Virus record (IMG/VR): IMGVR_UViG_3300046747_000672
Coordinates: 49,763-113,762 of that record
Source of the DNA: a virus
Strand: one strand, 5' to 3'
Length of the DNA: 64,000 bases
Shown here in pieces: positions 1-64,000 of the stretch (positions within the stretch are counted from its first letter, which is position 1; the number at the start of each line of letters is the position of its first letter). The position numbers and the translations under genes were made by a program. The notes under the pieces were generated by a model that searched no databases, was not told the DNA's origin, and worked only from the letters and a program-made list of their open reading frames with translations.

Positions 1-245
1 GCGGTGAGCTCGACGTCAGAACTGTCGTCGTCATCCATGGTCGGTAGTCCCGTCTCGTTGTTGCACCAGATGGTCAGCTTCTCTTCGTCGTGGATGGCGA
101 GCCAGTATTCCTCATCCTCACCCGCACCCGCCCCGGCGTTCGGGAAGCCCAGGGACTCCGCCCACGCGTTCCACGCGTCCTCCTTGCTTTCGGCGATGAC
201 CCACTCGCAGCGGTCGGGCGAGACATAGAGCTTCAGTGCGCCCAC
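1..245 (-). CDS. Small acidic phage protein, C-terminal end beyond window
   Basis: A GTG start at 245 lies one base after the TGA of the upstream gene (247-249), and the frame stays open to the window edge for 81 codons. The N-terminal half has the pattern CEWVIAESKEDAWNAW, typical of short phage proteins of unknown function. The last visible residues are acidic (MDDDDSSDVE). No function is assigned. It is the last visible gene of the leftward operon. Confidence 0.7.
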   Translation of the reverse strand, partial: MGALKLYVSPDRCEWVIAESKEDAWNAWAESLGFPNAGAGAGEDEEYWLAIHDEEKLTIWCNNETGLPTMDDDDSSDVELT

Positions 246-246
246 C

Positions 247-480
247 TCACCCACGCGCCACCTCCAGTCCCAGGTCGATCTTCACAGCGCACGCCGCCGA
301 GCACGCGAAGTGCGTCGCCTGGCGCCCTTGCGGCAACAGGTCGCGCCGCATCAGCCACCCGGGCGGCAGGCAGTCGACGGGCTCGCCGAGGTCGCTCGCG
401 CTCACGCTGCCTTTCGCGACGGCGCAGCAGGACGCGCACGTGAACGTCGTGGGGCGGAGCCAGTGGCGGAGGTCAGGCAT
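247..480 (-). CDS. Small CxxC zinc-knuckle protein
   Basis: 77 residues. ATG at 480 overlaps the upstream TGA by 8 bases. Cysteine pairs near residues 15-18 (CASCC) and 59-63 (CSAAC) suggest a structural metal site, and the rest has no recognisable domain. A longer reading from 540 would overlap the upstream gene more, so the coupled start is preferred. Function unknown. Confidence 0.7.
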   Translation of the reverse strand: MPDLRHWLRPTTFTCASCCAVAKGSVSASDLGEPVDCLPPGWLMRRDLLPQGRQATHFACSAACAVKIDLGLEVARG

Positions 481-817
481 CGGCGGCATCGTTCTCTCGT
501 TCCTCTTCCGCGACCTCTTCGGCCCACTTCTCAACGTCAACTAGTGCCCGTTCGACGGCAGTCCCGAGAGTCGCGCCTTCCCATTCGTAACAGCGCGACG
601 GTACGATGACGTAGCACCACAACTTCAGCTTGACCCAGTCGTCGCCCTTGGATGTCTCGAAGTGGTTCGGCAAGTGAATCTCCCACGTTCCCTCGTAGGT
701 CTTGCAATGCGGCTCGAAACGAAGCTTGCGCGCAATGGCGGAGAACGTCGCCTGCCTCAACGCTTGGAAGGCGGCGATCTCGTCGCCGGAGAATAGCGGC
801 TTGATGGGCTGGTTCAC
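473..817 (-). CDS. Hypothetical phage protein
   Basis: 114 residues from a GTG at 817 that overlaps the upstream stop (GTGA). The same frame is open upstream to 1423, but that part is arginine-rich and lies antisense to well-coded genes. The protein is mixed alpha/beta in appearance, with an acidic C-terminus (EEVAEEERENDAADA). Function unknown. Confidence 0.75.
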   Translation of the reverse strand: MNQPIKPLFSGDEIAAFQALRQATFSAIARKLRFEPHCKTYEGTWEIHLPNHFETSKGDDWVKLKLWCYVIVPSRCYEWEGATLGTAVERALVDVEKWAEEVAEEERENDAADA

Positions 818-1203
818 GGCGCCGTCCCCGCACAACGGTGGTCCCACATGGGAACCATCTTCGATGCGAAGTCCCAGATCGCGACCAGCATCTTGCCGAA
901 GTTCTCGCCGTCGCCACGCCCGCACATGTGGAGGCTTTCTTCCTCTGCCATCCTGAACTCGAGGCAGCCGTCCCATTTCACGTACCCGCTCGCGAACCGT
1001 CCCGCCTCCTCGATGCGCTCGACCATGTCGAGCGACTCTCCGCCGCGTCGCCGGTAGAACCGTTGCGAGCGGTCGAGCGACCAGCCGATGATTTCGTAGA
1101 CCTCGAAGTCGGCGCCGTGCTCCGAGCAACCTCCGAATGGCGTCAGGCGGATCGCGAAGTTGATCGCGTCCATGTTGTGGGTGGTCCACTGGCGGTCGAT
1201 CAT
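814..1203 (-). CDS. Hypothetical phage protein
   Basis: 129 residues. ATG at 1203 overlaps the upstream TGA (ATGA). Soluble, rich in Trp, Phe and Met, with no membrane segment and no recognised motif. It sits in an unbroken chain of coupled genes downstream of the ASCH-like gene, which suggests co-translation. Confidence 0.75.
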   Translation of the reverse strand: MIDRQWTTHNMDAINFAIRLTPFGGCSEHGADFEVYEIIGWSLDRSQRFYRRRGGESLDMVERIEEAGRFASGYVKWDGCLEFRMAEEESLHMCGRGDGENFGKMLVAIWDFASKMVPMWDHRCAGTAP

Positions 1204-1856
1204 GGCCTGATCCTCCGAAACTCGACGACCCACACCCGCGGGTTCGTCGTCCAGTTTGCGCGATCGCGGTTGATCGAATCCCACAGACACGCGAATGCGC
1301 CGCGGTGCGTGCCGCTAAGTTCTCTTGAGAGTTTGCCTGCGCCATCGAAAACGATGGCCGCATCGGTCCATCTCGCCCCTTCCGCCTGCGCATCCTTCTC
1401 GGTGATGTCCTGCAACCGCTCAACTCGAACTCCCGCTACCTCCAGTGTGATTCGCGACGCCCACTTGGGCATGTAGAGCGGCGTCACCCAGCCGGCGCTG
1501 GCCGCTTTCGGTATCTTCCAATTGTTCGTGACATCGTATTCAGAAAAGAAGGAGCACGAGTTGTCTGCGGCGTATTCCACATTGACGTCGGCGCAATCGC
1601 ATGCATCGGAACCGTGACCATGGGCGATGCTCGGGCGCCAGGTTTCCTTCACCCAGAGTTTGTCGCCTGACAGGCCGTACCGGTTCCGAATGCGTCGAGT
1701 GCCAGTCGACTCATTGGAGTTCGACGCCAGAACGTCGTCGAACTCCACATCGCGAGCGAGCGGGACAATGCGACGTGTCTGTGTTTTTGCGCCGGACAGG
1801 ATCGCCAGGACCATGGGCGCAGAGAACAGGATGGGGCGATCGGCGGTAGCGCTCAC
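1200..1856 (-). CDS. ASCH-like phage protein
   Basis: 218 residues from GTG at 1856, which overlaps a tiny upstream frame by GTGA. The sequence follows the common phage family that opens with RPILFSAPMVLAILSGAKTQ and TRRI, continues with DKLWVKETW and LYMPKWASRITLEV, and ends with LWDSINRDR and WVVEFRRI. This family has an ASCH/PUA-like fold that is predicted to bind RNA or modified nucleobases. Its role in phage is unknown. Confidence 0.8.
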   Translation of the reverse strand: MSATADRPILFSAPMVLAILSGAKTQTRRIVPLARDVEFDDVLASNSNESTGTRRIRNRYGLSGDKLWVKETWRPSIAHGHGSDACDCADVNVEYAADNSCSFFSEYDVTNNWKIPKAASAGWVTPLYMPKWASRITLEVAGVRVERLQDITEKDAQAEGARWTDAAIVFDGAGKLSRELSGTHRGAFACLWDSINRDRANWTTNPRVWVVEFRRIRP

Positions 1857-1909
1857 GGGCCAGCCTCTTCCTGGCAATCGAGGCAGTAGGCGTCCCAATC
1901 GGTGCTCAC
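1853..1909 (-). CDS. Micro-ORF of 18 codons upstream of the ASCH-like gene
   Basis: GTG at 1909 is preceded by a strong ribosome site (AAGGAGAG, good spacing). The frame encodes only 18 residues (MSTDWDAYCLDCQEEAGP) with a CxxC and ends in a GTGA overlap with the next gene. It could be a real microprotein or a leader that loads ribosomes for the downstream gene, which lacks its own clear Shine-Dalgarno sequence. Confidence 0.5.
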   Translation of the reverse strand: MSTDWDAYCLDCQEEAGP

Positions 1910-1943
1910 GATTCTCTCCTTCTCCGCTGTACTCGGGAGGCCA

Positions 1944-3566
1944 TCAGTCCCACCGATCGATCCTGTATTCCAGCCGGACGCCGTTGCCGTCGGTGACTCG
2001 CACGTGAACGACATCGTTCGAGCCCTTCTGAAGCATCAGCCCGCACGCCGACGCGTCATCCTCGCCAGCGATCCGGGCGCCTCGCGAGTACGCTTCGATC
2101 GTGGCACGAATGCCGTGAAATTCAGCTCGCATGATCTCCGGGAACAGTCCAGCTCCAGCCGTCTTCGCACGCGAGTCCTTGGCCCCGTCGATGACGATGA
2201 CGGCGCCCTCTCCTTGGTGCGTGAACGTGCCTCCAAACCACGATGGCGGGCGAAGCGTGATGGCCGTAACTGGCGACCACACGTTGGCGACGAGGCCCCA
2301 CGAGGCTGCTATCGATCCGCCATTGTAGAGGTACCAGGAGAACGGGTTTCGTTTCTCCGACGAGTCCCATTGCAGAATGGGCGGCGCCTCCGAATTTGCC
2401 GCGGTCACGATCGCGGTGAAATTGCCGGCGTGCGGGACGAGGACAGCGATCGTCTTCGCGCCAGCGAGAACCGTCCGCCGAAACTTCTCCCACGTGATCG
2501 CTTGCGACGGCACCGCCATCAGCGGCAGCGTCGTGCCTTCCTTCGGTTTGAGGTGCGAAAAGACGCCGCCTGCCTTGGGCGTCTCAGGAACTGCCGGCCT
2601 CCACAGCGCGTCGACCTCTCCGAGCCGCGCGAATCTGCGCTCAAGCGATCCGGCTGCTTTCAGTTTCTCGATGACCTTTTCTGCCTGCGCGATGTTGCCA
2701 GCCGAAGGCGCAGCTTGCGGACGCTGGTACTGGAGCGGATGCATCTTGTCCTTGAACCGGCGCGCCACCTCCTCGAACGGCATTCCGGCGGCGATGTCTT
2801 CGAGCAGCGTTCCGATCATCGAACTCCGTGGATGGCAGAATCCAGCAGGCGCTGATGCGATGGCGCGCCACACGATGTTTGCGCGGCGTCCCTTGTGCGT
2901 AGCGATCGCGGTGTGCAGGTCAGCCAACCACTTTGCCGGACCAAGCACCTTCTCACTTCGGTACAGCGCGTCGCTGTTCAGCAGCGAAAGCGCCTGCGCA
3001 AGGACAGGCGGCGCAAACTCTTCGAGAGCGCGCTGAACATTTTTGAAGTCCTCCAGCTTCTCCGCCATAGCCTGACCGGCGGTCTGAACGAGGTTCCGGA
3101 AGACGTGGTCGGGCGTCGGGCTGACGCTTAGGTGAACCCAGTCGCCTTTGCGCGATGGCGTGAAATGCTGCCCCAACGTCGGTTCAGACGATAGGAACAC
3201 GCCAGTTACGATGGCCCGGCGCAGTCTGGCGGTTATCGCTTCAACCGCCGAAGCGTGGTCGTTGTCAGCGTCGGACATATGCCACGCCGCTGGCGCAGTC
3301 GTGCCATTCTCGCCGATCGTCACGAGCCCGCCAACCCGCTCGACGAAGCGACGACATGCGTTGCAGTTGTGGTACTGGCGCGACGTCGCTGGGAAGCTCC
3401 CCAGATATACGTCCCACAAGTCCGGCGTGTCCGTCGTGAAGACATGTGCCTTTGAAGTGTTGGCAGCGAAGCGCGCGTCGACGCGCTTCAAGAAGTCTGC
3501 GTAGCTTGCGTCGGCAGCGTTGCCGGTTTGCGGCGGAGCGTCGTTGGTTACTGTGATCACTTGCAT
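1944..3566 (-). CDS. Large conserved phage protein of unknown function
   Basis: 540 residues, the largest product of the leftward operon. ATG at 3566 has GGAG upstream; an in-frame ATG at 3578 is the alternative. Near residue 60 it has the pattern YHNCNACRRFVERVGGLV, with paired cysteines followed by a GENG turn. Related uncharacterised proteins are familiar from phages of GC-rich bacteria. There is no signal peptide or membrane helix, and I recognise no catalytic motif. Confidence 0.8.
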   Translation of the reverse strand: MQVITVTNDAPPQTGNAADASYADFLKRVDARFAANTSKAHVFTTDTPDLWDVYLGSFPATSRQYHNCNACRRFVERVGGLVTIGENGTTAPAAWHMSDADNDHASAVEAITARLRRAIVTGVFLSSEPTLGQHFTPSRKGDWVHLSVSPTPDHVFRNLVQTAGQAMAEKLEDFKNVQRALEEFAPPVLAQALSLLNSDALYRSEKVLGPAKWLADLHTAIATHKGRRANIVWRAIASAPAGFCHPRSSMIGTLLEDIAAGMPFEEVARRFKDKMHPLQYQRPQAAPSAGNIAQAEKVIEKLKAAGSLERRFARLGEVDALWRPAVPETPKAGGVFSHLKPKEGTTLPLMAVPSQAITWEKFRRTVLAGAKTIAVLVPHAGNFTAIVTAANSEAPPILQWDSSEKRNPFSWYLYNGGSIAASWGLVANVWSPVTAITLRPPSWFGGTFTHQGEGAVIVIDGAKDSRAKTAGAGLFPEIMRAEFHGIRATIEAYSRGARIAGEDDASACGLMLQKGSNDVVHVRVTDGNGVRLEYRIDRWD

Positions 3567-3641
3567 GAGAGTCTCCATGGCAATCGAAGTAGCAAAAAGC
3601 ACGGCTGGCGCCATCGCCAGGGGCGGCGTGTCGGGACCAGG

Positions 3642-3935
3642 CTAAGCATCGAGGACCTCTTTCGTCGCCATCGGCCACCCATCCAGTTCTCGCGCCTTCG
3701 CCCTGTACAGCGGCCCGCTGCCCTTGCGCGTGCAGTCAATCTCCTCGCTGTCGCGCAGCCGCCACAGCGCCCGCTCGAGCTCGCCGCGGTTGAACCGGAT
3801 CTGAAGCTTCGTCCACACGTCGTCGAGTGACCACGCGCGCGTCGGCGACGACTCCAGCAGCGCGACCACGGCGGCCCGACACGCCTTGGCGCGCTGCACC
3901 GGACCGCGGGTCGACGGGAAGCCTTGGCTGCTCAT
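3642..3935 (-). CDS. Putative winged-helix protein
   Basis: 97 residues. ATG at 3935 has an excellent ribosome site (CGGAGGAATC). The middle reads as helix-turn-helix plus wing: residues 17-56 include WSLDDVWTKL and RGELERALWRLRDS. The C-terminus is LYRAKARELDGWP. A regulatory or DNA-binding role is inferred from this fold pattern only. Confidence 0.7.
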   Translation of the reverse strand: MSSQGFPSTRGPVQRAKACRAAVVALLESSPTRAWSLDDVWTKLQIRFNRGELERALWRLRDSEEIDCTRKGSGPLYRAKARELDGWPMATKEVLDA

Positions 3936-4132
3936 GATTCCTCCGCGATGACGCAGAGCACGTCGTGCGGGTCGCATTGAAAGAGTCGTGCTGCTTCCCG
4001 CCGAGCATCGATAAACATTCTGGTCTTGACGGTCACAACCTCGTCCGGCGAGCCCTTACGGCGGCAGCGCCAAAGGACGGGCGTCGCGTTCGGGTGGCCG
4101 ATGCGCGGGTCTTCGATGGCGCCGTGTTTCAT
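3932..4132 (-). CDS. Small hypothetical protein
   Basis: 66 residues, coupled to both neighbours through 4-base overlaps: ATG at 4132 overlaps the upstream TGA, and its own TGA overlaps the next ATG. Basic N-terminal half, then a segment with FIDARREAARLFQCDP, reminiscent of small phage proteins that modify or sense surfaces. No function assigned. Confidence 0.65.
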   Translation of the reverse strand: MKHGAIEDPRIGHPNATPVLWRCRRKGSPDEVVTVKTRMFIDARREAARLFQCDPHDVLCVIAEES

Positions 4133-4494
4133 TGCTGAGCTCGCTGCGGGACGGCGACGACCGCCCACGGCTTGGGCGTCTTGCAACCGGAGATTGGATA
4201 CGTGCGCTCTGGCTCGCAGCCGTGCCCCTTCTCGACGGCAAATGCGCCAGGGGCACCGCACAGAAGCTGCTCCTTCTGATCGCCAAAGTTGACGTCGCAT
4301 GTGACGTAGCCGTCGCCATCTGAGTCCGTTGTGGCGCAGGCGAGGCCCATGGGCCTGTAACCCATCTTGTCGAGCCATTCTCTCGCCGACTGCTCCGGCG
4401 CCGCTCGATTGCGGTTCGCTTTGTCGTCGCAGGCGGCTGCGCAAACGAACGCGAACGCCATCATCCAGAAAAGCCACTTCTGCACGCTCATCAT
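4129..4494 (-). CDS. Putative exported lipoprotein
   Basis: 121 residues. The N-terminus is a hydrophobic signal (MMSVQKWLFWMMAFAFVCAAAC) with a possible lipobox at FVCAAAC or VCAAACD. The mature part has Cys residues and a calcium-loop-like DSDGDGY. ATG at 4494 gives an ATGA overlap. An envelope location is inferred; it could be a superinfection-exclusion or lysis accessory protein, but nothing proves either. Confidence 0.6.
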   Translation of the reverse strand: MMSVQKWLFWMMAFAFVCAAACDDKANRNRAAPEQSAREWLDKMGYRPMGLACATTDSDGDGYVTCDVNFGDQKEQLLCGAPGAFAVEKGHGCEPERTYPISGCKTPKPWAVVAVPQRAQQ

Positions 4495-4703
4495 TTCGTC
4501 AGCTCCTTTTCAAAAGCCCTTGAACACAGCACGCACCGATTCACGGGCTTATCCACGAGCCTCCCGGTCACGCTGAGACCGCACAGCGGCGGCGACTGGA
4601 AGCGCAGCGGCTTCTGCTCGGACCACCGCGCGGGCTCGATGGCGGCAAGGAGATGCGCGACCGGCAGAAGCGGCGTGGGGACGGGGACGAACCAGCGGGT
4701 CAT
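4491..4703 (-). CDS. Small CxxC protein
   Basis: 70 residues, ATG at 4703 overlapping the upstream stop. The C-terminal third has RCVLCSRAF and an earlier single Cys, consistent with a small metal site. The N-terminus is proline- and leucine-rich. Function unknown. Confidence 0.65.
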   Translation of the reverse strand: MTRWFVPVPTPLLPVAHLLAAIEPARWSEQKPLRFQSPPLCGLSVTGRLVDKPVNRCVLCSRAFEKELTK

Positions 4704-5194
4704 GGTGCGCTCACGGCTGCCGCCGCCTCGTCGATCACGTCCTGATACGGAAGCCACATCCGCACGATCTGAGCTTTCGTTACGTCGCTGTCGCAGCCAT
4801 TCGATTTGTGCTGCTGCGTCGGCTTCAGCATCCGGCACTCATACGGGCGATCGTCGTGCGCCATGGAGCATCCGGTCGTGGTCCACTGGACGCACTGACC
4901 GCCCCAGCTTGGATCGCGGAGTCGCCGCCCCGTGACGGTCGCAGGCCGAACGTATTCGGTCTGGCAAAGAACAGGGTCGGCGAGCTCTTCGCCAAGCGCC
5001 GTTCGCACGTCACCTTCCCACCAGTCGATGGCGTACTTGCCGCTCGCGAAGGCCTTTGCCAGCGCCGCCACAATCTGGCTTCGGTCGCTCCCCCAGTCTT
5101 CCGGTCGCGTGAGTCCAGGCATCGACTTGCAACACGCGCCGCCGCAAGCGCTGCACAGATCGGCGTCGACGTACATGGGGAGCTTCGCGCTCAT
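4700..5194 (-). CDS. YkgJ-family cysteine-cluster protein
   Basis: 164 residues from ATG at 5194 (ATGA overlap). The N-terminal CSACGGACC at residues 14-22, with later cysteines at GGQCVQW, TGCSM and YECRML, matches the YkgJ/UPF0153 cysteine-cluster layout, which binds zinc or an iron-sulfur cluster. Substrates of the family are poorly known. In a phage it may be a metal-dependent modification enzyme, but this is inference. Confidence 0.7.
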   Translation of the reverse strand: MSAKLPMYVDADLCSACGGACCKSMPGLTRPEDWGSDRSQIVAALAKAFASGKYAIDWWEGDVRTALGEELADPVLCQTEYVRPATVTGRRLRDPSWGGQCVQWTTTGCSMAHDDRPYECRMLKPTQQHKSNGCDSDVTKAQIVRMWLPYQDVIDEAAAAVSAP

Positions 5195-5607
5195 TCGGCG
5201 CTCGCCCGGATTGAGAAGCCGCCGTAGTAGCCGTTGTGCTCGTTGTGAGACGACACGACGAACTCGCCCTTGCTCGTCTTCACGGCGAGGAACTGCACCT
5301 CGTGCGCATCGCACCCGTCCGCCGCGTCCGGAGCTTCGCGCAGTTCTATCCCGACGAGCGTCGCCCCGACGTAGTCGGCCAGCGTGTCATCGGTCCGCAT
5401 GTAGCGGTTCTCGCAGCACGACTGGCCGTCGTCCCACAGCTTCAGCGTTGACCCATCGTCGAACGCGAAGCGGAGGACGTCATCCTTGTCGTCCAATACG
5501 ACGCCGACGATCGTCTTTCCGATAGCTGCACTCACGGCGTCAAAGGTTTCCTTGCCGCTGTCGAGCATGTTGAGCATCACGTTCATCCCTAGATTCACGA
5601 ACTTCAT
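5191..5607 (-). CDS. DUF7448-like phage protein
   Basis: 138 residues, ATG at 5607 with GGAGAAACGGGC upstream, also overlapping the stop of a 19-codon frame. The centre (IVGVVLDDKDDVLRFAFDDG, KLWDDGQSCCENRY, then TDDTLADYVGATLVGIEL) matches a small beta-rich family often seen in phages and named DUF7448. Its function is unknown. Confidence 0.7.
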   Translation of the reverse strand: MKFVNLGMNVMLNMLDSGKETFDAVSAAIGKTIVGVVLDDKDDVLRFAFDDGSTLKLWDDGQSCCENRYMRTDDTLADYVGATLVGIELREAPDAADGCDAHEVQFLAVKTSKGEFVVSSHNEHNGYYGGFSIRASAE

Positions 5608-5663
5608 GCCCGTTTCTCCGTTCTCGTCGGCAGCCGCTGCCGCGCTGCGTCTCGCCTGGCCAT
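5604..5663 (-). CDS. Bridging micro-ORF of 19 codons
   Basis: ATG at 5663 shares a base with the upstream TGA (TGATG), and the stop overlaps the next ATG at 5607 (ATGA), so the frame fills the intergenic gap exactly. The product is MARRDAARQRLPTRTEKRA, very basic. It may be a peptide gene or a device for carrying ribosomes across the gap. Chance cannot be excluded for so short a frame. Confidence 0.45.
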   Translation of the reverse strand: MARRDAARQRLPTRTEKRA

Positions 5664-5962
5664 CACTGCACCCTCCGCGGCACCACGCACACATCCTTCG
5701 CCCCCGAATCCGGAGCCGCCCACGGCGCGCCGGCCGCTGGATCCTGGTCCAGCACGATGGCCTCTACGCCCACGTCATGCCCGCGGTACGGCGCCACGAG
5801 CTCCTCCAGCGCCTCCCACGAGTGCACGACGGCGAACGAGACCCGCGCGCGCTCGCGGTCGTTGAAGCGCACGAGGAGTTCGGCTGGGCCCGACGGGAGC
5901 TCCGGCGCGACGTTGGCGGCGCACGAGATGACGAGGGCGAGGAGGATGAGGAGGCGGTTCAT
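5663..5962 (-). CDS. Putative small lipoprotein
   Basis: 99 residues from ATG at 5962 (overlaps upstream stop). The N-terminus MNRLLILLALVISCAAN is a short signal with a lipobox-like VISC. The mature domain is mixed alpha/beta with no recognised motif and ends basic. Envelope location is inferred. With the other lipoprotein in the same operon it could act in lysis or superinfection exclusion. Confidence 0.6.
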   Translation of the reverse strand: MNRLLILLALVISCAANVAPELPSGPAELLVRFNDRERARVSFAVVHSWEALEELVAPYRGHDVGVEAIVLDQDPAAGAPWAAPDSGAKDVCVVPRRVQ

Positions 5963-6210
5963 GGGTTGGTTCCGTCTGGGTTCACGAAGCGGAGAAGGCC
6001 GAGTCGTCCGGCGATTCGAATCAGGTTGGTCGAACGTCGTTCGAAGAAGCCACGGCAGCAGACGTCTTTGTCGTCCGCCTTGTGGCAGATGAAGTGGACG
6101 CCGCGCCGTGCGCAATCGCGCAGCACATCCTTCGCGCGCGCCGCGCTGACGATGCGCCTCTTGGAGAAGAGGCACTGGTCGCATTGCTTGTGCATGACGA
6201 GGAAGCTCAT
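5959..6210 (-). CDS. Conserved small phage protein with Cys motifs
   Basis: 83 residues, ATGA overlap at 6207-6210 with the methyltransferase stop. The pattern HKQCDQCLFSKRRIVS, then LRDCARRGVHFICHK and CCRGFFER, matches a small family repeatedly seen in phages of Proteobacteria and probably binds zinc through CxxC and Cys/His pairs. Function unknown. Confidence 0.75.
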   Translation of the reverse strand: MSFLVMHKQCDQCLFSKRRIVSAARAKDVLRDCARRGVHFICHKADDKDVCCRGFFERRSTNLIRIAGRLGLLRFVNPDGTNP

Positions 6211-6929
6211 GCGGCGGCCTCAAGAATTTGGCGAATCACTTCGCCGACGACTTGCGCCGCCTGCGGAACGACGGCATCTCCGAGAGAGGCAACTCGGTCC
6301 ACCCGATGGGGAATCCCATGAACTGCTCGCACCAAGTCGGGCTCAATGCCCCACGAAAAAGCTCCGACAGCCGAGGACCTCGACCTCGGGTCCGGCGTAG
6401 TTCCTCCGCTCGGCTGAAGTAACCTCGCGTTGCATCGCTTTTGATGAGCGTGGGCAACAACGAAGACGCGGTTCCGGAGATGAGCCGCGCCGACGTCTCT
6501 GGCGGCAATCCCCATGGCGCGCGTTCGATATCCCAGTTGATGCAAATGGGTCCGCACCGCACACAGCCATCGATTGCGCCCGACTGCGACGTTTTCGATG
6601 ACGACCCACGGCGGGCGCTTTTGCTCGACGAGCCTTGCGAAGTACCTCCACAGTCCCGACCGCTCCCCTCGGACAATGCCGACGTTCTTGCCCGCCGCCG
6701 ATACGTCCTGGCACGGGAATCCGCCGCAGATGAGATCCACGTCATGAAGTTGGGCAGCACGCACTGTCTCGACATCGCTCCACCTCGGCACGTCGGGCCA
6801 GTGCTTCGCGAGCACGCTTCGCCGGAATTCATCCCTCTCGACCTGCCAAAGCACAGGACCGAGCCCTGCCCACTCGAGGCCGAGCTCTAGCCCGCCGATC
6901 CCGCTGAACAGCGAACCAATCGTCAGCAT
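6207..6929 (-). CDS. DNA cytosine-C5 methyltransferase (Dcm type)
   Basis: 240 residues starting MLTIGSLFSGIGG, shared as TGATG with the upstream stop. Motif I (FSGIGG) is followed by the catalytic PCQ at residues 72-74, ENV at 112-114, RNR at 152-154 and a motif X variant GDAVVP at 217-222 in place of GNAVVP. Products of this family methylate cytosine at C5 in DNA. The protein is short, leaving little room for a target-recognition domain. A role against host restriction is inferred. Confidence 0.88.
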   Translation of the reverse strand: MLTIGSLFSGIGGLELGLEWAGLGPVLWQVERDEFRRSVLAKHWPDVPRWSDVETVRAAQLHDVDLICGGFPCQDVSAAGKNVGIVRGERSGLWRYFARLVEQKRPPWVVIENVAVGRNRWLCAVRTHLHQLGYRTRAMGIAARDVGAAHLRNRVFVVAHAHQKRCNARLLQPSGGTTPDPRSRSSAVGAFSWGIEPDLVRAVHGIPHRVDRVASLGDAVVPQAAQVVGEVIRQILEAAA

Positions 6930-7078
6930 CACTGCACATCCCTCATCGCCCGCCACGCAGCGCGGAACGACCAGAACACGAACCTATCGACAGGTGGCAC
7001 CCGCCGCACGCACGCCAGGATGGCGCACGGCGGCAGGTCGAGTTCGAGCGCGAGAAGGACGAGGTCGGCGGCGGGCAT
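6929..7078 (-). CDS. Small hypothetical protein
   Basis: 49 residues, ATG at 7078 just after the stop of the RecT-like gene, and TGATG overlap with the methyltransferase. The sequence is hydrophobic at first (MPAADLVLLALELDLPP) and then basic (FRAAWRAMRDVQ). Function unknown. Precise coupling on the downstream side supports it as real. Confidence 0.6.
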   Translation of the reverse strand: MPAADLVLLALELDLPPCAILACVRRVPPVDRFVFWSFRAAWRAMRDVQ

Positions 7079-7081
7079 GAC

Positions 7082-7972
7082 CTACTCGATGTCCTGGCGA
7101 TCGTCGCTGCCCGACAGCGGCTCTTGCTTCTTTGGCCGTTGCACTTTCTGCGTCGCAGGCTCCGCTGCAACCGGAGTCGCGAGCAGCGTCGCCTCGAGCT
7201 CCCTCGGGCTGCCAGGTACCAGCGCTGCCGGCGTCGTGACGTCAGACAGCACTGTGCCCGTGGTGTCGACGATCTCTTCCGACGTCGACATGCCGAGCGA
7301 CAACTCCGGAGCGAAGACGCGCGTCCAGAAGCCGCCGGAGCGGTACATGAGCATCAGTTCGGGCATCGTCTTCCACTTCGACCCGTTTCTCGAGTACCAC
7401 CCCTCCGCTTTCGCCATCGCGATCGTGACGAGCGGCCCGACGCACTCCTCGCCCGACTCGCGATCCTTCGCCACGGCACGGCACCCCCATTCGTCGGTGC
7501 CCTCCTTGCCCTGCCATCGGAAGCGAATCGGCGAGAACCGTCCGCTGCTGTTGACGGTCCCGATCAAAAACTGCGATCGCCACCCGGGGCGCCCGTGGAT
7601 GATGTCCAGGTTGGTCATCACCATCAGAACCGACGCGCCGACGCGGCTCGCCATCTCGATGGCGATGAGGCAGTTCGGGATGTTGTTCTGGTACTGCGTC
7701 GGGACCATCGTGCTCGCCGACAGCGCATTCGCCATGCGGTAGGCACCCTTGAAGTTGGCTTCGCTGGCGAACGCGTTCAACGCGCGCTGCGCCTCGTCGC
7801 CCGTCGGCGGGGCCATCATCGCGACATGCGCGGCGGCGCCCGCCTGAGCGGAAGCCGAAGCCGGAACGGGCGCTTGGACGCCTACGTCAGCCATCCCGTT
7901 CGATGAGACGGAAGGCTTCGGAGCCTCCGCCGGAAGTCCTTGCGATTGAGTCACGTCGATCATTCCTTTCAT
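7082..7972 (-). CDS. recT: RecT-family single-strand annealing protein
   Basis: About 296 residues. ATG at 7972 overlaps the upstream stop; ATG 7963 and GTG 7954 (AAAGGA nine bases before) are also possible. After an Ala/Pro-rich linker of roughly 55 residues the RecT core begins, ending in the typical MYRSGGFWTRVFAPELSLGM and EEIVD. RecT proteins anneal complementary strands, working with the neighbouring 5'-3' exonuclease in phage recombination. The Thr/Pro-rich tail is likely disordered. Confidence 0.85.
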   Translation of the reverse strand: MKGMIDVTQSQGLPAEAPKPSVSSNGMADVGVQAPVPASASAQAGAAAHVAMMAPPTGDEAQRALNAFASEANFKGAYRMANALSASTMVPTQYQNNIPNCLIAIEMASRVGASVLMVMTNLDIIHGRPGWRSQFLIGTVNSSGRFSPIRFRWQGKEGTDEWGCRAVAKDRESGEECVGPLVTIAMAKAEGWYSRNGSKWKTMPELMLMYRSGGFWTRVFAPELSLGMSTSEEIVDTTGTVLSDVTTPAALVPGSPRELEATLLATPVAAEPATQKVQRPKKQEPLSGSDDRQDIE

Positions 7973-8799
7973 GCCCACGGGGGCAGTACGACTGTCTGTA
8001 TCTCGACCGGATACGCCGGCCACGAATCCTTCGCGAGGCAATCGGCGAGCGTCGTCATGTGGCGCTGCACATGGGTGTACCCGCGCCCGATCCCCTCCGC
8101 CTCGAGCGTGTGAATTGCCACCGCGTACGGCGGCGTCTTCTCGACCGCGCCGAACATGAAGTACTTGACCGCAGCGCCGAGCGCGCCGTACCCGGCTCGG
8201 TAGAGAGCGTCCTGCCAGTGGTACCTGTAGCGGACGATCTCCTTCGCAAAGGAGTCCTTGCTGGCATCCTCGGTCGACTTGACGTCCAGGACCATGCCGA
8301 GCCGCTCGACGTAGTAGTCCGAGCGACTCTTGCACGTCAGCCCGGTTGCGGCGTCTTTCCACACGAGCGTGAGTTCGGACTTGCCGTCAACAACCATTCT
8401 GCCGGCGAGCGGGTGGCGGCGAAACGCGTCGACCATGCCAGCGATCGCGTCGCTGTCTTCCGCCGAGAGAAGCTCGCTGCCGGCGTGGGCACCGCGCCAT
8501 TCGGCGCGCGCCTTCTTGTTGTCGGTCTTGCGGCAATCGCCGAACTCGGGTTCCACGGTGAACGCGCCTTCGAACAGGTGGGGCTCGAGCAGCGCGCAGT
8601 GGAACGCTCGCCCGAACGAGAGCGCCGGCCCTGTCTTCTCCGGCGAGACGCCGTCGATGTACGCCTTGTAGTGCGCCGGCGTTTGGCTGACGCGCTCCAG
8701 CGCGGACTTGCTCACCACGCCGAGCTTCCGCTTCAGGTAGACGTGCGCCGGAATGTTCGGGTGAACGCCGGGAGGCAATTCGTGAACGGGCAGGTTCAC
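7969..8799 (-). CDS. RecE-like PD-(D/E)XK exonuclease
   Basis: 276 residues from GTG at 8799 (GTGA overlap). The sequence has SFGRAFHCALLEP (His 67), Glu 142, SDYY (Asp 161), LDVKST (Asp 172, Lys 174) and YHWQDALY, the residue order of the RecE C-terminal/DUF3799 nuclease fold. It should resect double-stranded ends to give single strands for the downstream RecT. The pair forms a complete two-component recombination system. Confidence 0.85.
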   Translation of the reverse strand: MNLPVHELPPGVHPNIPAHVYLKRKLGVVSKSALERVSQTPAHYKAYIDGVSPEKTGPALSFGRAFHCALLEPHLFEGAFTVEPEFGDCRKTDNKKARAEWRGAHAGSELLSAEDSDAIAGMVDAFRRHPLAGRMVVDGKSELTLVWKDAATGLTCKSRSDYYVERLGMVLDVKSTEDASKDSFAKEIVRYRYHWQDALYRAGYGALGAAVKYFMFGAVEKTPPYAVAIHTLEAEGIGRGYTHVQRHMTTLADCLAKDSWPAYPVEIQTVVLPPWA

Positions 8800-9200
8800 C
8801 GCTTCCCCGCCTTCAGCCGCACGACCTTCCCATCGCCGCCCTCGAGCGCCTCACGAAGCGCCACCGACTCCTTGCTCGCCGGGTGCATCTGCGTCTTCAG
8901 CGCCATCTCGCATGCCGCGCGAAGCCGCCTGCGCTCGTCGTCGAGCGTTGCCGCCAGTTCCCGCTGCTCCTCGTGGACCGCCGCCAAGACCTCGCCTAGC
9001 GCGCCGTGGAGCCACGCCGCCTGGTCGTGCGTCAGGACGAAGATACGGCGCTCTGTCACCTTGCCGGTTGGAGCGCGACTCGTCAGTTCCTCTTCGCCAA
9101 TCTCGTAGAGTTCGTTGACGCCGCGGCGGACGACCGTGCGGAAGAGAGGGTCTTTCGGGTCGGTGCTGAGGCGTACGCGTTCGATGTCTTTGGGTTTCAC
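8796..9200 (-). CDS. Hypothetical protein with coiled-coil segment
   Basis: 134 residues from GTG at 9200, which overlaps the upstream TGA and has GAAGGGAATC in front. Residues 70-115 form a charged helix (EEQRELAATLDDERRRLRAA) likely to be coiled coil. It lies directly upstream of the exonuclease and may be a partner, but nothing shows this. Confidence 0.7.
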   Translation of the reverse strand: MKPKDIERVRLSTDPKDPLFRTVVRRGVNELYEIGEEELTSRAPTGKVTERRIFVLTHDQAAWLHGALGEVLAAVHEEQRELAATLDDERRRLRAACEMALKTQMHPASKESVALREALEGGDGKVVRLKAGKR

Positions 9201-9352
9201 GGAATGATTCCCTTCAGGCAGTACAGCCGAATCTTCTCGACGCTGTCGCCGCGCTGCTTGGCGAGCTCGATCGCGAAGTCGCGCCGATCCTCGCGACGGT
9301 CGCGTCTCGGATTGCCTTTGCCACGGGCGCGTCTGGTTCTCGAATGGAGCAT
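9197..9352 (-). CDS. Small basic hypothetical protein
   Basis: 51 residues, ATG at 9352 one base after the upstream stop and GTGA overlap with the next gene. The first half is Arg-rich (RTRRARGKGNPRRDRREDRR), followed by a short helix. Nucleic-acid binding is possible from charge alone. Confidence 0.6.
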   Translation of the reverse strand: MLHSRTRRARGKGNPRRDRREDRRDFAIELAKQRGDSVEKIRLYCLKGIIP

Positions 9353-9353
9353 C

Positions 9354-9533
9354 TCACGCCACCTTCCCGAGCCGCTGCCCCACCACGCGCATCCACTCGT
9401 CGGCGGGCATGTCGCTCGTCGACGACGGCGGCAGTCCGGTGATCTGGAGCAGCCACGCGACGAAGTCGTCGAACGACGGGCGAGGCGGAATGAGGCTGTT
9501 GCGGATGTGCACGGGTTGTCGGGTTCGGTTCAT
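9354..9533 (-). CDS. Small hypothetical protein
   Basis: 59 residues from ATG at 9533, preceded by AAGAGACC. It reads as a mostly helical domain (PSFDDFVAWLLQITGLPP, then DEWMRVVGQRLGKVA) with normal amino-acid composition. Function unknown. Confidence 0.6.
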   Translation of the reverse strand: MNRTRQPVHIRNSLIPPRPSFDDFVAWLLQITGLPPSSTSDMPADEWMRVVGQRLGKVA

Positions 9534-9566
9534 GTTGGTCTCTTGATTGGAGAATGGGTGGTCGTC

Positions 9567-9674
9567 TCATCGACTCCATGCAGGACCGTCGGCACGCGTC
9601 TCGTCGTTTCGGTCCACTTGGTGGTCGAAGCCAACGGTCCTGCTTGCAATCGATGATTGTAACGCATTGCTCAT
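9567..9674 (-). CDS. Short hypothetical protein, 35 residues
   Basis: ATG at 9674 overlaps the upstream TGA (ATGA). The product has MSNALQSSIASRTVGFD and an acidic/basic end, with no motif. The coupled start is its only support. The region also contains short near-repeats of CATTGC/CAATCG, so it may instead be an untranslated spacer. Confidence 0.4.
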   Translation of the reverse strand: MSNALQSSIASRTVGFDHQVDRNDETRADGPAWSR

Positions 9675-9994
9675 TGTCCGTCGAGTATTGCCAACGCCTC
9701 CGCTTCCTTCAGCGCGACCATGACGTCGCCCCAGGTTCGCTCGGGCGCGTCGTGCCAGAGGACAATCGGCTGCACTCCGACGGCGCGCTCCAAGTAGTCG
9801 TATGCGGCATAGAACAGGCCGTAGGCCGGTGTCGCGGAGCTTGCTTCGTCGGCTGCCGACGCTTGATTGGTGACGTGAACAAGCGCCGCCGTCGCAGTCC
9901 ACCGCGTGACGCGGTCTTCCGTCGAGTACCGTGCCCACTTCTCCGGCGCGTCGATGAGGGCGCGCGCCGCCGCCAGCGCTTCACTCGGCTTCAT
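9671..9994 (-). CDS. DUF6197-like phage protein
   Basis: 107 residues from ATG at 9994. The arrangement ALAAARALIDAPEKWAR, then a small alanine-rich helix pair, then PIVLWHDAPERTWGDVMVAL with EAEALA at the end, follows the DUF6197 family common in phages and actinobacteria. Function is unknown. It overlaps the upstream membrane peptide by 14 bases. Confidence 0.7.
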   Translation of the reverse strand: MKPSEALAAARALIDAPEKWARYSTEDRVTRWTATAALVHVTNQASAADEASSATPAYGLFYAAYDYLERAVGVQPIVLWHDAPERTWGDVMVALKEAEALAILDGQ

Positions 9995-10148
9995 CGTCGT
10001 ACTCCCGAAGTTGCCGCCGAAGGTCGTCGGCGAAGCGCTCCTCGTCGCGGACGTGCGAGTAGATGGCGTAGTTCCAGACGGAAAATATGAACGCCGCGAA
10101 CGTTACGCCGATGCTGCAGGCCAATGCGACCGTGTCGGTGGCGCTCAT
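9981..10148 (-). CDS. Small single-pass membrane protein
   Basis: 55 residues. One hydrophobic helix (residues 6-30, TVALACSIGVTFAAFIFSVW) is followed by a charged cytoplasmic-looking tail (RDEERFADDLRRQLREYDDE). ATG at 10148 overlaps the upstream stop. Its size and location between lysozyme-like and unknown genes would allow a holin or lysis accessory role, but one helix and a long tail are not diagnostic. Confidence 0.7.
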   Translation of the reverse strand: MSATDTVALACSIGVTFAAFIFSVWNYAIYSHVRDEERFADDLRRQLREYDDEAE

Positions 10149-10552
10149 CGCCTCGCTCCTCGCGCCACGTCCCAGCACACATTTTCGTGAAACCAATTGC
10201 CCATGTCGTCCGTGCGCCCGCCCGTTTTGACGTAACCAGAGCAATGGGCGCAAAGCGGATAGTCCCGCGTCGGCACGTCGCTCGCGCGCCGCGGAATCAG
10301 ATGCCCCGGCGGAATCGACTGCGCGATCCTGCGCGCCGAGTTGAAGGCGGCGGCGGCCGGCGGCAGCGACGCGCGGCGACCGTTCACGATGCGGCTCAAC
10401 CGCTCCGCCGACGAGCCGAGATGGCGCGCCGTCGCAAGGAGGTCCGCGCTGACGCGTTCGCGCGGCCCGTTGGCAGGCGGCGACGACTTGATGCGCGTCG
10501 TGGACACCGGCGGCATGTCGTCGGCGGGAGGCTTCGGGAGGCGATGGATCAT
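10145..10552 (-). CDS. HNH-like or zinc-finger hypothetical protein
   Basis: 135 residues from ATG at 10552 (ATGA overlap). The N-terminal half is Pro/Arg-rich and the C-terminal part has YPLCAHCSGY and later FHENVCWD, a possible Cys/Cys/His/Cys metal site. The spacing hints at a zinc ribbon, but the HNH core cannot be confirmed. Confidence 0.6.
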   Translation of the reverse strand: MIHRLPKPPADDMPPVSTTRIKSSPPANGPRERVSADLLATARHLGSSAERLSRIVNGRRASLPPAAAAFNSARRIAQSIPPGHLIPRRASDVPTRDYPLCAHCSGYVKTGGRTDDMGNWFHENVCWDVARGARR

Positions 10553-10809
10553 GAATCGATATCCGTTGTGAGAGGGAAGAGAACCGCGTTGAGTTGCACT
10601 CTGTAGGCTCCGCCACGCTGCGTCGTGATGCGGTAGACCGGCACCGCGAGGTGCTCCGTCGGCAGTTCGAACAGGAAGGTCGTTTCGATGGCGCCGTCGC
10701 CTAGGTCGACGCTCGCCTCTCGCAGGCCTCGGTCTCGGTACTCGGCGGTCTTCGCCATCGTGTCGACGAGCGAGACGTCGCGCCACACGGCATCGGCGAC
10801 TTTGGTCAC
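10549..10809 (-). CDS. Hypothetical protein
   Basis: 86 residues from GTG at 10809 (GTGA overlap). Predicted beta-rich, with LGDGAIETTFLFELPTE and then YRVQLNAVLFPL. No motif is recognised. It is coupled on both sides. Confidence 0.65.
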   Translation of the reverse strand: MTKVADAVWRDVSLVDTMAKTAEYRDRGLREASVDLGDGAIETTFLFELPTEHLAVPVYRITTQRGGAYRVQLNAVLFPLTTDIDS

Positions 10810-11162
10810 GGGGACACCGCGCCATCGACGAACTCGACTTCGACGCCGTCCACGGCGAATCGCTCGGTCAGCCGCTTCTCTCGCGTGGCATCGTCGATCC
10901 CATCGTCGTCGTTAATGTTGGAGATGTCGTACTGTCGCGACCCTCCATTCCAGAAGACCCATGCCGGCCACCGCGGGTCCCCCTTCGTGAGCGAGCATTC
11001 GATGCTGACAGGATACTGCTGGCTCTTGAGCCGCTCCGGCGCCACGCCGCACGCCTCGCCGAGGAAGCCAAGGACGCAACACTTTCCTTCGCTGTTGCGC
11101 AAGACGCCGACGCCATCGCCGACTCCGCGCGCCCACTTCGACCTGTCGATTACGAGTTTCAC
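10806..11162 (-). CDS. Conserved phage protein of unknown function
   Basis: 118 residues from GTG at 11162. The opening VKLVIDRSKWARG and the following GKCCVLGFLGEACGV are characteristic of a small phage family in which a KCCVLGFL signature recurs. The C-terminal half is acidic (NINDDDGIDD). Biochemical role unknown. Confidence 0.7.
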   Translation of the reverse strand: MKLVIDRSKWARGVGDGVGVLRNSEGKCCVLGFLGEACGVAPERLKSQQYPVSIECSLTKGDPRWPAWVFWNGGSRQYDISNINDDDGIDDATREKRLTERFAVDGVEVEFVDGAVSP

Positions 11163-11620
11163 GTTGCCACCCTCTTGCTGCTTGCCAGCAGCCGCTCGAA
11201 AACCGCCAGCCGTTTCTTCGCTCGAACGTCCGAGCGCTTGCATCCGATGTACGCGACCAACGCTCGCCGAATCGTGCCCGTCCGTCGTCGCAGCGTGACG
11301 AGCGCGCGCGCAGCAAGCGACTGCGCCAGCGTGTTCGACGCGCACACCTCGGCGGGCGCGTAGCCGTTCAGCCAATGACGATGGAGCTGCGGCGCCGCGA
11401 ATGCTTCGCCGTTGTCGCACTCGTAGCTGCGGCAATGGCAGCGCTCGATGCGCTCCTCGAACCGCGATTCCTCGAAGTGGACGGCGACGAGCCCGAGCAT
11501 GAGTTCGGTGTCATCGGCGGCGGCGACAGCGATGTCCGCCGCGTACCTGTCACGTTGCTCCGCGCCCAGGGTCGGGGCGAGCGTCGAGATCAACATCGCT
11601 ACGACGGTCGCTTCGATCAT
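11159..11620 (-). CDS. Exported lysozyme/transglycosylase-like protein
   Basis: 153 residues. MIEATVVAMLISTLAPTLGA looks like a signal peptide. The mature part has AVHFEESRF (possible catalytic Glu in a helix), then a Cys-containing loop and AFAAPQLHRHW, followed by an all-helical end (LVAYIGC). This order resembles soluble lytic transglycosylase-like domains. It is the best candidate cell-wall hydrolase in the window, but the family call rests on loose motifs. Confidence 0.5.
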   Translation of the reverse strand: MIEATVVAMLISTLAPTLGAEQRDRYAADIAVAAADDTELMLGLVAVHFEESRFEERIERCHCRSYECDNGEAFAAPQLHRHWLNGYAPAEVCASNTLAQSLAARALVTLRRRTGTIRRALVAYIGCKRSDVRAKKRLAVFERLLASSKRVAT

Positions 11621-11805
11621 CGTCCCTCCATCGTCTCCGACTCGAACACCGCGCGCATCGCCCGAAGCCTCTCGGGCATGTCGAGCAGCGCCCGCGCGGC
11701 CCAGTCGGAGCCGTTCACGTTGGCCGCCAAGTACTCGCCGACGAGGCGGATGGCTTCGTCGAAAGCGGAGAGGGCGAGCTTGCGCTGTGCGGCGGGGGCG
11801 GTCAT
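11617..11805 (-). CDS. Small helical hypothetical protein
   Basis: 62 residues from ATG at 11805, with ATGA overlaps on both sides. Entirely helical in appearance (FDEAIRLVGEYLAANV, RALLDMPERLRAMRAVF). Function unknown; it may pair with the lysozyme-like gene that follows. Confidence 0.65.
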   Translation of the reverse strand: MTAPAAQRKLALSAFDEAIRLVGEYLAANVNGSDWAARALLDMPERLRAMRAVFESETMEGR

Positions 11806-12194
11806 CCCACCCTCGGCATGCGCGCAAATGCGTCCGCGGCCTCGACCCAGATCCAAGATTGCACGTGCGAGTCTTCCGGGTCGCGCCCAAGCGATTGGAT
11901 CGTGTGCATCCACCTGCCGCTGAACGCGACGTGGTGAACCTGCTCGTCGACGTGCGAAACAACAACGTGGACGGGCAGGTGGCACTTGCGATCGACCGAC
12001 GGTAGCTCGACCCAAAAGCTCGTTTGGTCGCAGTCCTGCGGCAGAAGCGGCGGAAGCTTTCGCGTGCTGAGACGCCGAGCGCGCGGCGCTTCCGGCGGCG
12101 GGGTGAACTGCTTCGGCGGGACGCGCGGAGTGACAGGCGACACGTCGTCATCGGACGGCGGGACGGCGGGCGGGAATGCTTTGGCGGGGTTCAT
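11802..12194 (-). CDS. Hypothetical protein with Pro-rich N-terminus
   Basis: 130 residues from ATG at 12194. The first 45 residues are rich in Pro, Asp and Val and are probably disordered. The rest is beta-rich with WVELPSVDRKCHLPVHVVVS and a Trp-rich segment (SWIWVEAADAF). No known domain. Coupled on both sides. Confidence 0.65.
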   Translation of the reverse strand: MNPAKAFPPAVPPSDDDVSPVTPRVPPKQFTPPPEAPRARRLSTRKLPPLLPQDCDQTSFWVELPSVDRKCHLPVHVVVSHVDEQVHHVAFSGRWMHTIQSLGRDPEDSHVQSWIWVEAADAFARMPRVG

Positions 12195-12466
12195 TCGGCT
12201 TTCTCGATGATCTCGAACAGGTGGAACACGAGGCTTCCTCCTCTGAATTGGGCCGTGCCTACGAACTTCACATGCGGCTCTTCGATCAGATGCCCCGTGC
12301 CAGCGAGACGGAATGAACGAGGCGCAGGGGGTGCTTCTGGGTCGACGAGCGCCCACAGCACAGGCTCGTTGTGCTGGTTGTCGAAGTGGAGGAGCTCGGC
12401 CCCGCTGGGCAGCAGGAGCTGGAACTGATCGGCCATGGGGCAGGCGAATTTGTAGACGGTTCTCAT
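12191..12466 (-). CDS. DUF7352-like phage protein
   Basis: 91 residues from ATG at 12466. It follows a common small phage family: MRTVYKFACPMADQF at the start, HNEPVLWALVDPE in the middle and HVKFVGTAQFRGGSLVFHLF at the end. Beta-rich. The family has no assigned function, but the match along the whole length makes the gene secure. Confidence 0.75.
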   Translation of the reverse strand: MRTVYKFACPMADQFQLLLPSGAELLHFDNQHNEPVLWALVDPEAPPAPRSFRLAGTGHLIEEPHVKFVGTAQFRGGSLVFHLFEIIEKAE

Positions 12467-12819
12467 CGCCCGCCTCCAACCTTCTTCGCTTCCATCTTCT
12501 CGAGCTCCTCCCGAATCGGCATCCGCGCCGCGACCATGTCCCGGAGCAGTGCCACGTCGTCCGTCGGCGTCGTCTTCGCGAGGGGCGCCGTCTCGCTCTT
12601 CGTCTCGCCCGTGATCGCCGCCAGTTCCGCCTCGAGTTTGCGCTGCTTCTCTCGCGCCCGCTGCCCGAAGTCCTCCCGCAAGTGCGAGATGGCGAGCCGC
12701 AGGAGGTTCGCTGCGTCGTCGGTGTTGCCACCCGCGAGCTTGGCGGCGGCGTCCTTCGCGAGGGCGCACGCCTGGGCGTAGTGTGGTAGGATGGCGGAGC
12801 GGCGGAGGTTGCGGGTCAT
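12463..12819 (-). CDS. Hypothetical helical protein
   Basis: 118 residues from ATG at 12819. Residues 12-75 form long amphipathic helices (YAQACALAKDAAAKLA, then LREDFGQRAREKQRKLEAEL) and the C-terminus is basic and Gly-rich. A coiled-coil association is plausible. Function unknown. Confidence 0.65.
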   Translation of the reverse strand: MTRNLRRSAILPHYAQACALAKDAAAKLAGGNTDDAANLLRLAISHLREDFGQRAREKQRKLEAELAAITGETKSETAPLAKTTPTDDVALLRDMVAARMPIREELEKMEAKKVGGGR

Positions 12820-13040
12820 CGCGCGCCTCGCTGCGCCGATCGAAGCAGCTTCACGGCTGCGCGCAAAGCACGCGCATCCTCTCGATGCTCCGTCGACGTC
12901 TCTCCGCCCGGTGGGTCATCCGCCCAGACGTCCGATTGCTTGGCTTCCTGGTGGAAGAAGTCGATGACCATCTTGCGACCGCGCGCAGGGATGTTGCTCC
13001 ACGCTTCAGCGGCGCCGCCGGGTGAGACTTTGGTTTTCAC
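12816..13040 (-). CDS. Small hypothetical protein
   Basis: 74 residues from GTG at 13040 (GTGA overlap). Contains RKMVIDFFHQEAKQSD and a helical basic C-terminus (RALRAAVKLLRSAQR). No motif. Its composition differs clearly from the Arg-rich antisense readings around it. Confidence 0.65.
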   Translation of the reverse strand: MKTKVSPGGAAEAWSNIPARGRKMVIDFFHQEAKQSDVWADDPPGGETSTEHREDARALRAAVKLLRSAQRGAR

Positions 13041-13279
13041 GCCGACCTCCTCGGCTCGAACTGCCCCATCGCGACCGCCTCGTCGACCGCCGCCTGTTGC
13101 TCCAGCGTCAACCCGTTGAACGACTCGTCCTCTTGCTCCAAGTCGAACACGATGACGCGCTTCCCCGGGTACATGGCCGCCAATCGGCGCACAGCGTCGA
13201 GGCAACCGTCAAAATCATCGTGCCGCGTCGACGTGTGAACGCAGAGTCGATCGAAGCAGTTGACGATGTAACGGCTCAC
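13037..13279 (-). CDS. Small hypothetical protein
   Basis: 80 residues from GTG at 13279 (GTGA overlap). Alpha/beta pattern with RYIVNCFDRLCVHTST and GKRVIVFDLEQEDE, ending in a helix. No recognised function; its spacing and coupling match its neighbours. Confidence 0.65.
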   Translation of the reverse strand: MSRYIVNCFDRLCVHTSTRHDDFDGCLDAVRRLAAMYPGKRVIVFDLEQEDESFNGLTLEQQAAVDEAVAMGQFEPRRSA

Positions 13280-13803
13280 GCGGACCTCCCGAAGGGCGCA
13301 GCGTCTTCGTTCGCTGCCTGCTCGGCCGGCACCGTCATCACGATGGAGCAGTGCCAGCGACCGCCGTGGGGGCAACTGACGTTGATGGCGCCGCGCAACG
13401 CCGGGTCGTAGGATACCACCACGTCGCCGCACGGGAGACCGCCGGAGTCGGAGCCGCCGCACTTGCGGCACGTGCAGACGTACTCGTAGCGCGTCGTCGT
13501 CTTCTGGGGCGCCGAGCGGACGGCGAAGCTCTGCCGGTCGAACCAGGATGGCGCGTTCTCGTTGGCCGCGGCAGGCGCCTTCGTCGGCGGGCGCAGCGCG
13601 ACAGCGCCGACGAGCATCTCCCACGTCTGCGGACTTGGCTCCGACACCTTGCTGCCGGCGGCGAAAACGCGTTGCTCAGCGGGCGTGTACGCCGCGAGCT
13701 TCATCGCCTGAGCCATCGACTCGACCGCGTTGGCAGCGGGCGGGACCTGGGCGAGCATCGCTCGCACTTTCACGATGCGGTTTCTCGTTTCGAACTGGTT
13801 CAC
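13276..13803 (-). CDS. Zinc-ribbon-containing hypothetical protein
   Basis: 175 residues from GTG at 13803. The N-terminal 100 residues are helical, with a Pro/Ala linker. The C-terminal part holds YVCTCRKCGGSDSGG, LPCGD and VSCPHGGRWHC, which could form one or two zinc sites. Function unknown. Confidence 0.65.
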   Translation of the reverse strand: MNQFETRNRIVKVRAMLAQVPPAANAVESMAQAMKLAAYTPAEQRVFAAGSKVSEPSPQTWEMLVGAVALRPPTKAPAAANENAPSWFDRQSFAVRSAPQKTTTRYEYVCTCRKCGGSDSGGLPCGDVVVSYDPALRGAINVSCPHGGRWHCSIVMTVPAEQAANEDAAPFGRSA

Positions 13804-14000
13804 GTTGCCTCCTTGCCGAAGATCACGGCGTCGGGGTTGCCGCAGAGCGCGATGAGATCGCGTCGCGCCCGGATGAAGAAGTCGAGGTTGTCGGAGTCGG
13901 CGAACGTGATTCGCGCCGGTTCCTCGTTGTCGAGCGCCGCGTGCGCCACCGTCGCGTCGCCGTAGTTCACGAGCAGGAGATTGACGCCACAGCACGCCAT
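13800..14000 (-). CDS. Small hypothetical protein
   Basis: 66 residues from ATG at 14000, preceded directly by an in-frame GTG; no clear ribosome site is visible, so the true start may lie up to 50 bases further upstream. The sequence begins MACCGVNLLLVNYGDATV and ends IALCGNPDAVIFGKEAT. Function unknown. Confidence 0.55.
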   Translation of the reverse strand: MACCGVNLLLVNYGDATVAHAALDNEEPARITFADSDNLDFFIRARRDLIALCGNPDAVIFGKEAT

Positions 14001-14056
14001 CACGCCGATGACGGCGTGGTCAGTGGAGCGACCGGCGAGGGGACGGGAGAGCGGCG

Positions 14057-14251
14057 CTAAGGCTTGGAGCGCACCGACGCTGGCGTTTCTTCGGCGCGAC
14101 GATGCTGGAGCTCCAGCCGAGCCTCCCAGAGGGCCCAAGCCGTTTCCTTCATCGCCTTCACGCGTGCCGCTACGTAGCCCTCGTCGCCCGGGTTGTGTCG
14201 CACGCCCGCTGTCTGTTCGGCCACGATGAGGATTAGCCTGTTCGGCCGCAT
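14057..14251 (-). CDS. First gene of the leftward operon, hypothetical
   Basis: 64 residues. ATG at 14251 has GGAGAATATCTG before it. Helical (ARVKAMKETAWALWEARLEL) with a basic end. It directly follows the operator pair at 14285-14312, so it is the promoter-proximal gene of the operon that runs to the left edge. A regulatory role is possible but not shown. Confidence 0.65.
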   Translation of the reverse strand: MRPNRLILIVAEQTAGVRHNPGDEGYVAARVKAMKETAWALWEARLELQHRRAEETPASVRSKP

Positions 14252-14284
14252 CAGATATTCTCCATCGCATGAAAGAGAGAGTAA

Positions 14285-14312
14285 TGGCAGTTGCCACCGA
14301 TGGCAACTGCAA
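14285..14312. promoter_or_regulatory. Paired operator-like sites before the leftward operon
   Basis: Two related 12-mers, TGGCAGTTGCCA (14285-14296) and TGGCAACTGCAA (14301-14312), lie 16 bases apart start to start. Together they contain a perfect 10-base inverted repeat (14287-14296 against 14301-14310). The same kind of pair occurs at 15792-15819 between repressor and Cro-like gene. Binding by the phage repressor or Cro-like protein is inferred. Confidence 0.6.
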
Positions 14313-14327
14313 TCGGTAAGATGGATG

Positions 14328-14852
14328 CTACTTTTTTTTCTGCCATCCTGCGGCGCGACAGGCAAATACGCGAAATCCCATCATTCGGGCGTCGACCCAC
14401 CAGCGTGGGACATGGGTCTGTGTCTCTCGTGCGTGAGCGAGCGTGAACCCTTTGGCCAAATGTTCAGGCAGCGCGAGTTCGGCCGCCAGGAGAGTCTGCT
14501 CCGTGTCCGAGGAGTGTCGGCCTTCCTCTGCGAGGATGGCGCCTGCCAGGCATTGATAGACGTGCAATCCGACGTCCTGCGCATCGCCCGACCAGGCATA
14601 GTAGAGGCACCCGCCATCGAGTGACGGCGGCGGTGGCCGCGATCGCGTAACAGGTCTGAGTCGGTAGTTCAGTGCCAGCGCAAGATAGAGCGGATTCGTG
14701 AAAAGTGGCTTCTTGGCACGCGCGTACGCTTCCCTGGCGAGTCTTTCTCGGCGGTCGCGCGTCGCCCCCGTGCCGTCGTGGACATGTCGACCAAGCAAGA
14801 GTGCGGTAGTAGCGTCCCTTCCCATCCCCATGATCGCTACGAAACCATCCAC
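14328..14852 (-). CDS. Degenerate ImmA/IrrE-like protein
   Basis: 174 residues from GTG at 14852; ATG 14831 or 14825 are alternatives. The second half follows the ImmA/IrrE layout (LDGGCLYYAWSGDAQ, a helix beginning LHVYQCLAGAIL, then HSSDTEQTLLAAELALPEHL), but the metalloprotease HExxH helix lacks the HE pair. ImmA proteins cleave or inactivate XRE repressors. Here catalysis is unlikely, so a binding-only antirepressor or regulator is inferred from its place beside the repressor. Confidence 0.55.
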   Translation of the reverse strand: MDGFVAIMGMGRDATTALLLGRHVHDGTGATRDRRERLAREAYARAKKPLFTNPLYLALALNYRLRPVTRSRPPPPSLDGGCLYYAWSGDAQDVGLHVYQCLAGAILAEEGRHSSDTEQTLLAAELALPEHLAKGFTLAHARETQTHVPRWWVDARMMGFRVFACRAAGWQKKK

Positions 14853-14857
14853 CGTTG

Positions 14858-14867
14858 TGCCTAGGCA
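14858..14867. promoter_or_regulatory. Palindrome TGCCTAGGCA before ImmA-like gene
   Basis: Perfect 10-base palindrome six bases upstream of the preferred GTG start at 14852. It differs from the 12-mer operator pairs. It could be a regulator site for the ImmA-like gene, or chance. Confidence 0.25.
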
Positions 14868-15061
14868 ACAGTTTCTAGCCTATGGCATGATCTTTTCGCG
14901 AAGCGCGGGGGCGCCCCATTCCGCAAGCGTTTGATTCTGAGGGCGAAAGCGGCGCTTCGCTTCAGTAGAAGCGGGCAGGCTCAAGCTGCACATGCCTGGC
15001 AGAGTTAATTTTCGCTTTCGACCCACAAGCGCTCGCACTGTTGAGCGGTGCGGGGTTGACG

Positions 15062-15083
15062 CCGCATCAGGGTTCTGATGCGG
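15062..15083. terminator. Possible hairpin downstream of the repressor gene
   Basis: CCGCATCAG, loop GGTT, CTGATGCGG gives a perfect 9-bp stem. It lies 27 bases past the repressor stop on the transcribed side. No U-run follows in either direction, so it is not a classical intrinsic terminator. It may instead stabilise an mRNA end or bind a protein. Confidence 0.35.
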
Positions 15084-15109
15084 ATCGCGGCCCCCATTTG
15101 CGGCGCCGC

Positions 15110-15715
15110 CTACTTCCTTCGCGATGCGCGGATGGCATGGGCCGAGTGGTTCTTTGGACTGCTCGGCCGAGGAGCATCAGACTGTGGATGTAGGGGGCGC
15201 ACGACGCCCTCCGCGCGCTCCTGCTCAAGGCGAAGTTCGCCCTCTACCCTCTGGACCTCCGCCTCGGTGGCGAACCGCCAGTGGAACGTGACGACCGCAA
15301 GCACGTCAGCGACGTCGTAGACGGGCTTGTTGCGGTGCGCAGGCATGCCCCCCGCGAGACGAAACGCCATGTCGGGCAGGTCCCGTCGATCCGGGTGCCG
15401 CATCGCGAAAGGCTCCGCCTCTCGGTAGGAGGGCGACTCCTTGTACGGGCGCGGCGCTGGGTCGATCCACTTGGGCTCCTTGCCCTCCACGAGCCATTCC
15501 AGGCGCACTTTGAGATGATCGGCGATCTTCTGGAGCACGACGACGGTGGGCCCCGCCTTGGTCGACGGCTTCACGCCGGTCGCAGCGCGGCGGCGCGCCC
15601 TAGCCTCTAGGTTGCTGATGTAGCCGCCGCTGATGCCAGTTCGCCTGTAAAGTTCGTTGCTGGAAATCCCCGTCTCCTCCAGCACCTCTTTGATCCGGTC
15701 CGCAACGGTCGGCAT
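15110..15715 (-). CDS. XRE-family phage repressor (CI-like, no peptidase domain)
   Basis: 201 residues. Residues 1-75 form an XRE helix-turn-helix (RIKEVLEETGISSNELYRR, then GISGGYISNLEARAR and LQKIADHLKVRLEWLVEG). The rest shows no S24/LexA-type Ser-Lys peptidase motif, so RecA-triggered self-cleavage is not expected. No Shine-Dalgarno sequence precedes ATG 15715, so the message may be leaderless or weakly translated. It is divergent from the Cro-like gene across the operator pair. Confidence 0.8.
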   Translation of the reverse strand: MPTVADRIKEVLEETGISSNELYRRTGISGGYISNLEARARRRAATGVKPSTKAGPTVVVLQKIADHLKVRLEWLVEGKEPKWIDPAPRPYKESPSYREAEPFAMRHPDRRDLPDMAFRLAGGMPAHRNKPVYDVADVLAVVTFHWRFATEAEVQRVEGELRLEQERAEGVVRPLHPQSDAPRPSSPKNHSAHAIRASRRK

Positions 15716-15791
15716 TTGTTGGGTTTCAACGCTATCTCAAGCCCGGGTCGAGATGCCACCTGACACCGCTGTCCACGTGCCCCCAGTCCGA

Positions 15792-15819
15792 TTGCACTTG
15801 CAACCGATGGCAGTTGCCA
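15792..15819. promoter_or_regulatory. Paired operator-like sites in the repressor/Cro intergenic region
   Basis: TTGCACTTGCAA (15792-15803) and TGGCAGTTGCCA (15808-15819) are near-palindromes 16 bases apart. The second is identical to 14285-14296, and the flanking ACCGATGGCA also recurs at 14296-14305. They lie 22 bases before the Cro-like ATG and 77 bases before the repressor ATG, the place expected for lysis/lysogeny operators. Promoter boxes could not be assigned with confidence. Confidence 0.6.
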
Positions 15820-15840
15820 CTAGATTGGGTTTCGGACCGC

Positions 15841-16122
15841 ATGCGGACACTTCTCAGGACGAAATTCGGTGACAAATTCTCCGAAGGGGCGCGCCTTCTT
15901 TGGCTCGCGTGCATCAAAAACGGCTGGGATCAGAAGCGCCTTCGGGCACTTCTCGAATGCCCAGCTGGGTGCGTGAGCCGCTACCTCTGGGGCGATCGAC
16001 GGCCCGACAGGGAGACGTCGAACAGACTTCTCAGAATCGCTGGCGTCCCGCCGACGACCTGGGACGAGCCGCCGCGCCGAGCGTTTACGCCGCCCAGCAT
16101 CCTCAAGTCGAGGGCCGCGTAG
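15841..16122 (+). CDS. Cro-like helix-turn-helix regulator
   Basis: 93 residues from ATG at 15841; only a weak ribosome site (GGACCGC) precedes it. The core LACIKNGWDQKRLRALLECP followed by GCVSRYLWGDRRPDRETSNR is an XRE/YdaS-type DNA-binding helix-turn-helix. It is divergent from the repressor and first in the rightward operon, as Cro is in lambda. It probably binds the same operators. Confidence 0.75.
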   Translation: MRTLLRTKFGDKFSEGARLLWLACIKNGWDQKRLRALLECPAGCVSRYLWGDRRPDRETSNRLLRIAGVPPTTWDEPPRRAFTPPSILKSRAA

Positions 16123-16698
16123 ATGGCCGCAACCGTCTACATTTACACCCTCGGCGAACCTGGCGTGGGCGAGGTCCGTTACGTCGGGCAGAGCGTCGAT
16201 CCCAAGGCGCGACTCGCGAGCCATCTCTCCGACTCTGCAGCTGGCCCCGTTCGAACTTGGATTGCGTTTCTCCGGGAGACGGGCCGGACACCGGTCCTGT
16301 CGATCGTCGATGAGACGTCGAAGGATGGCGCCGACGCACTCGAATACAAGTGGATCGAGTACTTCCGACGGCCGCGCCTTCTCAACGCCGATCGCCCCGA
16401 GCCGGTTGCGCCGAAGCCGCGAAAGAAAGCTCCGCCGTCCGGTCTTGCGGACCGTGTAAGGGCTCTCCGCGTCAGCCGACAGCTCACTCAAGAGCAGCTC
16501 GCCATTCGCTCCGGCGGTCTTCTGACTCGCAACGACGTGAACAAGGTCGAGTGCGGACTGAACAAGGGGCGCTCGCATCGCATTCGAGAAGGTCTCGCGA
16601 ACGCCTTCGAGCTCGACTCGTCGATCATGAACGCATTTTTGAACGGCACGGTCAGCGCGGAATTGCTGATCGAGCCCCCGATCCGAGAGGCATCGTGA
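16123..16698 (+). CDS. GIY-YIG nuclease domain fused to XRE helix-turn-helix
   Basis: 191 residues, ATG directly after the Cro-like stop (TAGATG). Residues 5-95 match a GIY-YIG fold: YIYTLGEP, RYVGQSVDPKARLASHL and a later EYKWIEYFRRP with the family Glu. Residues 107-175 are an XRE domain (RALRVSRQLTQEQLAIRSGG, then RNDVNKVECG). The combination suggests a site-directed nicking or repressor-like protein. Active-site Tyr and Arg are present, but cleavage is not shown. Confidence 0.75.
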   Translation: MAATVYIYTLGEPGVGEVRYVGQSVDPKARLASHLSDSAAGPVRTWIAFLRETGRTPVLSIVDETSKDGADALEYKWIEYFRRPRLLNADRPEPVAPKPRKKAPPSGLADRVRALRVSRQLTQEQLAIRSGGLLTRNDVNKVECGLNKGRSHRIREGLANAFELDSSIMNAFLNGTVSAELLIEPPIREAS

Positions 16699-16920
16699 AT
16701 GCCCGCCTACCGCCGCCTCCCCGTCCCACCCTTCTCGCCGCCCGCGTGGCGCTCGTGGTCCGAGCCGACCGACGGCTCCTGGATCTCGTACACGACGATC
16801 GAAGGCCGCGTCGTCCACTTCGCGAATCGCGACAAGTACGGCGCCGTCCTGCCGTACTCGCCCCACCACCCGCACCCGACCGCGGGGCAGTGGCGCACGG
16901 GGGAACGATGCCCGATCTAG
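16699..16920 (+). CDS. Small hypothetical protein
   Basis: 73 residues, ATG immediately after the upstream TGA. Pro-, Trp- and Tyr-rich (PFSPPAWRSWSEPTDGSW), no known motif. Its end overlaps by 4 bases the stop of a gene on the opposite strand. Confidence 0.65.
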   Translation: MPAYRRLPVPPFSPPAWRSWSEPTDGSWISYTTIEGRVVHFANRDKYGAVLPYSPHHPHPTAGQWRTGERCPI

Positions 16921-17219
16921 CCCTTCTCTTCGGGGTCCGCCTTCGCGATCTCGTCGTGATCGAACGTCACCCTGCCAGGCGGCGGGGGAGGCGGCTGGAG
17001 GTCTCCTGGCGCAGCGGGCAGCGGGGGCACGACGGGCAGCATCTCCTTTGCCTCCCAGGTCACGGCCGCCTCGCAGCGCGTCCCATCGTCGCCGATCGGA
17101 ACGCCGCACGGCGGGAGTCGCTCGCCGTAGACCGCGCTGGCCTTCGTTTCGTGCCCCAAGTCGCAGACGCCCACGAGTTCCGTTGCCCGATGTATCGGGG
17201 CGCCCGTTCGCTGCGGCAT
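16917..17219 (-). CDS. Antisense-oriented zinc-knuckle protein in the rightward operon
   Basis: 100 residues. ATG at 17219 has one of the best ribosome sites in the window (AAAGGAGGGGGAG). Residues 16-52 hold VGVCDLGHETKAS, LPPCGVPI and TRCEAAVTW, a likely zinc site. The C-terminus is Pro-rich and charged. It is the only leftward gene inside the rightward early region and must have its own promoter or be a regulator read against the operon. Confidence 0.7.
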   Translation of the reverse strand: MPQRTGAPIHRATELVGVCDLGHETKASAVYGERLPPCGVPIGDDGTRCEAAVTWEAKEMLPVVPPLPAAPGDLQPPPPPPGRVTFDHDEIAKADPEEKG

Positions 17220-17247
17220 CTCCCCCTCCTTTCGTCGGAGGCGCGCC

Positions 17248-17628
17248 ATGGTTGACCGCCTCCAGAGCCACGCTACGCCGACGGGCGAGCGCCACAATCC
17301 TGAGAATCCGTCGCCTGGACAGGCGTGTGGGGCGGAGTTGCCCCGGGTCGACGTGGATGCCATTCGGGCGCGGCTCGCGAAAGCGAGCTCCAAGCCGTGG
17401 CAGCTTGCCGGGACGTATCCTGACGTCACCGTTCTCGACGGCACCGCGGACTCGCGGTTCGTCGCTGAATGCAGCGACACGGACGACGCCAGCTTCATCG
17501 CTCACGCGAGCGCCGATGTGCCCGCCCTTTGCGACGAGGTCGAGCGCCTGCGCGCCGAGCTCGCCAAGACCGAGCAGGAACTCGTGGTCGCCACGAAGTT
17601 CGTCCTGCTGGCGCTGGGAGGCAAATAG
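17248..17628 (+). CDS. Hypothetical phage protein
   Basis: 126 residues from ATG at 17248, 28 bases from the divergent gene's start. The C-terminal half (DASFIAHASADVPALCDEVE, then RLRAELAKTEQELV) matches a small recurring phage module thought to be helical, probably coiled coil. Role unknown. Confidence 0.7.
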   Translation: MVDRLQSHATPTGERHNPENPSPGQACGAELPRVDVDAIRARLAKASSKPWQLAGTYPDVTVLDGTADSRFVAECSDTDDASFIAHASADVPALCDEVERLRAELAKTEQELVVATKFVLLALGGK

Positions 17629-17631
17629 ACA

Positions 17632-18039
17632 ATGCCCCGGCGTCCGCTTCTCTCGTGCTTCCGTCTGTGGGACCGCCCTACGGAGACTCATGATGCGGCA
17701 AAGGTGCCCACGGCCGGCGCGCCGCTCAAGACTGAGCGCCTGAGCAACCCTGAACTTTCGGGGGCCGAATGCACTGAACATTGCCCGCCAACGGTAAGGA
17801 GCGGTCCGCTGCCGTTCGAGGAGCCGAACCCGAGCGCGACGGGGACCATCTTCTATCTGCCACGCGAGTCGGGCGCCGACGAGTTCGTGGCGTTTGTGCC
17901 TGGCAACGAGCCCGTGTGGGAGCTCCGAGACCACGACGAGGCGCAGCGGCGCCTTCGCGAGGCGATGTCCGCGCGGCCAGGCATCGCGAAAACGGTCGGC
18001 GCGCCACGCCCGAAGACGGCGGCGGGAGGTGGAGAGTGA
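17632..18039 (+). CDS. Hypothetical protein
   Basis: 135 residues. The first 50 residues have low-complexity character, while the centre (GTIFYLPRESGADEFVAFVP, then EPVWELRDHDEAQRRL) reads as a folded domain. The stop overlaps the next ATG (TGATG). Function unknown. Confidence 0.6.
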   Translation: MPRRPLLSCFRLWDRPTETHDAAKVPTAGAPLKTERLSNPELSGAECTEHCPPTVRSGPLPFEEPNPSATGTIFYLPRESGADEFVAFVPGNEPVWELRDHDEAQRRLREAMSARPGIAKTVGAPRPKTAAGGGE

Positions 18040-18203
18040 TGGCGTTTCCGCTCGTCCCGCTCCCGTTTTCACGTGCACACGCCCCCGGCGACGACGATAG
18101 CCGCCACGTCGCATCTCGTCTCCCGGGCGACCGGTCGAGCGACGAACGACGGATGCGCGGGCGGGCGATGAGAGTTGAGCGCGCTGCGGCGCAGGAGGTC
18201 TGA
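18039..18203 (+). CDS. Small Arg-rich hypothetical protein
   Basis: 54 residues. ATG at 18039 shares one base with the upstream TGA and has GGAG before it; the stop abuts the next ATG. Arg-rich, with no motif. It could be a spacer frame, but coupling on both sides supports translation. Confidence 0.5.
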   Translation: MAFPLVPLPFSRAHAPGDDDSRHVASRLPGDRSSDERRMRGRAMRVERAAAQEV

Positions 18204-19292
18204 ATGGGTGAATCGTTAAGAGATCGATTGAAGGTTGGGGCGCGAGTCCGAAGCATGCGCGTGGGATCGCTCGGGCGCGGTTTGTTTCCGGATGGGGCAA
18301 TAGCGGACGTCACCGGCGTCGGCGACGTCAGGGTTTTGGGCTCCACGTTCGATTTCGCGGCTCGGATTCAGGACGGCGTCGCCCCCGCCTTGGGTCACGC
18401 GAGCGAGCAAGGTTTCTTATGGGCAGAACTCGAAGCCGGCGACGTCGTGATCGTGGAGGACGAGCCGAAGGGGTGGTGCGTTCGATGGGACATGCCACGC
18501 GATGAGGTCCGATGGCTTGATCGCCCCAAACTGTGCAGTTGGCCGGTCGATCCGTCGAAGGCTCTCGTCTACGACTCGCGCGAGGAGGCCGAGACGTACA
18601 TTCGCGACAGTGGCGTGCGCGACTGCCTCGTCGTCCACGCCCCGCCCGAAGCCATCGCGGCGGCGAAGAAGCGGGATACGATTCCGGCGCCGCCGTCCGT
18701 CGGCACCAAAGCGCGCGGCGAGGTCTGCGGTCAATCGCTGGCATCCTTCTACCTCATGCGAGGAAATCAGCTCGTCGCGGCCGATGGCACCGTGTTTGTT
18801 GTGACTTGCAGCGGCGGCGTTTTCGCTGGAAACCCATTTCCGATCGAGTGCGCTAAAGCCGGCGTGGCTGGCAATCGAGCGCCCGGCGCCGTGCTTCGGT
18901 GGCGGCCGTTTCCGCCGCCGCACGCTCCAGAATTTGTGGTGGTGACCGCTGCCGGCCTCACCGGCGGCAGCAACGGCGACGAGTTCGCGCACACGGTCAA
19001 GGTCGACGCGCGGGTCGGCGTCCGCGGCGTCCGCGAACTCTCCGGCGATGTGGTCGGACCGAATCCGGCGCGCTCGACAGACAATGCGCTACCGGTCCTC
19101 GCCTGCCGGCTCTTCATCGAGGACAACGCCGCCGACATCGAGCTCCGCTCCGAAGCGTCCTACCGACTACCGCCCGACCAGCAGCCGGCGCGCGATCGCG
19201 CGGCTCTGACGATGTGGCAGTTGGCGTCGCCTGCGACCCGCCAGCGCTATGCAGAGCGCGCCGCGCGCCTCTTCTCCGTGGGAGGCAAGTAA
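18204..19292 (+). CDS. Large hypothetical phage protein
   Basis: 362 residues, ATG at 18204 with AGGAGGTC just before it (bases 18196-18203 region). Alpha/beta composition without membrane helices or recognised catalytic residues. A middle segment repeats short Gly/Val stretches (TVFVVTCSGGVFAGNP). The last third has LPVLACRLFIEDNAADIELR. No family is recognised. Confidence 0.7.
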   Translation: MGESLRDRLKVGARVRSMRVGSLGRGLFPDGAIADVTGVGDVRVLGSTFDFAARIQDGVAPALGHASEQGFLWAELEAGDVVIVEDEPKGWCVRWDMPRDEVRWLDRPKLCSWPVDPSKALVYDSREEAETYIRDSGVRDCLVVHAPPEAIAAAKKRDTIPAPPSVGTKARGEVCGQSLASFYLMRGNQLVAADGTVFVVTCSGGVFAGNPFPIECAKAGVAGNRAPGAVLRWRPFPPPHAPEFVVVTAAGLTGGSNGDEFAHTVKVDARVGVRGVRELSGDVVGPNPARSTDNALPVLACRLFIEDNAADIELRSEASYRLPPDQQPARDRAALTMWQLASPATRQRYAERAARLFSVGGK

Positions 19293-19834
19293 TGCGCGAG
19301 CGCATCTACAAGATGGGCGACACCGTTCGCGCGAAGTTCCAAATCAACGTCATCCCCAAGGGCAGCTTCGGGACCGTCATCGTTTGTGGCTGCGACCCGG
19401 ACAAGGAGTGCGTCCAGTTCAAGGAGACGACGATGCACTTCTCGCCCGTCACGATCGGGTGGGTGGAGCGGGCGGCCGATGCCGATGCACCCAAGGTCAG
19501 GCTTCTTCCGTCGAGCACAATTACGTCGCGGGGATGGGTGCTCGTGCCCCGCGCGCACGTCGCCTCATCGCCGGACGACCTCGCGCTCTCCTTGCAACTC
19601 GCCCGCGCCCTTGCCGAAACCGAGGAACTCCGCGCCGCCAAGGCCTCGCTTGAAGCGGAGCGCAACGACCTCCTCGCGCGCAACGCGAAGCTCGCCGACG
19701 TCGCGGCAACCCGGGACGAGATCGACGCCCACCGCGCTCGCCTGATGGACGAGAACATCAAGTTTCGCCGCGAGCTGGAGCGCGCCGCGCCGAACTTCAT
19801 CGCGACCTACGACCGGAACCGGGGCAAGAAGTGA
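19292..19834 (+). CDS. Hypothetical protein with C-terminal coiled coil
   Basis: 180 residues from ATG at 19292 (TAATG). The N-terminal 90 residues look like a small beta-barrel (GDTVRAKFQINVIPKGSFGT, then CVQFKETTMHFSPV). From residue 95 the protein is a long charged helix (ETEELRAAKASLEAERNDLL, then RARLMDENIKFRREL). Structural or scaffolding role possible. Confidence 0.7.
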   Translation: MRERIYKMGDTVRAKFQINVIPKGSFGTVIVCGCDPDKECVQFKETTMHFSPVTIGWVERAADADAPKVRLLPSSTITSRGWVLVPRAHVASSPDDLALSLQLARALAETEELRAAKASLEAERNDLLARNAKLADVAATRDEIDAHRARLMDENIKFRRELERAAPNFIATYDRNRGKK

Positions 19835-20040
19835 TGCGCGCCGGCACCCTCGTCGCCATCGTCTGCATCATTGCCTTCGCCAGGCACGTCTGGGAATACT
19901 CCCACAGCAGCCCGCCCGCTGTTGAGGCGGCCGCGCAGTTCAGCGGGTGGCTGATGGGTTTTGGCGAGGCGGCGATTGCCTTCGGCGCTGGGTTCGCCTT
20001 GACGTGGTTCAGGCGGGCGCTTGGAGTCGAGCATGAATGA
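19834..20040 (+). CDS. Small membrane protein, two hydrophobic segments
   Basis: 68 residues (TGATG junction with the upstream gene). Two hydrophobic stretches, LVAIVCIIAFARHVW and FGEAAIAFGAGFALTWF, with a short loop between them, suggest two membrane passes. No family is recognised. It is followed by another tiny membrane peptide. Confidence 0.65.
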   Translation: MRAGTLVAIVCIIAFARHVWEYSHSSPPAVEAAAQFSGWLMGFGEAAIAFGAGFALTWFRRALGVEHE

Positions 20041-20128
20041 CCTTTTCGCCGGGCTTGCCGTGCTGTTCGAGGCGGGCCTCATCGTCGCCTTCGTGGCGAG
20101 TGTCGTCGGGGCACGAGGCGGACGATGA
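20033..20128 (+). CDS. 31-residue membrane peptide
   Basis: ATG at 20033 overlaps the previous gene and the stop overlaps the next ATG (ATGA). The product is one hydrophobic helix (LFAGLAVLFEAGLIVAFVAS) with a basic end. Coupling on both sides and the composition support it. Small phage membrane peptides of this size act in lysis or host inhibition, but no role can be assigned. Confidence 0.55.
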   Translation: MNDLFAGLAVLFEAGLIVAFVASVVGARGGR

Positions 20129-20313
20129 CCGTCACCATCCTCTCGCCGATCGCCGGCCCGAAGCTCCGCTGCTTGCGCTGTAACGTCCTCCGCGCCTTCG
20201 AGCGGAAGGGCGCGCTCGATGTCGTCTGGCGCTGGAGCCCGTTCAAAATGTCGCAGCGTGCCGCGTTCCGGAAGGAGCATGTGCGCTGCCGTTCGGAAGG
20301 AGTCGCGTCGTAA
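20125..20313 (+). CDS. Small zinc-knuckle protein
   Basis: 62 residues from ATG at 20125 (ATGA). Contains LRCLRCNVLRAF and a later single Cys (VRCRSE), plus a basic helix. Metal binding is suspected, function unknown. Stop is shared with the next start (TAATG). Confidence 0.65.
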   Translation: MTVTILSPIAGPKLRCLRCNVLRAFERKGALDVVWRWSPFKMSQRAAFRKEHVRCRSEGVAS

Positions 20314-20705
20314 TGTGTTCTTGCGATTCAGGCGACGGGCCGGACTTTACGGCTTACGTCAACCGCCGAGCGCGGAAGCCGCACCGGTGCTGCGAGTGCC
20401 AGCGGACGATCCGTGTTGGCGACATCTACCAGCGCATCTCTGTCGGCTACGAGAGGACCGTATCGTCGTATTCGTCGTGCGTCGCGTGCGCCCGTCTTTC
20501 GCACGCGTTCTGGCTTGTTGGCGATGGCGATTGCGCGCCACTCTTTGGCGAACTTCTCGAATGCACGCGCGAACTGATTCGCGAGGACATGTTCGGCGAA
20601 GACAAGACGGCGACCGAGCGAAGGATTGTGGAGGCGTTCATGGCGCCAAGCAGAACGGAGCGCCTCGCCGCCAAGTCGATTACGGAGGATCGGCCGACGC
20701 CATGA
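20313..20705 (+). CDS. Cys-rich hypothetical protein
   Basis: 130 residues from ATG at 20313. CSC near the start, RKPHRCCECQRTI and SSCVACARL make a possible zinc site of four or more cysteines. The rest is helical with acidic patches. Similar small proteins with CCECQ occur in phage early regions. No activity assigned. Confidence 0.7.
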   Translation: MCSCDSGDGPDFTAYVNRRARKPHRCCECQRTIRVGDIYQRISVGYERTVSSYSSCVACARLSHAFWLVGDGDCAPLFGELLECTRELIREDMFGEDKTATERRIVEAFMAPSRTERLAAKSITEDRPTP

Positions 20706-21007
20706 CCGACGAGCTCAAAACCTGCCGCGCCTGCGGCATCGAGAAGCCCGTCGGGCCAGGTGGCGCGTTCTCGCCCACGCGCGGCGACTGGCGTCCGGAG
20801 TGCCGCGAGTGCGATGCCGAACGTCGCCGCAAGCTCCGCCGCCCGACGATGAACGATGTTCCGCCGGTCGAGGAAGGCGTACCGGCGAGCTACGAGCAGA
20901 TCGCCGCGGTGATGGATACGACCGTGTCTGCCGTGCAGAACCTCGAACGGCGGGCGCTGCGGAAGCTGGCGCACAACCATACTGCTCGGAAGGAGTGGGC
21001 GTCGTGA
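20702..21007 (+). CDS. Zinc-ribbon plus sigma-70 region 4-like HTH protein
   Basis: 101 residues from ATG at 20702 (ATGA). Residues 6-40 are a zinc ribbon (TCRACGIEKPVG, CRECDAERRR). Residues 60-93 (SYEQIAAVMDTTVSAVQNLE, then RRALRKLA) match the helix-turn-helix of sigma-70 region 4. It could recruit RNA polymerase to phage promoters or bind DNA alone. The region-4 match is partial. Confidence 0.65.
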   Translation: MTDELKTCRACGIEKPVGPGGAFSPTRGDWRPECRECDAERRRKLRRPTMNDVPPVEEGVPASYEQIAAVMDTTVSAVQNLERRALRKLAHNHTARKEWAS

Positions 21008-21276
21008 ACTGCCAGCCGATCGACAACATGTCTTCCGCGTGCGCGAAGACCGCGGAGGCAATTGCGGCGAGCCGAGGATTTACGCTCGCCGAACTGCTGC
21101 CACGAGACAGGACTCGTCCGCTTGCTTGGACGCGCCAGCACATCTGGGCCGAACTCCACGCAAGCGGCATCGGTTACCGGCGGATCGCCAAGCTGTTCGG
21201 CGTTCACAAGACGACCGTCCAGTACGGCGTTGACGCACACTTGAATCGGCAGCCTCGCGCAAGGAGAGCCATATGA
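21004..21276 (+). CDS. DnaA domain IV-like DNA-binding protein
   Basis: 90 residues from GTG at 21004 (GTGA). The C-terminal part (ARQ-type helix AWTRQHIWAELHASGIGYRR, then IAKLFGVHKTTVQYGV) follows the C-terminal helix-turn-helix of DnaA, which reads ...IGxLFGxRDHTTVxYG. No ATPase domain is present. It may be a stand-alone DNA-binding protein regulating transcription or replication. Confidence 0.55.
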   Translation: MNCQPIDNMSSACAKTAEAIAASRGFTLAELLPRDRTRPLAWTRQHIWAELHASGIGYRRIAKLFGVHKTTVQYGVDAHLNRQPRARRAI

Positions 21277-21512
21277 CCCACGACTCCGACCTCCTCGCCG
21301 AGCTCGACCATCTGATCGAGCTCATCCAATCGGCGCCGATCGTCGCCGCCTTCGACAGCGAAGGCAACGGTCCGATTCTCTCGATCGCCGACAACCACTT
21401 GTTCGGGGACGATGGCCCCATTCGCAAGCAGGCCGCTCGGGTGCGCGAGCTCGCCATGCAAGCAGAACTCGACCGCGAACTCGCCGAGCGCATGAAGGGT
21501 GAAGGAAAATGA
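21273..21512 (+). CDS. Hypothetical acidic protein
   Basis: 79 residues from ATG at 21273 (ATGA). Acidic helices at both ends (LLAELDHLIELIQSAP, then LAMQAELDRELAERM) with a Gly-rich centre. Function unknown. Confidence 0.65.
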   Translation: MTHDSDLLAELDHLIELIQSAPIVAAFDSEGNGPILSIADNHLFGDDGPIRKQAARVRELAMQAELDRELAERMKGEGK

Positions 21513-21691
21513 AGCTTGTAACGGACGCTCCAAGCCCGCATCGGTGCGGCAAGCACCACGAGATGCTGTCGGACGTATTGGAGTCCGACGGCGCGATCAG
21601 CCGCGTCTGCGGGGTCTGCTGCTCGCTCCGCGAGATCGACGTCGTGCGCGGCCTGCATGTCCGCGTGGCGGCGGAGAGGAGGGTTGGGTGA
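21509..21691 (+). CDS. Small Cys/His protein
   Basis: 60 residues from ATG at 21509 (ATGA). RCGKHHEML and CGVCCSL give possible Cys/His metal ligands. The remainder is a short helical tail. No function known. Confidence 0.6.
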   Translation: MKLVTDAPSPHRCGKHHEMLSDVLESDGAISRVCGVCCSLREIDVVRGLHVRVAAERRVG

Positions 21692-22374
21692 ACCATTTCA
21701 ATTGCCGCCCATGGACCTCGCAGGAACTCGACGCCCTGCGCTCTCGCTACCTGACTGTTGCCGCCGACACGCTCTCTGCCGAGCTCCGCCGGTCGCGTTC
21801 CGCCATCTTTCACAAGGCGACACGCCTCGGACTCGTAAAGAACCGTCGATGGACGGCGGCGGACGACAATGCGCTCCGATACCTGTGGGGAGAGCTACCG
21901 CTTCGACAGATCGCCGACAAGCTAGGCCGGTCGCCGCTCACCATCTACTGGCGCGCCCAGAAGATCGGACTTTCGCTCGGCGTCGCAGACGGGTCCGAAT
22001 ACCTGAGTCACGCCGCCGCTCGAGCCGGCTACACGAGCGTGCAGCTTCGGAGGATTCTGAAGTGGGCCGGCGTTCGCGTTCGTCGAGCTATGTCGCGCAA
22101 CACCAGAAACGGGCGACGCGTGCCGCATATCGTGGTGCCATTTGACGTCGACGAGGCCATTGCGGCATGGCACCGAACGGAGACCGTTGAGGAAGCGGCG
22201 CGGCGGCACGGCATCTGCGGCGACACGCTCCGAAGGTGGTTGATCGAGGCGGCCGATGCTGGCGCGAAGGTCCCGAAGAAACCGACGCGGTTTCGCGCGC
22301 ACTGGCGAGTCGAAACGGTAACGCTCGATGAGGTTGTTCGGGCGCGACTAGGCGAGAGCAGGAGGGCCGCTTGA
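21688..22374 (+). CDS. Multi-HTH DNA-binding protein
   Basis: 228 residues from GTG at 21688 (GTGA). It begins with a Myb/SANT-like element (WTSQELDALRSRYLTVAADT), then a second similar one (WTAADDNALRYLWGELPLRQ, with IADKLGRSPLTIYWRA) and a terminal helix-turn-helix (VEEAARRHGICGDTLRRWL). It is likely a DNA-binding regulator or terminase-like helper. The repeated WT..DE pattern makes DNA binding fairly secure. Confidence 0.7.
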   Translation: MNHFNCRPWTSQELDALRSRYLTVAADTLSAELRRSRSAIFHKATRLGLVKNRRWTAADDNALRYLWGELPLRQIADKLGRSPLTIYWRAQKIGLSLGVADGSEYLSHAAARAGYTSVQLRRILKWAGVRVRRAMSRNTRNGRRVPHIVVPFDVDEAIAAWHRTETVEEAARRHGICGDTLRRWLIEAADAGAKVPKKPTRFRAHWRVETVTLDEVVRARLGESRRAA

Positions 22375-22925
22375 CGCAATCCGTTCTCCGCATCGGCAAC
22401 GAGCCCGTCCAGAAACCCGGCCGGTCGAAGCAGGACTACGAGACCCCGCCCGACCTCATCGCCGCCATCGAGGCGCGATGGGGCAAACTCACCGTCGACC
22501 TCGCGGCGCGCGCCGACAACGCGAAGTGTCCGCGCTTCATCACGCCGGAGCAAGACTCGCTGGTTCAGGATTGGGCGGCGTGGATCGGCGACGGCATCGG
22601 GTGGCTGAACCCGGAGTTCGCCGACATCTCGGAGTGGGCAGCGAAGTGCGCCGGATGCATTGGCATCAGGGCCATCATGCTCACGCCAGCGTCGATCGGC
22701 AGCGAGTGGTTCGCTGACCATTGCGAACTGACCGCGAAAGTCGTCGGGCTCCGACCGCGGATCTGCTTTGGCGGATGCCATCAGCTCTACCCGGCGAAGC
22801 ACCCGAAAGCCGGACAACGTAACTGTGACGAGTCGTGCTTTGGCTGCGCGACCTATCCCAAAGATTGCATGCTGACGCTGTGGGGATTCGGGCCGCCGAC
22901 GTTCGAGTCGTGGAGGTGGAAGTGA
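22371..22925 (+). CDS. Phage Dam-type adenine methyltransferase
   Basis: 184 residues from TTG at 22371 (TTGA overlap) behind a strong GGAGG. DYETPPDL (residues 22-29), LAARADNAKCPRFITPE and the catalytic WLNPEF (78-83, in place of DPPY/NPPY) match the phage N6-adenine methyltransferase family (PF05869). Such enzymes methylate GATC-like sites or protect phage DNA. Late cysteines (NCDESCFGC) may bind metal. Confidence 0.85.
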   Translation: MTQSVLRIGNEPVQKPGRSKQDYETPPDLIAAIEARWGKLTVDLAARADNAKCPRFITPEQDSLVQDWAAWIGDGIGWLNPEFADISEWAAKCAGCIGIRAIMLTPASIGSEWFADHCELTAKVVGLRPRICFGGCHQLYPAKHPKAGQRNCDESCFGCATYPKDCMLTLWGFGPPTFESWRWK

Positions 22926-23155
22926 CCACCGACCGCGCCGCCTACGTCCGCCACTGGGACGCCATGGTCCCCCGCTACGCGCAGTGCGTCACCTGCAGCC
23001 GCACGCGCGAAACCGCCGGCGGGCTAGCGCGGCTTTCGGTCGACGGCTGGACGTTCGAGCTCCGCGTGCAAGGCCTCGCGTTTCGCTGCGCGGAGTGCTC
23101 GGCGGCGGCGGCGCACCGAGATGCCTCAGAAAAACGAAGGATGGCCGCACGATGA
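22922..23155 (+). CDS. Small zinc-ribbon protein
   Basis: 77 residues from GTG at 22922 (GTGA). CVTCSRTRE at residues 22-25 and FRCAECSAA near 62-66 give a CxxC...CxxC ribbon. No further domain. Function unknown. Confidence 0.65.
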   Translation: MTTDRAAYVRHWDAMVPRYAQCVTCSRTRETAGGLARLSVDGWTFELRVQGLAFRCAECSAAAAHRDASEKRRMAAR

Positions 23156-23445
23156 CAACGAAGCGTTTCGACCTCACCCCCATCGAGCCGGTTCTTCCCG
23201 GCCCGCCGCTGACCCGCGAGGAGTTCCGCGCCGCGAGCCAGAGAATCAGCCCGCATCCTCGAGTGCCGGACGAAGTCCCCGTCACCATCGCCGCCGGCTA
23301 CCTGAACGACCCCACCATCTGGTGCTACTGGGAGACCGAGTACGCCGACGAGGGCAGCGTCGGGCCGTTCGCCTCGCGCGAGGAGGCGGCTGCTCACGCG
23401 GTGTCGATGGGGTATGCGGTGGCGGAAGAAGGAGAGGCGCAGTGA
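23152..23445 (+). CDS. Hypothetical protein
   Basis: 97 residues from ATG at 23152 (ATGA). It contains TIAAGYLNDPTIWCYWETEY and GPFASREEAAAHAVSMGY, a layout seen in small phage proteins. No function assigned. Confidence 0.65.
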   Translation: MTTKRFDLTPIEPVLPGPPLTREEFRAASQRISPHPRVPDEVPVTIAAGYLNDPTIWCYWETEYADEGSVGPFASREEAAAHAVSMGYAVAEEGEAQ

Positions 23446-23708
23446 GTGAGCGTCGAGTCGCCCCCCATCAGCTTATCGCCTTGCTTGCCTCGCTGGCGAC
23501 GGGGCAGGACGCCGACGTGGGCCCGATCGGGTACAGCGCAACGCCGCGATCGACGTCGGCGAGAACGACGTCTGAGGTTGCCTGCGGCGCACCTATTTCG
23601 CGTCGCAAAGTCCCCCGCGAACTGACGGCTGGCGAGCGACGCGCCATCGAAAGGCGCGAACGCAAGGCGGCCCGGCGACTGGAACTCGAAAGGAGACAGG
23701 GCCGATGA
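23442..23708 (+). CDS. Hypothetical basic protein
   Basis: 88 residues from GTG at 23442 (GTGA). Basic helical C-terminus (ERRAIERRERKAARRLELE) and a short Ser/Thr-rich middle. The composition suits a nucleic-acid-binding tail. Function unknown. Confidence 0.6.
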   Translation: MSERRVAPHQLIALLASLATGQDADVGPIGYSATPRSTSARTTSEVACGAPISRRKVPRELTAGERRAIERRERKAARRLELERRQGR

Positions 23709-23998
23709 TCTCCGCCGGCTACCACATTCTCTCCCTCAAATGGTCGCGCGACGGCGTCATCACGTGGTGGCAGGCGAACAACTCCGGCTACACGACGTGG
23801 CTGGAGAACGCGGGTGTCTATACCGCCGAACAGGTAGCGGCAAAGCCGGACTACTACAACGACGGAGAAAGCGCGCTCGCGGTGCCCGTGTCAGCGATCG
23901 CGGAAATGCGCCAGCGGACCATTGTGGAGATGACCTTTGAGAACTTGCGCATCGCCAGGGATGCGGCTCCGTCGGCGGCGGCGAGGAGGACAGCGTGA
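23705..23998 (+). CDS. Conserved small phage protein
   Basis: 97 residues from ATG at 23705 (ATGA). ILSLKWSRDGVITWWQANNS and GYTTWLENAGVYTAEQVA are typical of a small phage family found in many siphoviruses and myoviruses. Function not known. Confidence 0.7.
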   Translation: MISAGYHILSLKWSRDGVITWWQANNSGYTTWLENAGVYTAEQVAAKPDYYNDGESALAVPVSAIAEMRQRTIVEMTFENLRIARDAAPSAAARRTA

Positions 23999-24288
23999 GC
24001 GAACCAAAGAAGCGCGAGAAGTGGTCCTCCACTATGAGTGGCGAACAGGCGACGCTTTCAGCGCAGATCCGCTTTCGCGCGCCGAAGGCGCTCTATGTGG
24101 TCGTCAAAGTGGGGGACGCGTTCAACGCTGGCGATATCACGTACGCGTTCCCGCACGACGATTCCCCGTACGACTACGACCTCGAGGCTAACGAGTGCAT
24201 CCTCGTCTACCGGCTGGATGAGACGGTGGTACCGCTGACGCGGTTGCTGGATGGCGATGCTGGGGACGCTCCGAAGGAGCCGACGTGA
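23995..24288 (+). CDS. Hypothetical acidic protein
   Basis: 97 residues from GTG at 23995 (GTGA). Beta-rich centre (AQIRFRAPKALYVVVKVGDA) with acidic loops (DDSPYDYDLEANE). Function unknown. Confidence 0.65.
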   Translation: MSEPKKREKWSSTMSGEQATLSAQIRFRAPKALYVVVKVGDAFNAGDITYAFPHDDSPYDYDLEANECILVYRLDETVVPLTRLLDGDAGDAPKEPT

Positions 24289-24446
24289 CCGCCGAGTCGT
24301 TGCGCGTAGATGCGCCCGCTGGCGGGCCTTCGCTGCATTGCCAGCGAGACCCCATGTCCTGCCGGCCGTCGTTCTGTGCCTGTCACTGCGCTGACTGCAC
24401 TGCCGCATATTGGTCCGGCTCACCCCTTCCCGCGAGGACCGTGTGA
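24285..24446 (+). CDS. Cys-rich mini-protein
   Basis: 53 residues from GTG at 24285 (GTGA). Eight cysteines are packed in residues 19-44 (LHCQRDPMSCRPSFCAC, then HCADC), an arrangement of a metal-binding microprotein. It is coupled at both ends. Confidence 0.6.
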   Translation: MTAESLRVDAPAGGPSLHCQRDPMSCRPSFCACHCADCTAAYWSGSPLPARTV

Positions 24447-24610
24447 GCGCCTCAAAGCAGAACGGCAAGCGCAAGCGCCCGCGGAAGCTCACCGAAGAAC
24501 GCGCCGCCTCGATCAATCGCAAGCGTGACCTCGTCGAGGGCCCCGGCTCGCTCGAACGCGACCAGATCAGAGTTCGCGCTGGTCGCGGGCAGACCGTGAG
24601 GGAACCATGA
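24443..24610 (+). CDS. Small basic protein
   Basis: 55 residues from GTG at 24443 (GTGA). Strongly basic (SKQNGKRKRPRKLTEERA), with no folded motif. Possibly DNA- or RNA-binding. Confidence 0.55.
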   Translation: MSASKQNGKRKRPRKLTEERAASINRKRDLVEGPGSLERDQIRVRAGRGQTVREP

Positions 24611-25110
24611 CCGCCCCGAAGCAAGCCGCGGCGGGTGGCGCGCCAGTCTACACCGAGTCCCGCGCCGACGGGTGGCCGCTCTGCCCGCGGTGTGGTGAAG
24701 ACGAGCTGTGGAGCGCTGGCGATGAGACCGACCAATCCTTCAAGCCGACGATCGAAAGCATCGCAGGTTGCTACATGTGCGGATGGGAGCCAATAAAGCG
24801 TGAGTGGTCAGTGCCAGAGGTCCCACTCGCAGTGTTGCGTGAAGCGGCGATGCGCGAAGGCAGAACTCTTGTGCCGGTCATCAGGGTCTCGCCGAAGCAA
24901 GCAGCGACGGCCGTGTCACCGCCGACCGAGCGCGAGATCGCCGCCGCATATGCGCAAGATCGCTCGGAGCAGTACACCGACAAGTCGAGCGCGAAGTGCG
25001 CGCTGGAGGACCTCGCGGCAGCGTTGCGAGGCGGCGAACACATGGCGGCGTTCGAGCACGGCGAGCTGGACGACCTAATCGCATGGGCGAGGAAGCGGAG
25101 GAGGAAGTGA
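24607..25110 (+). CDS. Zinc-ribbon N-terminal hypothetical protein
   Basis: 167 residues from ATG at 24607 (ATGA). LCPRCGEDELW (residues 25-28) and GCYMCGWEP (55-58) form a classic CxxC...CxxC ribbon. The remainder is helical and ends basic (AWARKRRRK). Function unknown. Confidence 0.7.
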   Translation: MTAPKQAAAGGAPVYTESRADGWPLCPRCGEDELWSAGDETDQSFKPTIESIAGCYMCGWEPIKREWSVPEVPLAVLREAAMREGRTLVPVIRVSPKQAATAVSPPTEREIAAAYAQDRSEQYTDKSSAKCALEDLAAALRGGEHMAAFEHGELDDLIAWARKRRRK

Positions 25111-25544
25111 TGGGCGAGGCGATCGTTGGCCGGCCGCTCCGCGCGGCGTTTTGCTCGGTCATCCGATACGACGGCGCTTGCCGCCAGCTGTGTATTCGCT
25201 CGAATTGCAAGGAGCCAGCGCAAGATGCTGTCCATTGGACTTGCGAGCGGCACACGAAGGAGTTGGAGGAAGCCGCCCGATGCAGATGGGACGATGGGTG
25301 GCGCGGCCGCTGCGGCAAGCCTGCAATCGAGAAAAGCTGGTTCTGCGCCGAGCATGCGGGAAAGACCTGCGCCGGGTGCGGATCTCCCGCCGTTCGGTCT
25401 TGCGACCATACCGGCACCCAGTTCGTTTGCGGCGCCCCGATCTGCTCGAACTGCGCGCATGGCCCGGCGCCCCACAGCAGCTTGCTCGGAATGGGCGGCG
25501 GCCATCAGCCAACCGCCGCCGAGCCGAAGGGAGGCGCGCGGTGA
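25110..25544 (+). CDS. Multi-cysteine zinc protein
   Basis: 144 residues from ATG at 25110 (TGATG). At least a dozen cysteines and several histidines are arranged as repeated modules (CRQLCIRSNCKE, TCERHTKE, GRCGKPAIEKSWFCAEH, KTCAGCGSP, ICSNCAHG). Several zinc fingers are likely. The start overlaps the upstream TGA by one base and the stop couples to the next gene. Confidence 0.7.
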   Translation: MGEAIVGRPLRAAFCSVIRYDGACRQLCIRSNCKEPAQDAVHWTCERHTKELEEAARCRWDDGWRGRCGKPAIEKSWFCAEHAGKTCAGCGSPAVRSCDHTGTQFVCGAPICSNCAHGPAPHSSLLGMGGGHQPTAAEPKGGAR

Positions 25545-25867
25545 CAGACGAAGAATTGAAGGCCATCCACGCACGCGTCCTGCATCCAGGCGGAACGCGC
25601 GACAGACCAAGCACCGACCGCGCCGCGCTTTGGGTATACGCGTGCGAACTCCGCGCTGAACTGGCCTCCGCGAGAACGACTATCGCATTCCGCAGCGGCG
25701 AGTTCGCCGAACTGCGCGCCGAGAACGCGAAGCTCCGAAAGCAAATCGAGTTTCTCGAACTAGTCGTGCGGCAAGGCCCATTGCCGACCACGGTGCTGTG
25801 CGCCGCCGTTGGCTCGGACGACTGGACGGAGTGCGCGACCCCGCACGCGGCGAAGGAAACCAAGTGA
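25541..25867 (+). CDS. Hypothetical coiled-coil protein
   Basis: 108 residues from GTG at 25541 (GTGA). Residues 45-85 form a helix with Leu/Glu heptad character (FAELRAENAKLRKQIEFLEL). The C-terminus has a Cys pair (VLCAAV, TECATP). Function unknown. Confidence 0.65.
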   Translation: MTDEELKAIHARVLHPGGTRDRPSTDRAALWVYACELRAELASARTTIAFRSGEFAELRAENAKLRKQIEFLELVVRQGPLPTTVLCAAVGSDDWTECATPHAAKETK

Positions 25868-26664
25868 GATACTACCTCGACACCGAATTCATCGAGCGCG
25901 GCCACGAACATCCGATCGAGCTCATCTCGATCGGCGTCGTCGCCGAAGACGGTCGCCACTTCTACGCCGTGTGCGAAGACGGATGGGACGAGTCGCACGC
26001 GTCCGACTGGGTCCGCGCGAACGTCCTGCCGCACATCGTTGGCGTGCCGCGGCAATCACGCGCTGCGATTCGTGCAGGCATCGAAGCGTTCCTGTCGGAC
26101 GACCCGAAGCCAGAATTTTGGGGCTATTACGCCGACTACGACTGGGTTCTGTTCTGCCAGCTCTTCGGCAGGATGATCGACTTGCCCGAGAAGCTCCCCA
26201 GGTTCTGCCGCGACGTGAAGCAGTTCGCGGTTGCAGTCGGCAACCCGCGCCTCCCGCGCCAAACGGGCGCCGCGCACAACGCGCTCGGCGATGCGCGACA
26301 CACCTGCGAGATGCACGAGTTTTTGCTCCAGACCGAGGCGCAGCGCGCCCTTGTGTCCATCATCGACAGCGGCCGCCACGACGGCACCGATGCCGCGCAT
26401 CCCGCTTGGTGGCGCGGGCATGACGACGGTGCCCGTGGCGTCGTGAAGGCGCTTACGGCGATGCTGGACCGCGGGGAGCGCGGGGGCACGTTCAGCTCGC
26501 CGGAGCTGGACGCGCTGGCAACGAGAATCGAAGAACTCGCCGACGCGTGCTTCGAGGCGAGGCGACTTGTGCTCGAGCTTCGTCCGCACGTCGGAATGGC
26601 GAAGCGAGCCGACGAGGCGATCGCACGTTGGCACGAGGAGAAGGGAGGCCCCGATGCCGCGTAA
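25864..26664 (+). CDS. Rv2179c-like 3'-5' exonuclease
   Basis: 266 residues from GTG at 25864 (GTGA). RYYLDTEF (Asp 6, Glu 8), ADYDW (Asp 91, Asp 93), His 138 and NALGDAR (Asp 143) give the DEDDh order of the Rv2179c/PF16473 exoribonuclease family, with the signature ELISIGVVAEDG and YADYDWVLFCQLFG. Members trim RNA or short DNA 3' ends. Residues 150-266 form a helical tail. Phage role unknown, possibly RNA turnover or host mRNA interference. Confidence 0.8.
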   Translation: MRYYLDTEFIERGHEHPIELISIGVVAEDGRHFYAVCEDGWDESHASDWVRANVLPHIVGVPRQSRAAIRAGIEAFLSDDPKPEFWGYYADYDWVLFCQLFGRMIDLPEKLPRFCRDVKQFAVAVGNPRLPRQTGAAHNALGDARHTCEMHEFLLQTEAQRALVSIIDSGRHDGTDAAHPAWWRGHDDGARGVVKALTAMLDRGERGGTFSSPELDALATRIEELADACFEARRLVLELRPHVGMAKRADEAIARWHEEKGGPDAA

Positions 26665-26893
26665 CCCGCACCTGCTCAAGAGCCTCGCGTTCCTGCGCGG
26701 GCAATCGTCCGGAATCCAGATGGCGATCGAGTTCCTCGAATCGTCGCAATCGATGCTGAGGTCCAGGCGGACCGAGATCATCGCCCTGAAGAGCATGCTT
26801 GCGCCGCAGGAAGGCGGGACGAACGAAACGCTGGGCTACCTCCTTCGCAAGGCGGAGGAGTGGGAGAAAGAGAACGGTGGCGGCGATGATTGA
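26654..26893 (+). CDS. Hypothetical helical protein
   Basis: 79 residues, ATG at 26654 overlapping the previous gene by 11 bases. A helix pair (MAIEFLESSQSMLRSRRTEI, then LGYLLRKAEEWEKEN). Function unknown. Confidence 0.6.
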   Translation: MPRNPHLLKSLAFLRGQSSGIQMAIEFLESSQSMLRSRRTEIIALKSMLAPQEGGTNETLGYLLRKAEEWEKENGGGDD

Positions 26894-27077
26894 CTTGAGC
26901 GGCGACTGGTTCCCTTGTTGGGACTGCAACGGCACCGGACAGTCCGCGCACGAGATGCGGTGCATCCTCTGCGAAGGCTCGGGTGAAGTGTTCCTGTTTT
27001 CGGGCGAGCCGGACGCGGATGGCGCGCAAGGCGAGCCGTCTGAAGGTGATGCGACAGGAGGCGCCGATGCCCACTGA
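26886..27077 (+). CDS. DnaJ-type zinc-repeat mini-protein
   Basis: 63 residues from ATG at 26886. PCWDCNGTGQS and ILCEGSGEV are two CxxCxGxG repeats, the zinc motif of DnaJ central domains. An acidic Gly-rich tail follows. This may bind zinc or unfolded chains, but no J domain is present. Confidence 0.65.
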   Translation: MIDLSGDWFPCWDCNGTGQSAHEMRCILCEGSGEVFLFSGEPDADGAQGEPSEGDATGGADAH

Positions 27078-27420
27078 GTGCCCGTTCCACGTGGGGCAGG
27101 AGGTGACGATGGACGGATTCCGGGTCCTCCCGACGCCCAACCGAATCGAGACCGTTGTGCGCGTGTCTGAGTCGCCGCAGTTCGTCGAACTGTCGGGCGG
27201 GCATCGGTGGTGCTGGTCGGGCAAGTTCTTCTTCTACCCTGGCGAGCCGCAGAATGAAGACGGGCCGTTCATCCGTCCGACGCAGCCCGGCGACCGCGAC
27301 GCCATCGAGAAGCACGCGCTCGTTGAGCGCCTCTCGCGCATGGGGGAGGCGGAGTGGGCGGCGTTGGGGGTGGAGGCGTTGCGGGTCGCTGTGGCGGCCG
27401 TGGAAGGAAGGGCGCGGTGA
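27067..27420 (+). CDS. Paralog A of a tandem pair (PFHVGQE family)
   Basis: 117 residues from ATG at 27067. Starts CPFHVGQEVT, then a beta-rich centre and RPTQPGDRDAIEKHALVERL with a terminal helix. The next gene (27417) shares the PFHVGQE start and the QPGDREAAL helix, indicating duplication. Function unknown. Confidence 0.65.
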   Translation: MPTECPFHVGQEVTMDGFRVLPTPNRIETVVRVSESPQFVELSGGHRWCWSGKFFFYPGEPQNEDGPFIRPTQPGDRDAIEKHALVERLSRMGEAEWAALGVEALRVAVAAVEGRAR

Positions 27421-27863
27421 AGGAGCTGCCGTTTCATGTTGGGCAGGAGATCACCGAATGCGCGAGGGGTCCTGCGTCGTCCGGCGCCCATCCGCTTGAG
27501 CACGCGGTGCACTGCGGCAACTCTGGTTGCGATGGCCACTGCGAGCTCTGCAACGGGCATCGGATGCGCGAGGCGTTCGACCGCATGTCTTGGATTCCGG
27601 CGCGCGTGCACACCGTCTCGGAGGTGACCGACGATGGGATTCTGACGACGTCTGGCCGACGCTTCGGTCGCAGCGAATGCGCGATGTTCTGCCGCGCGTT
27701 GCAGCCTGGCGACCGCGAGGCTGCGCTCGAGTACCAGGAAAGGGAGCGCTTGCTTGTCGTGGTCCGCCAGATGCGCTGGGTCGACTGGGAGTCGTTGTCG
27801 ACCGATGACCTGCGCAGGCTCGTCGGAGCTATCGAAAGAAATCAATCGAAAGGCGGCGCGTAG
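27417..27863 (+). CDS. Paralog B of a tandem pair with extra Cys loop
   Basis: 148 residues from GTG at 27417 (GTGA). It opens LPFHVGQEITECARG, like its upstream neighbour. An added loop carries CGNSGCDGHCELCNGHR, a likely zinc site. It then resumes similarity with ALQPGDREAALEYQERER and a terminal helix. The last gene before the replication module's promoter gap. Confidence 0.65.
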   Translation: MKELPFHVGQEITECARGPASSGAHPLEHAVHCGNSGCDGHCELCNGHRMREAFDRMSWIPARVHTVSEVTDDGILTTSGRRFGRSECAMFCRALQPGDREAALEYQERERLLVVVRQMRWVDWESLSTDDLRRLVGAIERNQSKGGA

Positions 27864-27866
27864 CTG

Positions 27867-27933
27867 TTGACAATGTTGTGGGCGATGGGGCAGAGGTAAA
27901 GATGGGGCGACGTCGATAGGAGTTGCGAGGTGC
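27867..27933 (+). promoter_or_regulatory. Intergenic region with consensus -35 box before replication module
   Basis: A perfect TTGACA (27867-27872) lies in one of the few intergenic gaps in the rightward region. No good -10 box follows at the usual spacing, so an activator or a phage sigma factor could be needed. GGAGTTGCGAGG before 27934 is the ribosome site. Confidence 0.3.
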
Positions 27934-28473
27934 ATGGCGAAACGAGTGCAAGCGATGGATCGTCCGAAACCAGAGCAACCGTTTATCGACGATCTGCACG
28001 AGTGGATTTATCGACGAATGGTCGAGATGGAGCGGATGGACCAGGCAGATAAGTCGGCCGTAGCCGACCCAGAGAAAACGGATTCTCCGCTCGAAGCAAT
28101 GATGTTCGACGCCCTGACCAGGTCAGGGTTCAGTCAATCGGACGAATCTGGTCGAGACGGGATCGCGAAACTCTTCCAACAGATTCCGGTCGACACGCCG
28201 TACGGCAGATATCGCGTGGACTTGGCGGCAAAGCGCCGATCGGGACCGTACGTCCTCAGGCTCGCAATCGAATGTGACGGATTTGCGTTTCACCACGCGA
28301 CGAAGGAGCAGGTTGAGTACGACGCCAAGAGAGACAGGGCGCTCTTGCGCGCCGGCTGGCGCGTCGCCCGTTACCCAGGCTCAGAGATTCACCGCGACCC
28401 AGGGGCGTGCGCGCTGGACGCCGCAGGCATTATCATCGACTGGCTTGATTCGGTTGCGAGGGTCAAAAAGTGA
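27934..28473 (+). CDS. DUF559-type PD-(D/E)XK endonuclease-like protein
   Basis: 179 residues from ATG at 27934. The C-terminal half has QIPVDTPYGRYRVDLAAKRR, LAIECDGFAFHHAT and RDRALLRAGWRVARYPGSEI, the Asp...(E/C)D/ExK-like pattern of very-short-patch/DUF559 nucleases (Glu-Cys-Asp core). It is the first gene of the replication module and may nick or trim DNA at or near the origin. Activity not shown. Confidence 0.7.
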   Translation: MAKRVQAMDRPKPEQPFIDDLHEWIYRRMVEMERMDQADKSAVADPEKTDSPLEAMMFDALTRSGFSQSDESGRDGIAKLFQQIPVDTPYGRYRVDLAAKRRSGPYVLRLAIECDGFAFHHATKEQVEYDAKRDRALLRAGWRVARYPGSEIHRDPGACALDAAGIIIDWLDSVARVKK

Positions 28474-29816
28474 TCGGCGCAGAGCGCATCGACCGCGTCC
28501 CAGAGTTGAAGCGGGCGCTCTCGGATGCGCGTCAGGTTTGCCGCGCCCTCGGTCTTGACAAGGGCGCGGAGCCGCAGCGCGGCGGCTACGTGATTTGCTG
28601 CCCGGTACACGGCGACCGGAACCCATCGTGCTCGGTCAGTCGCGGCGATGATGGGCTTGTGCGCGTCCATTGCTTCACGTGCGGATTCGCCGGCGACGTG
28701 CTGCACCTCATCGCCGCCGTAAGGGGCCTCGATCTGAGGCGGGGCTTTCCGGAGGTCATTGAGGAGGCCGTTCGTCTAGCGGGCCTGCCGGAACTTCTGG
28801 AAGAGCCGAGGGCGAAAACGGTGGACGCGAAGCGCACGTACCCGATGCCAAGCGAAATTGCGTCGGTGTGGCAGCGCGCGGTTCCAGTGACGGAGCACGC
28901 CGGCGCGACCGCCTGGCTCGCCTCGCGTGGACTGGACGCCGAGCGTCTTGCTGCAGCCGACGTGGCCCGCGCGATTCCGGACGGACTGAGCTTGCCGTGG
29001 TGGGCGAGTTGGAGAGGGAAGTCGTGGACCGAGCTTCGCCATCAACTACTGATACCCGTGTTCGATCACATGGGCGAAATGCGGAGCCTGCGCGCGGGCG
29101 AGCTTCGAGCAGTCGAAGGTAAACCCAAGCGGCTTCCTCCTGGCGGCCACCTGTCCAAGGGACTCGTGCTTGCAAACAAGTGCGCCCAAGCGCTGTTTGG
29201 GCACGGTGCCCACTACGACCTTCTCATCGTTGAAGGCGAGCCGGACTTCTTGACGTGGGCGACTGAGTCCGATCTGGCAGTCGTCGGCGTCGGGTCCGGG
29301 TGGTGGTCGCGCGCGCACGCGAAAAGAGTCCCCGCTGGCACGAAAGCGGTTCTTCGGACGCATCAAGACGAGGCCGGCGATCGGTATGCAAACGAAATCG
29401 GCTTTACGCTGGCGCGTCGCGCCACGCTGCGTCGCCCCGCGAAGGACGATCTTGGCGACGAGAACGACCGAGTGCGCGCGGACTCGCGCGCCAAGTTGTT
29501 CGCCGAAAACACGTTGCCGTACCACGCAGATTCAGTCGACCCGAAGTCGTTCTTTCTTGGTCGCTCGTTCGCCGAGCATTACTGGCTCGATGACGAACTA
29601 AAGCCTGGCGTCTTTGCCGCCAGGTGCCCCAATGAATCGTTTCACGAGTGGGGCGAGCGGTTCGATGGCGCGACGACGGTCCGCGCGCCAGAGCAGCGCC
29701 TGTGCGCGGGAGACGGGACATTCCATTGCGCCCATCCGTTTTGCCGGGCGGCTGCGATGAGCAGCACAGAAATTGATAGCGCGATGCGGCGGCTCGCCGC
29801 CACGGAGGAACACTGA
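28470..29816 (+). CDS. Phage DNA primase (CHC2 zinc finger, Toprim)
   Basis: 448 residues from GTG at 28470 (GTGA). The CHC2-type zinc finger has Cys 44, His 47 and Cys 68/71 (CCPVHGDRNPSCSV, then VHCFTCGFAGDVLHL). The Toprim core includes LLIVEGEPDFLTW (residues 251-263) and an RTHQDEAGD segment. The C-terminus has further Cys residues (CAGDGTFHCAHPFC). It synthesises RNA primers for phage replication; a fused helicase is absent and is encoded at 30670. Confidence 0.85.
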   Translation: MIGAERIDRVPELKRALSDARQVCRALGLDKGAEPQRGGYVICCPVHGDRNPSCSVSRGDDGLVRVHCFTCGFAGDVLHLIAAVRGLDLRRGFPEVIEEAVRLAGLPELLEEPRAKTVDAKRTYPMPSEIASVWQRAVPVTEHAGATAWLASRGLDAERLAAADVARAIPDGLSLPWWASWRGKSWTELRHQLLIPVFDHMGEMRSLRAGELRAVEGKPKRLPPGGHLSKGLVLANKCAQALFGHGAHYDLLIVEGEPDFLTWATESDLAVVGVGSGWWSRAHAKRVPAGTKAVLRTHQDEAGDRYANEIGFTLARRATLRRPAKDDLGDENDRVRADSRAKLFAENTLPYHADSVDPKSFFLGRSFAEHYWLDDELKPGVFAARCPNESFHEWGERFDGATTVRAPEQRLCAGDGTFHCAHPFCRAAAMSSTEIDSAMRRLAATEEH

Positions 29817-30673
29817 TGGCAGATTGGGCAGCACTCGACTTTCGGAAGCTCTACATGCCGTTCTCGGTCGAGTTCGAGCAGCTCCCGTACCTTGCTCGTG
29901 CCATCGGAGGCGACCTCATCCGTCGGTGCGATCGGCTCGGTCACATTGTCAAATGTGACGCACGTGACGGATGTGACGTCACGCTTGTCACGCGCATCAA
30001 GTTCCACTTGCGCGCACACGACGGCGAAGAACTCGCCATCGAGCAGGCGGTCAAGGCGCTACTGAAAGATGGCTACCTCATCATCAAGGATGGGTACCTA
30101 ACCATTCGCAATTACCCAGAAGCTCAGCGATCTCGCAGTGCCGACAGGATGGCAAAAAAGAGAGCCAGAAACACGCCTAGTCACAGTGACGCCAGTGACG
30201 TCACATCCGTAACAAGTGACGACGACGTCACTGTGACGTATAGAGGAGAGGAGAAAGAAGAGAAAGATCCCCCCATAGCCCCCCAGGGGGGCGGCGGGGA
30301 GATTTCAGCGAATCCGGAGCTCGCTCGCCGCGGGTATGCGGCTGGCGTTCGGGCGGTGACCAAGACCCAGTGGCACTTTCCGGACAAGCCGGAGGAACGG
30401 CGCGCGCTCAGCGACGTCGTCGCGCTGTACGCTCCGGGGCTTCGAGGTGACATGCTCGAAGCGAAGATGACCGCCATCGCATCGAACTACGCCGAAGCCA
30501 CCCGCGAGCGTGCGCAATTCGAGGGTGGCTTCAAGCCGAGCAAGTGCCTGGAGTGGTTCAACGCTGGCGCGCCAGGGGCCAAGACGTCGCTCCGCCGGAC
30601 GCCTGCATCGATGGCGAGCGCGCGAACGAACAAGGTCCAAGAAGAGCTTTTGAAGAACGCCGGGTCGCGATGA
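29816..30673 (+). CDS. Replication initiator/helicase loader-like protein
   Basis: 285 residues (TGATG junction). N-terminal 100 residues are helical with a winged-helix look (LYMPFSVEFEQLPYLARAIG, then LIRRCDRLGHIVKCD). A Ser/Asp/Val-rich low-complexity linker around residues 120-145 is encoded by a GTGAC repeat cluster, followed by a helical C-terminal domain typical of helicase loaders. The location between primase and helicase matches lambda O/DnaT-like proteins. Family identity is inferred from context. Confidence 0.6.
   Translation: MADWAALDFRKLYMPFSVEFEQLPYLARAIGGDLIRRCDRLGHIVKCDARDGCDVTLVTRIKFHLRAHDGEELAIEQAVKALLKDGYLIIKDGYLTIRNYPEAQRSRSADRMAKKRARNTPSHSDASDVTSVTSDDDVTVTYRGEEKEEKDPPIAPQGGGGEISANPELARRGYAAGVRAVTKTQWHFPDKPEERRALSDVVALYAPGLRGDMLEAKMTAIASNYAEATRERAQFEGGFKPSKCLEWFNAGAPGAKTSLRRTPASMASARTNKVQEELLKNAGSR
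29940..30291. other. Candidate replication origin: GTGAC iterons and purine tract
   Basis: Thirteen copies of GTGAC in either orientation lie in two clusters, six at 29940-29991 and seven at 30180-30237. Each cluster contains the perfect palindrome GTGACGTCAC (29973-29982 and 30195-30204). A hairpin GTCACATT/AATGTGAC sits at 29940-29959. A 26-base all-purine run (30242-30267) and a C6-A-G6 inverted repeat (30279-30291) follow. The origin inside the initiator gene parallels lambda O. Function is inferred. Confidence 0.55.
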
Positions 30674-32022
30674 CGCACGAGTTCGAGAACGGCGCAGATG
30701 AACCGCGCGGACCATCGCCGCGCGTCCCACCGCACAGCGCCGAGACGGAGAGCGCGGTGATTAGCGCTTGGTCGATGCACGACCGGTTTGGCAAGGCCTG
30801 GGCGCCAGAGCCGCAGCTATTCTACGTCAAAGCCCATCGACTGATTGTCGAGGCAATGGGGCGCATGGGCGCCGAGCAACGCGACGAGGCGTCGCTGCTG
30901 GCGCAAATGGATGCAGACGGAACGATGGATGCGGCTGGCGGTCGCGGAGCGATTCACCGAATCATCATGGGAGCTCCGGCGTATGGGGATCCGTGGCCGC
31001 ACGTGGGCCGTCTCCGCGAGTACAAGGCTCTTCGCGATGTCATCGGAACGCTCGAGGTTGCCGTAGCGGAAGCGTACGAGCACAAGAATTTGGGCGCCAC
31101 GGTGTCGAGAATTCAGGATGCGGCGCGCGCCGGTGTGCAAGAGATGGGGTCGAAAGTGCTATCTCCGCGCGACATGCTGCGGGCGGTCGCTGCGGAGATG
31201 ATGCTCCGGCGGGACCCGGAGATGTGCACAACGGGGCTTCCGACAATGGACGCTCACATGGGAGGCTTTCAGCACGAGCAGGTCACCATTTTCGGCGCGT
31301 CGACAAACTGGGGAAAGAGTTCGTATGCCGTACTCGTCTCCGACCTGGCCTTCAATGACAAAAAGCGGATCAAGCGCCCGCTGCTTGTGTCCTTTGAAGA
31401 CCCAGAGACGCTTTACGGGCGCCGCTTGACCGCGAGGCGCGCGGAGGTCAGTCCGAATTTGCTCCGCAACAACAAATACGAGCCTGGCATGCCGGAGTGG
31501 CGGCGCGTGCTCGGCGTGGCGGAGCACGCAGAAGACAATCCGTTCTTCATCAACGCAATCGGAAAGACGGTCGAACGTGCGGCAATGGAGATCAAGTGCA
31601 TGTGCGCTGCGGAGCAGTACGATCTCGTCATCATCGACTACCTTCAGGCCATACAGTCCGCTAAGCGTCACCAGGACAAGAGGAACGAGATCACTTACAT
31701 CGCGCGAACGCTGACCGATGTGATCAAAACCAGCAAGTGCGCCGGTCTGATGTTCTCCCAGTTCAGGCGGCCATTGAAAGAGGGCGAGAAGCCGACGATG
31801 CACATGCTGAAAGAATCTGGCGACCTGGAGAACGCTGCCGAGGTTGTCATGATCGGCTTCTTGGACAAGAACGGCACGCGCGTCATTCGCACCGAAAAGG
31901 TCAAAGACGGGATCAAGCACAAGGAGTATCTCGTCGGGTGGAATGATGTCACATGCGGGTTCACGGGCGAGATTGATGTCGTCAACGATCCGGAGCCTTT
32001 GATCGAGAGCGACTACCGATGA
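30670..32022 (+). CDS. DnaB-type replicative helicase
   Basis: 450 residues from ATG at 30670 (ATGA). N-terminal 150 residues are helical (DnaB N-terminal-like). The RecA core has a DnaB-style Walker A, GASTNWGKSS (209-218), Walker B YDLVIIDYLQ (317-326), SQFRR (363-367) and KESGDLENAAEVVM (381-394) with the arginine-finger side. It unwinds DNA at the phage fork, working with the primase two genes upstream. Confidence 0.88.
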   Translation: MTHEFENGADEPRGPSPRVPPHSAETESAVISAWSMHDRFGKAWAPEPQLFYVKAHRLIVEAMGRMGAEQRDEASLLAQMDADGTMDAAGGRGAIHRIIMGAPAYGDPWPHVGRLREYKALRDVIGTLEVAVAEAYEHKNLGATVSRIQDAARAGVQEMGSKVLSPRDMLRAVAAEMMLRRDPEMCTTGLPTMDAHMGGFQHEQVTIFGASTNWGKSSYAVLVSDLAFNDKKRIKRPLLVSFEDPETLYGRRLTARRAEVSPNLLRNNKYEPGMPEWRRVLGVAEHAEDNPFFINAIGKTVERAAMEIKCMCAAEQYDLVIIDYLQAIQSAKRHQDKRNEITYIARTLTDVIKTSKCAGLMFSQFRRPLKEGEKPTMHMLKESGDLENAAEVVMIGFLDKNGTRVIRTEKVKDGIKHKEYLVGWNDVTCGFTGEIDVVNDPEPLIESDYR

Positions 32023-32303
32023 TGATCCTCGCCGCTCTCGCCTTCATCGCCGCCGCCGGTCTCTGCGCGGCGCTCTACCTGTTTCTCGATGGTCTTCTCA
32101 GCATGAGGCGCCATCGCCGGCAGCGGACCGCCATCGAAGGCGCTGAAGCGGCCCAGCGTCGCACGACGACGCTTGTGGCGTACGGGCGCTTCATTGTGAC
32201 GACGAGCGTCAATCCGCGTATGCGCGCGCTGGTCGAGTCGGCGCCGGAAAAGGGCGAACGGGTCGCGAAGACCGCCGCAATCCGAAAGGCGTTGGCAGAA
32301 TGA
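32019..32303 (+). CDS. Small membrane-anchored protein
   Basis: 94 residues (ATGATG start, ATGA overlap). One hydrophobic helix (residues 3-26, ILAALAFIAAAGLCAALYLF) is followed by a basic and then mixed-charge domain. No signal cleavage site is evident. Function unknown. Confidence 0.65.
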   Translation: MMILAALAFIAAAGLCAALYLFLDGLLSMRRHRRQRTAIEGAEAAQRRTTTLVAYGRFIVTTSVNPRMRALVESAPEKGERVAKTAAIRKALAE

Positions 32304-32599
32304 AGGTCTGGATCACGAAGTACGCGCTAACGAAGGGCATCATCGTGGCGGAGGCGGAGAAGTGCAATGCCGGCTGGCTAGCCAAGTCGGCCATGGTGGA
32401 GTGGCGCGGCGGCATGAACGGCATCGAGTTCTTCCACGGACGAGACTGGCACATGACGCTGGAAGGCGCGCTCGTTCGCGTAAAGCAGATGATCGACGTG
32501 AAGCGCAAGTCGCTCGCGAAGCAGGCGGCGAAGCTGGAGGAGTTCGCCAGGAGCGACTTGGCGACGAAGGTGTCGACGGTCGAGGAGGCGATGCGATGA
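32300..32599 (+). CDS. Conserved phage protein
   Basis: 99 residues from ATG at 32300 (ATGA). It begins MKVWITKYALTKGIIVAEAE, a signature of a small phage family found in many tailed phages, and ends with a basic coiled-coil-like helix. Function unknown. Confidence 0.75.
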   Translation: MKVWITKYALTKGIIVAEAEKCNAGWLAKSAMVEWRGGMNGIEFFHGRDWHMTLEGALVRVKQMIDVKRKSLAKQAAKLEEFARSDLATKVSTVEEAMR

Positions 32600-32874
32600 A
32601 GTCCAAGAAAGAGTGGGCCCCAGAGATTGTGGCGGCGCTTACCGCAAATCATGGCTATCCCGGGTACTGGGACGTCGATAGAGAGATCGTCGACAGCGTG
32701 GCAGATGCCCTCGAAAACGTGATCGCCGCCGTTCAATCCGACGCCATCCGATCGATCCAGCGTGCGCAACTCGAGGCGCTGGCGACCGTAGCGGAGCGCC
32801 ACTGGGTCAAGTGCGACGACGCGCCGATGCCTGACATCCCGGCGATCATTCACCGAATCAAGGAGTCGCTCTGA
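32596..32874 (+). CDS. Hypothetical protein
   Basis: 92 residues from ATG at 32596 (ATGA). Helical centre (LENVIAAVQSDAIRSIQRAQ) and a C-terminal DAPMPDIPAIIHRIKESL. Function unknown; coupled on both sides. Confidence 0.65.
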   Translation: MKSKKEWAPEIVAALTANHGYPGYWDVDREIVDSVADALENVIAAVQSDAIRSIQRAQLEALATVAERHWVKCDDAPMPDIPAIIHRIKESL

Positions 32875-33503
32875 TGTCGATGAAGTCACCCGAGCAATGG
32901 GAGCTCCTCGCAGGCACGCAGGACTTCGAGATGCTGCATCCGACGGAGCGGCGAAACGTGTACCTGCAAGAATTCATCGCAATGGTCCAGCAAGACGCCA
33001 TCGACGCGCACTCCCGCAGCGCGAAGGTCGCCGAGTTCCACGGCCTCGTGGGGCAGCCGGTGCTTGCGACGCCGCGGGCGCCGGCGAACAAGAGGGTGAG
33101 GCTGCGCCTGAAACTGCACTTGGAGGAAGCCGTCAAGGAGTGCTTCGAAGCTTGCCTCGACCTGCATGAGACCACGGCGGCGCCGTCTCATCGCGACGTG
33201 TTTCTGCGCGCCATCGGAGATCTGATGTGGATCGCCGCCGTCGCTCCCGTGCGCGTAGACCTGTCCGGTGCCGCCAAGGAGTTCGCGGACGCGGCCTACG
33301 TCGTCGAAGGGTCTTTCCTCGAATTCGGCATCGACGGCAACGAGGTGTTTGACGAGGTGCACCGTTCAAATCTCACGAAGGAAGGCAGCGACATGCGTGC
33401 CGATGGGAAGATCACGAAGGGGCCGAACTACCAACCGCCGGACATCGCTGGCGTGCTGAAACGACAGGGGTGGAATGGCAGCAACGAAGGAGAGACCAAA
33501 TGA
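32874..33503 (+). CDS. MazG-like nucleoside triphosphate pyrophosphohydrolase
   Basis: 209 residues (TGATG). A helical core has VAEFHGLVGQPV, LRLKLHLEEAVKECFE and GAAKEFADAAYVVEGSFLE, then FGIDGNEVFDEVHRSNLTKE, KITKGPNYQPPDI and VLKRQGWNG. These match the phosphoribosyl-ATP/MazG family metal-binding ExxE...ExxD pattern. It may trim the nucleotide pool or degrade alarmones such as (p)ppGpp. Substrate unknown. Confidence 0.75.
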   Translation: MSMKSPEQWELLAGTQDFEMLHPTERRNVYLQEFIAMVQQDAIDAHSRSAKVAEFHGLVGQPVLATPRAPANKRVRLRLKLHLEEAVKECFEACLDLHETTAAPSHRDVFLRAIGDLMWIAAVAPVRVDLSGAAKEFADAAYVVEGSFLEFGIDGNEVFDEVHRSNLTKEGSDMRADGKITKGPNYQPPDIAGVLKRQGWNGSNEGETK

Positions 33504-33955
33504 CCAAACCGAGAGGATTCGCCGCAATGTCACCCGAGCGCCAACGGGAGATCGCCGCCATCGGCGGCAAGAAGGCGCACGCGATCGGAAAGGCGCACAA
33601 GTTCACGCCGGACGCCGCGCGCGAAGCCGGACGCAAGGGCGGCAAGTTGATGGCGGCGCGCCCTGGCCACATGGCAAGTATCGGCCGAAAAGGCGGGATG
33701 GTGGTCGGTAAGGATCGAGAGCACATGGCAACAATCGGCAAGGCGGGAGGGCTCGCCATCGCGACCCAAGCACGAATGAGCGAGATTGGCAGGCTCGGCG
33801 GACTCGCGGTGTCGCGCGACAGGAAGCACATGAGCACGCTCGGGCGTTCCGGCGGCAAGGCAGCGTCACGGCACGCGCAGGAGCGACAGCGCGAGATGGA
33901 GGCGGCGATGGCGGCGGACGCGTCGCGGGAGCCGACGGAGAGGCAGGCGTCGTGA
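33500..33955 (+). CDS. KGG-repeat protein
   Basis: 151 residues from ATG at 33500 (ATGA). Six or more imperfect repeats carry a G(R/K)xGG core (AAIGGKKAHA, EAGRKGGKLMA, SIGRKGGMVVG, TIGKAGGLAIA, EIGRLGGLAVS, TLGRSGGKAAS), preceded by GFAAMSPERQREIA. This is the KGG/GsiB stress-protein repeat, expected to be disordered and basic. Role in phage may be protection or DNA condensation, unproven. Confidence 0.75.
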   Translation: MTKPRGFAAMSPERQREIAAIGGKKAHAIGKAHKFTPDAAREAGRKGGKLMAARPGHMASIGRKGGMVVGKDREHMATIGKAGGLAIATQARMSEIGRLGGLAVSRDRKHMSTLGRSGGKAASRHAQERQREMEAAMAADASREPTERQAS

Positions 33956-34344
33956 CGCGAGAGGAGAGGTTGGCGGCGGGGTGGACGCTGTGCTGGGGTC
34001 TGTACGACTACGCGGATGGTACGTGGCTAACCACTGTGAACCATGAACCGCCATGGGTGAAGCAGCCGAAGCAACGTCGCGCGTTCGAGAGCGCGTCGGT
34101 CGCGTCGAAAGCATGTGTGACCAGCAACGCGGCGTCGCAGACGATTCCGCGCGTCTTCTGGCGCCAGAAGAAACCGCTGCAATTCAAGATGGGCGACGAG
34201 GTGACGGCGCGCGGCACCATCGCGTCCGTCGCCAGCGACGGCAGGGGTAAGGTCCGCGTCGATTTTAGTTCGGCGGATGGGGAGACGGGGCGGGCGTGGC
34301 TTATCCCAGGAGAACTGACGCTAGTCAGGAAGGCGCGCAAGTGA
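33952..34344 (+). CDS. Hypothetical protein
   Basis: 130 residues from GTG at 33952 (GTGA). N-terminal 50 residues are Trp/Tyr-rich, C-terminal half looks like a small beta-barrel (KPLQFKMGDEVTARGTIASV, then GRAWLIPGELTLV). Function unknown. Confidence 0.65.
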   Translation: MTREERLAAGWTLCWGLYDYADGTWLTTVNHEPPWVKQPKQRRAFESASVASKACVTSNAASQTIPRVFWRQKKPLQFKMGDEVTARGTIASVASDGRGKVRVDFSSADGETGRAWLIPGELTLVRKARK

Positions 34345-34532
34345 CACTCGGCTCCCAGCTCGCCTTCGTGCTCTACGGCTTCGCCGCGTTCGCCGCCGCC
34401 GTCGTGGTCCGGCAGGCACTCGAGCGGCGCGCGCAGCGAAAGGAGCGTGAAGAACTGAATCGCAAGCGACCCTACACGCACCTAATCGATTGGCGGGAGG
34501 CGCCGAAGGTGCCGAAAGCAGGGGAACGATGA
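34341..34532 (+). CDS. Small single-pass membrane protein
   Basis: 63 residues from GTG at 34341 (GTGA). One hydrophobic helix (SQLAFVLYGFAAFAAAVVVR) and a basic tail (RKEREELNRKRPY). Could be a membrane anchor for host interference, but nothing specific is visible. Confidence 0.65.
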   Translation: MTLGSQLAFVLYGFAAFAAAVVVRQALERRAQRKEREELNRKRPYTHLIDWREAPKVPKAGER

Positions 34533-34906
34533 ACTGCGAGCACGACTACGTCTACGAGATGGACCCGAACGAAGCCGGATGGATGTGCTCGCTGTGCAAG
34601 CACAGACCTGGAAAACCGCCGGGCTTCTCGCCGGTGCTCGACCGGCAGGAGGTCGAACTCAAGGTCGACGCGGTGCTGTGGGCGCTCGACGAGGCGGGCG
34701 TCATCCACCTGTCGAACTCGGTGATGGGGGAGGCGGTTGCCGGCGAGGTCGTGGCGGTGTGCCGGAAGCGGGACGCGTTCGATCAGTACTCGATCGCCGA
34801 GTTCGCGATGACGCTGCTGGCTGGGCAGCATCGTGCGCACTGGCAGGCGGTAGCGCGGGGCGCGTTGGCTGGCGACGGAGGGAGAGAAGACCATGAGCAA
34901 AGTTGA
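34529..34906 (+). CDS. Small zinc-knuckle protein
   Basis: 125 residues from ATG at 34529 (ATGA). CEHDYV and MCSLCKHRP suggest a Cys/His zinc site. The rest is helical with an acidic, valine-rich centre (VELKVDAVLWALDEAGVI). Function unknown. Confidence 0.65.
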   Translation: MNCEHDYVYEMDPNEAGWMCSLCKHRPGKPPGFSPVLDRQEVELKVDAVLWALDEAGVIHLSNSVMGEAVAGEVVAVCRKRDAFDQYSIAEFAMTLLAGQHRAHWQAVARGALAGDGGREDHEQS

Positions 34907-35183
34907 CTGGAGCGCGATGACGGCGGCGGAGGTGTTCGAGGCGCTGAAGGCGGCGCCGAAGCTTGTCGCCGGCCCTTGGGAGTTCGACGAGGACGAGCGC
35001 TTGGAGCGGCTCGACACCGAAGGTGACTCGATCGCGTGGCAACACGACTCGGGCCACGTAACGATCGGTGTCGAGCCTGACGACGTAGAGCACTACGGCG
35101 AGTTCGCTACCCGAGATGAAGCAGACGCGCGTCTTCGCGAGCTCGGGTGGTTGCTGGTCGACGATGCGACGGAGGTAGCGTGA
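34893..35183 (+). CDS. Hypothetical acidic protein
   Basis: 96 residues, ATG at 34893 overlapping the previous gene by 14 bases. Acidic (GPWEFDEDERLERLDTEGDS) with a short C-terminal helix. Function unknown. Confidence 0.65.
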   Translation: MSKVDWSAMTAAEVFEALKAAPKLVAGPWEFDEDERLERLDTEGDSIAWQHDSGHVTIGVEPDDVEHYGEFATRDEADARLRELGWLLVDDATEVA

Positions 35184-35761
35184 GCGCCGAGAAGCCCACC
35201 GTCTCCCCCGGCATCCTGCAAGTTGGAGGCATCTCGCTACGCGACCTGTTCGCCGTGGCGGCCATCGCGAGCGGCTCAAGCTCGCGCGACGCCTACTTGG
35301 CCGCGGACCAGGCGATGGCGCTGCGAGAGGCGACGGCTCCCGCTGACAGCTCCCGTGGCGAGACCTGCAACGATGTGTTCGCTGGCCTCGTCTGCGAGGA
35401 GCCGAGGGGTCACGTCGGACAGCATCGGGAGGGCCTCAACGTCTGGAGCGAGGAGCGCAAGGCGGCGTTCGCGGCAAAGTTCGGGGCGGAGTTCACTGTG
35501 CCCGCCGACGATGCCCCGGGAGCGCCGGTCGTTACGCCGGCCGACCTGGTGCCCGTCCGGAGTGCCATGGAGGCGGCTGAGGGCTTCCTGGGCGAGCTCG
35601 GCGGCGGACCCATCAACTCAGAGTCGGCGGAGGAGGCGCGCGCACTGGAGAGCTTTCGGCGCGCGAAGCGCATGGTCGGCGCCGATCGGGCGACGCTGAA
35701 CGACGGGGACGAGTTGGGGCGGGGAGCAGTAACGGGCGGGGACAGGAGCAACAACGAGTGA
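35180..35761 (+). CDS. Hypothetical protein
   Basis: 193 residues from GTG at 35180 (GTGA). Ala- and Glu-rich, with a CNDVFAGLVCEEPRGHVGQH segment that could hold a Cys/Cys/His site; the second half is low-complexity and Gly/Asn-rich. Function unknown. Confidence 0.6.
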   Translation: MSAEKPTVSPGILQVGGISLRDLFAVAAIASGSSSRDAYLAADQAMALREATAPADSSRGETCNDVFAGLVCEEPRGHVGQHREGLNVWSEERKAAFAAKFGAEFTVPADDAPGAPVVTPADLVPVRSAMEAAEGFLGELGGGPINSESAEEARALESFRRAKRMVGADRATLNDGDELGRGAVTGGDRSNNE

Positions 35762-36102
35762 CCACAACCACGACAATTCTCGCCACCCTTCTCGCCCGCG
35801 TTGGGCGCTACCTCGTCGCGCTGGCGGACCGGTGCGCTCCAGCGCCGCGCCTCGCGCCGCCGTGGGCTGAGGCCGACGACGTCGTCACAATTCGGACGTG
35901 CGGGACCTTCCCGGCCGAACCGCCTCGTCCCGACATCGATCGCGACGCCGACGACCTGCGCCCGACGACGCGGCCGTGCAGTCCGCCGCCAGCGATGGAA
36001 CCTGCACCGGGTTCGACGCGGAGGCTGATCAAGGTCGACGACGAGTTCATCTCGGTCACACCGCCGAATCATTGCTTCTGGCAGAAGGGCGGCGCGGCGT
36101 GA
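35758..36102 (+). CDS. Hypothetical protein with membrane-like start
   Basis: 114 residues from GTG at 35758 (GTGA). It opens Thr-rich and hydrophobic (TTTTTILATLLARVGRYLVA), then becomes Pro- and Asp-rich and ends in a short beta segment. Function unknown. Confidence 0.6.
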   Translation: MTTTTTILATLLARVGRYLVALADRCAPAPRLAPPWAEADDVVTIRTCGTFPAEPPRPDIDRDADDLRPTTRPCSPPPAMEPAPGSTRRLIKVDDEFISVTPPNHCFWQKGGAA

Positions 36103-36524
36103 CCGGCGCACGGCAAAAGCTGCTCGTGATGGTCGAGTCGCCGCTCGCTGGCAACGTGACGCGAAACGTCGCCTACGCCCGCGCATGCCTGCTCGATTCG
36201 CTCCGGCGCGGCGAATGCCCGTTCGCGATGCATCTCCTCTACCCGCAAGTGCTCGACGACGCGAAGCCGGAGGAACGCGAGCTCGGCATCAGTTCTGGTC
36301 TCGCGTGGTCGTCGTGCGCCGACCTCGTCGCCGTCTACACGGACCTCGGCGTCAGCAAGGGGATGCAGAGGGCGATCGATGCCGCGGGAGCGCGGGACCT
36401 CGCTGTCGAAATGCGGTCCGGCATCTGGGACCTCGCCAAAGTTTGCACGGTCTGCTTTGGCGTCAAGACCATCATGTCCGGCGGGGTCGGACGCTGCCAC
36501 TTCTGTCCGCGGGAGGTCGCATGA
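36099..36524 (+). CDS. DUF7768 / nucleoside 2-deoxyribosyltransferase-like protein
   Basis: 141 residues from GTG at 36099 (GTGA). The core LLVMVESPLAGNVTRNVAYA, FAMHLLYPQVLDD, SCADLVAVYTDLGVSKGMQR follows the DUF7768 family, related to nucleoside 2-deoxyribosyltransferase folds. A C-terminal CTVCFG...CHFC is a zinc-like addition. A role in nucleotide metabolism or base exchange is inferred. Confidence 0.65.
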   Translation: MTGARQKLLVMVESPLAGNVTRNVAYARACLLDSLRRGECPFAMHLLYPQVLDDAKPEERELGISSGLAWSSCADLVAVYTDLGVSKGMQRAIDAAGARDLAVEMRSGIWDLAKVCTVCFGVKTIMSGGVGRCHFCPREVA

Positions 36525-36787
36525 CCCTCGCCGCCGCCATGCCCAACGAGACCCTCCAACTCGCCACGCAGCTCGCGATCGACGCCGCGGCGCACCGGGC
36601 GGGTCTGTCGGACCGCGAAAGCTGCGTCGTCAACATGCTCGTGTCCGGCTACTCGACGAAGGAGATCGCGGCGGCGCTGTACATCACGGCGAAGACGGTG
36701 AAGGCGCACTGCAATTCGATCTACCGGAAGACGAAGTGCACGGGGCGGCTGGAGCTCGTGGGGCGAATTCTGGAGCGGAGAGGTTGA
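36521..36787 (+). CDS. LuxR/GerE-type HTH regulator
   Basis: 88 residues from ATG at 36521 (ATGA). The C-terminal half is LSDRESCVVNMLVSGYSTKE then IAAALYITAKTVKAHCNSIY, a clear LuxR-type helix-turn-helix with a short N-terminal helix and no sensor domain. It probably regulates phage or host transcription, like other small stand-alone GerE proteins. Confidence 0.75.
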   Translation: MTLAAAMPNETLQLATQLAIDAAAHRAGLSDRESCVVNMLVSGYSTKEIAAALYITAKTVKAHCNSIYRKTKCTGRLELVGRILERRG

Positions 36788-36788
36788 G

Positions 36789-37088
36789 ATGACGAAGGAC
36801 CACCTCCGGGCGATGATCGAGCGAACCTGTAAGTCGCGTGTCCGCGACGTCCGGATCAGCGTCGCGAAGCGGACCGCCAGCATCGATTTTGAAGACGACG
36901 TCTCGATCACGCTGACCATGATGACCGGGCTCGCAGCTTTGCTGCAAACTGACAAGATCAGCTTCGTATTTGAACGAGGCTTCGGAGGCTCGGACGCCAC
37001 TCCGCCCGACGGCGCCACGGGATGCATCTGCGCGGAAGACATCGGCGTCGCTGTGATGGCAGTGCTGGAGGACTCCGAATGGCGATGA
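36789..37088 (+). CDS. Hypothetical protein
   Basis: 99 residues from ATG at 36789, one base after the upstream stop. Beta-strand pattern (VRISVAKRTASIDFEDDVSI) then a Gly-rich loop. Function unknown. Confidence 0.65.
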   Translation: MTKDHLRAMIERTCKSRVRDVRISVAKRTASIDFEDDVSITLTMMTGLAALLQTDKISFVFERGFGGSDATPPDGATGCICAEDIGVAVMAVLEDSEWR

Positions 37089-37423
37089 GTCTGCCCGTCG
37101 TCCTCGCCCACGAAGTCATCTCGCGGGCCTGCCTGTTCCGCTGCCAGCCGCTCGCCAACGATGCCGGCGGCGCGCCGGTTCTCTCTGCCGGATGTTGCGC
37201 GAGACGGCAGGCGAAGGCGCGCAAGGCGATCGGCGGCGACTCCGTGCGGATGTGCCGAGACTGCGCCGTCGGGAAGGAGGTCGAGCGGCTCTCCGGCGGA
37301 CCGGCAGAACTCGGCGAGCACAACGGCAAGGAAGAGGCTGCGCGGTCGCGGGGCGGGCAAAACGGGACAAGGACGAACCGGCGGAGGATGGCGAAGCGGG
37401 CCGCGGAAGGCGGTGATGGGTGA
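37085..37423 (+). CDS. Hypothetical Cys-containing protein
   Basis: 112 residues from ATG at 37085 (ATGA; an in-frame ATG at 37079 is also possible). CLFRCQPLAND, GCCARRQ and MCRDCAVGK give a likely zinc site. The second half is basic and low-complexity (GQNGTRTNRRRMAKRA). Function unknown. Confidence 0.6.
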   Translation: MSLPVVLAHEVISRACLFRCQPLANDAGGAPVLSAGCCARRQAKARKAIGGDSVRMCRDCAVGKEVERLSGGPAELGEHNGKEEAARSRGGQNGTRTNRRRMAKRAAEGGDG

Positions 37424-37875
37424 TCGGCCTCGGCATCGACCAAGGCGCGCGGCATGCGGGGTGGTGCCGGCTGGACCTCACCAAGCGCCCGAAGCTCATC
37501 GACTGCGGCACGTGCGCGCCGGAGCAGATCGCGGAGTTGTCGTCCGACGGCGTCGACCTCGTGGCGATCGAGAAGCCAGCCGGGCGCGTCATCGAAGGTC
37601 GGTCGGGCGAATACCTGATCGAGGCGGCGTGGAACGGTGGCGACAGTCGGCGGCTGTTCGTGGAGCGAGGCTGCAACGTGGTCACGGTGAGCCATTCGCA
37701 GTGGGTGACGGCGCTCATCGGTGCGTTCCAGCGAGGGAAACAGGACGCGCTGGTGAAGGAGGCGATTCTGAGGCTCGTGGAAGATTGGCAGGCGAAGAGC
37801 TCGACGCACGCGCGCGACGCGGCGGGCGTGTTGGTGATTGGCGCGAGGATTTGGCAGAGGAGGAGAGTTGCATGA
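37420..37875 (+). CDS. RuvC-like Holliday junction resolvase
   Basis: 151 residues from GTG at 37420 (GTGA). Asp 7 (GLGIDQGARHAGW), Glu 51 (DLVAIEKPAG), Asp 109 (QRGKQDALVKE) and Asp 133 (THARDAAGVLV) match the four acidic residues and helix-sheet order of the RuvC/RNase H fold. It should resolve branched DNA before packaging or during recombination by the RecE/RecT pair. Confidence 0.8.
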   Translation: MIGLGIDQGARHAGWCRLDLTKRPKLIDCGTCAPEQIAELSSDGVDLVAIEKPAGRVIEGRSGEYLIEAAWNGGDSRRLFVERGCNVVTVSHSQWVTALIGAFQRGKQDALVKEAILRLVEDWQAKSSTHARDAAGVLVIGARIWQRRRVA

Positions 37876-38069
37876 GAGAAGAAATCGAATACGGCGGCCC
37901 CATGGGCGACTTCGAAGCTGTGCTCGGCGACGATAGACTCCAGAAGGTGCTCGACAGGATGCGCGCGCTCGGCGTTTCGCGTCTCCGCGTAGGGGAGATC
38001 GACGTCACGATCGACACGTTCGCGCCGATGGGTGCGGCGACGAGGATTCGGAAGGACTTCGAACAGTGA
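37872..38069 (+). CDS. Small hypothetical protein
   Basis: 65 residues from ATG at 37872 (ATGA). Helical start (FEAVLGDDRLQKVLDRMRAL) and a beta segment (GEIDVTIDTFAPMG). Function unknown. Confidence 0.6.
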   Translation: MREEIEYGGPMGDFEAVLGDDRLQKVLDRMRALGVSRLRVGEIDVTIDTFAPMGAATRIRKDFEQ

Positions 38070-38089
38070 GACCGGAGGAAGGCGACGCA

Positions 38090-38815
38090 ATGGACGTGAA
38101 GATCGTGCGGGTTCAAAACGTGCTGGGCGTGCAGGTCGGGCACTTCGACGATGGTGAGCCGAGGATTCGGGACGTGGTCCTGGCGGAGCGGCTTGGGTAC
38201 CAGCGGCCGAGGAAGGTTCGCGACCTCGTCGAGAGGATGCTTCGAGAGAAAAAGCTGAATGATGTCGTAGTTTGCCCCACGGCGGGGCAAACCTCCGGCG
38301 GGCGCCCAGGCTCCGAATACCACCTCACCGAAGCCCAAGCGCTGAAGGTCGCCGCCAAGTCCGAGACGGAGACGGCGGACCAGATCCTCGACCTGCTCAT
38401 CGAAGTGTTTCTGCGGGCGAAGGCGGGGCACGCGGCGGCGACGCCGTTGCCCACCGCGGAGCAGATGCTGGCCATGGTGCGCGCGGCGGTCGAGCAGGCT
38501 CTACCGAAGTTCCTGACTCCCTCTACCGGAGACGGTGTCGTCGGCCGCCAAGAAGGGAAGCTGCTCCGCGCGGCCCTGATGCACGTCGCGGTCATCGACG
38601 CCGACGGCAACCGGCGGATGGCGGTCGGCAGGCGCACGCGTCTCGACAACGAACTGCGCTCTCAACTGGAGTTCTTCGGGAGCTGTCGATCGTGGGACAA
38701 CCTGCCCAGCGCGAAACTCGGAATCGTCAAGGTGCTGTTGCAGAATGCCGAGAAGAAGGCGCGGGACGAGGCGATCCGGCGAAACGAAGCGCGCCAAGGG
38801 CGCTTGTTCCAGTGA
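38090..38815 (+). CDS. Phage antirepressor-like protein
   Basis: 241 residues from ATG at 38090, which has GGAGGAAGG upstream; a GTG at 38066 would couple to the previous stop. The N-terminus (IRDVVLAERLGYQRPRKVRD, LVERMLREKKL, then GGRPGSEYHLTEAQALKVAA, ETADQILDLLIEVF) follows the Rha/Bro-type antirepressor layout. The C-terminal half is a helical domain. It is likely to counteract the repressor, as in other temperate phages. Confidence 0.65.
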   Translation: MDVKIVRVQNVLGVQVGHFDDGEPRIRDVVLAERLGYQRPRKVRDLVERMLREKKLNDVVVCPTAGQTSGGRPGSEYHLTEAQALKVAAKSETETADQILDLLIEVFLRAKAGHAAATPLPTAEQMLAMVRAAVEQALPKFLTPSTGDGVVGRQEGKLLRAALMHVAVIDADGNRRMAVGRRTRLDNELRSQLEFFGSCRSWDNLPSAKLGIVKVLLQNAEKKARDEAIRRNEARQGRLFQ

Positions 38816-39054
38816 TCCCATTGACCCGCATTCGCAAGCGACCGGCGAGGAAGGCGAAGACGATCGCGACGACCGTCCGCCGCGGGTCCGTGATCATGCC
38901 GGCGATTCCTGGAACGGACGTGATCCAGAGCGCGTGCATCGGCGTGGCGGAGCTCATCGGCGACCAGTGCGAAGGGGTGGTGTTCGTTCAGCAGGATCAA
39001 GACGTCTGCTGGCGCGTCACGGTTGAAGTGGATCGGGGCGGAGGAGATGCGTAG
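38812..39054 (+). CDS. Hypothetical basic protein
   Basis: 80 residues from GTG at 38812 (GTGA). Basic first 25 residues (RIRKRPARKAKTIATTVRRG) and a folded remainder with CIGVAELIGDQCEGVVFV. Function unknown. Confidence 0.6.
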   Translation: MIPLTRIRKRPARKAKTIATTVRRGSVIMPAIPGTDVIQSACIGVAELIGDQCEGVVFVQQDQDVCWRVTVEVDRGGGDA

Positions 39055-39165
39055 ATGGCGACGTGGTTCTTAGCGATCAATGTGTCATTTGGACTGTGGG
39101 CCGTAGAGCACACACTCCGCCAGATTCGCAACGAGCTGAAAAGGTTGAACGATGGAAAACGGTAA
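39055..39165 (+). CDS. 36-residue membrane peptide
   Basis: ATG directly after the previous TAG. A short hydrophobic helix (MATWFLAINVSFGLWAVEH) then a basic end (IRNELKRLNDGKR). Overlaps the next gene by 14 bases. A small integral membrane peptide is likely. Confidence 0.5.
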   Translation: MATWFLAINVSFGLWAVEHTLRQIRNELKRLNDGKR

Positions 39166-39358
39166 CGGTAACGGCAACAGCGTGGCAAAGCGGATGTGGT
39201 CGGCGGCAACAACGGACGTCGTGGCGGGCCGAGAGGTCGACCGGCTGGTGTTCTGCGTCGGCTACCTCGCCGGGGAGCTCGACAAGCGGGACGTGGCGAT
39301 CGAGGAATTGCGCGCGGAGATTCGGCGGATGAAGGAAGGGTGCGACGATGGGAAGTAG
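39152..39358 (+). CDS. Small hypothetical protein
   Basis: 68 residues from ATG at 39152. Asn/Gly-rich start (MENGNGNGNS), then helices with EELRAEIRRMKEG. Possibly coiled coil. Function unknown. Confidence 0.6.
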   Translation: MENGNGNGNSVAKRMWSAATTDVVAGREVDRLVFCVGYLAGELDKRDVAIEELRAEIRRMKEGCDDGK

Positions 39359-39572
39359 CTCGTGGAAGATGCTGGGCGAGCACTTTGCAAGGCGCGGCTT
39401 GATTCGGCAGGATTCTGCGGTATTCGAAGAGGACGCCACGGTCGTCCTCGCGGCGGATGTATTGGCGATCATGTGGCTCTGCGACCGGCTCGACGAACTC
39501 GCCAAGCGGAACGAAGAGCTGGAGAAGCGAGTGGATTGGCTGGAGGCGAGCGGCGATGGGTGGAACAAGTAA
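39348..39572 (+). CDS. Small hypothetical coiled-coil protein
   Basis: 74 residues from ATG at 39348, overlapping the previous gene by 11 bases. Residues 45-70 form a charged helix (LDELAKRNEELEKRVDWLEA). Function unknown. Confidence 0.6.
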   Translation: MGSSSWKMLGEHFARRGLIRQDSAVFEEDATVVLAADVLAIMWLCDRLDELAKRNEELEKRVDWLEASGDGWNK

Positions 39573-39591
39573 GCGACGATAGGAGGACGAG

Positions 39592-39924
39592 ATGGGACGG
39601 TGCAAGGACTGCAAGCATTGGGAGGCGGACGGCTTTGCGTCAAGCGGTCCGCCTACTCCAAACCCAAACCACACATGCAACGCACCGAAGATGCTGAATG
39701 GCTACGGGCGCCCTCCGGTGCCAGTTGGTGGCGCGAGAGTCGAGAACGACGAAGGGTGGGCCATCGTCTCGGACGCCGACCTCGTCTGCACACTCTGCGG
39801 CGCGGACGCGCATCTCGCCGCCGATGGGGTCTACCGGCACACGAAGGACGCGCTGCAGGACGCGTCAACCTACTGCGACCGGTACGGCTATCCGATCGAA
39901 GTGCGGAAGAGGGGGGCGGCGTGA
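39592..39924 (+). CDS. Zinc-finger phage protein
   Basis: 110 residues from ATG at 39592 with AGGAGGAC upstream. CKDCKHWEADG, HTCNAPKML and VENDEGWAI resemble small phage proteins with a CKDCxHW start, plus VCTLCGADAH later. A zinc-binding fold is likely. Function unknown. Confidence 0.7.
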   Translation: MGRCKDCKHWEADGFASSGPPTPNPNHTCNAPKMLNGYGRPPVPVGGARVENDEGWAIVSDADLVCTLCGADAHLAADGVYRHTKDALQDASTYCDRYGYPIEVRKRGAA

Positions 39925-40166
39925 AGGAACAGATTTGCATCGGCTTCCGCAAGGGCCACTGGACGGTCGAGGCGCCCGCAGAGCCGGACGAGCGACATCG
40001 CCGCCCGCTCTTGCGCGAGCGGTGGACATGCCGGTGCCGTTGCGGTCACAGCCAAGTGCACAGCGCGAGCTCGTTGCTTTACGACATGTCCGACCGGTCG
40101 GCGTGTCGCTCTTGCGCGATGAAGGATGCGGCGAGGCGGAGAGGGAAGGCGAAGGAGACGACATGA
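39921..40166 (+). CDS. Small zinc-finger protein
   Basis: 81 residues from GTG at 39921 (GTGA). WTCRCRCGHSQVHSAS and ACRSCAMKDAARRR give a zinc ribbon with a basic tail, a layout typical of small phage DNA-binding proteins. Confidence 0.65.
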   Translation: MKEQICIGFRKGHWTVEAPAEPDERHRRPLLRERWTCRCRCGHSQVHSASSLLYDMSDRSACRSCAMKDAARRRGKAKETT

Positions 40167-40423
40167 AAGACGATCGAGAAGACATGAGAGCGAAGCTGCT
40201 GGCGAGACGGGAGCGTGAGGGGCGGCGGGCCACAGAAGGTTTCGCCGAGCCTCCGATGTATCTACCTAGATCTGAATGGATCGATTCCCTATCGCTGGCA
40301 TTCGCAGACGCGATATGTCCAGCGACAGGCCACTTCATTGTCCCGTCGGTGTTGTGCGACGGCGTGACGGACATTGGCCCCATGTTGGAACAATGGTTTC
40401 GCGAGATCGGAGCGAAAGGGTGA
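40163..40423 (+). CDS. Hypothetical protein
   Basis: 86 residues from ATG at 40163 (ATGA). Basic first 25 residues, then SLSLAFADAICPATGHFIVP. Function unknown. Confidence 0.6.
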   Translation: MKDDREDMRAKLLARREREGRRATEGFAEPPMYLPRSEWIDSLSLAFADAICPATGHFIVPSVLCDGVTDIGPMLEQWFREIGAKG

Positions 40424-40566
40424 CCCGCGCGGAAGTGTCCGAGCTCGCGAAAACGATCTTCGTCGAGACGGCGAAGGTCGCGCCGATGAGCGCATGGGCG
40501 TCGCTGGCCGTGGACGCGATGCGGAAGGCGAGAGAATCAGCGAGAGCGAAGGAGAACGGCGGATGA
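40420..40566 (+). CDS. 48-residue hypothetical protein
   Basis: GTG at 40420 (GTGA), stop coupled to the next ATG. Helical (LAKTIFVETAKVAPMSAWAS). Function unknown. Confidence 0.55.
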   Translation: MTRAEVSELAKTIFVETAKVAPMSAWASLAVDAMRKARESARAKENGG

Positions 40567-40802
40567 GGAAGAGAGCGAGCGCGCTTTTGTGTGCGATCGC
40601 AAGGATGCCCGTCGGATGGTCTCTTGCGTTTGGTACCGAGACGGACGAACACGGGGAAGAATTCTTGACCTCGGTCCTGTTCGACGAGAATGGTGACGGA
40701 AATGTGGGCGTGTCAGCTCTCGACGCCAAGACGCTCGAGCGTCTGACGTGCGGCATGCTTCGGCGATGGCTTAAGCAGCGGAAGCCGCCGGAGATGCGAT
40801 GA
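40563..40802 (+). CDS. Hypothetical protein
   Basis: 79 residues from ATG at 40563 (ATGA). Mixed alpha/beta with an acidic loop (ETDEHGEEFLTSVLFDENGD) and a basic C-terminus. Function unknown. Confidence 0.6.
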   Translation: MRKRASALLCAIARMPVGWSLAFGTETDEHGEEFLTSVLFDENGDGNVGVSALDAKTLERLTCGMLRRWLKQRKPPEMR

Positions 40803-41209
40803 AGCGTCGTAAGCCGACCACGGCGGTCCTCGTTGACAAGCTCCTCGCCGCCGAATGCCTGCGACTCAAGCGAGCGCTTCAGCGAGAGGTCCGAGACCAC
40901 AAGGCGACGCAAGCGGCGCTGGAGGGTCTCCGATCGAGATGCGGGCAGTTGCCGGAGCAGCCGCCGATGGGCTGGTCGCCGGACTGGGACGAGGCGCACT
41001 ACGCTCGCGAGGTGAAGGCATTCGACGCGCTCGGCGCTATGCCGCAGGAGGAGCGTGAGCGCTTTGCGGAGATCGTGCAGGTCCTGTCGCTGAACGACAT
41101 CGACGACGGGCTGATGCCGGAGCGGATTCGGAACTGGCCACGGGCGGGAGCGGCGCCGGAAGCGAATGAGACGACGACGGATGCCCCATTGGAGGCGGTA
41201 GACAGATAG
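40799..41209 (+). CDS. Hypothetical helical protein
   Basis: 136 residues from ATG at 40799 (ATGA). Residues 10-60 are a helical basic segment (LVDKLLAAECLRLKRALQRE), then a Trp-containing motif (MGWSPDWDEAHYAREVKAFD). Function unknown. Confidence 0.65.
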   Translation: MKRRKPTTAVLVDKLLAAECLRLKRALQREVRDHKATQAALEGLRSRCGQLPEQPPMGWSPDWDEAHYAREVKAFDALGAMPQEERERFAEIVQVLSLNDIDDGLMPERIRNWPRAGAAPEANETTTDAPLEAVDR

Positions 41210-41273
41210 ACGGGTGTGAATCAAGGTGAAGGGCAGCGAACGGAGCGGGCCGGTCCCGCTCGGATGGTGAGAG

Positions 41274-41567
41274 ATGACGAAGAAGTGGTTCCTGGGGAGG
41301 GAACTGACGGAGCGCGAGGCCTCCCTCCACGCCGACGGGAAATGCATCGTCTGTGGCCGTGGAGCTCATGTGGTTCAGCGCCACGACAAGTCGCAGCGCG
41401 TCGACTTCGAGTGCAACGGCTGCTTCTCTGCGCGCACGAACTACTCGGCGGGCGCGCCGACGGCGAAGAGTTTCGGGGCCGCTGGGGCGTCCGTGGGGCA
41501 CGAGTACCGGCGGAGGCTTGGTTACAGTTCCGGAAGCGGGGGCATGGGTGGACGCGACGAAGAGTAA
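41274..41567 (+). CDS. Zinc-finger hypothetical protein
   Basis: 97 residues from ATG at 41274. GKCIVCGRGAHVVQRHDKSQ and FECNGCFSART form a Cys/His zinc site. The tail is Gly/Ser/Arg-rich. Function unknown. A 258-codon reading from 41216 in another frame overlaps it and is rejected on composition. Confidence 0.7.
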   Translation: MTKKWFLGRELTEREASLHADGKCIVCGRGAHVVQRHDKSQRVDFECNGCFSARTNYSAGAPTAKSFGAAGASVGHEYRRRLGYSSGSGGMGGRDEE

Positions 41568-41603
41568 TCGGAATCGCGAGCTGGTCTCGCGAGGAAGGCA
41601 GTC

Positions 41604-42317
41604 ATGGGCAACAGGAAGCGAGCAGAACGGCACGCGATCGAGGCCTCGGCCACGCATGTCGAGGACACCTACCGGGCGCCACGCAAGGCGGCGTTGCGAC
41701 CTGGGGCGATCAACGAACTGGAACTGTTCTTTGCCAGCGCCGAGTCCACGTTCGGGATGTCGAGCAAGTTTGCCGGTCTCGTCAACATGGCGATGTCGGG
41801 CGGCATGGGCTCTGGCAGAAACCACACCGAGGACGCGACCATCGCGCGGGTGGCGCCGAGCGACAAGCGGGACCGCCCCGTCGAGAGCATGGTGGCCGTG
41901 CACCGTGCGGTCCTTGCGGCGCTGCGGGCCATCGGCGAGCCCCATCGGACGGTACTCTGGGCCGCGCACGACCACTTCGTGTCGCCACCTGAGGTGAAGC
42001 GGGAGCTCAACGTCGTCGCGCGCGTCGCGCTGATGACGCCGGCAGCGTCGAGCGGGTATGCAGAAAGCGGGCGGACGGGCGAGCCGATCGAGCAGTGGCT
42101 TATTCGAGCCTGCTCGCGAGAGGAAGACATCGCCCAGATTGCGAAAGAGGCAGAGGCGATGCTGGACGTTGCCTACAGGGCCTACGCGGCAGCGAGAGAG
42201 CCTGAGCCGGGCCGCAAGGGCGTCGGGGCCTTTCGGAAGCGTGACCGTACTCCGAGGGCGCCCGTGCCACGAAGGTCGGTCTCCGCCGCCTTCGACCCTG
42301 AAGGGTGGCGCCCGTGA
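41604..42317 (+). CDS. Hypothetical protein, possible late regulator
   Basis: 237 residues from ATG at 41604 (GAGGAAGG upstream). Helical, with a segment AVHRAVLAALRAIGEPHRTV then PEVKRELNVVARVALMTPAA that could be an HTH. The C-terminal 50 residues are basic. Its position at the end of the early region, just before the GTGAC-bearing gap, suits a Q-like late activator, but no family is recognised. Confidence 0.6.
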   Translation: MGNRKRAERHAIEASATHVEDTYRAPRKAALRPGAINELELFFASAESTFGMSSKFAGLVNMAMSGGMGSGRNHTEDATIARVAPSDKRDRPVESMVAVHRAVLAALRAIGEPHRTVLWAAHDHFVSPPEVKRELNVVARVALMTPAASSGYAESGRTGEPIEQWLIRACSREEDIAQIAKEAEAMLDVAYRAYAAAREPEPGRKGVGAFRKRDRTPRAPVPRRSVSAAFDPEGWRP

Positions 42318-42583
42318 ATGGTGCCGAACCGCGCGCGCTGGGGGTGCCGCACGAAAAGCCGATCGAGGGATGGAAGAGCATCGCGACGGAGCTCGACGTC
42401 AGCGTCGAGACCGTGCAGCGCCTCGCCAGACGCAACCGGGACCCGCTACCGGTGTGGAAATTCATCCGAACGATCGTCGCGTGGCGATCGGCGATCGAGC
42501 AATGGAAGGCCCGCAACCTGCTCCCGCTCACGACGGCGGACCAGCTGGAGGCTCTCGAAGGCGCCCGCGAGAGCGACGATTAG
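42314..42583 (+). CDS. Small MerR/excisionase-like HTH protein
   Basis: 89 residues from GTG at 42314 (GTGA). GWKSIATELDVSVETVQRLA and PLPVWKFIRTIVAWRSAIEQ match a small winged-HTH such as phage excisionases or MerR DNA-binding domains. A role in early or late switching is possible. Confidence 0.65.
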   Translation: MNGAEPRALGVPHEKPIEGWKSIATELDVSVETVQRLARRNRDPLPVWKFIRTIVAWRSAIEQWKARNLLPLTTADQLEALEGARESDD

Positions 42584-42680
42584 CGGTCGAGTGACGTGTC
42601 ACGTAGCCAGGACACTCAAAAACAAGGGAAGCGCGTGACACGACGAGACAGAACGAAGTGTCTAGTCAACGGGCGCAGAC
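42584..42680. promoter_or_regulatory. Intergenic region with GTGAC inverted repeats
   Basis: GTGACGTGTCAC (42591-42602) uses the same GTGAC/GTCAC words as the candidate origin. A second 8-bp inverted repeat pairs GTGTCACG (42596-42603) with CGTGACAC (42634-42641). No Shine-Dalgarno sequence precedes the ATG at 42681. The region is a candidate promoter or regulator target before the late genes. No promoter boxes were recognised. Confidence 0.4.
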
Positions 42681-43097
42681 ATGCCCATTCTTAGTTCACG
42701 CTCGCGCCTGTGTGCACGTCCCCAGAAGGGCGACGGCGAACTGAAACCGAGCCAAGCCCGGAGAGCGGCTACGCGCCGCCCGGGCAAACATAACGTGGAC
42801 AGCGAAGCCGACAAGCCAACGGGGCAGACGCTCCGGCGTCTCCGCCCCCCCGCGTCATCTCCGCCGAAGCAAGAGCGCCCCGTGCCACCCCTGTCGGAAC
42901 CACCGATCGCGTGGGTGCGGAAGACGAACCGCGAGCTCTACGACTGCTGGATCACGCGGATCGACGCCGTCGACGCCCTGCGACTCGTGCCGGACACGAC
43001 GGCAACGAAGCGGGCGCGAGAGACGGCACGCGAGGCGCTCCAGGACGCGGCGGACGAACTGACTGCGCGCATCCGGCAGAGCTTGCGGGATGCGTAG
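42681..43097 (+). CDS. Hypothetical protein
   Basis: 138 residues from ATG at 42681. The first 70 residues are basic and low-complexity. The C-terminal half (LYDCWITRIDAVDALRLVPD, ARETAREALQDAADELTARI) is a convincing helical domain. The true start may lie further in. Function unknown. Confidence 0.5.
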   Translation: MPILSSRSRLCARPQKGDGELKPSQARRAATRRPGKHNVDSEADKPTGQTLRRLRPPASSPPKQERPVPPLSEPPIAWVRKTNRELYDCWITRIDAVDALRLVPDTTATKRARETAREALQDAADELTARIRQSLRDA

Positions 43098-43404
43098 GAG
43101 CAGCGTGAACGACTCAGCAATCATGCCGACAGGAATCGATCCGATCTGGGTCGCGCCAGGTGTCGTGCTCGGCACGCACGAGACGAACTGCACCGTCCCC
43201 TTCATCGAAGGCTGGCCCATCGCGGGCTTGCAGCCGATCGATCCGCGGCTCTACTCGCCGTACATGCCCGCCCCGTCCGCCGACGTACTCCTCCACGCGA
43301 AGACTCGTCTCGCTGAACTCGACAGAGAACTCGACGCGTTCGAAGCCAAGCGCACGGAAGCGGAGATGCTCCGGCGGATGATCGCGGCGGCGGAGTCGAA
43401 GTGA
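43090..43404 (+). CDS. Hypothetical protein
   Basis: 104 residues from ATG at 43090; GTG 43105 (AGGAG before it) is an alternative. It has PIWVAPGVVLGTHETNCTVP and then a helical C-terminus (TRLAELDRELDAFEAKRTEA). Function unknown. Confidence 0.6.
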   Translation: MRRSSVNDSAIMPTGIDPIWVAPGVVLGTHETNCTVPFIEGWPIAGLQPIDPRLYSPYMPAPSADVLLHAKTRLAELDRELDAFEAKRTEAEMLRRMIAAAESK

Positions 43405-43601
43405 CCATGGACCAGCAAGAACACATCGCCCAATTCTTCGCGTTCGCGCACCTCCCTCCGGTGCTCCAGGACGTATCCCGTCCGTTCAGCGAGCTCGCCG
43501 ACAAGATCCTTCAGCTCCCCCGAAACCCGGAGCGTACAGTCGCTCTCCGGAAGTTGCTGGAGTCGAAGGACGCTGCGGTGCGCGCCGCGCTTGCCAAATG
43601 A
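43401..43601 (+). CDS. Acb2/Tad1-hairpin domain protein (putative anti-CBASS/Thoeris sponge)
   Basis: 66 residues from GTG at 43401 (GTGA). The helical hairpin LPPVLQDVSRPFSELADKIL then LPRNPERTVALRKLLESKDA with AVRAALAK follows the short family that includes phage Acb2 and Tad1, proteins that sequester cyclic nucleotides or gcADPR made by host CBASS and Thoeris defence. Binding residues cannot be verified by eye. Positioned just before the late genes, where such proteins often occur. Confidence 0.6.
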   Translation: MTMDQQEHIAQFFAFAHLPPVLQDVSRPFSELADKILQLPRNPERTVALRKLLESKDAAVRAALAK

Positions 43602-44065
43602 ACCCCATCACCCGCCGCTCCACCTTCCTCGGCACGCTCGGCCTCGCCTTCGCTGGTCTCGTCCCGGCTGCGTGGGCTGGCGACCGAAAGAAAGCGGACG
43701 CGATCGCTGCCTCGGAGCCTGACGGTGATGCGCTCACCTGGCCTTCTTCGGGTAGCGTCAGATTTCAGGATTGCCACATCGAGGCGATCTACGATGCCGA
43801 GGAAGTTGAGCGCGCGATCGCTGCCGGCGGCTCGCTCAATGGCGCGTACGTAAGACTCACCAGACCGATTCGCGTGCGCGCCGGGCAACGGCTCGCGATG
43901 CGCGGCTGCGACGTGAAATTCGGCGGACCGTGCGCCATCATCATGCTCGATCCGAGCGCCTCCGTGTCTTTGAACGACTGCAACATCGAAAGCGGTCGCG
44001 GGGGCGAAACCCCGCTGGGTGTCATCGCTGGGATGTTCGACGGGGAAGCCCGAAGACTTATCTGA
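43598..44065 (+). CDS. Tat-signal exported beta-helix-like protein
   Basis: 155 residues from ATG at 43598 (ATGA). The N-terminus has a twin-arginine motif (TRRSTFLGTLGLAF) and an AWA cleavage site near residue 27. The mature part has repeated short beta segments (FQDCHIEAIYDAEEVER, then MRGCDVKFGGPC, SVSLNDCNIESG) resembling a parallel beta-helix. A phage gene exported through the host Tat system is unusual. Function unknown. Confidence 0.6.
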   Translation: MNPITRRSTFLGTLGLAFAGLVPAAWAGDRKKADAIAASEPDGDALTWPSSGSVRFQDCHIEAIYDAEEVERAIAAGGSLNGAYVRLTRPIRVRAGQRLAMRGCDVKFGGPCAIIMLDPSASVSLNDCNIESGRGGETPLGVIAGMFDGEARRLI

Positions 44066-44066
44066 C

Positions 44067-44261
44067 GTGACCCAGCGGCCTCCCAAGCTCCGCAGAATCG
44101 ATTCCCCGTCCGCGGACGTCGTGCGTCTCATCCCGAGGCTAGCAAAGCCCGCTGAGAGCCGCCCAGGCGGCGGAACGCTCATCGCGGTCCCCTTCGGCGC
44201 TGGCCCTACCCGGTCAGAGCGCCGCGGACTCGCGAGAGCGCGCAAACGCAACACCAAGTGA
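44067..44261 (+). CDS. Small basic hypothetical protein
   Basis: 64 residues from GTG at 44067. Basic, with GTLIAVPFGAGPTRSERRGL. Function unknown. Coupled to the next gene (GTGA). Confidence 0.55.
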   Translation: MTQRPPKLRRIDSPSADVVRLIPRLAKPAESRPGGGTLIAVPFGAGPTRSERRGLARARKRNTK

Positions 44262-44422
44262 TTCGACGCCCCGACGACCGAACGATAGCCCAGCGGACCG
44301 CCAAAGCAGCCGACCTCGTCAGGATGGTGGCGCGGCTGAACGATGGGCCGGTGGGGAGCACGAGCGCGGAGATTCAGACGGTGCGACGGCAGGAAGAGCG
44401 AAGGCGGGGTCGGAAGCCATGA
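44258..44422 (+). CDS. Small basic hypothetical protein
   Basis: 54 residues from GTG at 44258 (GTGA) ending in an ATGA overlap. Basic helices (KAADLVRMVARLNDGP, then RRQEERRRGRKP). Function unknown. Confidence 0.55.
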   Translation: MIRRPDDRTIAQRTAKAADLVRMVARLNDGPVGSTSAEIQTVRRQEERRRGRKP

Positions 44423-44715
44423 GGATCACGGCCTCCGGCAGGCGGACGTCCGGGCGAATCGTCTTCACAGCGGGTTTCGGCATGTCGGCATCGGTCGACT
44501 TCACCGAGGCCGACTCAGCGAATGAGATCGCGACAAGGATCGTCGATGCGCTGAACGCCCTCCCGATGCCCGTACCGGCGAGTGAGCGTCCGGTGTTCGA
44601 GGTCGAGGCCGATGGCTCAACGGTGAGCCAGGTGCGACCGCCGGTGACCCCGGCGACGATTCGAGCGTTGGTTTTCGCCGACCTCGGCAAGTACGGGAAC
44701 GTGGGCGGGACGTAA
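44419..44715 (+). CDS. Hypothetical protein
   Basis: 98 residues from ATG at 44419 (ATGA). Alpha/beta pattern (RIVFTAGFGMSASVDFTEAD, NEIATRIVDALNALPMPV). Function unknown. Confidence 0.6.
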   Translation: MRITASGRRTSGRIVFTAGFGMSASVDFTEADSANEIATRIVDALNALPMPVPASERPVFEVEADGSTVSQVRPPVTPATIRALVFADLGKYGNVGGT

Positions 44716-44722
44716 GGCACGC

Positions 44723-44818
44723 ATGATGAACTTCGGTCTCCCCGGCTACCGCAAGCGGTTCCTGGGGCCGGTGATGTGGGCGTACTTGGCGATTCGGGTG
44801 ACGAGGGACGCGGCCTGA
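44723..44818 (+). CDS. 31-residue hypothetical peptide
   Basis: ATGATG start, product with MNFGLPGYRKRFLGPVMWAY, partly hydrophobic. An alternative frame (GTG 44776 to stop 44913, 45 residues ending GGMAAAGLVKSGKQ) overlaps it. Which, if either, is translated cannot be decided here. Confidence 0.35.
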   Translation: MMNFGLPGYRKRFLGPVMWAYLAIRVTRDAA

Positions 44819-44913
44819 GCGCGTCAGGCGACCCGAAGGCTGCTGCGGCTGCGCAGGCGACGCCGCTCGGTGGGATGGCGGCGGCGGGGCTGGTGAAGAG
44901 CGGGAAGCAGTAG

Positions 44914-45095
44914 TCGCTCTCCTCTGCTGCGGTCGATGTCTGTAACCGCAGGCGCGATCCCAGATCAGGGTCATCGCGCGAATGTGTCAAGTGAAGTTTG
45001 CCGAGAGCGAAGAGTAATTCGGTAGACGCGAGTGTCAGTGGCGCGAAAGCGCACCGCAACGGGACGACGCCGGTAACGGTCGAAGGCGGTAGCGA
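44914..45095. other. 182-base spacer before late gene block
   Basis: No convincing frame lies in this stretch. It contains short inverted elements such as GGCGCGAAAGCGC near 45039 but no consensus promoter, tRNA or terminator. It could hold the late-gene promoter, given that structural genes begin just downstream. Confidence 0.35.
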
Positions 45096-45335
45096 ATGCG
45101 TGGAAAGGCTTTTGAGATCGGCGGCCAGGTCGGTGGCGTGACCGAGATCCAAGAAGACGGCAGTCACATCGAGAAGCCGGTGTGCACTCCCATGATCTAC
45201 GGGGGTCCTCCCCGGTACTGGGTCTACTGGCACATCAAGAACGGCTACGAGAAGGCCGTCGAAGTTGGACGCGAGGAATTCGAAGCAATCCGGAGGGACT
45301 GCCCGGAGTTGCACTGGGCGTCCGTCGGGCCGTAG
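45096..45335 (+). CDS. Hypothetical protein
   Basis: 79 residues from ATG at 45096. It has IYGGPPRYWVYWHIKNGYEK and EEFEAIRRDCPELHW, typical of a small folded protein. First gene of the packaging block. Function unknown. Confidence 0.65.
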   Translation: MRGKAFEIGGQVGGVTEIQEDGSHIEKPVCTPMIYGGPPRYWVYWHIKNGYEKAVEVGREEFEAIRRDCPELHWASVGP

Positions 45336-45344
45336 GTCGTCGAC

Positions 45345-45857
45345 GTGGAAGAGAAACGCGAGTCTTCGGACTCACGCGCGAATGGTCATCCCTTCTTCGA
45401 GAAGGCGACCGATCGAGTCGAGTACGTCATCGGACTGATGACGGATCGGGTCTGGAACCCGGACACATCGAGGTCTCTTCAGAAGGCGCTGTCCGAGGCA
45501 TGGGGCGTGACCCAAAGCACGATCCGCAACTACTCGGCGGAAGCGAGCCATAGCATGCTCGGCACCGTCCGCGAGCGCCGCGCCGAACTCGCGAAGCAAG
45601 CAGTCGAGACGTTGCTCGAAGTCGCCAAGTCCGAGGTGCAGATGCCGGGCGACCGTGCCGCGAAGGTTTCGGCGAGCAAGGTTCTCCTCGAGTTTGCCGG
45701 CGTCGACAGGCCGGACGAGGACAAGGTCCAGAAGCACATCGTTGCTGGCATGGGCGAGGCGACGCCCGACAAGGCGCGTGAAGTCGTGAGAGCGCTTTTT
45801 GGAGACATCGTCCCTCAGTCAAGCCCAGCCGAACTGGAAGATAGCGGTAAGCGCTGA
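45345..45857 (+). CDS. Terminase small subunit-like protein
   Basis: 170 residues from GTG at 45345. An N-terminal HTH-like segment (LQKALSEAWGVTQSTIRNYS) is followed by a helical oligomerisation-type region (RAELAKQAVETLLEVAKSEV, then ASKVLLEFAGVD). Overlaps the large subunit start by about 59 bases. This order fits DNA-binding TerS; identity is from position and motif, not a full family match. Confidence 0.65.
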   Translation: MEEKRESSDSRANGHPFFEKATDRVEYVIGLMTDRVWNPDTSRSLQKALSEAWGVTQSTIRNYSAEASHSMLGTVRERRAELAKQAVETLLEVAKSEVQMPGDRAAKVSASKVLLEFAGVDRPDEDKVQKHIVAGMGEATPDKAREVVRALFGDIVPQSSPAELEDSGKR

Positions 45858-47259
45858 AGCGCGACGCCGCGTTCTTGCGGCGTACCAGTCTGCCCTGCCA
45901 GAGAATGAATGGGCTGCCGTTCGGGCCTGGTTTCACACGTTCTACCCATTCCAGCTCGAATGGCTGCTCGATCCGTCGCGATTCGCGGTTTGCAACAAGA
46001 GCCGGCAGATCGGCATGTCGCACACGACGGCGGCCCTCGTCGTCCTCTGGGCAGCGATGCTCGGCGAGACGACCACGCTCATTTCGATCGGACAGCGCGA
46101 AGCTGACGAGGTCCAGGCCAAGGCCGAGAAGCACGCAAAGGCTCTCGTGGCGCTCGGATCGAACTGGGCGCGCGCAAGGCCTCACGGTGAGCAGCTGCGC
46201 TTCGCAAGCGGCGGAAGGATCATCGCGGTTCCGAGCTCGAGCGGCGGCCGATCCTTCTCCGGAAACGTCTTCTTGGACGAGTTCGGTTATCTAGAACGAC
46301 CCGCGGAGATCTGGGACGCCGCGGCGGCCGTCACTCTCCATGACGGGAAGTTCCGCGTCGGCAGCACGCCGAACGGTGTCGGGAACGACTTCCATTCGTT
46401 CTGGAGCAACCCGATCAAGAATCGGGGGTGGAGCAAGCACGAGTTCCCGATCGAGCGAGCCATCGCCGATGGGATGCGAGTCGACATCGACGACTGCTGG
46501 AAGATGGCCCGTGGCGACACGCGGCTGTTCGATCAGCTCTTCCGCTGCCAATTTCTGGGCGGCAACCTCCAGTACATTCCGTCGGAGTTCGTCGAGGCGG
46601 CCTCCGTCTCCGACCTCTACACCTACGAGGGGGAATACTTCGCCGGTCTCGACATTGGCCGCACCGTCGATCGCACGGTCCTCGTCGTCGTGCGGAAGCT
46701 TCCGGACGGAATGCGGATGCTTGCGTGGGTCGCGAGCTGCAAGCGCACCGACTCCGACCAGCTTGAGGCCCTCGTGCAATGGGGCTTCGACACGTTCAAA
46801 CTGCGCCGCCTTTGCGTGGACTCGACGGGCATCGGCGCATTTCCGGCCGAACGCATGCAGAAGAAGCACGGTCAGCTACGAGTGGAGCCGGTGAACTTTT
46901 CTCAGCCTGTCAAAGAAGATCTGGCGACGACGCTCTACAGCGCATTCTCCGAGAAGACGCTCAGGATCGCGAAAACGACGTCGGCCATTAGGTTGCCTCA
47001 CGGTACGACCGCGTCGTTGGTGCGTTCGCTCGAGCCGAACGCCGCCGAACAGCTCCGCCAAGACGTTTGCGCTATCCGCCGCGAGGTGACGTCTGCGGGC
47101 AACATTCGGTACGACGCGCCGCACACGGACGAGGGCCACGCGGACAGCGCCTGGGCGCTCGCGTTGGCGCTCCATGCGTGCGGCAAGCCGCCGGGGAAGA
47201 AGCACGAGATTGTTCCGCAGTCCATGCACGCCCAGACCGGCGGGCGGCTGATCGTCTGA
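45799..47259 (+). CDS. terL: Terminase large subunit (ATPase and nuclease)
   Basis: 486 residues from TTG at 45799 (start uncertain). ATPase motif SRQIGMSHTT (68-77) is a Mu gp28-type Walker A with Met in place of the usual Lys; Walker B is VFLDEF (Asp 160, Glu 161). The RNase H-like nuclease has GLDIG (Asp 285), VDSTGIG (Asp 341) and HADSAW (Asp 449). It packages DNA into the procapsid and cuts the concatemer. Confidence 0.88.
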   Translation: METSSLSQAQPNWKIAVSAEARRRVLAAYQSALPENEWAAVRAWFHTFYPFQLEWLLDPSRFAVCNKSRQIGMSHTTAALVVLWAAMLGETTTLISIGQREADEVQAKAEKHAKALVALGSNWARARPHGEQLRFASGGRIIAVPSSSGGRSFSGNVFLDEFGYLERPAEIWDAAAAVTLHDGKFRVGSTPNGVGNDFHSFWSNPIKNRGWSKHEFPIERAIADGMRVDIDDCWKMARGDTRLFDQLFRCQFLGGNLQYIPSEFVEAASVSDLYTYEGEYFAGLDIGRTVDRTVLVVVRKLPDGMRMLAWVASCKRTDSDQLEALVQWGFDTFKLRRLCVDSTGIGAFPAERMQKKHGQLRVEPVNFSQPVKEDLATTLYSAFSEKTLRIAKTTSAIRLPHGTTASLVRSLEPNAAEQLRQDVCAIRREVTSAGNIRYDAPHTDEGHADSAWALALALHACGKPPGKKHEIVPQSMHAQTGGRLIV

Positions 47260-47265
47260 GTCATC

Positions 47266-48684
47266 ATGGAGCAACTTCCGGGAGCGGCTGAAGCGAACGG
47301 CCTCGCCGCGAAGCGCATGTCGCCGCGGGCCAAGCATCTTGCGATGCTCGAGCGCTGGGTCGAAGGCAGCCAGTACGAGGGTATGGCCGACTGGTTCGCG
47401 GACGCCCCAATCAGCGAGAAGGCGCCGTGCTTCGTCGAGCCGATCGTGGCCGATAGCATCGAGAGCCACGTCGACATGGTTCTCGGCGAGGGACGCTTCC
47501 CGGCGATCACTTCGAGGCCTGCGGAGGACGAGAGCGAAGACGACGACGGCGACCCGGAGGACGGGCTCAACGAGGACGACTCGGCGCGGCTCGACAAGCT
47601 GGTCTCCGGCGCCGCCGAGCAAGCGCGCTTCCGCGCCCTCTGCCGCGAGGCCTTGTCGATGGCGATGGGATGCGGGTCGAGCTGCGCCATCTACGGCGCG
47701 CGCGACGGCAAGCTCTTTGGCGACACCGTGAAGGCGCGGTGGTGCCAGCCCGAATTCGGAATCGACGGACGGACGGTCGTCAAGCTCGTCATCGAGTATC
47801 CGTACGTCGACACCTACCAAGACGTCGATGGGACGTGGCGGGTGCGTGCGCGCGTGTTTCGCCGCGAGCTCGACGAGACGAAGGACGTCACCTACAAGCC
47901 GGCCGAAGCCAGGGACGAGAAGGTCGACTGGAAGGGCTCGGTTGCGACGCGCATCGAGCACGGACTCGGGTTCTGCCCGGTCGTCTGGTACCCATTCTTC
48001 CGCGGCGCAAGCATCGTCGGTCAGATCGACGGCCACGCGCCGCACGCGAACTTGCTCGACGAGATTCGAGCGCATGACACCGCTGTCTCCCAGCGTCACC
48101 GCGCCGCGCTCTATGCGGGCGACCCGCAATGGACCGAGTGCGGCGTCGAGCCAGGCTCCAACCCGTCCGACGTTGGCAAGATCACGCCGATGCCGATCAC
48201 CCAGCACGGCGGTCCGCCGAGTGCGGACAACCCGGTCGTCGGTTCGTTCCCGAATTCAGGAAGCGCGCAGACGAACGGGCGCAAGAAGCACCCGGGGACT
48301 GTCTGGCAGTACGAGAACGAGAACGCCAAGGTGGATCTCCACCAGCTCTCCGGTGACGCGCTGAAAGCCATCAGCGAGAACGGGACCGACCTGCGGCTCA
48401 AGATCATGCAGGCGCTCGCCTACGTGCCGCTCGACCCGGAGTCGAGCCACGTCATGCGAGGGAGCCTGTCCGGCAAGGCGCTCGAATCGCTTCGCGAGCG
48501 GCAGTTGAATCGCGACGATCGCATCCGGGACGACTTCGGCGACGGCTTCATGAAACCGAGCGTTCAGATGTTGCTGCGCATTTGTGCGTCGAAGGCCAGC
48601 GGGCTCCGCGTGCGCGGGCTCAAGGCTGCCGCGCCGATTCTGGCGAGGTTCACGCAAGGGGACACGCTTCGTGCCGTGGCTTGA
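47266..48684 (+). CDS. Portal protein, main part
   Basis: 472 residues from ATG at 47266. Structure typical of portal proteins: a helical N-terminus, acidic loop, long beta/alpha core and a C-terminal segment with LRLKIMQALAYVPLDPESSH, MRGSLSGKALESLRERQLNR. The usual C-terminal WGP.F/Y block is missing here and appears in the next frame. It forms the dodecameric head vertex through which DNA passes. Confidence 0.8.
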   Translation: MEQLPGAAEANGLAAKRMSPRAKHLAMLERWVEGSQYEGMADWFADAPISEKAPCFVEPIVADSIESHVDMVLGEGRFPAITSRPAEDESEDDDGDPEDGLNEDDSARLDKLVSGAAEQARFRALCREALSMAMGCGSSCAIYGARDGKLFGDTVKARWCQPEFGIDGRTVVKLVIEYPYVDTYQDVDGTWRVRARVFRRELDETKDVTYKPAEARDEKVDWKGSVATRIEHGLGFCPVVWYPFFRGASIVGQIDGHAPHANLLDEIRAHDTAVSQRHRAALYAGDPQWTECGVEPGSNPSDVGKITPMPITQHGGPPSADNPVVGSFPNSGSAQTNGRKKHPGTVWQYENENAKVDLHQLSGDALKAISENGTDLRLKIMQALAYVPLDPESSHVMRGSLSGKALESLRERQLNRDDRIRDDFGDGFMKPSVQMLLRICASKASGLRVRGLKAAAPILARFTQGDTLRAVA

Positions 48685-49027
48685 GCCGAGCCTATCGCTT
48701 CGCTGGGGGCCCTATGCGAAGCTCGATGGCGACGAGCAGAGCAAGATCGTAACGGCGACCATCGCGGCCAAAGACGCCGGCATCTGCACGACGCGTCAGG
48801 CGGTCGAAAAGGTGGCTCCCGTCTTCGGCACCGAAAACGTGGACGCCGTCCTCGCGGCTCTTGAGAAAGAGGCCGACGAGCGCGCAAAGAAGATGCTCGA
48901 CCAGCAGATGACGCTCGAGCACTCGATGGCGAAACTTGCAAACGGAAGCGAAGCTCCTCCAGGCGGAGAAAAAGGCAAGGACGCGAATCCGAGCGGCGGC
49001 GACGCTGCTGCTTCTGGCGCCGCGTAG
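48671..49027 (+). CDS. Portal C-terminal domain in a second, overlapping frame
   Basis: 118 residues from GTG at 48671, +1 relative to the portal and overlapping its last 14 bases, with AAGGGG 10 bases upstream. It reads LRWGPYAKLDGDEQSKIV, ATIAAKDAGICTTRQAVEKV, a wing/barrel segment that ends most portals. The portal appears split between two frames by a natural frameshift, a real separation or a sequence error. The Lys/Glu/Ala-rich tail continues. Confidence 0.6.
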   Translation: MPWLEPSLSLRWGPYAKLDGDEQSKIVTATIAAKDAGICTTRQAVEKVAPVFGTENVDAVLAALEKEADERAKKMLDQQMTLEHSMAKLANGSEAPPGGEKGKDANPSGGDAAASGAA

Positions 49028-49523
49028 GTACGCCGAGAGTGACTTTGCCGAATCCGTCCTCCTCGCGCGTCTCAACTCGGCCCGCGCGGGCGTAGCCGCT
49101 GCGGACGCGGCACTCGCCAAACTGAAGCTTGAGCCGATGACGCTGTCGGTCGTCAAGGCGGGCGCAGAGGACTACGGTCGCGCAAACGTCGTCGCCAGGA
49201 ATTACTCAACATGGCTGAAGACGTCGCCTCTCGGCGATCTGTCGGCCGATGAGGCGCGAGCGCTCGTCCTGCGGCGCGCGGACCGAATCGCTGCGACGGA
49301 ATCCGCGACCGCGTTCAACGACGGTCTACGGGCTGAAGCGCAGAAGGTGGCACGCGACCGAGACGTGACGCTCTACCGCACGTGGAGCGCGCTCGGCGAC
49401 GCGTGTCCGCTCTGCTGGGACAATCACGGCGACCGCGTGCGGATCAACGAATCCTACCGGAGCGGCGAGGAACCAGGACACGTCCACGTGTCTTGTCGCT
49501 GCTCAGAAGAATACTCGACATGA
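48936..49523 (+). CDS. Phage Mu F-like minor head protein
   Basis: 195 residues from TTG at 48936 (start uncertain, overlapping the previous frame). The C-terminal 70 residues have RIAATESATAFNDGLRAEAQ, YRTWSALGDACPLCWDNHGD and HVHVSCRCSEEY, the MuF/SPP1 gp7 signature with conserved Cys and His. Such proteins attach to the portal and may be injected with DNA. Confidence 0.75.
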   Translation: MQTEAKLLQAEKKARTRIRAAATLLLLAPRRYAESDFAESVLLARLNSARAGVAAADAALAKLKLEPMTLSVVKAGAEDYGRANVVARNYSTWLKTSPLGDLSADEARALVLRRADRIAATESATAFNDGLRAEAQKVARDRDVTLYRTWSALGDACPLCWDNHGDRVRINESYRSGEEPGHVHVSCRCSEEYST

Positions 49524-49717
49524 AACTCTGCGCCATTTGCTGCACGCTGAACGAAGACGCCACGACGTGCCTCGCTTGTGGCGAGGCCTCGTGGGCGGAC
49601 GACGATAGCGAAGCAGCCAAAGCGCCGCCGGAACCATCGGAGCCGACGGACGACAAGCAAGACCCAGCGTCGACGCAGCCTGACTTCCGTAGCGCCGGGC
49701 GGCGTGGCCGGCGGTGA
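49520..49717 (+). CDS. Small zinc-finger protein
   Basis: 65 residues from ATG at 49520 (ATGA). LCAICCTLNEDATTCLACGE is a four-Cys zinc ribbon; the rest is acidic and low-complexity. Function unknown. Confidence 0.6.
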   Translation: MKLCAICCTLNEDATTCLACGEASWADDDSEAAKAPPEPSEPTDDKQDPASTQPDFRSAGRRGRR

Positions 49718-50148
49718 GAAACGTCTGTATCGAGGTCCCTCTCGGCAGCACGTCGCCAGCGGCTGCGTCCACGGCAGCAGGATTGTCTGCCGGCGGGTTT
49801 TCGAAATGGCGCCAGCTCGCGTTCGTCGCAACCGTTACGGGCGCTACAGGCGGAGCGCTGGACGTCTACGTGCAGCACTCGCCGGACGGCGTGACCTGGT
49901 ACGACTACATCCACTTCACGCAGGCGGCGGCTGCTGCCTCCGCGGTGACCTACTTCTATTCGCCGACGGTCGACAACGACAGCATCGTCGCGATCGGAAA
50001 AAACACGACACCGGCGCTCGCCGCCAACACGGCGGTCGGCGGCCCGTGGTTTGACCAGCTCCGTGTGCTCTACGTCGCGGGCGCGTCAACGAGCGCGGGG
50101 GCGGCGCAGGTCGTCAACGTGCTTTGCGGCATGCCGGAGCAAGGATGA
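49714..50148 (+). CDS. Putative head decoration protein
   Basis: 144 residues from GTG at 49714 (GTGA). Beta-rich with alternating Ala/Val/Thr, including QHSPDGVTWYDYIHFTQAAA. The segment resembles one in the protein at 53292 (QVSDDNSTWYNLAGDA), so the two may be related decoration or spike proteins. Surface location is inferred. Confidence 0.6.
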   Translation: MRNVCIEVPLGSTSPAAASTAAGLSAGGFSKWRQLAFVATVTGATGGALDVYVQHSPDGVTWYDYIHFTQAAAAASAVTYFYSPTVDNDSIVAIGKNTTPALAANTAVGGPWFDQLRVLYVAGASTSAGAAQVVNVLCGMPEQG

Positions 50149-50528
50149 GCATCTCGCGCGTTCTCGACGCGAGCGGCAACGTTCAGCCGCACACGTTTCA
50201 GATTGGCGGCGGAACGGACGAGGTGGTGCCACCCGCGTGGGCGACGAGGCAGCACGCGCCGTTGCCTGTTGCGCCTGTCGCTGCGCCCATGGCCCACGTG
50301 GCCACGCAGGCAATCCAGTCCGCATCGCCTGACCCCAAACGCTCGCCAAGCGGCGCCGTCCTGTCGACCAAGCAATTGCTTGCCGACCTACGCGCACGGC
50401 TACGGGTCGTCGAACGCGAGATCAAGGTTCGCAAGTCGCTCGACCAAGAGCGCGATCAGATCCGACGGCTCATCAAAGCCGCGCAGCAAGAACGAGACAA
50501 CGTGCGCCGCATTCGCGCGGCCGGCTGA
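50145..50528 (+). CDS. Hypothetical protein with coiled coil
   Basis: 127 residues from ATG at 50145 (ATGA). Pro/Ala-rich first half, then a long helix (TKQLLADLRARLRVVEREIK, then QERDQIRRLIKAAQQERDNV). A scaffold- or assembly-related role is possible. Confidence 0.55.
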   Translation: MSISRVLDASGNVQPHTFQIGGGTDEVVPPAWATRQHAPLPVAPVAAPMAHVATQAIQSASPDPKRSPSGAVLSTKQLLADLRARLRVVEREIKVRKSLDQERDQIRRLIKAAQQERDNVRRIRAAG

Positions 50529-50552
50529 CCACGAAAAGAAGGGCATTCGACC

Positions 50553-50963
50553 ATGGCAACGATCACCGGGACCCTCCGCGGGTGCAACCTCAAGAACAAG
50601 GCCAACCAGGGCGCCGGCACGACGACCCGCGACGGCCTTGAGGTGTGGGAACTCACCTACGATTTCGCGGCCTATACAGGCTCGAGCGACGACGCGACCG
50701 TGACTGGCGTGCCGGCCGCCATCAGCGCCCGTGTGCGCGACGGCAAGACCCGCACGCTCCTCTGGGGCGCGCCCGCGTACTGCGGCGCCGACGCGAACAA
50801 CCAGCCCGTGAACTTCTGCGGCACCTCCGTCGCCGCGCTCACCATCTCCACGAACGACTTCACCGGCGAGCTCTGCACCGTGAACACCGTGTCGACCGAG
50901 GTCACGGCTACCAGCGGCGTGACCGCTGGCGTCGGGATCCTCGTCGGCGTCGCGGTGACCTGA
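50553..50963 (+). CDS. Putative head structural protein
   Basis: 136 residues from ATG at 50553. Beta-rich with TATSGVTAGVGILVGVAVT at its end and repeated Thr/Ala. Structural role inferred from composition and position between head genes. Confidence 0.5.
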   Translation: MATITGTLRGCNLKNKANQGAGTTTRDGLEVWELTYDFAAYTGSSDDATVTGVPAAISARVRDGKTRTLLWGAPAYCGADANNQPVNFCGTSVAALTISTNDFTGELCTVNTVSTEVTATSGVTAGVGILVGVAVT

Positions 50964-50970
50964 TTCGCCG

Positions 50971-51255
50971 ATGAACATCGAACCGACCGGAGGCTACGTC
51001 GCCGTCACGTTTCTCGACGATTACGACGCAGATGAGAAAGAGGGCGAGGTGGAGCGCTACGACGCGACGCCTGCAAACTCGTCGCCTTCGGCCGTGTGCT
51101 TCGCGCAGTGTGATGGCGTCGGCAAGGAGGTCAAGCGCTGCAAGCGCGGCGACATCGTCCTTGTCATGGAGTACGCGCGCGCGAACGGAATCAAGATCAG
51201 CGATGACGCCATGCTGGTCGACCAGTGGAACATTGTCGGTATCGTGAAGCAGTAG
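50971..51255 (+). CDS. GroES-like candidate
   Basis: 94 residues from ATG at 50971. YVAVTFLDDYDADEKEGEVE, then CKRGDIVLVMEYARANGIKI and MLVDQWNIVGIVKQ follow the beta-barrel order of GroES (core with RGDxVLV and a C-terminal return strand). Phage co-chaperonins (for example T4 gp31) help fold the capsid, and this gene sits just before the scaffold and capsid genes. No mobile-loop sequence can be recognised. Confidence 0.45.
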   Translation: MNIEPTGGYVAVTFLDDYDADEKEGEVERYDATPANSSPSAVCFAQCDGVGKEVKRCKRGDIVLVMEYARANGIKISDDAMLVDQWNIVGIVKQ

Positions 51256-51339
51256 CGAACTGAAATAGGCGAGCTCCATCGAGCCTGCCGAACCCATACG
51301 GGCCGCCGCCGGATTCAACGGGCGAAAGGGTAGACGAGC

Positions 51340-52095
51340 ATGAGTCAGTCGAACGTCGAAGTTCCGCCTGTGGTCCCGGCCGTGGCGCCTCCTGCTGTTC
51401 CGGCGCCGCCGGCAACGCCAGTCGCAGCGCCAACGCCCGTCGCGGTTGCGCCGGTAGCGGCAGTCACTCCGGCGCCGGCAACGCCAGCCGCTCCCGTCGT
51501 GTCGCCTCCGGCCGATGAGCCGAGTTGGTTCAAGCCTCGTATCGATCAGGCGAAGCGCTCGGGGAAGACCGAGGTCCTCTCCGCTCTCGGCGTGAAGGAC
51601 GAAGCAGAAGCGAAGGCGCTCCTCGACAAGGCACGCGCCGTCGAGGAAGCCGCCAAGACCGAGCTCCAGAAGGCGAAAGAGAAGGCGGACGGTTTCGAGA
51701 CGCGCGCCAAGCGAGCCGACGCGCTGGAAGCCGCCGTCAAGTCGCAGTCCGACATTGAGCTCGCGAGCCTGACCGAGGCGCAACGCGCGATCGTGGCCGA
51801 CATCATCGGCGATGATCCGGCGACGATCGTCCAGAAGCTCCCGAAGTTGAAGGCGTCGTGGGCGACTGCTGCTCCGGCGGCGGCGCAGGCGGCGGCGCAG
51901 GTCGTTGCTGCACCGCTTGCACCGGCAGCGCCACTTCCCGCTCCGGCAACCACAAGCCCGCCGCCGAACGCGCCAGGCGGCTCGACGGTCGCAACGCCTG
52001 ACCACAAGGCCGAATACGTCGCACTCAAAGCGAAGAACCCGCACCAAGCGGCGCTCTACCTGAACGCCTACAGCGACAAGATTTACCCGCGCTAG
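51340..52095 (+). CDS. Scaffold protein
   Basis: 251 residues from ATG at 51340. An extremely Pro/Ala/Val-rich N-terminal 50 residues precede an acidic/basic coiled coil (EAEAKALLDKARAVEEAAKT). The end is KAEYVALKAKNPHQAALYLN, then AYSDKIYP. The layout and its place directly before the capsid gene indicate a head scaffold, which guides shell assembly and is later lost. Confidence 0.75.
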   Translation: MSQSNVEVPPVVPAVAPPAVPAPPATPVAAPTPVAVAPVAAVTPAPATPAAPVVSPPADEPSWFKPRIDQAKRSGKTEVLSALGVKDEAEAKALLDKARAVEEAAKTELQKAKEKADGFETRAKRADALEAAVKSQSDIELASLTEAQRAIVADIIGDDPATIVQKLPKLKASWATAAPAAAQAAAQVVAAPLAPAAPLPAPATTSPPPNAPGGSTVATPDHKAEYVALKAKNPHQAALYLNAYSDKIYPR

Positions 52096-52139
52096 CCACC
52101 TTCGCCGGCGCGCTGACCACATCCAAAGGAACAGCCACG

Positions 52140-52173
52140 CCGGCAGCTTGCCGGGATGCCGGGGTCTGCCCGG
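52140..52173 (+). other. Tandem hairpins in the major capsid leader
   Basis: CCGGCA-GCT-TGCCGG (52140-52154) and CCGGG-GTCTG-CCCGG (52159-52173) form two consecutive hairpins 24 bases before the capsid ATG. No T-run follows. They may mark an mRNA processing or stability site for the most abundant structural protein, or act as a weak terminator. Confidence 0.4.
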
Positions 52174-52197
52174 TCTCTTGAAACAAGGAAAGCACCG

Positions 52198-53292
52198 ATG
52201 CCCATCTCCCGTGCACAACTGCCCGAAGAGTTCTTCGATCGAACCTCGGCAACGCTTCTGGCTCAGCCCGAGCCGCAGTACCTCTACGCGCGTCTTTTCA
52301 TGCGCGCGATGAACATTCAGCTCGGCCTCCCGACCACGCTCGGCCGCGCTGGCTATGAAATCGGCGGACAGGGCGCGCCATACACCGCAGCGGAGGCCGA
52401 CCGGCTGATGTTGTCGGATGACATGGCCACCGAGGTTTACGCCGCGAAGGCCGACTTCACCGGTGAGCCTGGCCACATCATGAAGTTCAACCGCCCGAAG
52501 TACGCCAACACGACGTACACGCAGGCGGTTCGCGAGGTCGGAACGAACCAGTCCGTCTCGACGACCCCGATCTCAGCGTCGAGCGAGCAAGCGCTTTTGC
52601 AAATCAAGCGCTTCGCTGGTCCGTACGATCAGGACAACGGCCGCGTCGCGCCGTACGGACTGGACGCGTTCGACGCTTCGATGGGCGTGCACGATCTGAC
52701 GAAGTTCGTCGGCACGCACTTGAAGCGCGACTTCCACCGCACACTCGACGCGTTCTGGGTGACGCTCGCCGACCTCGCGTCGACCACTGCCTACCCGTAC
52801 GGGATGTCAGCCGCGAACGACGCGACCACCAAAGGTCAGTTCCCGCTGACCTACGAGTTCATGTCGCGCGTGTCCAAGTCGATGGACGAGTCGAATCTGC
52901 CGACGCTCGGCGACGGGCGACGCATTCTCGTCGTGACCCCGACCGGGAAAAAGCAACTCAAGGACGACCCGCAGTTCGCGCGGTACGCCGAGTTCTACAA
53001 GGAAGCGAACCCGCTCTTCCCGGGGTGGTTCGGCAGCACGGCGGAGTTCCACTGCTTCATGTCGAACACGCTCACCATCACGTCGAACTCGTCGTCGATC
53101 AATATCCACAACGGGCACGCGATCGCCCCCGGCGCGTTCCTCGGTGGCCGCGGCAAGACGATCGATGTTCGCGCAGCGTCGGATGACAACTACGGCGAGA
53201 CCGCCAAGGTCATCTGGCTCGCGTACCTCGCCCTTGGCCTCGCCGACAACCGCTTCATCGTGAAGCTGTCCTACACGGAGGACGTCTCGTAA
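52198..53292 (+). CDS. Major capsid protein
   Basis: 364 residues from ATG at 52198, with AAGGAA eight bases before; an earlier start at 52156 would run through the hairpins. HK97-type composition with FARYAEFYKEANPLFPGWFG, RGKTIDVRAASDDNYGETAK and AYLALGLADNRFIVKLSYTE at the end. It follows the scaffold. It forms the icosahedral shell. Confidence 0.82.
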   Translation: MPISRAQLPEEFFDRTSATLLAQPEPQYLYARLFMRAMNIQLGLPTTLGRAGYEIGGQGAPYTAAEADRLMLSDDMATEVYAAKADFTGEPGHIMKFNRPKYANTTYTQAVREVGTNQSVSTTPISASSEQALLQIKRFAGPYDQDNGRVAPYGLDAFDASMGVHDLTKFVGTHLKRDFHRTLDAFWVTLADLASTTAYPYGMSAANDATTKGQFPLTYEFMSRVSKSMDESNLPTLGDGRRILVVTPTGKKQLKDDPQFARYAEFYKEANPLFPGWFGSTAEFHCFMSNTLTITSNSSSINIHNGHAIAPGAFLGGRGKTIDVRAASDDNYGETAKVIWLAYLALGLADNRFIVKLSYTEDVS

Positions 53293-53717
53293 TGACCTTC
53301 CCCGCACGATACACATCCGCCACTGGCGGCTCTGGAGACCTCACTGCGGCGCCTGTTGCCGGCACGACCACTGGCGGCACGGCGCTCGCTACGGCAAGCG
53401 TGGAGCCCGGCAGCCTGTCCTGCCTGTTCACCGTGCTCGCCGAAACGAACACGATCACCATCACCGGCAAGTTCCAGGTCTCGGACGACAACTCCACCTG
53501 GTACAACCTTGCCGGCGACGCGCAGAACCCGGCGAACGTTGCGATCGCAACCGGCACCGCTGGAGCCGACACGGCCGTCAGCGTCGTTCTGCCTGTGCCG
53601 CTTTCGGCGCTCGGCTGGAAGTACGTGCGCCCCGCCATCGTGAACGGTGTAGCGACCGGCGCGTCTGGCGATACGTACTCGTTCAGCTTCCGCTACCGGC
53701 GCCTCAGCGGGTTCTGA
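53292..53717 (+). CDS. Putative head decoration or adaptor protein
   Basis: 141 residues (TAATG). Beta-rich with alternating Ala/Thr/Val (TTTGGTALATASVEPGSLSC) and QVSDDNSTWYNLAGDA. Similar segments occur in the protein at 49714. It may decorate the head or join the neck. Confidence 0.55.
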   Translation: MTFPARYTSATGGSGDLTAAPVAGTTTGGTALATASVEPGSLSCLFTVLAETNTITITGKFQVSDDNSTWYNLAGDAQNPANVAIATGTAGADTAVSVVLPVPLSALGWKYVRPAIVNGVATGASGDTYSFSFRYRRLSGF

Positions 53718-53733
53718 TCGGGCGCACTGACAG

Positions 53734-54339
53734 ATGGCGCTGACAACGGGCGAGCTGCAACGGATCCGCATTGAGCTTGGCTACAGTGCGCTTTCGCTTG
53801 CGGCGGAACCGTTCGTCGGCGTCACGGCACTCTTCGAGAACGTCGTCTATCGCTACCTCCTCGGTGGCGCCACGACGACGTCATCGACGTCCGTCGATGC
53901 GGCTACGACGGCGACACCTGTCGCGATCACCCTCGCATCGGCGACGGGATTCGCGACCGGCGACGTTGTCTGGGTTGACGTCGACGATCGCATGGAGTCG
54001 GCGACGATCCAGAATCTCTCCGGCGCCATCGCTACGGTGCAACTTCGCAATGCGCATTCCGGCACCTACCCAGTGTCACAGGATTGCGGCGAGGCGGACG
54101 CGCGCGCGAAGCTCCGAGAGATCAAAGCGCTGAAGGCGGAGCGCGCCGGCTCGATCGGTACCGGCGAGCTGAAGAAGGTGGACGAGATCGAGTTCTACCA
54201 GACTCGATCTGCCTCCACTGCGTTCTCCACGTTCCAGGCCGACCTCATGATCTTGCGCGACGAGCTCGCAGCGGCGCTCGGCGTTCCCAATGCGTGGCGG
54301 TTGAAGGGGCGCGCCGGCTCGACCGTCGCGATGTACTGA
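53734..54339 (+). CDS. Head-tail connector-like protein
   Basis: 201 residues from ATG at 53734. Position right after the capsid genes and composition (helix start, beta-rich centre, GYSALSLAAEPFVGV) fit neck/adaptor proteins (HK97 gp6/Mu gp34 type). The family is not certain. Confidence 0.6.
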   Translation: MALTTGELQRIRIELGYSALSLAAEPFVGVTALFENVVYRYLLGGATTTSSTSVDAATTATPVAITLASATGFATGDVVWVDVDDRMESATIQNLSGAIATVQLRNAHSGTYPVSQDCGEADARAKLREIKALKAERAGSIGTGELKKVDEIEFYQTRSASTAFSTFQADLMILRDELAAALGVPNAWRLKGRAGSTVAMY

Positions 54340-54340
54340 C

Positions 54341-54808
54341 GTGGCATTCGCGGATCGCTTCCGTCCGAAGCTCGACAAGATTCGGACGCGCATCCCGACG
54401 AAGTACGGCGTCCGCTCCGTCACCCTCACCGTTCGCACGACCCGCTTCGTCGGCGATTTCCTCACGGGCGGCACGCCGGTCACGGCCGACAAGGCGATCA
54501 CAAGCCCCGCTGGCGATCGCTACAAGGTCCGCGTCATGTCGACGAAAGACGTCGTGGCGTCCGGAGGACTCTACCAGTCGGGAGCGATCAAGGTCGGCCC
54601 CATCACGCCGCCGTACCCGGGTGGCGGCTGGACGAAAGACGACCTCATCCCGCCGACAACCGACGGCGGCGAAGTCCTGTATGGGCTCACCGAGGCATCG
54701 GGCCAGACGCAGTGGTGTCAGATGGCGTCGAACGACACGCTGCACGACCTGCATTGGTACCTGGTCCTCAACCCGACAGGGACGACGCCGCCTGCGCCGC
54801 CAGCATGA
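54341..54808 (+). CDS. Head-closure/neck-like protein
   Basis: 155 residues from GTG at 54341. Beta-rich with TRIPTKYGVRSVTLTVRTTR, DRYKVRVMSTKDVVASGGLY and YLVLNPTG. The size and location match small neck proteins that close the head. Identity inferred from synteny. Confidence 0.55.
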   Translation: MAFADRFRPKLDKIRTRIPTKYGVRSVTLTVRTTRFVGDFLTGGTPVTADKAITSPAGDRYKVRVMSTKDVVASGGLYQSGAIKVGPITPPYPGGGWTKDDLIPPTTDGGEVLYGLTEASGQTQWCQMASNDTLHDLHWYLVLNPTGTTPPAPPA

Positions 54809-55095
54809 AACTCGTTGACGCGAACAAGGCGAACGTCTCTGAGCTTCGCCCATCGGCAACGCCAGAGATTGTCGCGAGGCTCGAAAAGCTACTTGAGTGC
54901 GCACGGTCGGGCGACATCGTCGGGCTCGTCGTCGCTTACGAGTACGTCGAAGGCGGCGTGAACGGTTCTTGGAACATGGGCCCAGGATGCCGGCCAACGA
55001 ACCTCCTCGGCGAGCTCACGCGCATGCAGTTCTTGCTGGCGAGCCGAATCAACGACGGCCCTCGAAGCGAAGAAGACATTAAAGGCACCAAGTGA
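54805..55095 (+). CDS. Small hypothetical neck or accessory protein
   Basis: 96 residues from ATG at 54805 (ATGA). Contains IVARLEKLLECARSGDIVGL and VVAYEYVEGGVNGSW, repeatedly seen in phages but of unknown role. Confidence 0.6.
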   Translation: MKLVDANKANVSELRPSATPEIVARLEKLLECARSGDIVGLVVAYEYVEGGVNGSWNMGPGCRPTNLLGELTRMQFLLASRINDGPRSEEDIKGTK

Positions 55096-55544
55096 ACGGC
55101 GTCGAAATCAAAGTCGACCGCGTCCAGCGTGCGCTTCTCCGCTACTTGGTCCGCCTGGACGAGGTCAGTCGGAGCGCGCTTGCTGAAGCTGGACTTGCTG
55201 CGATCGACTCCGCCCGAGAGACCATCTCGCGCACCACGACGCGGCACACCGGAGCGCTGGAAGACAACTGGCACGTCGGCTGGCCCGACAGGTTCACGCG
55301 CTCGGTATCGAGCTTCGCGCCCCACGCGCGCTTCATCGAAGCCGGAACGAAAGCGCATCGCATCACGGCGCGCCGCGCGAACTTCCTACGGTTCGAAGTG
55401 AATGGCCAAACGATGTTTCGTCGCTCTGTGTGGCATCCAGGCACGAAGGCGCGGCCCTTCCTGGCGCTCGCGATGGCATCCGGGCAGATGGCGCTGAAGG
55501 CATCGGCGCAAGAAGGCGTCGACCGCATCGCGCACGAGTTCTGA
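55092..55544 (+). CDS. HK97 gp10-like tail-completion protein
   Basis: 150 residues from GTG at 55092 (GTGA). ARFIEAGTKAHRITARRANF and KARPFLALAMASGQM match the HK97 gp10/Mu G family that completes the tail-neck joint. The conserved arginine-rich loop and ...AGTKAHxI pattern support this. It likely forms a ring on the tail end. Confidence 0.75.
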   Translation: MNGVEIKVDRVQRALLRYLVRLDEVSRSALAEAGLAAIDSARETISRTTTRHTGALEDNWHVGWPDRFTRSVSSFAPHARFIEAGTKAHRITARRANFLRFEVNGQTMFRRSVWHPGTKARPFLALAMASGQMALKASAQEGVDRIAHEF

Positions 55545-55545
55545 T

Positions 55546-56481
55546 TTGGCTTTCCAATACGGCGCAACCGTCTATCCGCTCGACGTCGGCGCCAACTCAA
55601 GTCTCCTTCCGGTCTGCGACCCGGCCCTCGCGAAGATCCTCGACTACCTCCGCTTCGTGCTGAGAAAATACGCGGAGCGAGCGTTCCTGTCGACGTTCGC
55701 GATTCCGGCGACCGACAGAACGAAAGTCGCGATTGAATCGGTGGTGGAGCAGGTCGCTCCCATCGACCCGGATACGATTGCTCTTTCGGAGCAATTCACC
55801 TTCCCGCTGCTCTGCGGCTGGCCGAAGTCGGTCAAGTACAACCACCGCACGCTGAATTGGATCTGCGACGTCCGCACCGTCGGACTCGCGTACATCCTAT
55901 CGCCTCTAGCGGCGCACCAGTCGGTCCTGTGGACGCCGTTCCTGAACAGCGTCAGCCAGATCTGCAACGGCGCGCTGAAGGCCGGCCACGACGACGACTA
56001 CAACGACGGTGAGCGCATCGTCGCCGACAACAAGATCACGTCAGCGATCCTGAAGACCGCCGACTTCGGCCACTTCAAATTCGGCGACAAGCAGACGCCG
56101 CCGTACTTTCCGGCCTGGGTGGCGGAGCTCGAGCTTATCGAGCAGCAGACGCCGTACACCGTCGGTCTCACCCCCCTCCAAGGCATCGACCTCACGGTCA
56201 AGCAGCAGGCGCTCCCCGACCTCGCAACGCGCGTGACCGCCGACGCATCGGCAGCCGCCACGTCGCTCCAGGTCGCATCGTCCGATGGCTTCGTCGAGTT
56301 CGACGCGGTCCGCATCGGCGAAGGCACGGCGCGCGAGGAAGTGGCCATCGTCTCGGCGGTGCCCGACACGACGCACCTCTCGCTCGCCAGCGGGCTCTCA
56401 TTCGCGCATACGGCGGCGCAAGCGGACGTGGTGAAGCGCGACCCCTTCCTGATGCTTCAAGCGAAGAGCGACGTCGAATGA
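55546..56481 (+). CDS. Putative tail or neck structural protein
   Basis: 311 residues from TTG at 55546, just after the gp10-like stop. Mixed alpha/beta with ILDYLRFVLRKYAERAFLST and a C-terminal barrel-like domain (ATRVTADASAAATSLQVASS, then EFDAVRIGEGTAREE). Its place before the sheath fits a tail terminator or spanning protein, but no family is recognised. Confidence 0.6.
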   Translation: MAFQYGATVYPLDVGANSSLLPVCDPALAKILDYLRFVLRKYAERAFLSTFAIPATDRTKVAIESVVEQVAPIDPDTIALSEQFTFPLLCGWPKSVKYNHRTLNWICDVRTVGLAYILSPLAAHQSVLWTPFLNSVSQICNGALKAGHDDDYNDGERIVADNKITSAILKTADFGHFKFGDKQTPPYFPAWVAELELIEQQTPYTVGLTPLQGIDLTVKQQALPDLATRVTADASAAATSLQVASSDGFVEFDAVRIGEGTAREEVAIVSAVPDTTHLSLASGLSFAHTAAQADVVKRDPFLMLQAKSDVE

Positions 56482-56747
56482 TTCTGTACGACCACTTCAC
56501 CATCGAATACCGAATCGGCCCCATCTCGTACGACACCGAAGACGGTCTCGACGAGGCGTGGAAGGTCATGAAGCTCTTCAAGGACTCGCCGCGCACCGCA
56601 GCAGACGAGGTCACTGGCCTCAGGATCGCGCCGAACGCTCCAGGCAAATACGTCATCTCCTCGAACGTTCACGCGACGCAAACGCCTGCCGAGTTGCTCG
56701 CCGGTATGGATGAGCTTCTGAAGCCGCACGGCTGGCGCACGTTTTAG
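56478..56747 (+). CDS. Hypothetical protein
   Basis: 89 residues from ATG at 56478 (ATGA). Alpha/beta with FTIEYRIGPISYDTEDGLDE and MDELLKPHGWRTF. It sits among tail genes. Function unknown. Confidence 0.6.
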   Translation: MILYDHFTIEYRIGPISYDTEDGLDEAWKVMKLFKDSPRTAADEVTGLRIAPNAPGKYVISSNVHATQTPAELLAGMDELLKPHGWRTF

Positions 56748-56776
56748 TCAACAGCTACCCGAAAGACCGACGTCGG

Positions 56777-56995
56777 ATGACAACGATTTGGATCGAAGGG
56801 GGCGACCACTTGTCACCCGAAGAGCGTGACCGCTTGATCGCCGATGCCGCATCCAAGCTCGAACTGATGAACTTCTCGTTCCAATCGGCGGAGCCTCACA
56901 CGCCCGACGAATGCACGCTTCATCGCGGCGGACTTCTCGTCTGCGGGCACTGCGAACACTGGCGCCGTCGCAAAGCGCAAGCCGCAAAGCAATAG
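56777..56995 (+). CDS. Small Cys/His protein among tail genes
   Basis: 72 residues from ATG at 56777. A Glu-rich start, then CTLHRGGLLVCGHCEHWRRR with possible zinc ligands. Function unknown. Confidence 0.55.
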   Translation: MTTIWIEGGDHLSPEERDRLIADAASKLELMNFSFQSAEPHTPDECTLHRGGLLVCGHCEHWRRRKAQAAKQ

Positions 56996-57008
56996 CGAAA
57001 GACTCCAC

Positions 57009-57413
57009 ATGGCATCTCCCGAAACCGTCCGCGCGGGCGCGATCGCTGGCGTACTCGTCCATGCGCCAGGCCGAGGTACGCACGACGGCGCGCAGGTCGA
57101 ATACCTGGGCCGCCGCACCGATCATGTCGCCATCAAGGCGAACTCGGTGAAGCGCCCCGACGGCATCGTCGTTTTGAAAAACCTCGAGCTCTGCTACCCG
57201 ATCGACGCCGAGCACAACACCACGTACCACCGCTCGCAAGGCATCAGCGTCACGGGCGCTGTGCGCAACGCCATCCGCCTCGGCGAGGCCGTGCCGCTCG
57301 ACCAAGCGACAGCGGACTGGGCGGGCGTGCCGTTCGTCGAAGCGCCGAAAACCACCAAGGCTGCGCCGACGCGCGGCGCAGGCAGTTCCCCATCTGACGC
57401 GAAGGATTCCTGA
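57009..57413 (+). CDS. Hypothetical tail-region protein
   Basis: 134 residues from ATG at 57009; the stop shares a base with the sheath start (TGATG). Beta-rich with VRAGAIAGVLVHAPGRGTHD and a Ser/Pro/Ala-rich tail. Function unknown. It may be a small tail or spike component. Confidence 0.6.
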   Translation: MASPETVRAGAIAGVLVHAPGRGTHDGAQVEYLGRRTDHVAIKANSVKRPDGIVVLKNLELCYPIDAEHNTTYHRSQGISVTGAVRNAIRLGEAVPLDQATADWAGVPFVEAPKTTKAAPTRGAGSSPSDAKDS

Positions 57414-58987
57414 TGCCCGATATCAACATTGGCGTCCCGTCGACCTTCGCCACGCCTGGCGATTACCTCCAGATCAACTTCGGCGTCGGTCCCGGCGGTA
57501 GCGACCCCGGGACGTACGCGATCCTCATCATCGGCAACAAGACGTCCTCCGCCAGCGCCACCGTCGATACCGAGGTGTACGGCCCGAATACGAACACTCC
57601 GCTCGTGAACGAGACGGACATGATCGCGCTCGGCGGCGCCGGCTGCGAGGCGCACCGCATGTGGCTTCGCGTCCGCAAGGTGCTCGACCTTGCTGCCACC
57701 GTCGGAGTGACCGCTCCGCCCGTCTACGTGATCTTCCCGACCGAGTCGGTCGGCGTCGCGGCAACGCTCACGTTCACGATCGCCAACACAGCGGCGACCG
57801 ACGCGGTCCTGCGGTTCTACATGGGCGACGAGTACGTCGACCTGTCGATTGCCTCTGGACAGCTCATTGCGACGATTGGCGCGAACCTCGCCGTCGCGAT
57901 CAACAACAAGACTAGCTGGCCGATCACCGCGGCGTTCGCCACGGCGACGCTCACGATCACGTCGAAGCAAGCCGGCCCGCGCGGCAACGAGATCCGAGTC
58001 TGGGCGCGCATCATCTCCGGCAGTCCGACGACCACGATCACGAACAACGTGTCGACGCCGCTCGCCTCGGGCGCCACGGCGGACTCGTGGACCACGGCGC
58101 TGTCGACGATCTACCCCGTTCGCTTCTACTACATCGTCAGTCCCGACACGTCCGTGTCCGGCACGACGTACGACGACCTCGTTACGCAGGTCATCGCGCA
58201 ATCCGCGCCGCTCATCGGTATTCGCCAGGTCGTCATGGCGGCGAGCGTCGGGACCCAGGCATCGGCTTCCACCATCGCCGCCACGTCGTCGATCAACACC
58301 GTCCGCGCGGAGATCGCGCAGCTCTACAAGAGCGACCTCACAGCAGGCGAACTCGCGGCGACGTACGCCGCTGCCGCTGCCGTCTTCGAGACGCTCGAGT
58401 GGTCGTACAACTTCCGCGACTTCGGCAAGGGGTCGATCCGCGGCATCCCGACCGACAAGTTTTGGAAGGTTCCCGCGCCGACGACCAAGTCGGCATGGCC
58501 GACGCCTGGCGTATCTGGCTCGGTCGAGACCGCGCTGAACAACGGCGTGACCCCGATCGGCGTCACCACCGACGGCCGCACGTACATCACGCGCGCCATC
58601 ACGACGGCGCACAAGAACGCCTCGAACTTCGACTACCGCGCCCGCGATCGGCATCTCCGCAGCGTGCTCGACCGCTGGTCGGACGAACTGCTCGCCGACT
58701 ACACGTCGCAATTCGGTGGTTCGACGATCATCGATGACCTCAAAGAGGGCGAGCCGACGCCGGGCCCGAACGTCGTGCAGCCGAAGCAAATCAAGGCGCT
58801 CGTCTTTTCGAAGCTCGACAAGTACGCAAACCGCCACCTGAAGAAGGTCTCCGAGATCAAGGCTGGGACGACCGTCGCGCGCAATTCGCAGAACCAACAG
58901 CGCGTCGATGTGCTCATTCCGGCGCGCGTGATCGACCTGCTTCTCCAAAGCGGGATCCAGGTGAATGACAACTCCACCGCAACGTGA
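57413..58987 (+). CDS. Tail sheath protein
   Basis: 524 residues from ATG at 57413. N-terminal beta-rich domain with AILIIGNKTSSASATVDTEV, a variable inserted domain around residues 110-220 and a C-terminal part (GVTTDGRTYITRAITTAHKN, then FDYRARDRHLRSVLDRWSDE) typical of Mu gpL-type sheaths. The protein contracts during injection. It is the clearest marker of a myovirus. Confidence 0.85.
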   Translation: MPDINIGVPSTFATPGDYLQINFGVGPGGSDPGTYAILIIGNKTSSASATVDTEVYGPNTNTPLVNETDMIALGGAGCEAHRMWLRVRKVLDLAATVGVTAPPVYVIFPTESVGVAATLTFTIANTAATDAVLRFYMGDEYVDLSIASGQLIATIGANLAVAINNKTSWPITAAFATATLTITSKQAGPRGNEIRVWARIISGSPTTTITNNVSTPLASGATADSWTTALSTIYPVRFYYIVSPDTSVSGTTYDDLVTQVIAQSAPLIGIRQVVMAASVGTQASASTIAATSSINTVRAEIAQLYKSDLTAGELAATYAAAAAVFETLEWSYNFRDFGKGSIRGIPTDKFWKVPAPTTKSAWPTPGVSGSVETALNNGVTPIGVTTDGRTYITRAITTAHKNASNFDYRARDRHLRSVLDRWSDELLADYTSQFGGSTIIDDLKEGEPTPGPNVVQPKQIKALVFSKLDKYANRHLKKVSEIKAGTTVARNSQNQQRVDVLIPARVIDLLLQSGIQVNDNSTAT

Positions 58988-58999
58988 GGTTGACGAAAT

Positions 59000-59374
59000 A
59001 TGGCTGATCTCTACACAAACTGCGCGGTCGACATCCGCGGACAGCGCCTGCTCGAAGCGGCGGACGTCTCGATCGAGCGCAAGTCGAACGCGCACGAACA
59101 GCTCACTCTCGCGAAGGGCCGCGCCGGATATTCGCCTGGCGCGCCGACGATGGAGATTCGAATCACGAGCGGCATTCGTGCTGCGGGCTTCGAGTACGAC
59201 GCCGGGCCCGACATCCTGGCGCTGAACGATGTCCCGTTCACCATCTACGCCGCAAACTCGTTCCTCACGTCGACGGGCACGATCCTGACGGACAAGGGCG
59301 ACAAGGGCGTCGACAAGAACGCGAACTACGAGTTCACCATCTCGGCGAAGTTCGCCAATTGGCAGCGGCAGTAG
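59000..59374 (+). CDS. Tail tube protein
   Basis: 124 residues from ATG at 59000. Beta-sandwich composition (TNCAVDIRGQRLLEAADVSI, then YSPGAPTMEIRITSGIRAAG) and position directly after the sheath match Mu gpM-type tail tubes. It forms the inner channel that carries DNA. Confidence 0.8.
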   Translation: MADLYTNCAVDIRGQRLLEAADVSIERKSNAHEQLTLAKGRAGYSPGAPTMEIRITSGIRAAGFEYDAGPDILALNDVPFTIYAANSFLTSTGTILTDKGDKGVDKNANYEFTISAKFANWQRQ

Positions 59375-59379
59375 ACTGA

Positions 59380-60012
59380 ATGAGCGGACCGCCCATCGAC
59401 ATCGAGGCTGAGGAACTGTGGCGGAATATCTGCCGCACCGACGAGCCGAACGCCCGATACTACGAGGTCGTCGACTTCCCTCGGAATGACCGCGACACCG
59501 GCAAGCCGATTGGCGAGCTCGCGATCTGGCCGCTGAAGGACAACGAGATCACGCAGGCGAAAGCCGAGGCGACGAAGTACGCGCGCGCTCTCATCAAAGA
59601 GAAGAAGGAAACCTTCGAGGCGCACGAGTACATCGAAGGCTACCAGCAGGTCTTCAGCGACGCGTGCGCGACAGAAATGGTCTGGCGCTTCTGCCGGAAC
59701 GTGAAGGACCGCTCGGTCGCTGCGTTCCCGACCGCGGCTGCTTGCAGGCTGCACCTCTCCGGCGACGAGAAGGCGGTGCTCTGCAACGCATACGCTCTCG
59801 TGCAAGTGAAGTTCGGCCCCATCGTTTCGGGGATGACGGTCGAAGACTACGATGCTTGGATTTCGCGTCTCGGGGAGGGCGGCTCGGCCGTCCCTTTGTC
59901 TTTGCTCACATGGGAGCAACGGACCGACCTTCTGATGCATTCGGCGTCGCGGTTGTATTCCTTACGGACGGGCAGCTCCTCTGCTGGGAAGCAGCAAGAC
60001 GAGCCTACCTGA
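59380..60012 (+). CDS. Putative tail assembly chaperone
   Basis: 210 residues from ATG at 59380. Helical, charged, with YYEVVDFPRNDRDTGKPIGE and EAHEYIEGYQQVFSDACATE. It lies between tube and tape measure, where myoviruses and siphoviruses encode assembly chaperones with a programmed frameshift. A -1 frame extends only to 60038, so no long frameshift product is visible. Confidence 0.6.
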   Translation: MSGPPIDIEAEELWRNICRTDEPNARYYEVVDFPRNDRDTGKPIGELAIWPLKDNEITQAKAEATKYARALIKEKKETFEAHEYIEGYQQVFSDACATEMVWRFCRNVKDRSVAAFPTAAACRLHLSGDEKAVLCNAYALVQVKFGPIVSGMTVEDYDAWISRLGEGGSAVPLSLLTWEQRTDLLMHSASRLYSLRTGSSSAGKQQDEPT

Positions 60013-60157
60013 AGTCTGCGCATAGCCATCAGACGTAGGGGGACGGACCAACACGAACTTTCGACGCGAGCCTGAACGCACGATGACCATCACAACGCCA
60101 GCACGCGGCCCGACAAGGACGGCGTCGCTGGCGTTCTCGCATTTGTAGGGACTGGCT
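60013..60157. other. 145-base gap before tape measure gene
   Basis: No convincing gene. A 21-codon frame (60083-60148) lacks a ribosome site and typical composition. AGGGA at 60147-60151 serves the tape measure start. The gap could be where a shifted chaperone frame once extended. Confidence 0.35.
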
Positions 60158-62353
60158 TTGGCCTCGCCGATCGAGATTCTCTTTCATTCCAACGCCGATG
60201 AGGTGAAGGCGCAGGTCCTCGGCCTCATCCCGGTGTTCGATCGGTTCGCGAGGTCGGCCGTTGCATCGGTCGACAACTCGACGCGACAGCGCGTGCGAGC
60301 GGAGCGGTCCGCGGCGGATCAGACGGCGAAAGAAGCGACGCGCGCCGAGAAGGAAAAGGAGCGCGCGACCAAGACGTCGCAGCGGGAGATCGATAAGGTC
60401 CTTCGCGAGTCGAATCGCCTTCGCAACGCGATGAACTCGGTCGAGGTCCGCGACTGGCAGCAGAAGGAGCGCTCGCGTGTCCGCGCGTCCGAGCAGGCGT
60501 CGCGCGACATCGAATCGTCGCGAAAGCGCATGTCTGAAGGCTTCGGTCGCCAGATGGGCGGCGCCTTCGGTCGCGTGATGAACACCGCGAGTCACGTGGC
60601 CGGAATTGCGACGGCCCTCGGTGGCGGGTTCACGATCGCCGACGCGCTCAGTTCTGGCGTGAAGGAAGAGGCTACCGCCGGGCAGATCGTCCGCAGCGCC
60701 CAGGACAAGGGAGGCATCTCTAGCGCCGACTTGCAGACGAAGGCGCGCGCCGTCGCCATTGGCAATGGCGGCAGAACCGAGGACGTTCTGCGAGGCGCCG
60801 ACGCCTTCGTCCAGAAGACTGGCAGCCTGAAGGCTGCTGTCGATCTCCTAGACGAGCTCGGGCTCGAGGCGGCGTCCTCTGGGGCCAAGCTTGAGGACCT
60901 CGGAAGTACGGCGGCGGAGGTCTTCTCGTCGGTCGGCACGGCCGCGGGCACGACCGACGTCATGCGAATGCTCATCGGTCAGGGCAAGGCAGGCGCGGTC
61001 GACATCCGCAACCTTGCTCAGTACGGAGCAAGGCTCAGTTCGACGGCAGGCCTATTCGAGGGCGGGGTAGGCGAGAACATCAAGAGCTTTGGCGCTTTGT
61101 CGCAGGTCGCCAAGGCGAAGGGTGGGGCCACGGATGCAGCAGAGGCAACCGAGGCTGCGGCGCGACTGTTCGCCGAAATCGCGCAACACAAGGACGACTT
61201 CGAAGCTGCCAACATCAAGGTGAAGGGCGCTGGCGGAAAGCTACGAAACATACAGGACATTCTGCTCGACACTCTGGTCGCCAACAAGGGTGACATCACC
61301 ACGATCCCGAAACTGTTCGGGCGGCAGGCCGGCAAGGTCGAGATCGGACTTGCCCAGGCATTCCTGGAGGGCTCTGGCGGCAAGACGGACAAAACCTCGC
61401 TCGCAGCGGGACGGGCAAGCGCGGCATCTCTCATCGAGAGCTACCAGCGGCCGGTGTCGCAAGGCGAGCTCGAGTCCGATCGCAAGTCGCGGCTCGCAGA
61501 GAACGAGGCGAAGCTCAATCAGGCGACCGAGCAACTGCACCAAGCGCTGAACGAGCGCCTTCTCCCAAAGCTGCCAGAACTGATCGACAAGTTCACGCAG
61601 CTCATCCCTGCGATGCAGAGCGCAGTCGATTTCTTTGTCGGCGGCAGTGTGTGGGAAGGGGTTGGCAAGGCGGTCGGCGTTGCGCTTGTCGCGGAGATTG
61701 TGAAGGCCGGGACGGCCAAGCTCGTCTCGTCTGCGTTCACCGGACTGGCCAGCCTGATTCTCAAATCCGTCAGCGGGACGGCTGTCGCGAACATTGCTGC
61801 CGGCGTCGTGAACGTTACGAGCGGTGTCGGTGGTCCAGGTGGCGTCCTGGACTCTGCTGGAAAGCTTGCTCGCGTGGTCGCGCCAGCGGGCGCGGGTCTC
61901 GGCGGCCTTGCGCTCGCCGGAACATTCGCAGCGGCGGGCGCTGTCGATGCGGGCATCTTGATGGCCGCCAAGGCAGACGAGAAGAAGGGCCAGAAGGCAT
62001 TTACGGACCTCATGGCGATGCCGACCAACACACCAGAGGAGAAGCGGTCGAAGCTGGATCGCTTGCAATCGATCTCAGGCTCAGTCCAAGCAGACCTGGC
62101 TCCCGTGCAGAAGAGCTACTACGGAATGGGCCAGTATGGCGGCGCTGTGTCCGCGCCAGAAAAGGGGCTCGACCTCGAGAAAGAGGCGTTCCGAAAGAAT
62201 CTCAGCGCGATCAACGCCGAGATCGAGATGCTCAAGGCCGCCCTGTCGGGCGCCGGACCTGCGGTGACAGCTTTCGCCGATTCGATGAAGCCAGCCGGTG
62301 GCCCCGCCGAGCCGGCCGGCATCCCGCCGAGTCGCTGGGGCACTGATCACTGA
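60158..62353 (+). CDS. Tape measure protein
   Basis: 731 residues from TTG at 60158 with AGGGA before it. Long charged coiled-coil N-terminus (TRAEKEKERATKTSQREIDK), Gly/Ala-rich middle helices and hydrophobic stretches (AVGVALVAEIVKAGTAKLVS, then ILKSVSGTAVANIAAGVVNV) as in tail tape measures. Length sets tail length; at about 1.5 angstroms per residue this suggests a tail near 110 nm. Confidence 0.85.
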   Translation: MASPIEILFHSNADEVKAQVLGLIPVFDRFARSAVASVDNSTRQRVRAERSAADQTAKEATRAEKEKERATKTSQREIDKVLRESNRLRNAMNSVEVRDWQQKERSRVRASEQASRDIESSRKRMSEGFGRQMGGAFGRVMNTASHVAGIATALGGGFTIADALSSGVKEEATAGQIVRSAQDKGGISSADLQTKARAVAIGNGGRTEDVLRGADAFVQKTGSLKAAVDLLDELGLEAASSGAKLEDLGSTAAEVFSSVGTAAGTTDVMRMLIGQGKAGAVDIRNLAQYGARLSSTAGLFEGGVGENIKSFGALSQVAKAKGGATDAAEATEAAARLFAEIAQHKDDFEAANIKVKGAGGKLRNIQDILLDTLVANKGDITTIPKLFGRQAGKVEIGLAQAFLEGSGGKTDKTSLAAGRASAASLIESYQRPVSQGELESDRKSRLAENEAKLNQATEQLHQALNERLLPKLPELIDKFTQLIPAMQSAVDFFVGGSVWEGVGKAVGVALVAEIVKAGTAKLVSSAFTGLASLILKSVSGTAVANIAAGVVNVTSGVGGPGGVLDSAGKLARVVAPAGAGLGGLALAGTFAAAGAVDAGILMAAKADEKKGQKAFTDLMAMPTNTPEEKRSKLDRLQSISGSVQADLAPVQKSYYGMGQYGGAVSAPEKGLDLEKEAFRKNLSAINAEIEMLKAALSGAGPAVTAFADSMKPAGGPAEPAGIPPSRWGTDH

Positions 62354-62356
62354 CCG

Positions 62357-63253
62357 ATGGCAACCCTCGACGTCCTCTCCACCCTCCAGCCGCCCTCGTG
62401 GCGCGGCATCCCGTTCCCGCTCACGTCGTTGCACAACGGCTTCACGCACGACCACGTCGAGCACAAGTTCCTCTACCAATCTGGCGCGTACATCGAGGCG
62501 ACGGGGCGCAACGCGCTGAACTTCCAGGCGCGCATTCCGTTTTGCAACGGTGTCGAAGCAGCGTCGTTCGAATCGTGGGCAGGGCAAGTACTCTACCCGG
62601 ACCTCTTCAATCGATTCCTGCAAGCGGTGCTCGATGAGACATCGGGCGAGTTCGTTCACCCGAACTTCGGCACGCTCACCTGCAAAGCGCGCGACGTCGA
62701 CTGGGACATCGCCGGCAACGGGCCGCGCGACGGCGCGATCCTGTCGTGCCGCTTCTACCATTCGAACGACGACAAGGATTCGCTTTCCGATACGCTGACG
62801 ACGCAGTCGCCGATGGCGCGCGCGTCGTCGAGCGCCGCGGTCCTGGACGACCAGCTCGCAGCGACGGGCCCGCTGCCTGAATTGTCGAACGACAAGAAGT
62901 CCTTCGGCGAGCTCGTGGCCGACGTCGGCGACGGCACAGGCAACGTGGGCCGTATCACCTCGAAGCTCGACAACACGGACGCGGCACTTCAGCGGCGCGA
63001 TTCCGTCGGCGACTGGCCGCTCCGTGGCGCCGTCGAAGACATGCGCGCCGCCGTGTTCGACCTTCAATCGTTCAACGGCGTCGGCGCGCAGCGAACACGC
63101 GAGACGACCGTGTCGTGGGGCACGACGCTGCCCGTGCTCGGCATCCGCCTCGGCGTGCGCACGCAAGACCTCGTCGAGATGAACCCGAGCCTGGCGCGAA
63201 GCCCGCTCGTCCCTGCCGGCGTCCGCGTGCGGTACCCGTTCGGGGCGCGGTAG
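62357..63253 (+). CDS. DNA-circulation N-domain and LysM-type protein
   Basis: 298 residues from ATG at 62357. The N-terminal 120 residues (WRGIPFPLTSLHNGFTHDHV, RNALNFQARIPF, then YPDLFNRFLQAVLDETSGEF) match the Mu gpN-like DNA-circulation domain. A C-terminal segment (TTVSWGTTLPVLGIRLGVRT then DLVEMNPSLARSPLVPAGV) is LysM-like and may bind peptidoglycan. It belongs to the tail hub. Confidence 0.78.
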   Translation: MATLDVLSTLQPPSWRGIPFPLTSLHNGFTHDHVEHKFLYQSGAYIEATGRNALNFQARIPFCNGVEAASFESWAGQVLYPDLFNRFLQAVLDETSGEFVHPNFGTLTCKARDVDWDIAGNGPRDGAILSCRFYHSNDDKDSLSDTLTTQSPMARASSSAAVLDDQLAATGPLPELSNDKKSFGELVADVGDGTGNVGRITSKLDNTDAALQRRDSVGDWPLRGAVEDMRAAVFDLQSFNGVGAQRTRETTVSWGTTLPVLGIRLGVRTQDLVEMNPSLARSPLVPAGVRVRYPFGAR

Positions 63254-63256
63254 AGA

Positions 63257-64000
63257 ATGCCGTTCGGCGTTGTCACAGCGCCCGCTGCCGCGGGTGCGCC
63301 GAGCGCGTACGGCGCCATCTCGGTTCAGATCGGAAGCGTCGTTCTCACATCGTTTCGGAGCTTCCGCTTCACGCAGCACTTTCTCACGCCGACCGACTCG
63401 TTCTCGTTCGAGCTGTCGACGGACGTCATGACCGACGAGGTCCTTGACGCCGTCTTCACCCCTGGCGTGAAGGTTTCGATCTTTATCGACGATGCGAAGC
63501 AGTTCACCGGGTACATCGACGTCGTCGACACGTCGAACGCGGGCCGGCACGAGGGGAGCTCGATCACGATCGAAGGACGCGACGCGATGTCGCCCGTCAT
63601 CGACTCGCAGATCGACCCCGACCACCACTACCCGGACAATACGCCGCTCGACAAGTTGCTGCGCGACACGCTCGCGCCGTGGTTCGAGAAATTCGACATC
63701 ACGAACGAGGCGAACATCGACGTCGCCGCGGGGAAGGCGGCTCGCGCGAAGCTGAAGCGTCGCACGAAGCGAAAGACCAAGGCCCTCAGCCAGTACCCGA
63801 TTCCGAAGAGCAAGCCCGAGCACAACGACAGCTTCTTCGTGTTCCTGTCGCGCATCACGCAGCGCTACGGACTCTGGATCTGGCCGAGCGTCGACGGCGA
63901 TACGGCGATCGTCGGCAAGCCCAACTTCGATCAGGAGCCTTGCTGCCAACTACGGCGGCGACGGCAGCAGACGGTCGCAGGATTCGGCCGAGCGATGGGC
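63257..64000 (+). CDS. Baseplate hub protein (Mu gpP/late control D-like), truncated by window
   Basis: At least 248 residues from ATG at 63257, open to the right edge. Beta-rich gp27-type hub domain with FTQHFLTPTDSFSFELSTDV, VSIFIDDAKQFTGYIDVVDT and later LSRITQRYGLWIWPS. It should form the trimeric hub at the tail tip that carries the spike. Confidence 0.8.
   Translation, partial: MPFGVVTAPAAAGAPSAYGAISVQIGSVVLTSFRSFRFTQHFLTPTDSFSFELSTDVMTDEVLDAVFTPGVKVSIFIDDAKQFTGYIDVVDTSNAGRHEGSSITIEGRDAMSPVIDSQIDPDHHYPDNTPLDKLLRDTLAPWFEKFDITNEANIDVAAGKAARAKLKRRTKRKTKALSQYPIPKSKPEHNDSFFVFLSRITQRYGLWIWPSVDGDTAIVGKPNFDQEPCCQLRRRRQQTVAGFGRAMG

Follow-up and report, generated by a model that had tools for sequence, protein, structure and literature searches.

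A candidate replication origin of palindromic GTGAC blocks inside the gene of a putative phage initiator

To our knowledge, replication origins have rarely been located in uncultured phages. The locus described here raises the question of whether short repeats lying inside a coding sequence may mark such an origin, and whether the protein encoded there would be the one that reads them. The window analysed is a 64-kb stretch of DNA, positions 49763–113762 of a virus record of 113,762 bases. A gene survey of the record found terminase, portal, head protein, contractile-tail sheath and exonuclease VIII genes. The record contains no exact end repeat. Its two ends (1–1735 and 112028–113762, the latter being 62266–64000 of the window) share an overlap of 1,735 bp with an identity of 94.5%, and the genome, of ∼112.0 kb, is therefore probably complete and either circular or terminally redundant, with strain variation at the join.

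The repeats lie in an open reading frame on the plus strand (29816–30673; ATG at 29816, TGA at 30671–30673) whose 285-residue product is a candidate replication initiator, as judged from an AlphaFold2 model and two relatives (L103 and L104). A preliminary description of this DNA had counted 13 GTGAC/GTCAC words in two clusters about 190 bases apart, and this was confirmed to the base: the words span 29940–30237 and the gap between the clusters is 188 bases. Cluster A (29940–29991) holds six words, spaced 15-9-9-5-9, where the gene encodes a predicted winged helix. Cluster B (30180–30237) holds seven words and one GTAAC, and is bordered by the inverted repeat GTCACAGTGACG / CGTCACTGTGAC (single-strand fold z = −4.2). 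The palindrome GTGACGTCAC, also reported for each cluster, was found at 29973–29982 in A and at 30195–30204 in B. In each cluster the words are ordered once into a palindromic block of 28 bp, GTGAC-N4-GTGACGTCAC-N4-GTMAC, which takes the form GTGAC-N4-GTGACGTCAC-N4-GTCAC in A (29964–29991) and GTGAC-N4-GTGACGTCAC-N4-GTAAC in B (30186–30213).

GTGAC is not enriched over the window as a whole (133 observed, 152 expected), and yet it is the window's most clustered 5-mer class. Its density reaches 13 per 300 nt at the two clusters and is ≤ 4 elsewhere in the 113.8-kb record, which has no second GTGAC cluster. We then held the protein sequence fixed and resampled codons 20,000 times from the phage's own codon usage. 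The whole gene contains 15 words, as compared with 6.6 ± 1.4 after resampling (maximum 12), and no run reached 15. The six words of cluster A compare with 2.0 expected and were never reached, while the seven words of cluster B compare with 3.4 and were reached in 4 of the 20,000 runs. When synonymous codons were permuted within the gene, the observed word count was reached in none of 5000 permutations. The clustering of GTGAC thus exceeds both chance and coding constraint.

The gene order is as had been proposed, with the initiator-like gene lying between a primase and a helicase gene. Upstream is a DnaG-like primase (28470–29816, plus strand) with a CHC2 zinc ribbon and a weak Toprim match, whose TGA (29814–29816) overlaps the initiator ATG. 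Directly downstream is a DnaB-like replicative helicase (30670–32022, plus strand; Pfam DnaB_C 1.1e-28, phrog_19 1.9e-40), whose ATG at 30670 overlaps the initiator TGA. The primase-initiator-dnaB set, which spans 28470–32022, is therefore joined by stop/start overlaps throughout. No dedicated helicase loader was recognized among the neighbouring genes scanned. Because the record has no match to DNA polymerases of families A, B or C (PolA, PolB, PolC), the phage probably uses a host polymerase for replication. Two further genes were seen nearby: one with an MTES_1575/DUF559 endonuclease fold (27934–28473), which lies in the replication gene set and runs into the beginning of the primase gene, and one (33470–33955) whose small product carries two KGG motifs (stress-induced acidophilic repeat).

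The sequence immediately 3′ of cluster B is also distinctive. The 26-base all-purine tract noted earlier is present on the plus strand at 30242–30267 and is the longest purine run in the 113.8-kb record; we propose that it serves as an element for unwinding or single-strand handling. It is followed by a potential hairpin or G-rich structure (30269–30302; DNA fold z = −2.7), which is made up of a C6 run (30269–30274), the C6-A-G6 repeat already reported (30279–30291) and a G-rich tail. The AT content beside cluster B, ∼50% as compared with a genome average of 35%, is raised without being strongly AT-rich. The preliminary description had suggested GC skew as a check. The skew minimum falls at ∼17.8 kb, 12 kb from the GTGAC clusters, where gene direction flips; since skew here follows gene direction, it is uninformative about the origin.

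What kind of protein might read these words? An AlphaFold2 model, built on an alignment of eight rows, predicts a winged helix at approximately residues 25–98 (pLDDT mostly 74–87), composed of a helix (25–37), a strand (43–46), two further helices (54–65 and 72–85) and the two strands of the wing (88–91 and 94–97). A long helix (100–119) and a disordered linker (∼123–190) are predicted to follow, and the C-terminal part is predicted to be helical with poor fold confidence. Cluster A encodes residues 42–60, running from β-strand 1 to helix 2 of the predicted winged helix, and cluster B encodes residues 122–141, in the linker. The earlier statement that the repeat-rich part of the gene encodes a low-complexity linker is therefore half right, in that it holds for B and fails for A. 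Among viral models the fold gave weak matches that include replisome organisers, Lin1244/Lin1753-like and DUF1376 proteins and a protein annotated as replication initiator. There was no match in an alignment-based sequence search of the PDB, none in a PDB fold search at E ≤ 0.001, and neither a PHROG match nor a useful Pfam match for the protein itself.

A search for protein relatives in the phylum to which a Myxococcaceae MAG belongs, covering 195 genomes, gave only two credible matches, both distant and both in Myxococcota genomes (L103 and L104). The N-terminal domain alone, with the linker removed, matches both. The L104 protein in turn matches phrog_1408 (replication initiation, 1.4e-5), and a DnaB-like gene follows its gene. 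Absence of the repeats from close relatives that still replicate had been named in advance as one ground for rejecting the origin, and the outcome favoured the origin: both genes keep arrays of GTSAC in the same linker, with most copies 10 bp apart. In L103 there are seven copies, with a purine-rich tract after them, and in L104 ten at an exact 10-bp spacing. Because of this spacing the L104 words rotate through all three codon phases, which indicates that it is the DNA word, and not a peptide, that has been kept. Short peptide patterns revealed no close relatives in IMG/VR and 84,980 genomes, and tblastn of the initiator against phage records gave no match. Several candidates were set aside as spurious: L105 and L106 are weak matches that lack a GTNAC cluster, and L107 and L126–L128 are what we take to be unrelated proteins, namely a glycosyltransferase, an antitoxin, a transposase and a methyltransferase.

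We also searched for the block by DNA alone. In IMG/VR, the strict GTGAC form was found in three other contigs, each time within an initiator-like gene. The general GTNAC form was found in 24 contigs, with 14 of the matches inside initiator-like ORFs (L005, L006, L007, L010, L014, L016, L018, L021, L022, L023, L024, L025, L026 and L028), or ∼11 after near-identical pairs are merged. Ten of the 14 have PHROG replication-family matches of their own. L018 and L026 are near-identical to members that have such matches, and L005 and L007 have none; the L005 gene directly precedes a DnaB gene. Most of the phages are consistent in word type, using either GTSAC or GTWAC, and the positions of linker and block recur among them. 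L005, L014 and L018 resemble the window gene in having further words where the winged helix is encoded. GTNAC words are clustered in the linker-coding part of the initiator-like genes of the window phage, L103, L104, L005, L006, L010, L014, L016, L021–L025, L028 and L108. One other GTNAC-dense site (L012:177–204), with seven flanking words beside the block, lies outside any evident initiator ORF and is possibly an intergenic origin or operator.

Features 3′ of the iterons recur less regularly, and the purine tract and C/G runs are present in some members of the class, not in all. Seventeen genes were compared. In 10 of them the linker iterons have on their 3′ side a purine-rich stretch that ranks in the top quarter for its gene, and across the 17 genes C5/G5 runs are 3.7-fold denser 3′ of the iterons than elsewhere, on small numbers. 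A C6-x-G6 hairpin directly 3′ of the iterons was observed in the window phage and in L021, where it follows the linker cluster, and C5/C6 runs after the iterons were observed in L016 and L022 as well.

These searches also set bounds on how general the word is. When initiators were chosen by PHROG family regardless of their DNA, only 1 of ∼36 (L108) carried a GTNAC cluster; we therefore reject the idea that GTNAC is general to phage initiators, and regard it as marking one class. In genome contigs, GTNACN4GTGACGTCACN4GTNAC gave nine matches, nearly all unrelated to replication. A control word of the same composition, TGNCA, gave 23 contigs in the block search and had to be abandoned as a null because several of these proved to be initiator genes with TGNCA words (L029, L031 and L045, and L037 by resemblance). 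With AGNCT as a further control there were two contigs, and in neither was an initiator evident; the CTAG formed at the AGNCT joint is generally rare in bacteria. An automatic count of an AER-R-R signature (6/24 versus 0/23) was discarded as too strict, since evident cases were missed.

The TGNCA words merit description in their own right. L029, L031, L037, L038 and L045 carry them with the same 9-5-9 geometry, as a different iteron word in an unchanged layout, and those of L029, L031 and L045 sit in genes with PHROG replication-initiation matches. Among gammaproteobacterial initiators of PHROG 270, TGNCA is the top over-represented gapped palindromic pentamer in L070, L072, L075, L079 and L082 (z 2.3–4.0).

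Repeats within a gene could have origins other than replication. They might merely mirror a low-complexity protein segment, with its DVT, SVT and SD repeats, and have no role as DNA: the segment encoded by cluster B does belong to a disordered linker, and the relatives contain recurring DVT/NVT peptides. We regard this as very improbable, because it is contradicted by both the codon resampling and the synonymous permutation, because the words occur in both orientations and in several codon phases (all three in L104), and because cluster A encodes a predicted folded domain. An operator is a more serious alternative, in which the 29816 protein or another regulator would control the primase-initiator-dnaB operon from these sites and the origin would lie elsewhere. 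The palindromic words would be fitting targets for a dimeric winged-helix regulator, the genes around them probably form an operon, and anti-repressor and HTH genes are nearby. However, two multi-copy clusters 120–420 bp into a coding sequence would be unusual for an operator, arrays of up to ten copies at 10-bp spacing resemble iterons, the same block is found in unrelated genes with replication-family matches, and the record has no similar cluster elsewhere. We consider an operator unlikely.

The words might instead belong to an origin, or to a recombination or packaging element, recognized by some other phage or host protein and not by the 29816 product, since sequence data leave the identity of the binding protein free. 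Against this, the words travel with, and sit inside, winged-helix initiator genes of diverse phages, and the terminase gene is ∼16 kb away; we think such an arrangement quite unlikely. The repeats, the gene order, the fold prediction, the relatives and the DNA-only search all support a candidate origin within the initiator-like gene, as first proposed. The lack of a DNA polymerase match in the record is also what recruitment of the host replisome would lead one to expect. Our preferred reading, which we hold to be likely, is that the region is a phage replication origin inside the gene of its own initiator and is read by that protein. Several observations weigh against it: the protein itself has no PHROG or useful Pfam match, most initiators chosen by PHROG family lack GTNAC clusters, the AT content beside cluster B is only modestly raised, no loader was recognized among the neighbouring genes scanned, the GC-skew minimum is 12 kb distant, and the C-terminal fold is poorly predicted.

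By analogy with lambda O and SPP1 oriL, from which we infer the steps of binding, melting and helicase loading, such an origin might work as follows. The winged-helix domain of the 29816 protein would bind GTGAC half-sites, with dimers occupying the palindromic blocks. Protein oligomers, connected by way of the flexible linker, would gather the two clusters, ∼190 bp apart, and the resulting looping would strain the adjoining DNA on the 3′ side of cluster B, which is rich in purines and lower in GC, and so open it. Recruitment of the phage DnaB encoded just downstream would then fall to the C-terminal part of the protein, or to a loader that we did not recognize, after which the phage primase would prime synthesis and a host polymerase would elongate.

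For an origin inside the gene of its initiator there is precedent in lambda O and SPP1 gene 38. Lambda DNA is synthesized by the host polymerase, as is probable for the window phage. The lambda origin lies in the middle of gene O and consists of iterons followed by an AT-rich tract, and the likeness drawn in the preliminary description holds as an analogy (PMC7466680). Like lambda and its Stx-phage relatives, the window phage carries its iterons midway through the initiator-like gene, with a candidate unwinding region of distinct base composition after them. Unlike lambda, it has 5-bp words arranged in 28-bp palindromic blocks and in two clusters, one of them inside the winged-helix-coding part; the flank is purine-rich and not strongly AT-rich; and the phage encodes its own DnaB and primase, with no P-type loader recognized. 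Its protein does not match the phage O-like PHROG models.

SPP1 uses the replisome organiser gp38, the loader gp39 and the DnaB-type helicase gp40. Its oriL, in gene 38, combines direct repeats within the organiser gene with a DUE, in a phage that encodes its own DnaB (PMC6316719). The window phage resembles SPP1 in having repeats inside the initiator or organiser gene and a phage-encoded DnaB. It differs in that no separate loader was found among the neighbouring genes scanned and no second GTGAC cluster in the record, and in the phage-encoded primase that adjoins the initiator. Phage proteins of the PHROG replication-initiation and primosomal families phrog_1408, 3992, 9474 and 270, and those with Lin1244, DUF1376 and replisome-organiser folds, are similar in having a winged helix, a disordered linker and a basic segment of A(D/E)R-x-R type, whereas the window protein reaches none of these four PHROG models and is linked to them through its relative L104.

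What is new here is the short-word, palindromic-block form and the placing of one cluster within the code of the DNA-binding domain itself; so too, as far as sequence comparison indicates, is the finding that unrelated phages share this block in their initiator genes. We found no description of this shared geometry in the literature searched, most subscription papers being outside its reach. We suggest tentatively, and with more doubt than confidence, that winged-helix initiators of a broad class, found in phages that are unrelated, read one common geometry of 28 bp (a half-site, a step of 9 bp to a half-site abutting its inverse, and a further step of 9 bp to a last half-site), with specificity residing in the 5-bp half-site, whose proposed variants are GTSAC and GTWAC, and TGNCA in other phages.

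Should these initiators indeed read the block, one simple pattern in the DNA would be enough to locate both the origin and the initiator gene, even where no protein model recognizes the initiator, as in the window phage. If the common-geometry reading is also true, origins and otherwise unannotatable initiators would be findable from DNA alone. Such phages would further provide natural pairs of initiator and half-site with which to study site selection by a small winged helix, under the constraint that the site must also encode the same protein.

Follow-up and report, generated by a model that had tools for sequence, protein, structure and literature searches.

DNA enters the head of a tailed virus through a ring, the portal, which is among the most conserved machines of these viruses and is normally built from one protein. 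At the locus described here the portal reading frame stops before its usual C-terminal block, and that block lies in a second, overlapping frame. The question raised by this arrangement is whether the two parts are separate proteins that act together, one protein joined by a shift of reading frame, or a single gene broken by error. The answer reached below is that the locus very probably encodes a two-gene portal, in which the C-terminal crown would be translated separately, probably coupled to the portal body, and would assemble with it in trans.

The portal locus

The window, which is the whole stretch of 64,000 nucleotides that was analysed, comes from a virus record of 113,762 bases. The features of concern, with positions counted from the first base of the window, are as follows.

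45799 to 47259, plus strand: terminase large subunit (PHROG and Pfam Terminase_6N/6C matches), directly upstream of the portal
47266 to 48684, plus strand: portal body gene, 472 aa, with a TGA stop at 48682-48684 (PHROG portal match at E 6.3e-05, homologues, and the modelled fold of a relative and of the read-through product)
48656 to 48661, plus strand: Shine-Dalgarno-like AAGGGG, 9 nt before the GTG at 48671
48671 to 48684, plus strand: overlap of the body and crown genes, 14 nt from crown start to body stop
48671 to 49027, plus strand: predicted portal crown gene, 118 aa, GTG start, +1 frame relative to the body, assigned the last core strand and the crown helices (conserved start and Shine-Dalgarno signal, C-terminal homology)
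48704 to 48706, plus strand: anchor Trp codon of the crown block (RWGPY), the Trp being invariant in 29/29 rows of alignment A3
48936 to 49523, plus strand: head morphogenesis (Mu F-like) gene (PHROG E 3.1e-05; Pfam PF04233 below cut-off)
52156 to 53292, plus strand: major head protein (phrog_1357, E 3e-06)

As is characteristic of portal genes, the body gene adjoins the terminase large subunit gene, directly downstream of it, in the head module. Terminase, body, crown and head genes follow one another on the same strand and presumably share a transcript. A preliminary description made from the sequence alone had held that the portal frame stops at 48684 without its C-terminal block, and that this block lies in the +1 frame, behind a GTG inside the portal end with AAGGGG upstream. 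These claims are borne out: the early stop is seen both in the open reading frames (ORFs) and by comparison with relatives, the block is real coding sequence with homologues at the C-terminus of a one-piece portal (L024) and in a separate gene (L001), and the GTG and AAGGGG lie as listed. The open stretch of the +1 frame spans 48554 to 49027, and although the first start in the ORF listing is a GTG at 48584, the GTG at 48671 is the best candidate for the crown start, being the one with AAGGGG 9 nt upstream. The Mu F-like head gene overlaps the crown gene by up to 92 nt, its listed start (TTG 48936) being putative.

Distribution of the break among relatives

An alignment search yielded 157 candidate loci, of which the best 80 were taken; one of them (L004) was dropped as it lies on the same contig as L001. 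The remaining 79, together with the window, L001 and L003, make up the 82 classified loci of a survey that is not exhaustive. Body and block share one ORF in 50 loci, 28 loci are split, and four run off the contig before the block; the block of the split loci stands in the +1 frame in 21 and in the +2 frame in 7. Removal of near-copies (90%) and of the four undecided loci left 53 representatives, comprising 30 one-piece portals, 18 split with a +1 and 5 with a +2 relation. Nine further contigs reached from a more distant query were all one-piece.

Comparison with related phages, as had been proposed for this locus, returned the same break in L001 and L003. The closest relative, L001, has a portal 67% identical to that of the window and shares its break and its 14-nt overlap, with an ATG in the position of the GTG; in L003, a contig from a bacterial metagenome-assembled genome with about 47% identity, the break recurs with a 23-nt overlap and the second gene runs off the contig. 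Recurrence of the break in these two loci excludes chance and a base-call error. Overlap lengths among the split loci are 1, 14, 17, 20, 23 and 32 nt, with 14 nt also in L023. The single continuous polypeptide, crown included, that is a feature of portals is therefore interrupted in 28 of the 82 loci, the window among them.

Among 298 bacterial genomes of the class to which the L003 genome belongs, the one positive was that genome itself. Searches of cultured phages with the portal of the window and three others returned only two Komagataeibacter records, and the crown of L010 had no match there. A single-sequence search of viral contigs for relatives of the crown gene found none, the gene being too divergent for back-translated patterns.

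Several features of these loci stand apart from the break. The portals of L001 (3487-6296) and the window (45799-48684) are 67% identical, and their terminases are hardly related (27% over 93 aa), which marks a mosaic boundary between terminase and portal; the L003 terminase is related to that of the window (53%). Two one-piece portals are unusually large: that of L037 (4707-6920) has 738 aa, much longer than its kin, and that of L079 (5953-8370) has 806 aa, with a far C-terminus that we take to resemble a ParB/sulfiredoxin-type domain.

Conservation of the displaced block

The crown protein of the window is 50% identical to the C-terminus of the one-piece portal L024 (115 aa, E 1e-32) and 49% identical to the product of the separate gene of L001 (97 aa, E 4e-30). 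In 12 split pairs the block, read in its own frame, has pN/pS ratios of 0.17 to 0.83, with synonymous change near saturation in several pairs, compared with 0.15 to 0.48 for the body and 0.32 to 0.64 in four one-piece pairs. Read in shifted frames, the same block DNA of the split pairs gives 0.92 to 2.83. Two split pairs have relatively high block ratios (0.66 and 0.83), which counts against the two-gene explanation. Judged by these ratios, the block evolves as a protein in its own frame.

Profile matches are uneven. A PHROG scan took in 10 separate crown genes of relatives, and several of these match the C-terminal end of portal profiles: the L027 crown matches phrog_146 (377-472/587, E 6.5e-05), the L008 crown matches phrog_64 (448-528/547, E 0.0024), and the crowns of L014 (450-509, E 0.0069) and L018 (451-517, E 0.0094) match the C-terminus of the same phrog_64 portal profile. 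The L023 crown reaches a PHROG portal C-terminus at E 0.045. The best match of the L001 and L006 crowns is a head-morphogenesis profile, and neither the crowns of L005, L010 and L036 (E<=0.1) nor the crown gene of the window itself has a PHROG match.

Initiation of the second gene

An ATG or GTG stands 10 to 12 codons before the anchor Trp in 22/23 split representatives. Any start codon within positions -7 to -12 of the Trp is found in 22/23 split and 7/30 one-piece representatives (Fisher test, with relatedness ignored). Only L014, of which L015 is a near-copy, departs from this pattern: neither has the usual start, and the L014 crown gene (7352-7735) probably begins at an ATG 74 nt ahead of the portal end, which would give it a longer N-terminus containing proline.

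Ribosome-binding signals, scored as pairing of upstream bases with the 16S tail, average -5.10 over the 22 crown starts. Out-of-frame ATG/GTG controls from the same genes average -2.57 (sd 0.47), and none of 20,000 draws was as low as the crown starts, relatedness again being ignored; the portals' own starts average -3.24. The duplex energy at the crown start of the window is -7.6, against a mean of -2.36 for 14 control starts in the same gene. Individual signals range widely, being strongest in L008 (-10.5) and weak in L005 (-1.9), L006 (-0.4) and L033 (-0.4). The arrangement is that of an overlapping, separately started gene pair, with a conserved start codon and ribosome-binding site for the second ORF. 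Separate production of the two parts, by reinitiation or coupled initiation, which the preliminary description had offered as one possibility, is thus strongly supported by sequence conservation among relatives. Overlaps of 1 to 32 nt suggest that the second start is coupled to translation of the first gene.

The same description had also offered a programmed +1 ribosomal frameshift, which would take place near the portal stop and yield a fused, full-length portal, perhaps beside the short one. The one-piece relatives indicate that a fused protein is workable, and in the window the open +1 frame reaches back 131 nt from the portal stop, an interval so long that the window alone could not decide between a frameshift and a separate start. 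Comparison with relatives gives this proposal little backing, and it is improbable. The frame relation varies among close relatives, being +2 in 5/23 split representatives, and the stops are preceded by no shared slippery codon or codon pair, so that the split loci have neither the conserved slippery sequence nor the constant frame relation of frameshift genes. The interval available for a shift, counted to the end of the portal stop, is only 4 nt in L019, 16 nt in L010 and L026, 19 nt in L013 and 26 nt in L005, L007, L011 and L016. A frameshift would also leave the conserved start codon and Shine-Dalgarno signal unexplained. Where the interval is long, as in the window, a low level of frameshift fusion may accompany the separate product.

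Two one-piece loci, L052 (4874-6721) and L067 (571-2412), keep an in-frame ATG exactly where their relatives split. The upstream signal is weak (duplex energies -2.6 and -4.1, respectively), and an internal start giving an extra crown is possible in both.

Structural position of the break

A sequence search of the PDB returned no portal at E<=1, so that comparison of folds was needed. The one-piece portal L024, modelled from 50 sequences (pLDDT 88.3, pTM 0.82), aligns with SPP1 gp6 (7z4w) over 367 residues (model 16-535; Z 22.9, rmsd 4.0). For the window, the two parts were joined as one chain for modelling only; the read-through model has the same plan (pLDDT 81.5), with a gap in confidence at 466-468, which is the junction, and aligns with SPP1 gp6 over 358 residues (model 17-543; Z 22.0, rmsd 4.0). 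Both models display the clip-stem-wing organisation, long wing helix and tunnel loop of the portal fold, with Z up to 25.3 for L024 and 24.8 for the window.

Because the MAFFT alignment A2 misplaced the ends of split bodies into crown columns, the break was located from alignment A3 and the sequences themselves. In the L024 model it falls at about residues 458-462, between a helix (454-457) and a strand (469-471), and the strand is followed by three helices (480-495, 501-512 and 517-547). Several solved portals, including T7 and a P22 entry, match the read-through model of the window only as far as about residue 480 (479-483), where the strand ends. This suggests a strand belonging to the common core and a crown made of the later helices. 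On the evidence of the models, the likeliest product of the second gene is the crown together with its lead-in strand.

This position bears on a further alternative, in which the product of the second gene lies outside the portal ring, the body being crownless and the small protein having another role in the head. There is precedent for such a body, as the portal of phi29 is described in an excerpt of PMC4493910 as being without most of the crown. The block nevertheless keeps the lead-in strand common to many solved portals, which would be unexpected in a free protein with another role, and the constraint on it is about equal to that in one-piece relatives. This alternative is accordingly given a low probability, similar to that of a frameshift.

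Evolutionary history of divided portals

The remaining alternative is that a normal one-piece portal, such as that of the 50 one-piece loci, was disrupted by a recent frameshift mutation or by a mistake in sequencing or assembly. It can safely be dismissed, and with it the error that had at first been allowed for, since 28 loci share the break at one position in the protein, in both frame relations and with differing overlap lengths, and the block is still under protein constraint.

On a midpoint-rooted tree of portal bodies (53 rows), the distribution of split and one-piece portals requires at least five changes, three of which are forced by well-supported branches. A single clade of all split rows is rejected (p-AU 4.5e-10), as is a single clade of the +2 rows (p 2e-05), and L018 (+1) and L026 (+2) share one clade of four with 100/100 support. 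A 39-row set (100/98) contains every split row along with 16 one-piece portals, a mixture which indicates repeated formation, healing or exchange of the break at this one joint. A broader proposal, for which we would put the chances somewhat below even, is that the wing-crown joint is a recurrent natural fission point. The crown would then be a free subunit in several lineages, supplying the last core strand in trans, so that its number, timing or position could be regulated apart from the body; it might, for instance, serve as a movable gate above the tunnel loops.

Proposed model of a two-gene portal

The two-gene portal preferred here is based on two conserved, separately started frames, on conservation at the protein level and on where the break falls within the modelled fold. 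The first gene would encode the body, and the second the C-terminal crown with the last strand, which joins crown to wing. The start and putative ribosome-binding site of the crown gene sit inside the end of the body gene. With the body stop (48682-48684) within 14 nt of these signals, ribosomes finishing the body would probably start the crown nearby, either by translational coupling or by direct initiation; we favour coupling over independent initiation. Both proteins would be made and would meet in the same ring, assembling in trans, with the crown adding its strand to the wing, presumably in a 12:12 ratio of body to crown.

A naturally separate crown would mean that the portal tolerates a break in the chain between wing and crown, and that such a break was gained or lost on several occasions. 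Split portals would then offer a handle on a standing question, that of the role of the crown and of the link between its movement and the tunnel loops. They also carry a warning for annotation, as the body alone resembles a truncated portal and the crown gene, whose family matches are weak or absent, resembles an orphan.

Comparison with known systems

Neither a separately encoded crown nor a split portal is described in the open-access literature that was surveyed. A partial parallel is found in the tail assembly chaperones of Microbacterium cluster EA phages, where, according to PMC7302621, the second ORF is apparently expressed separately in some relatives; these are a different protein, outside the portal ring, in which frameshifting is usual.

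The nearest cultured relatives found are the Komagataeibacter phages phiKX1 and phiKX2, with 22.7% identity over 86% of L024, crown region included. In phiKX1, as in the window, the terminase lies directly upstream of the portal; the phiKX1 portal is annotated as one gene of 505 codons, whereas that of the window is split. Family profiles reach this group in part. Pfam PF05133 is matched by 7/50 family members at E<=0.01, L024 reaches a score of 18.3, below the curated cut-off of 25.5, and neither the window body, nor the read-through product, nor the window's own proteins match it.

With respect to the crown itself, an extract of PMC4493910 describes that of T4 as three helices with short turns between them, placed after the wing, and the crown of P23-45 (residues 377-436) is reported in PMC7234808 to shift by about 5 A and is proposed there to act on the tunnel loops. 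The block of the window, modelled as a strand and three helices, would likewise be a C-terminal crown after the wing, yet in T4 and P23-45 the crown is covalently continuous with the wing, unlike that of the window. Over the full length of the joined sequence, the modelled fold matches the SPP1 gp6-type portal (7z4w, 2jes; Pfam PF05133); gp6 of SPP1 is a single chain, whereas the crown of the window phage is predicted from a separate gene. By its modelled fold and its place in the genome the locus is a portal, yet one without the one-polypeptide feature of known portals.
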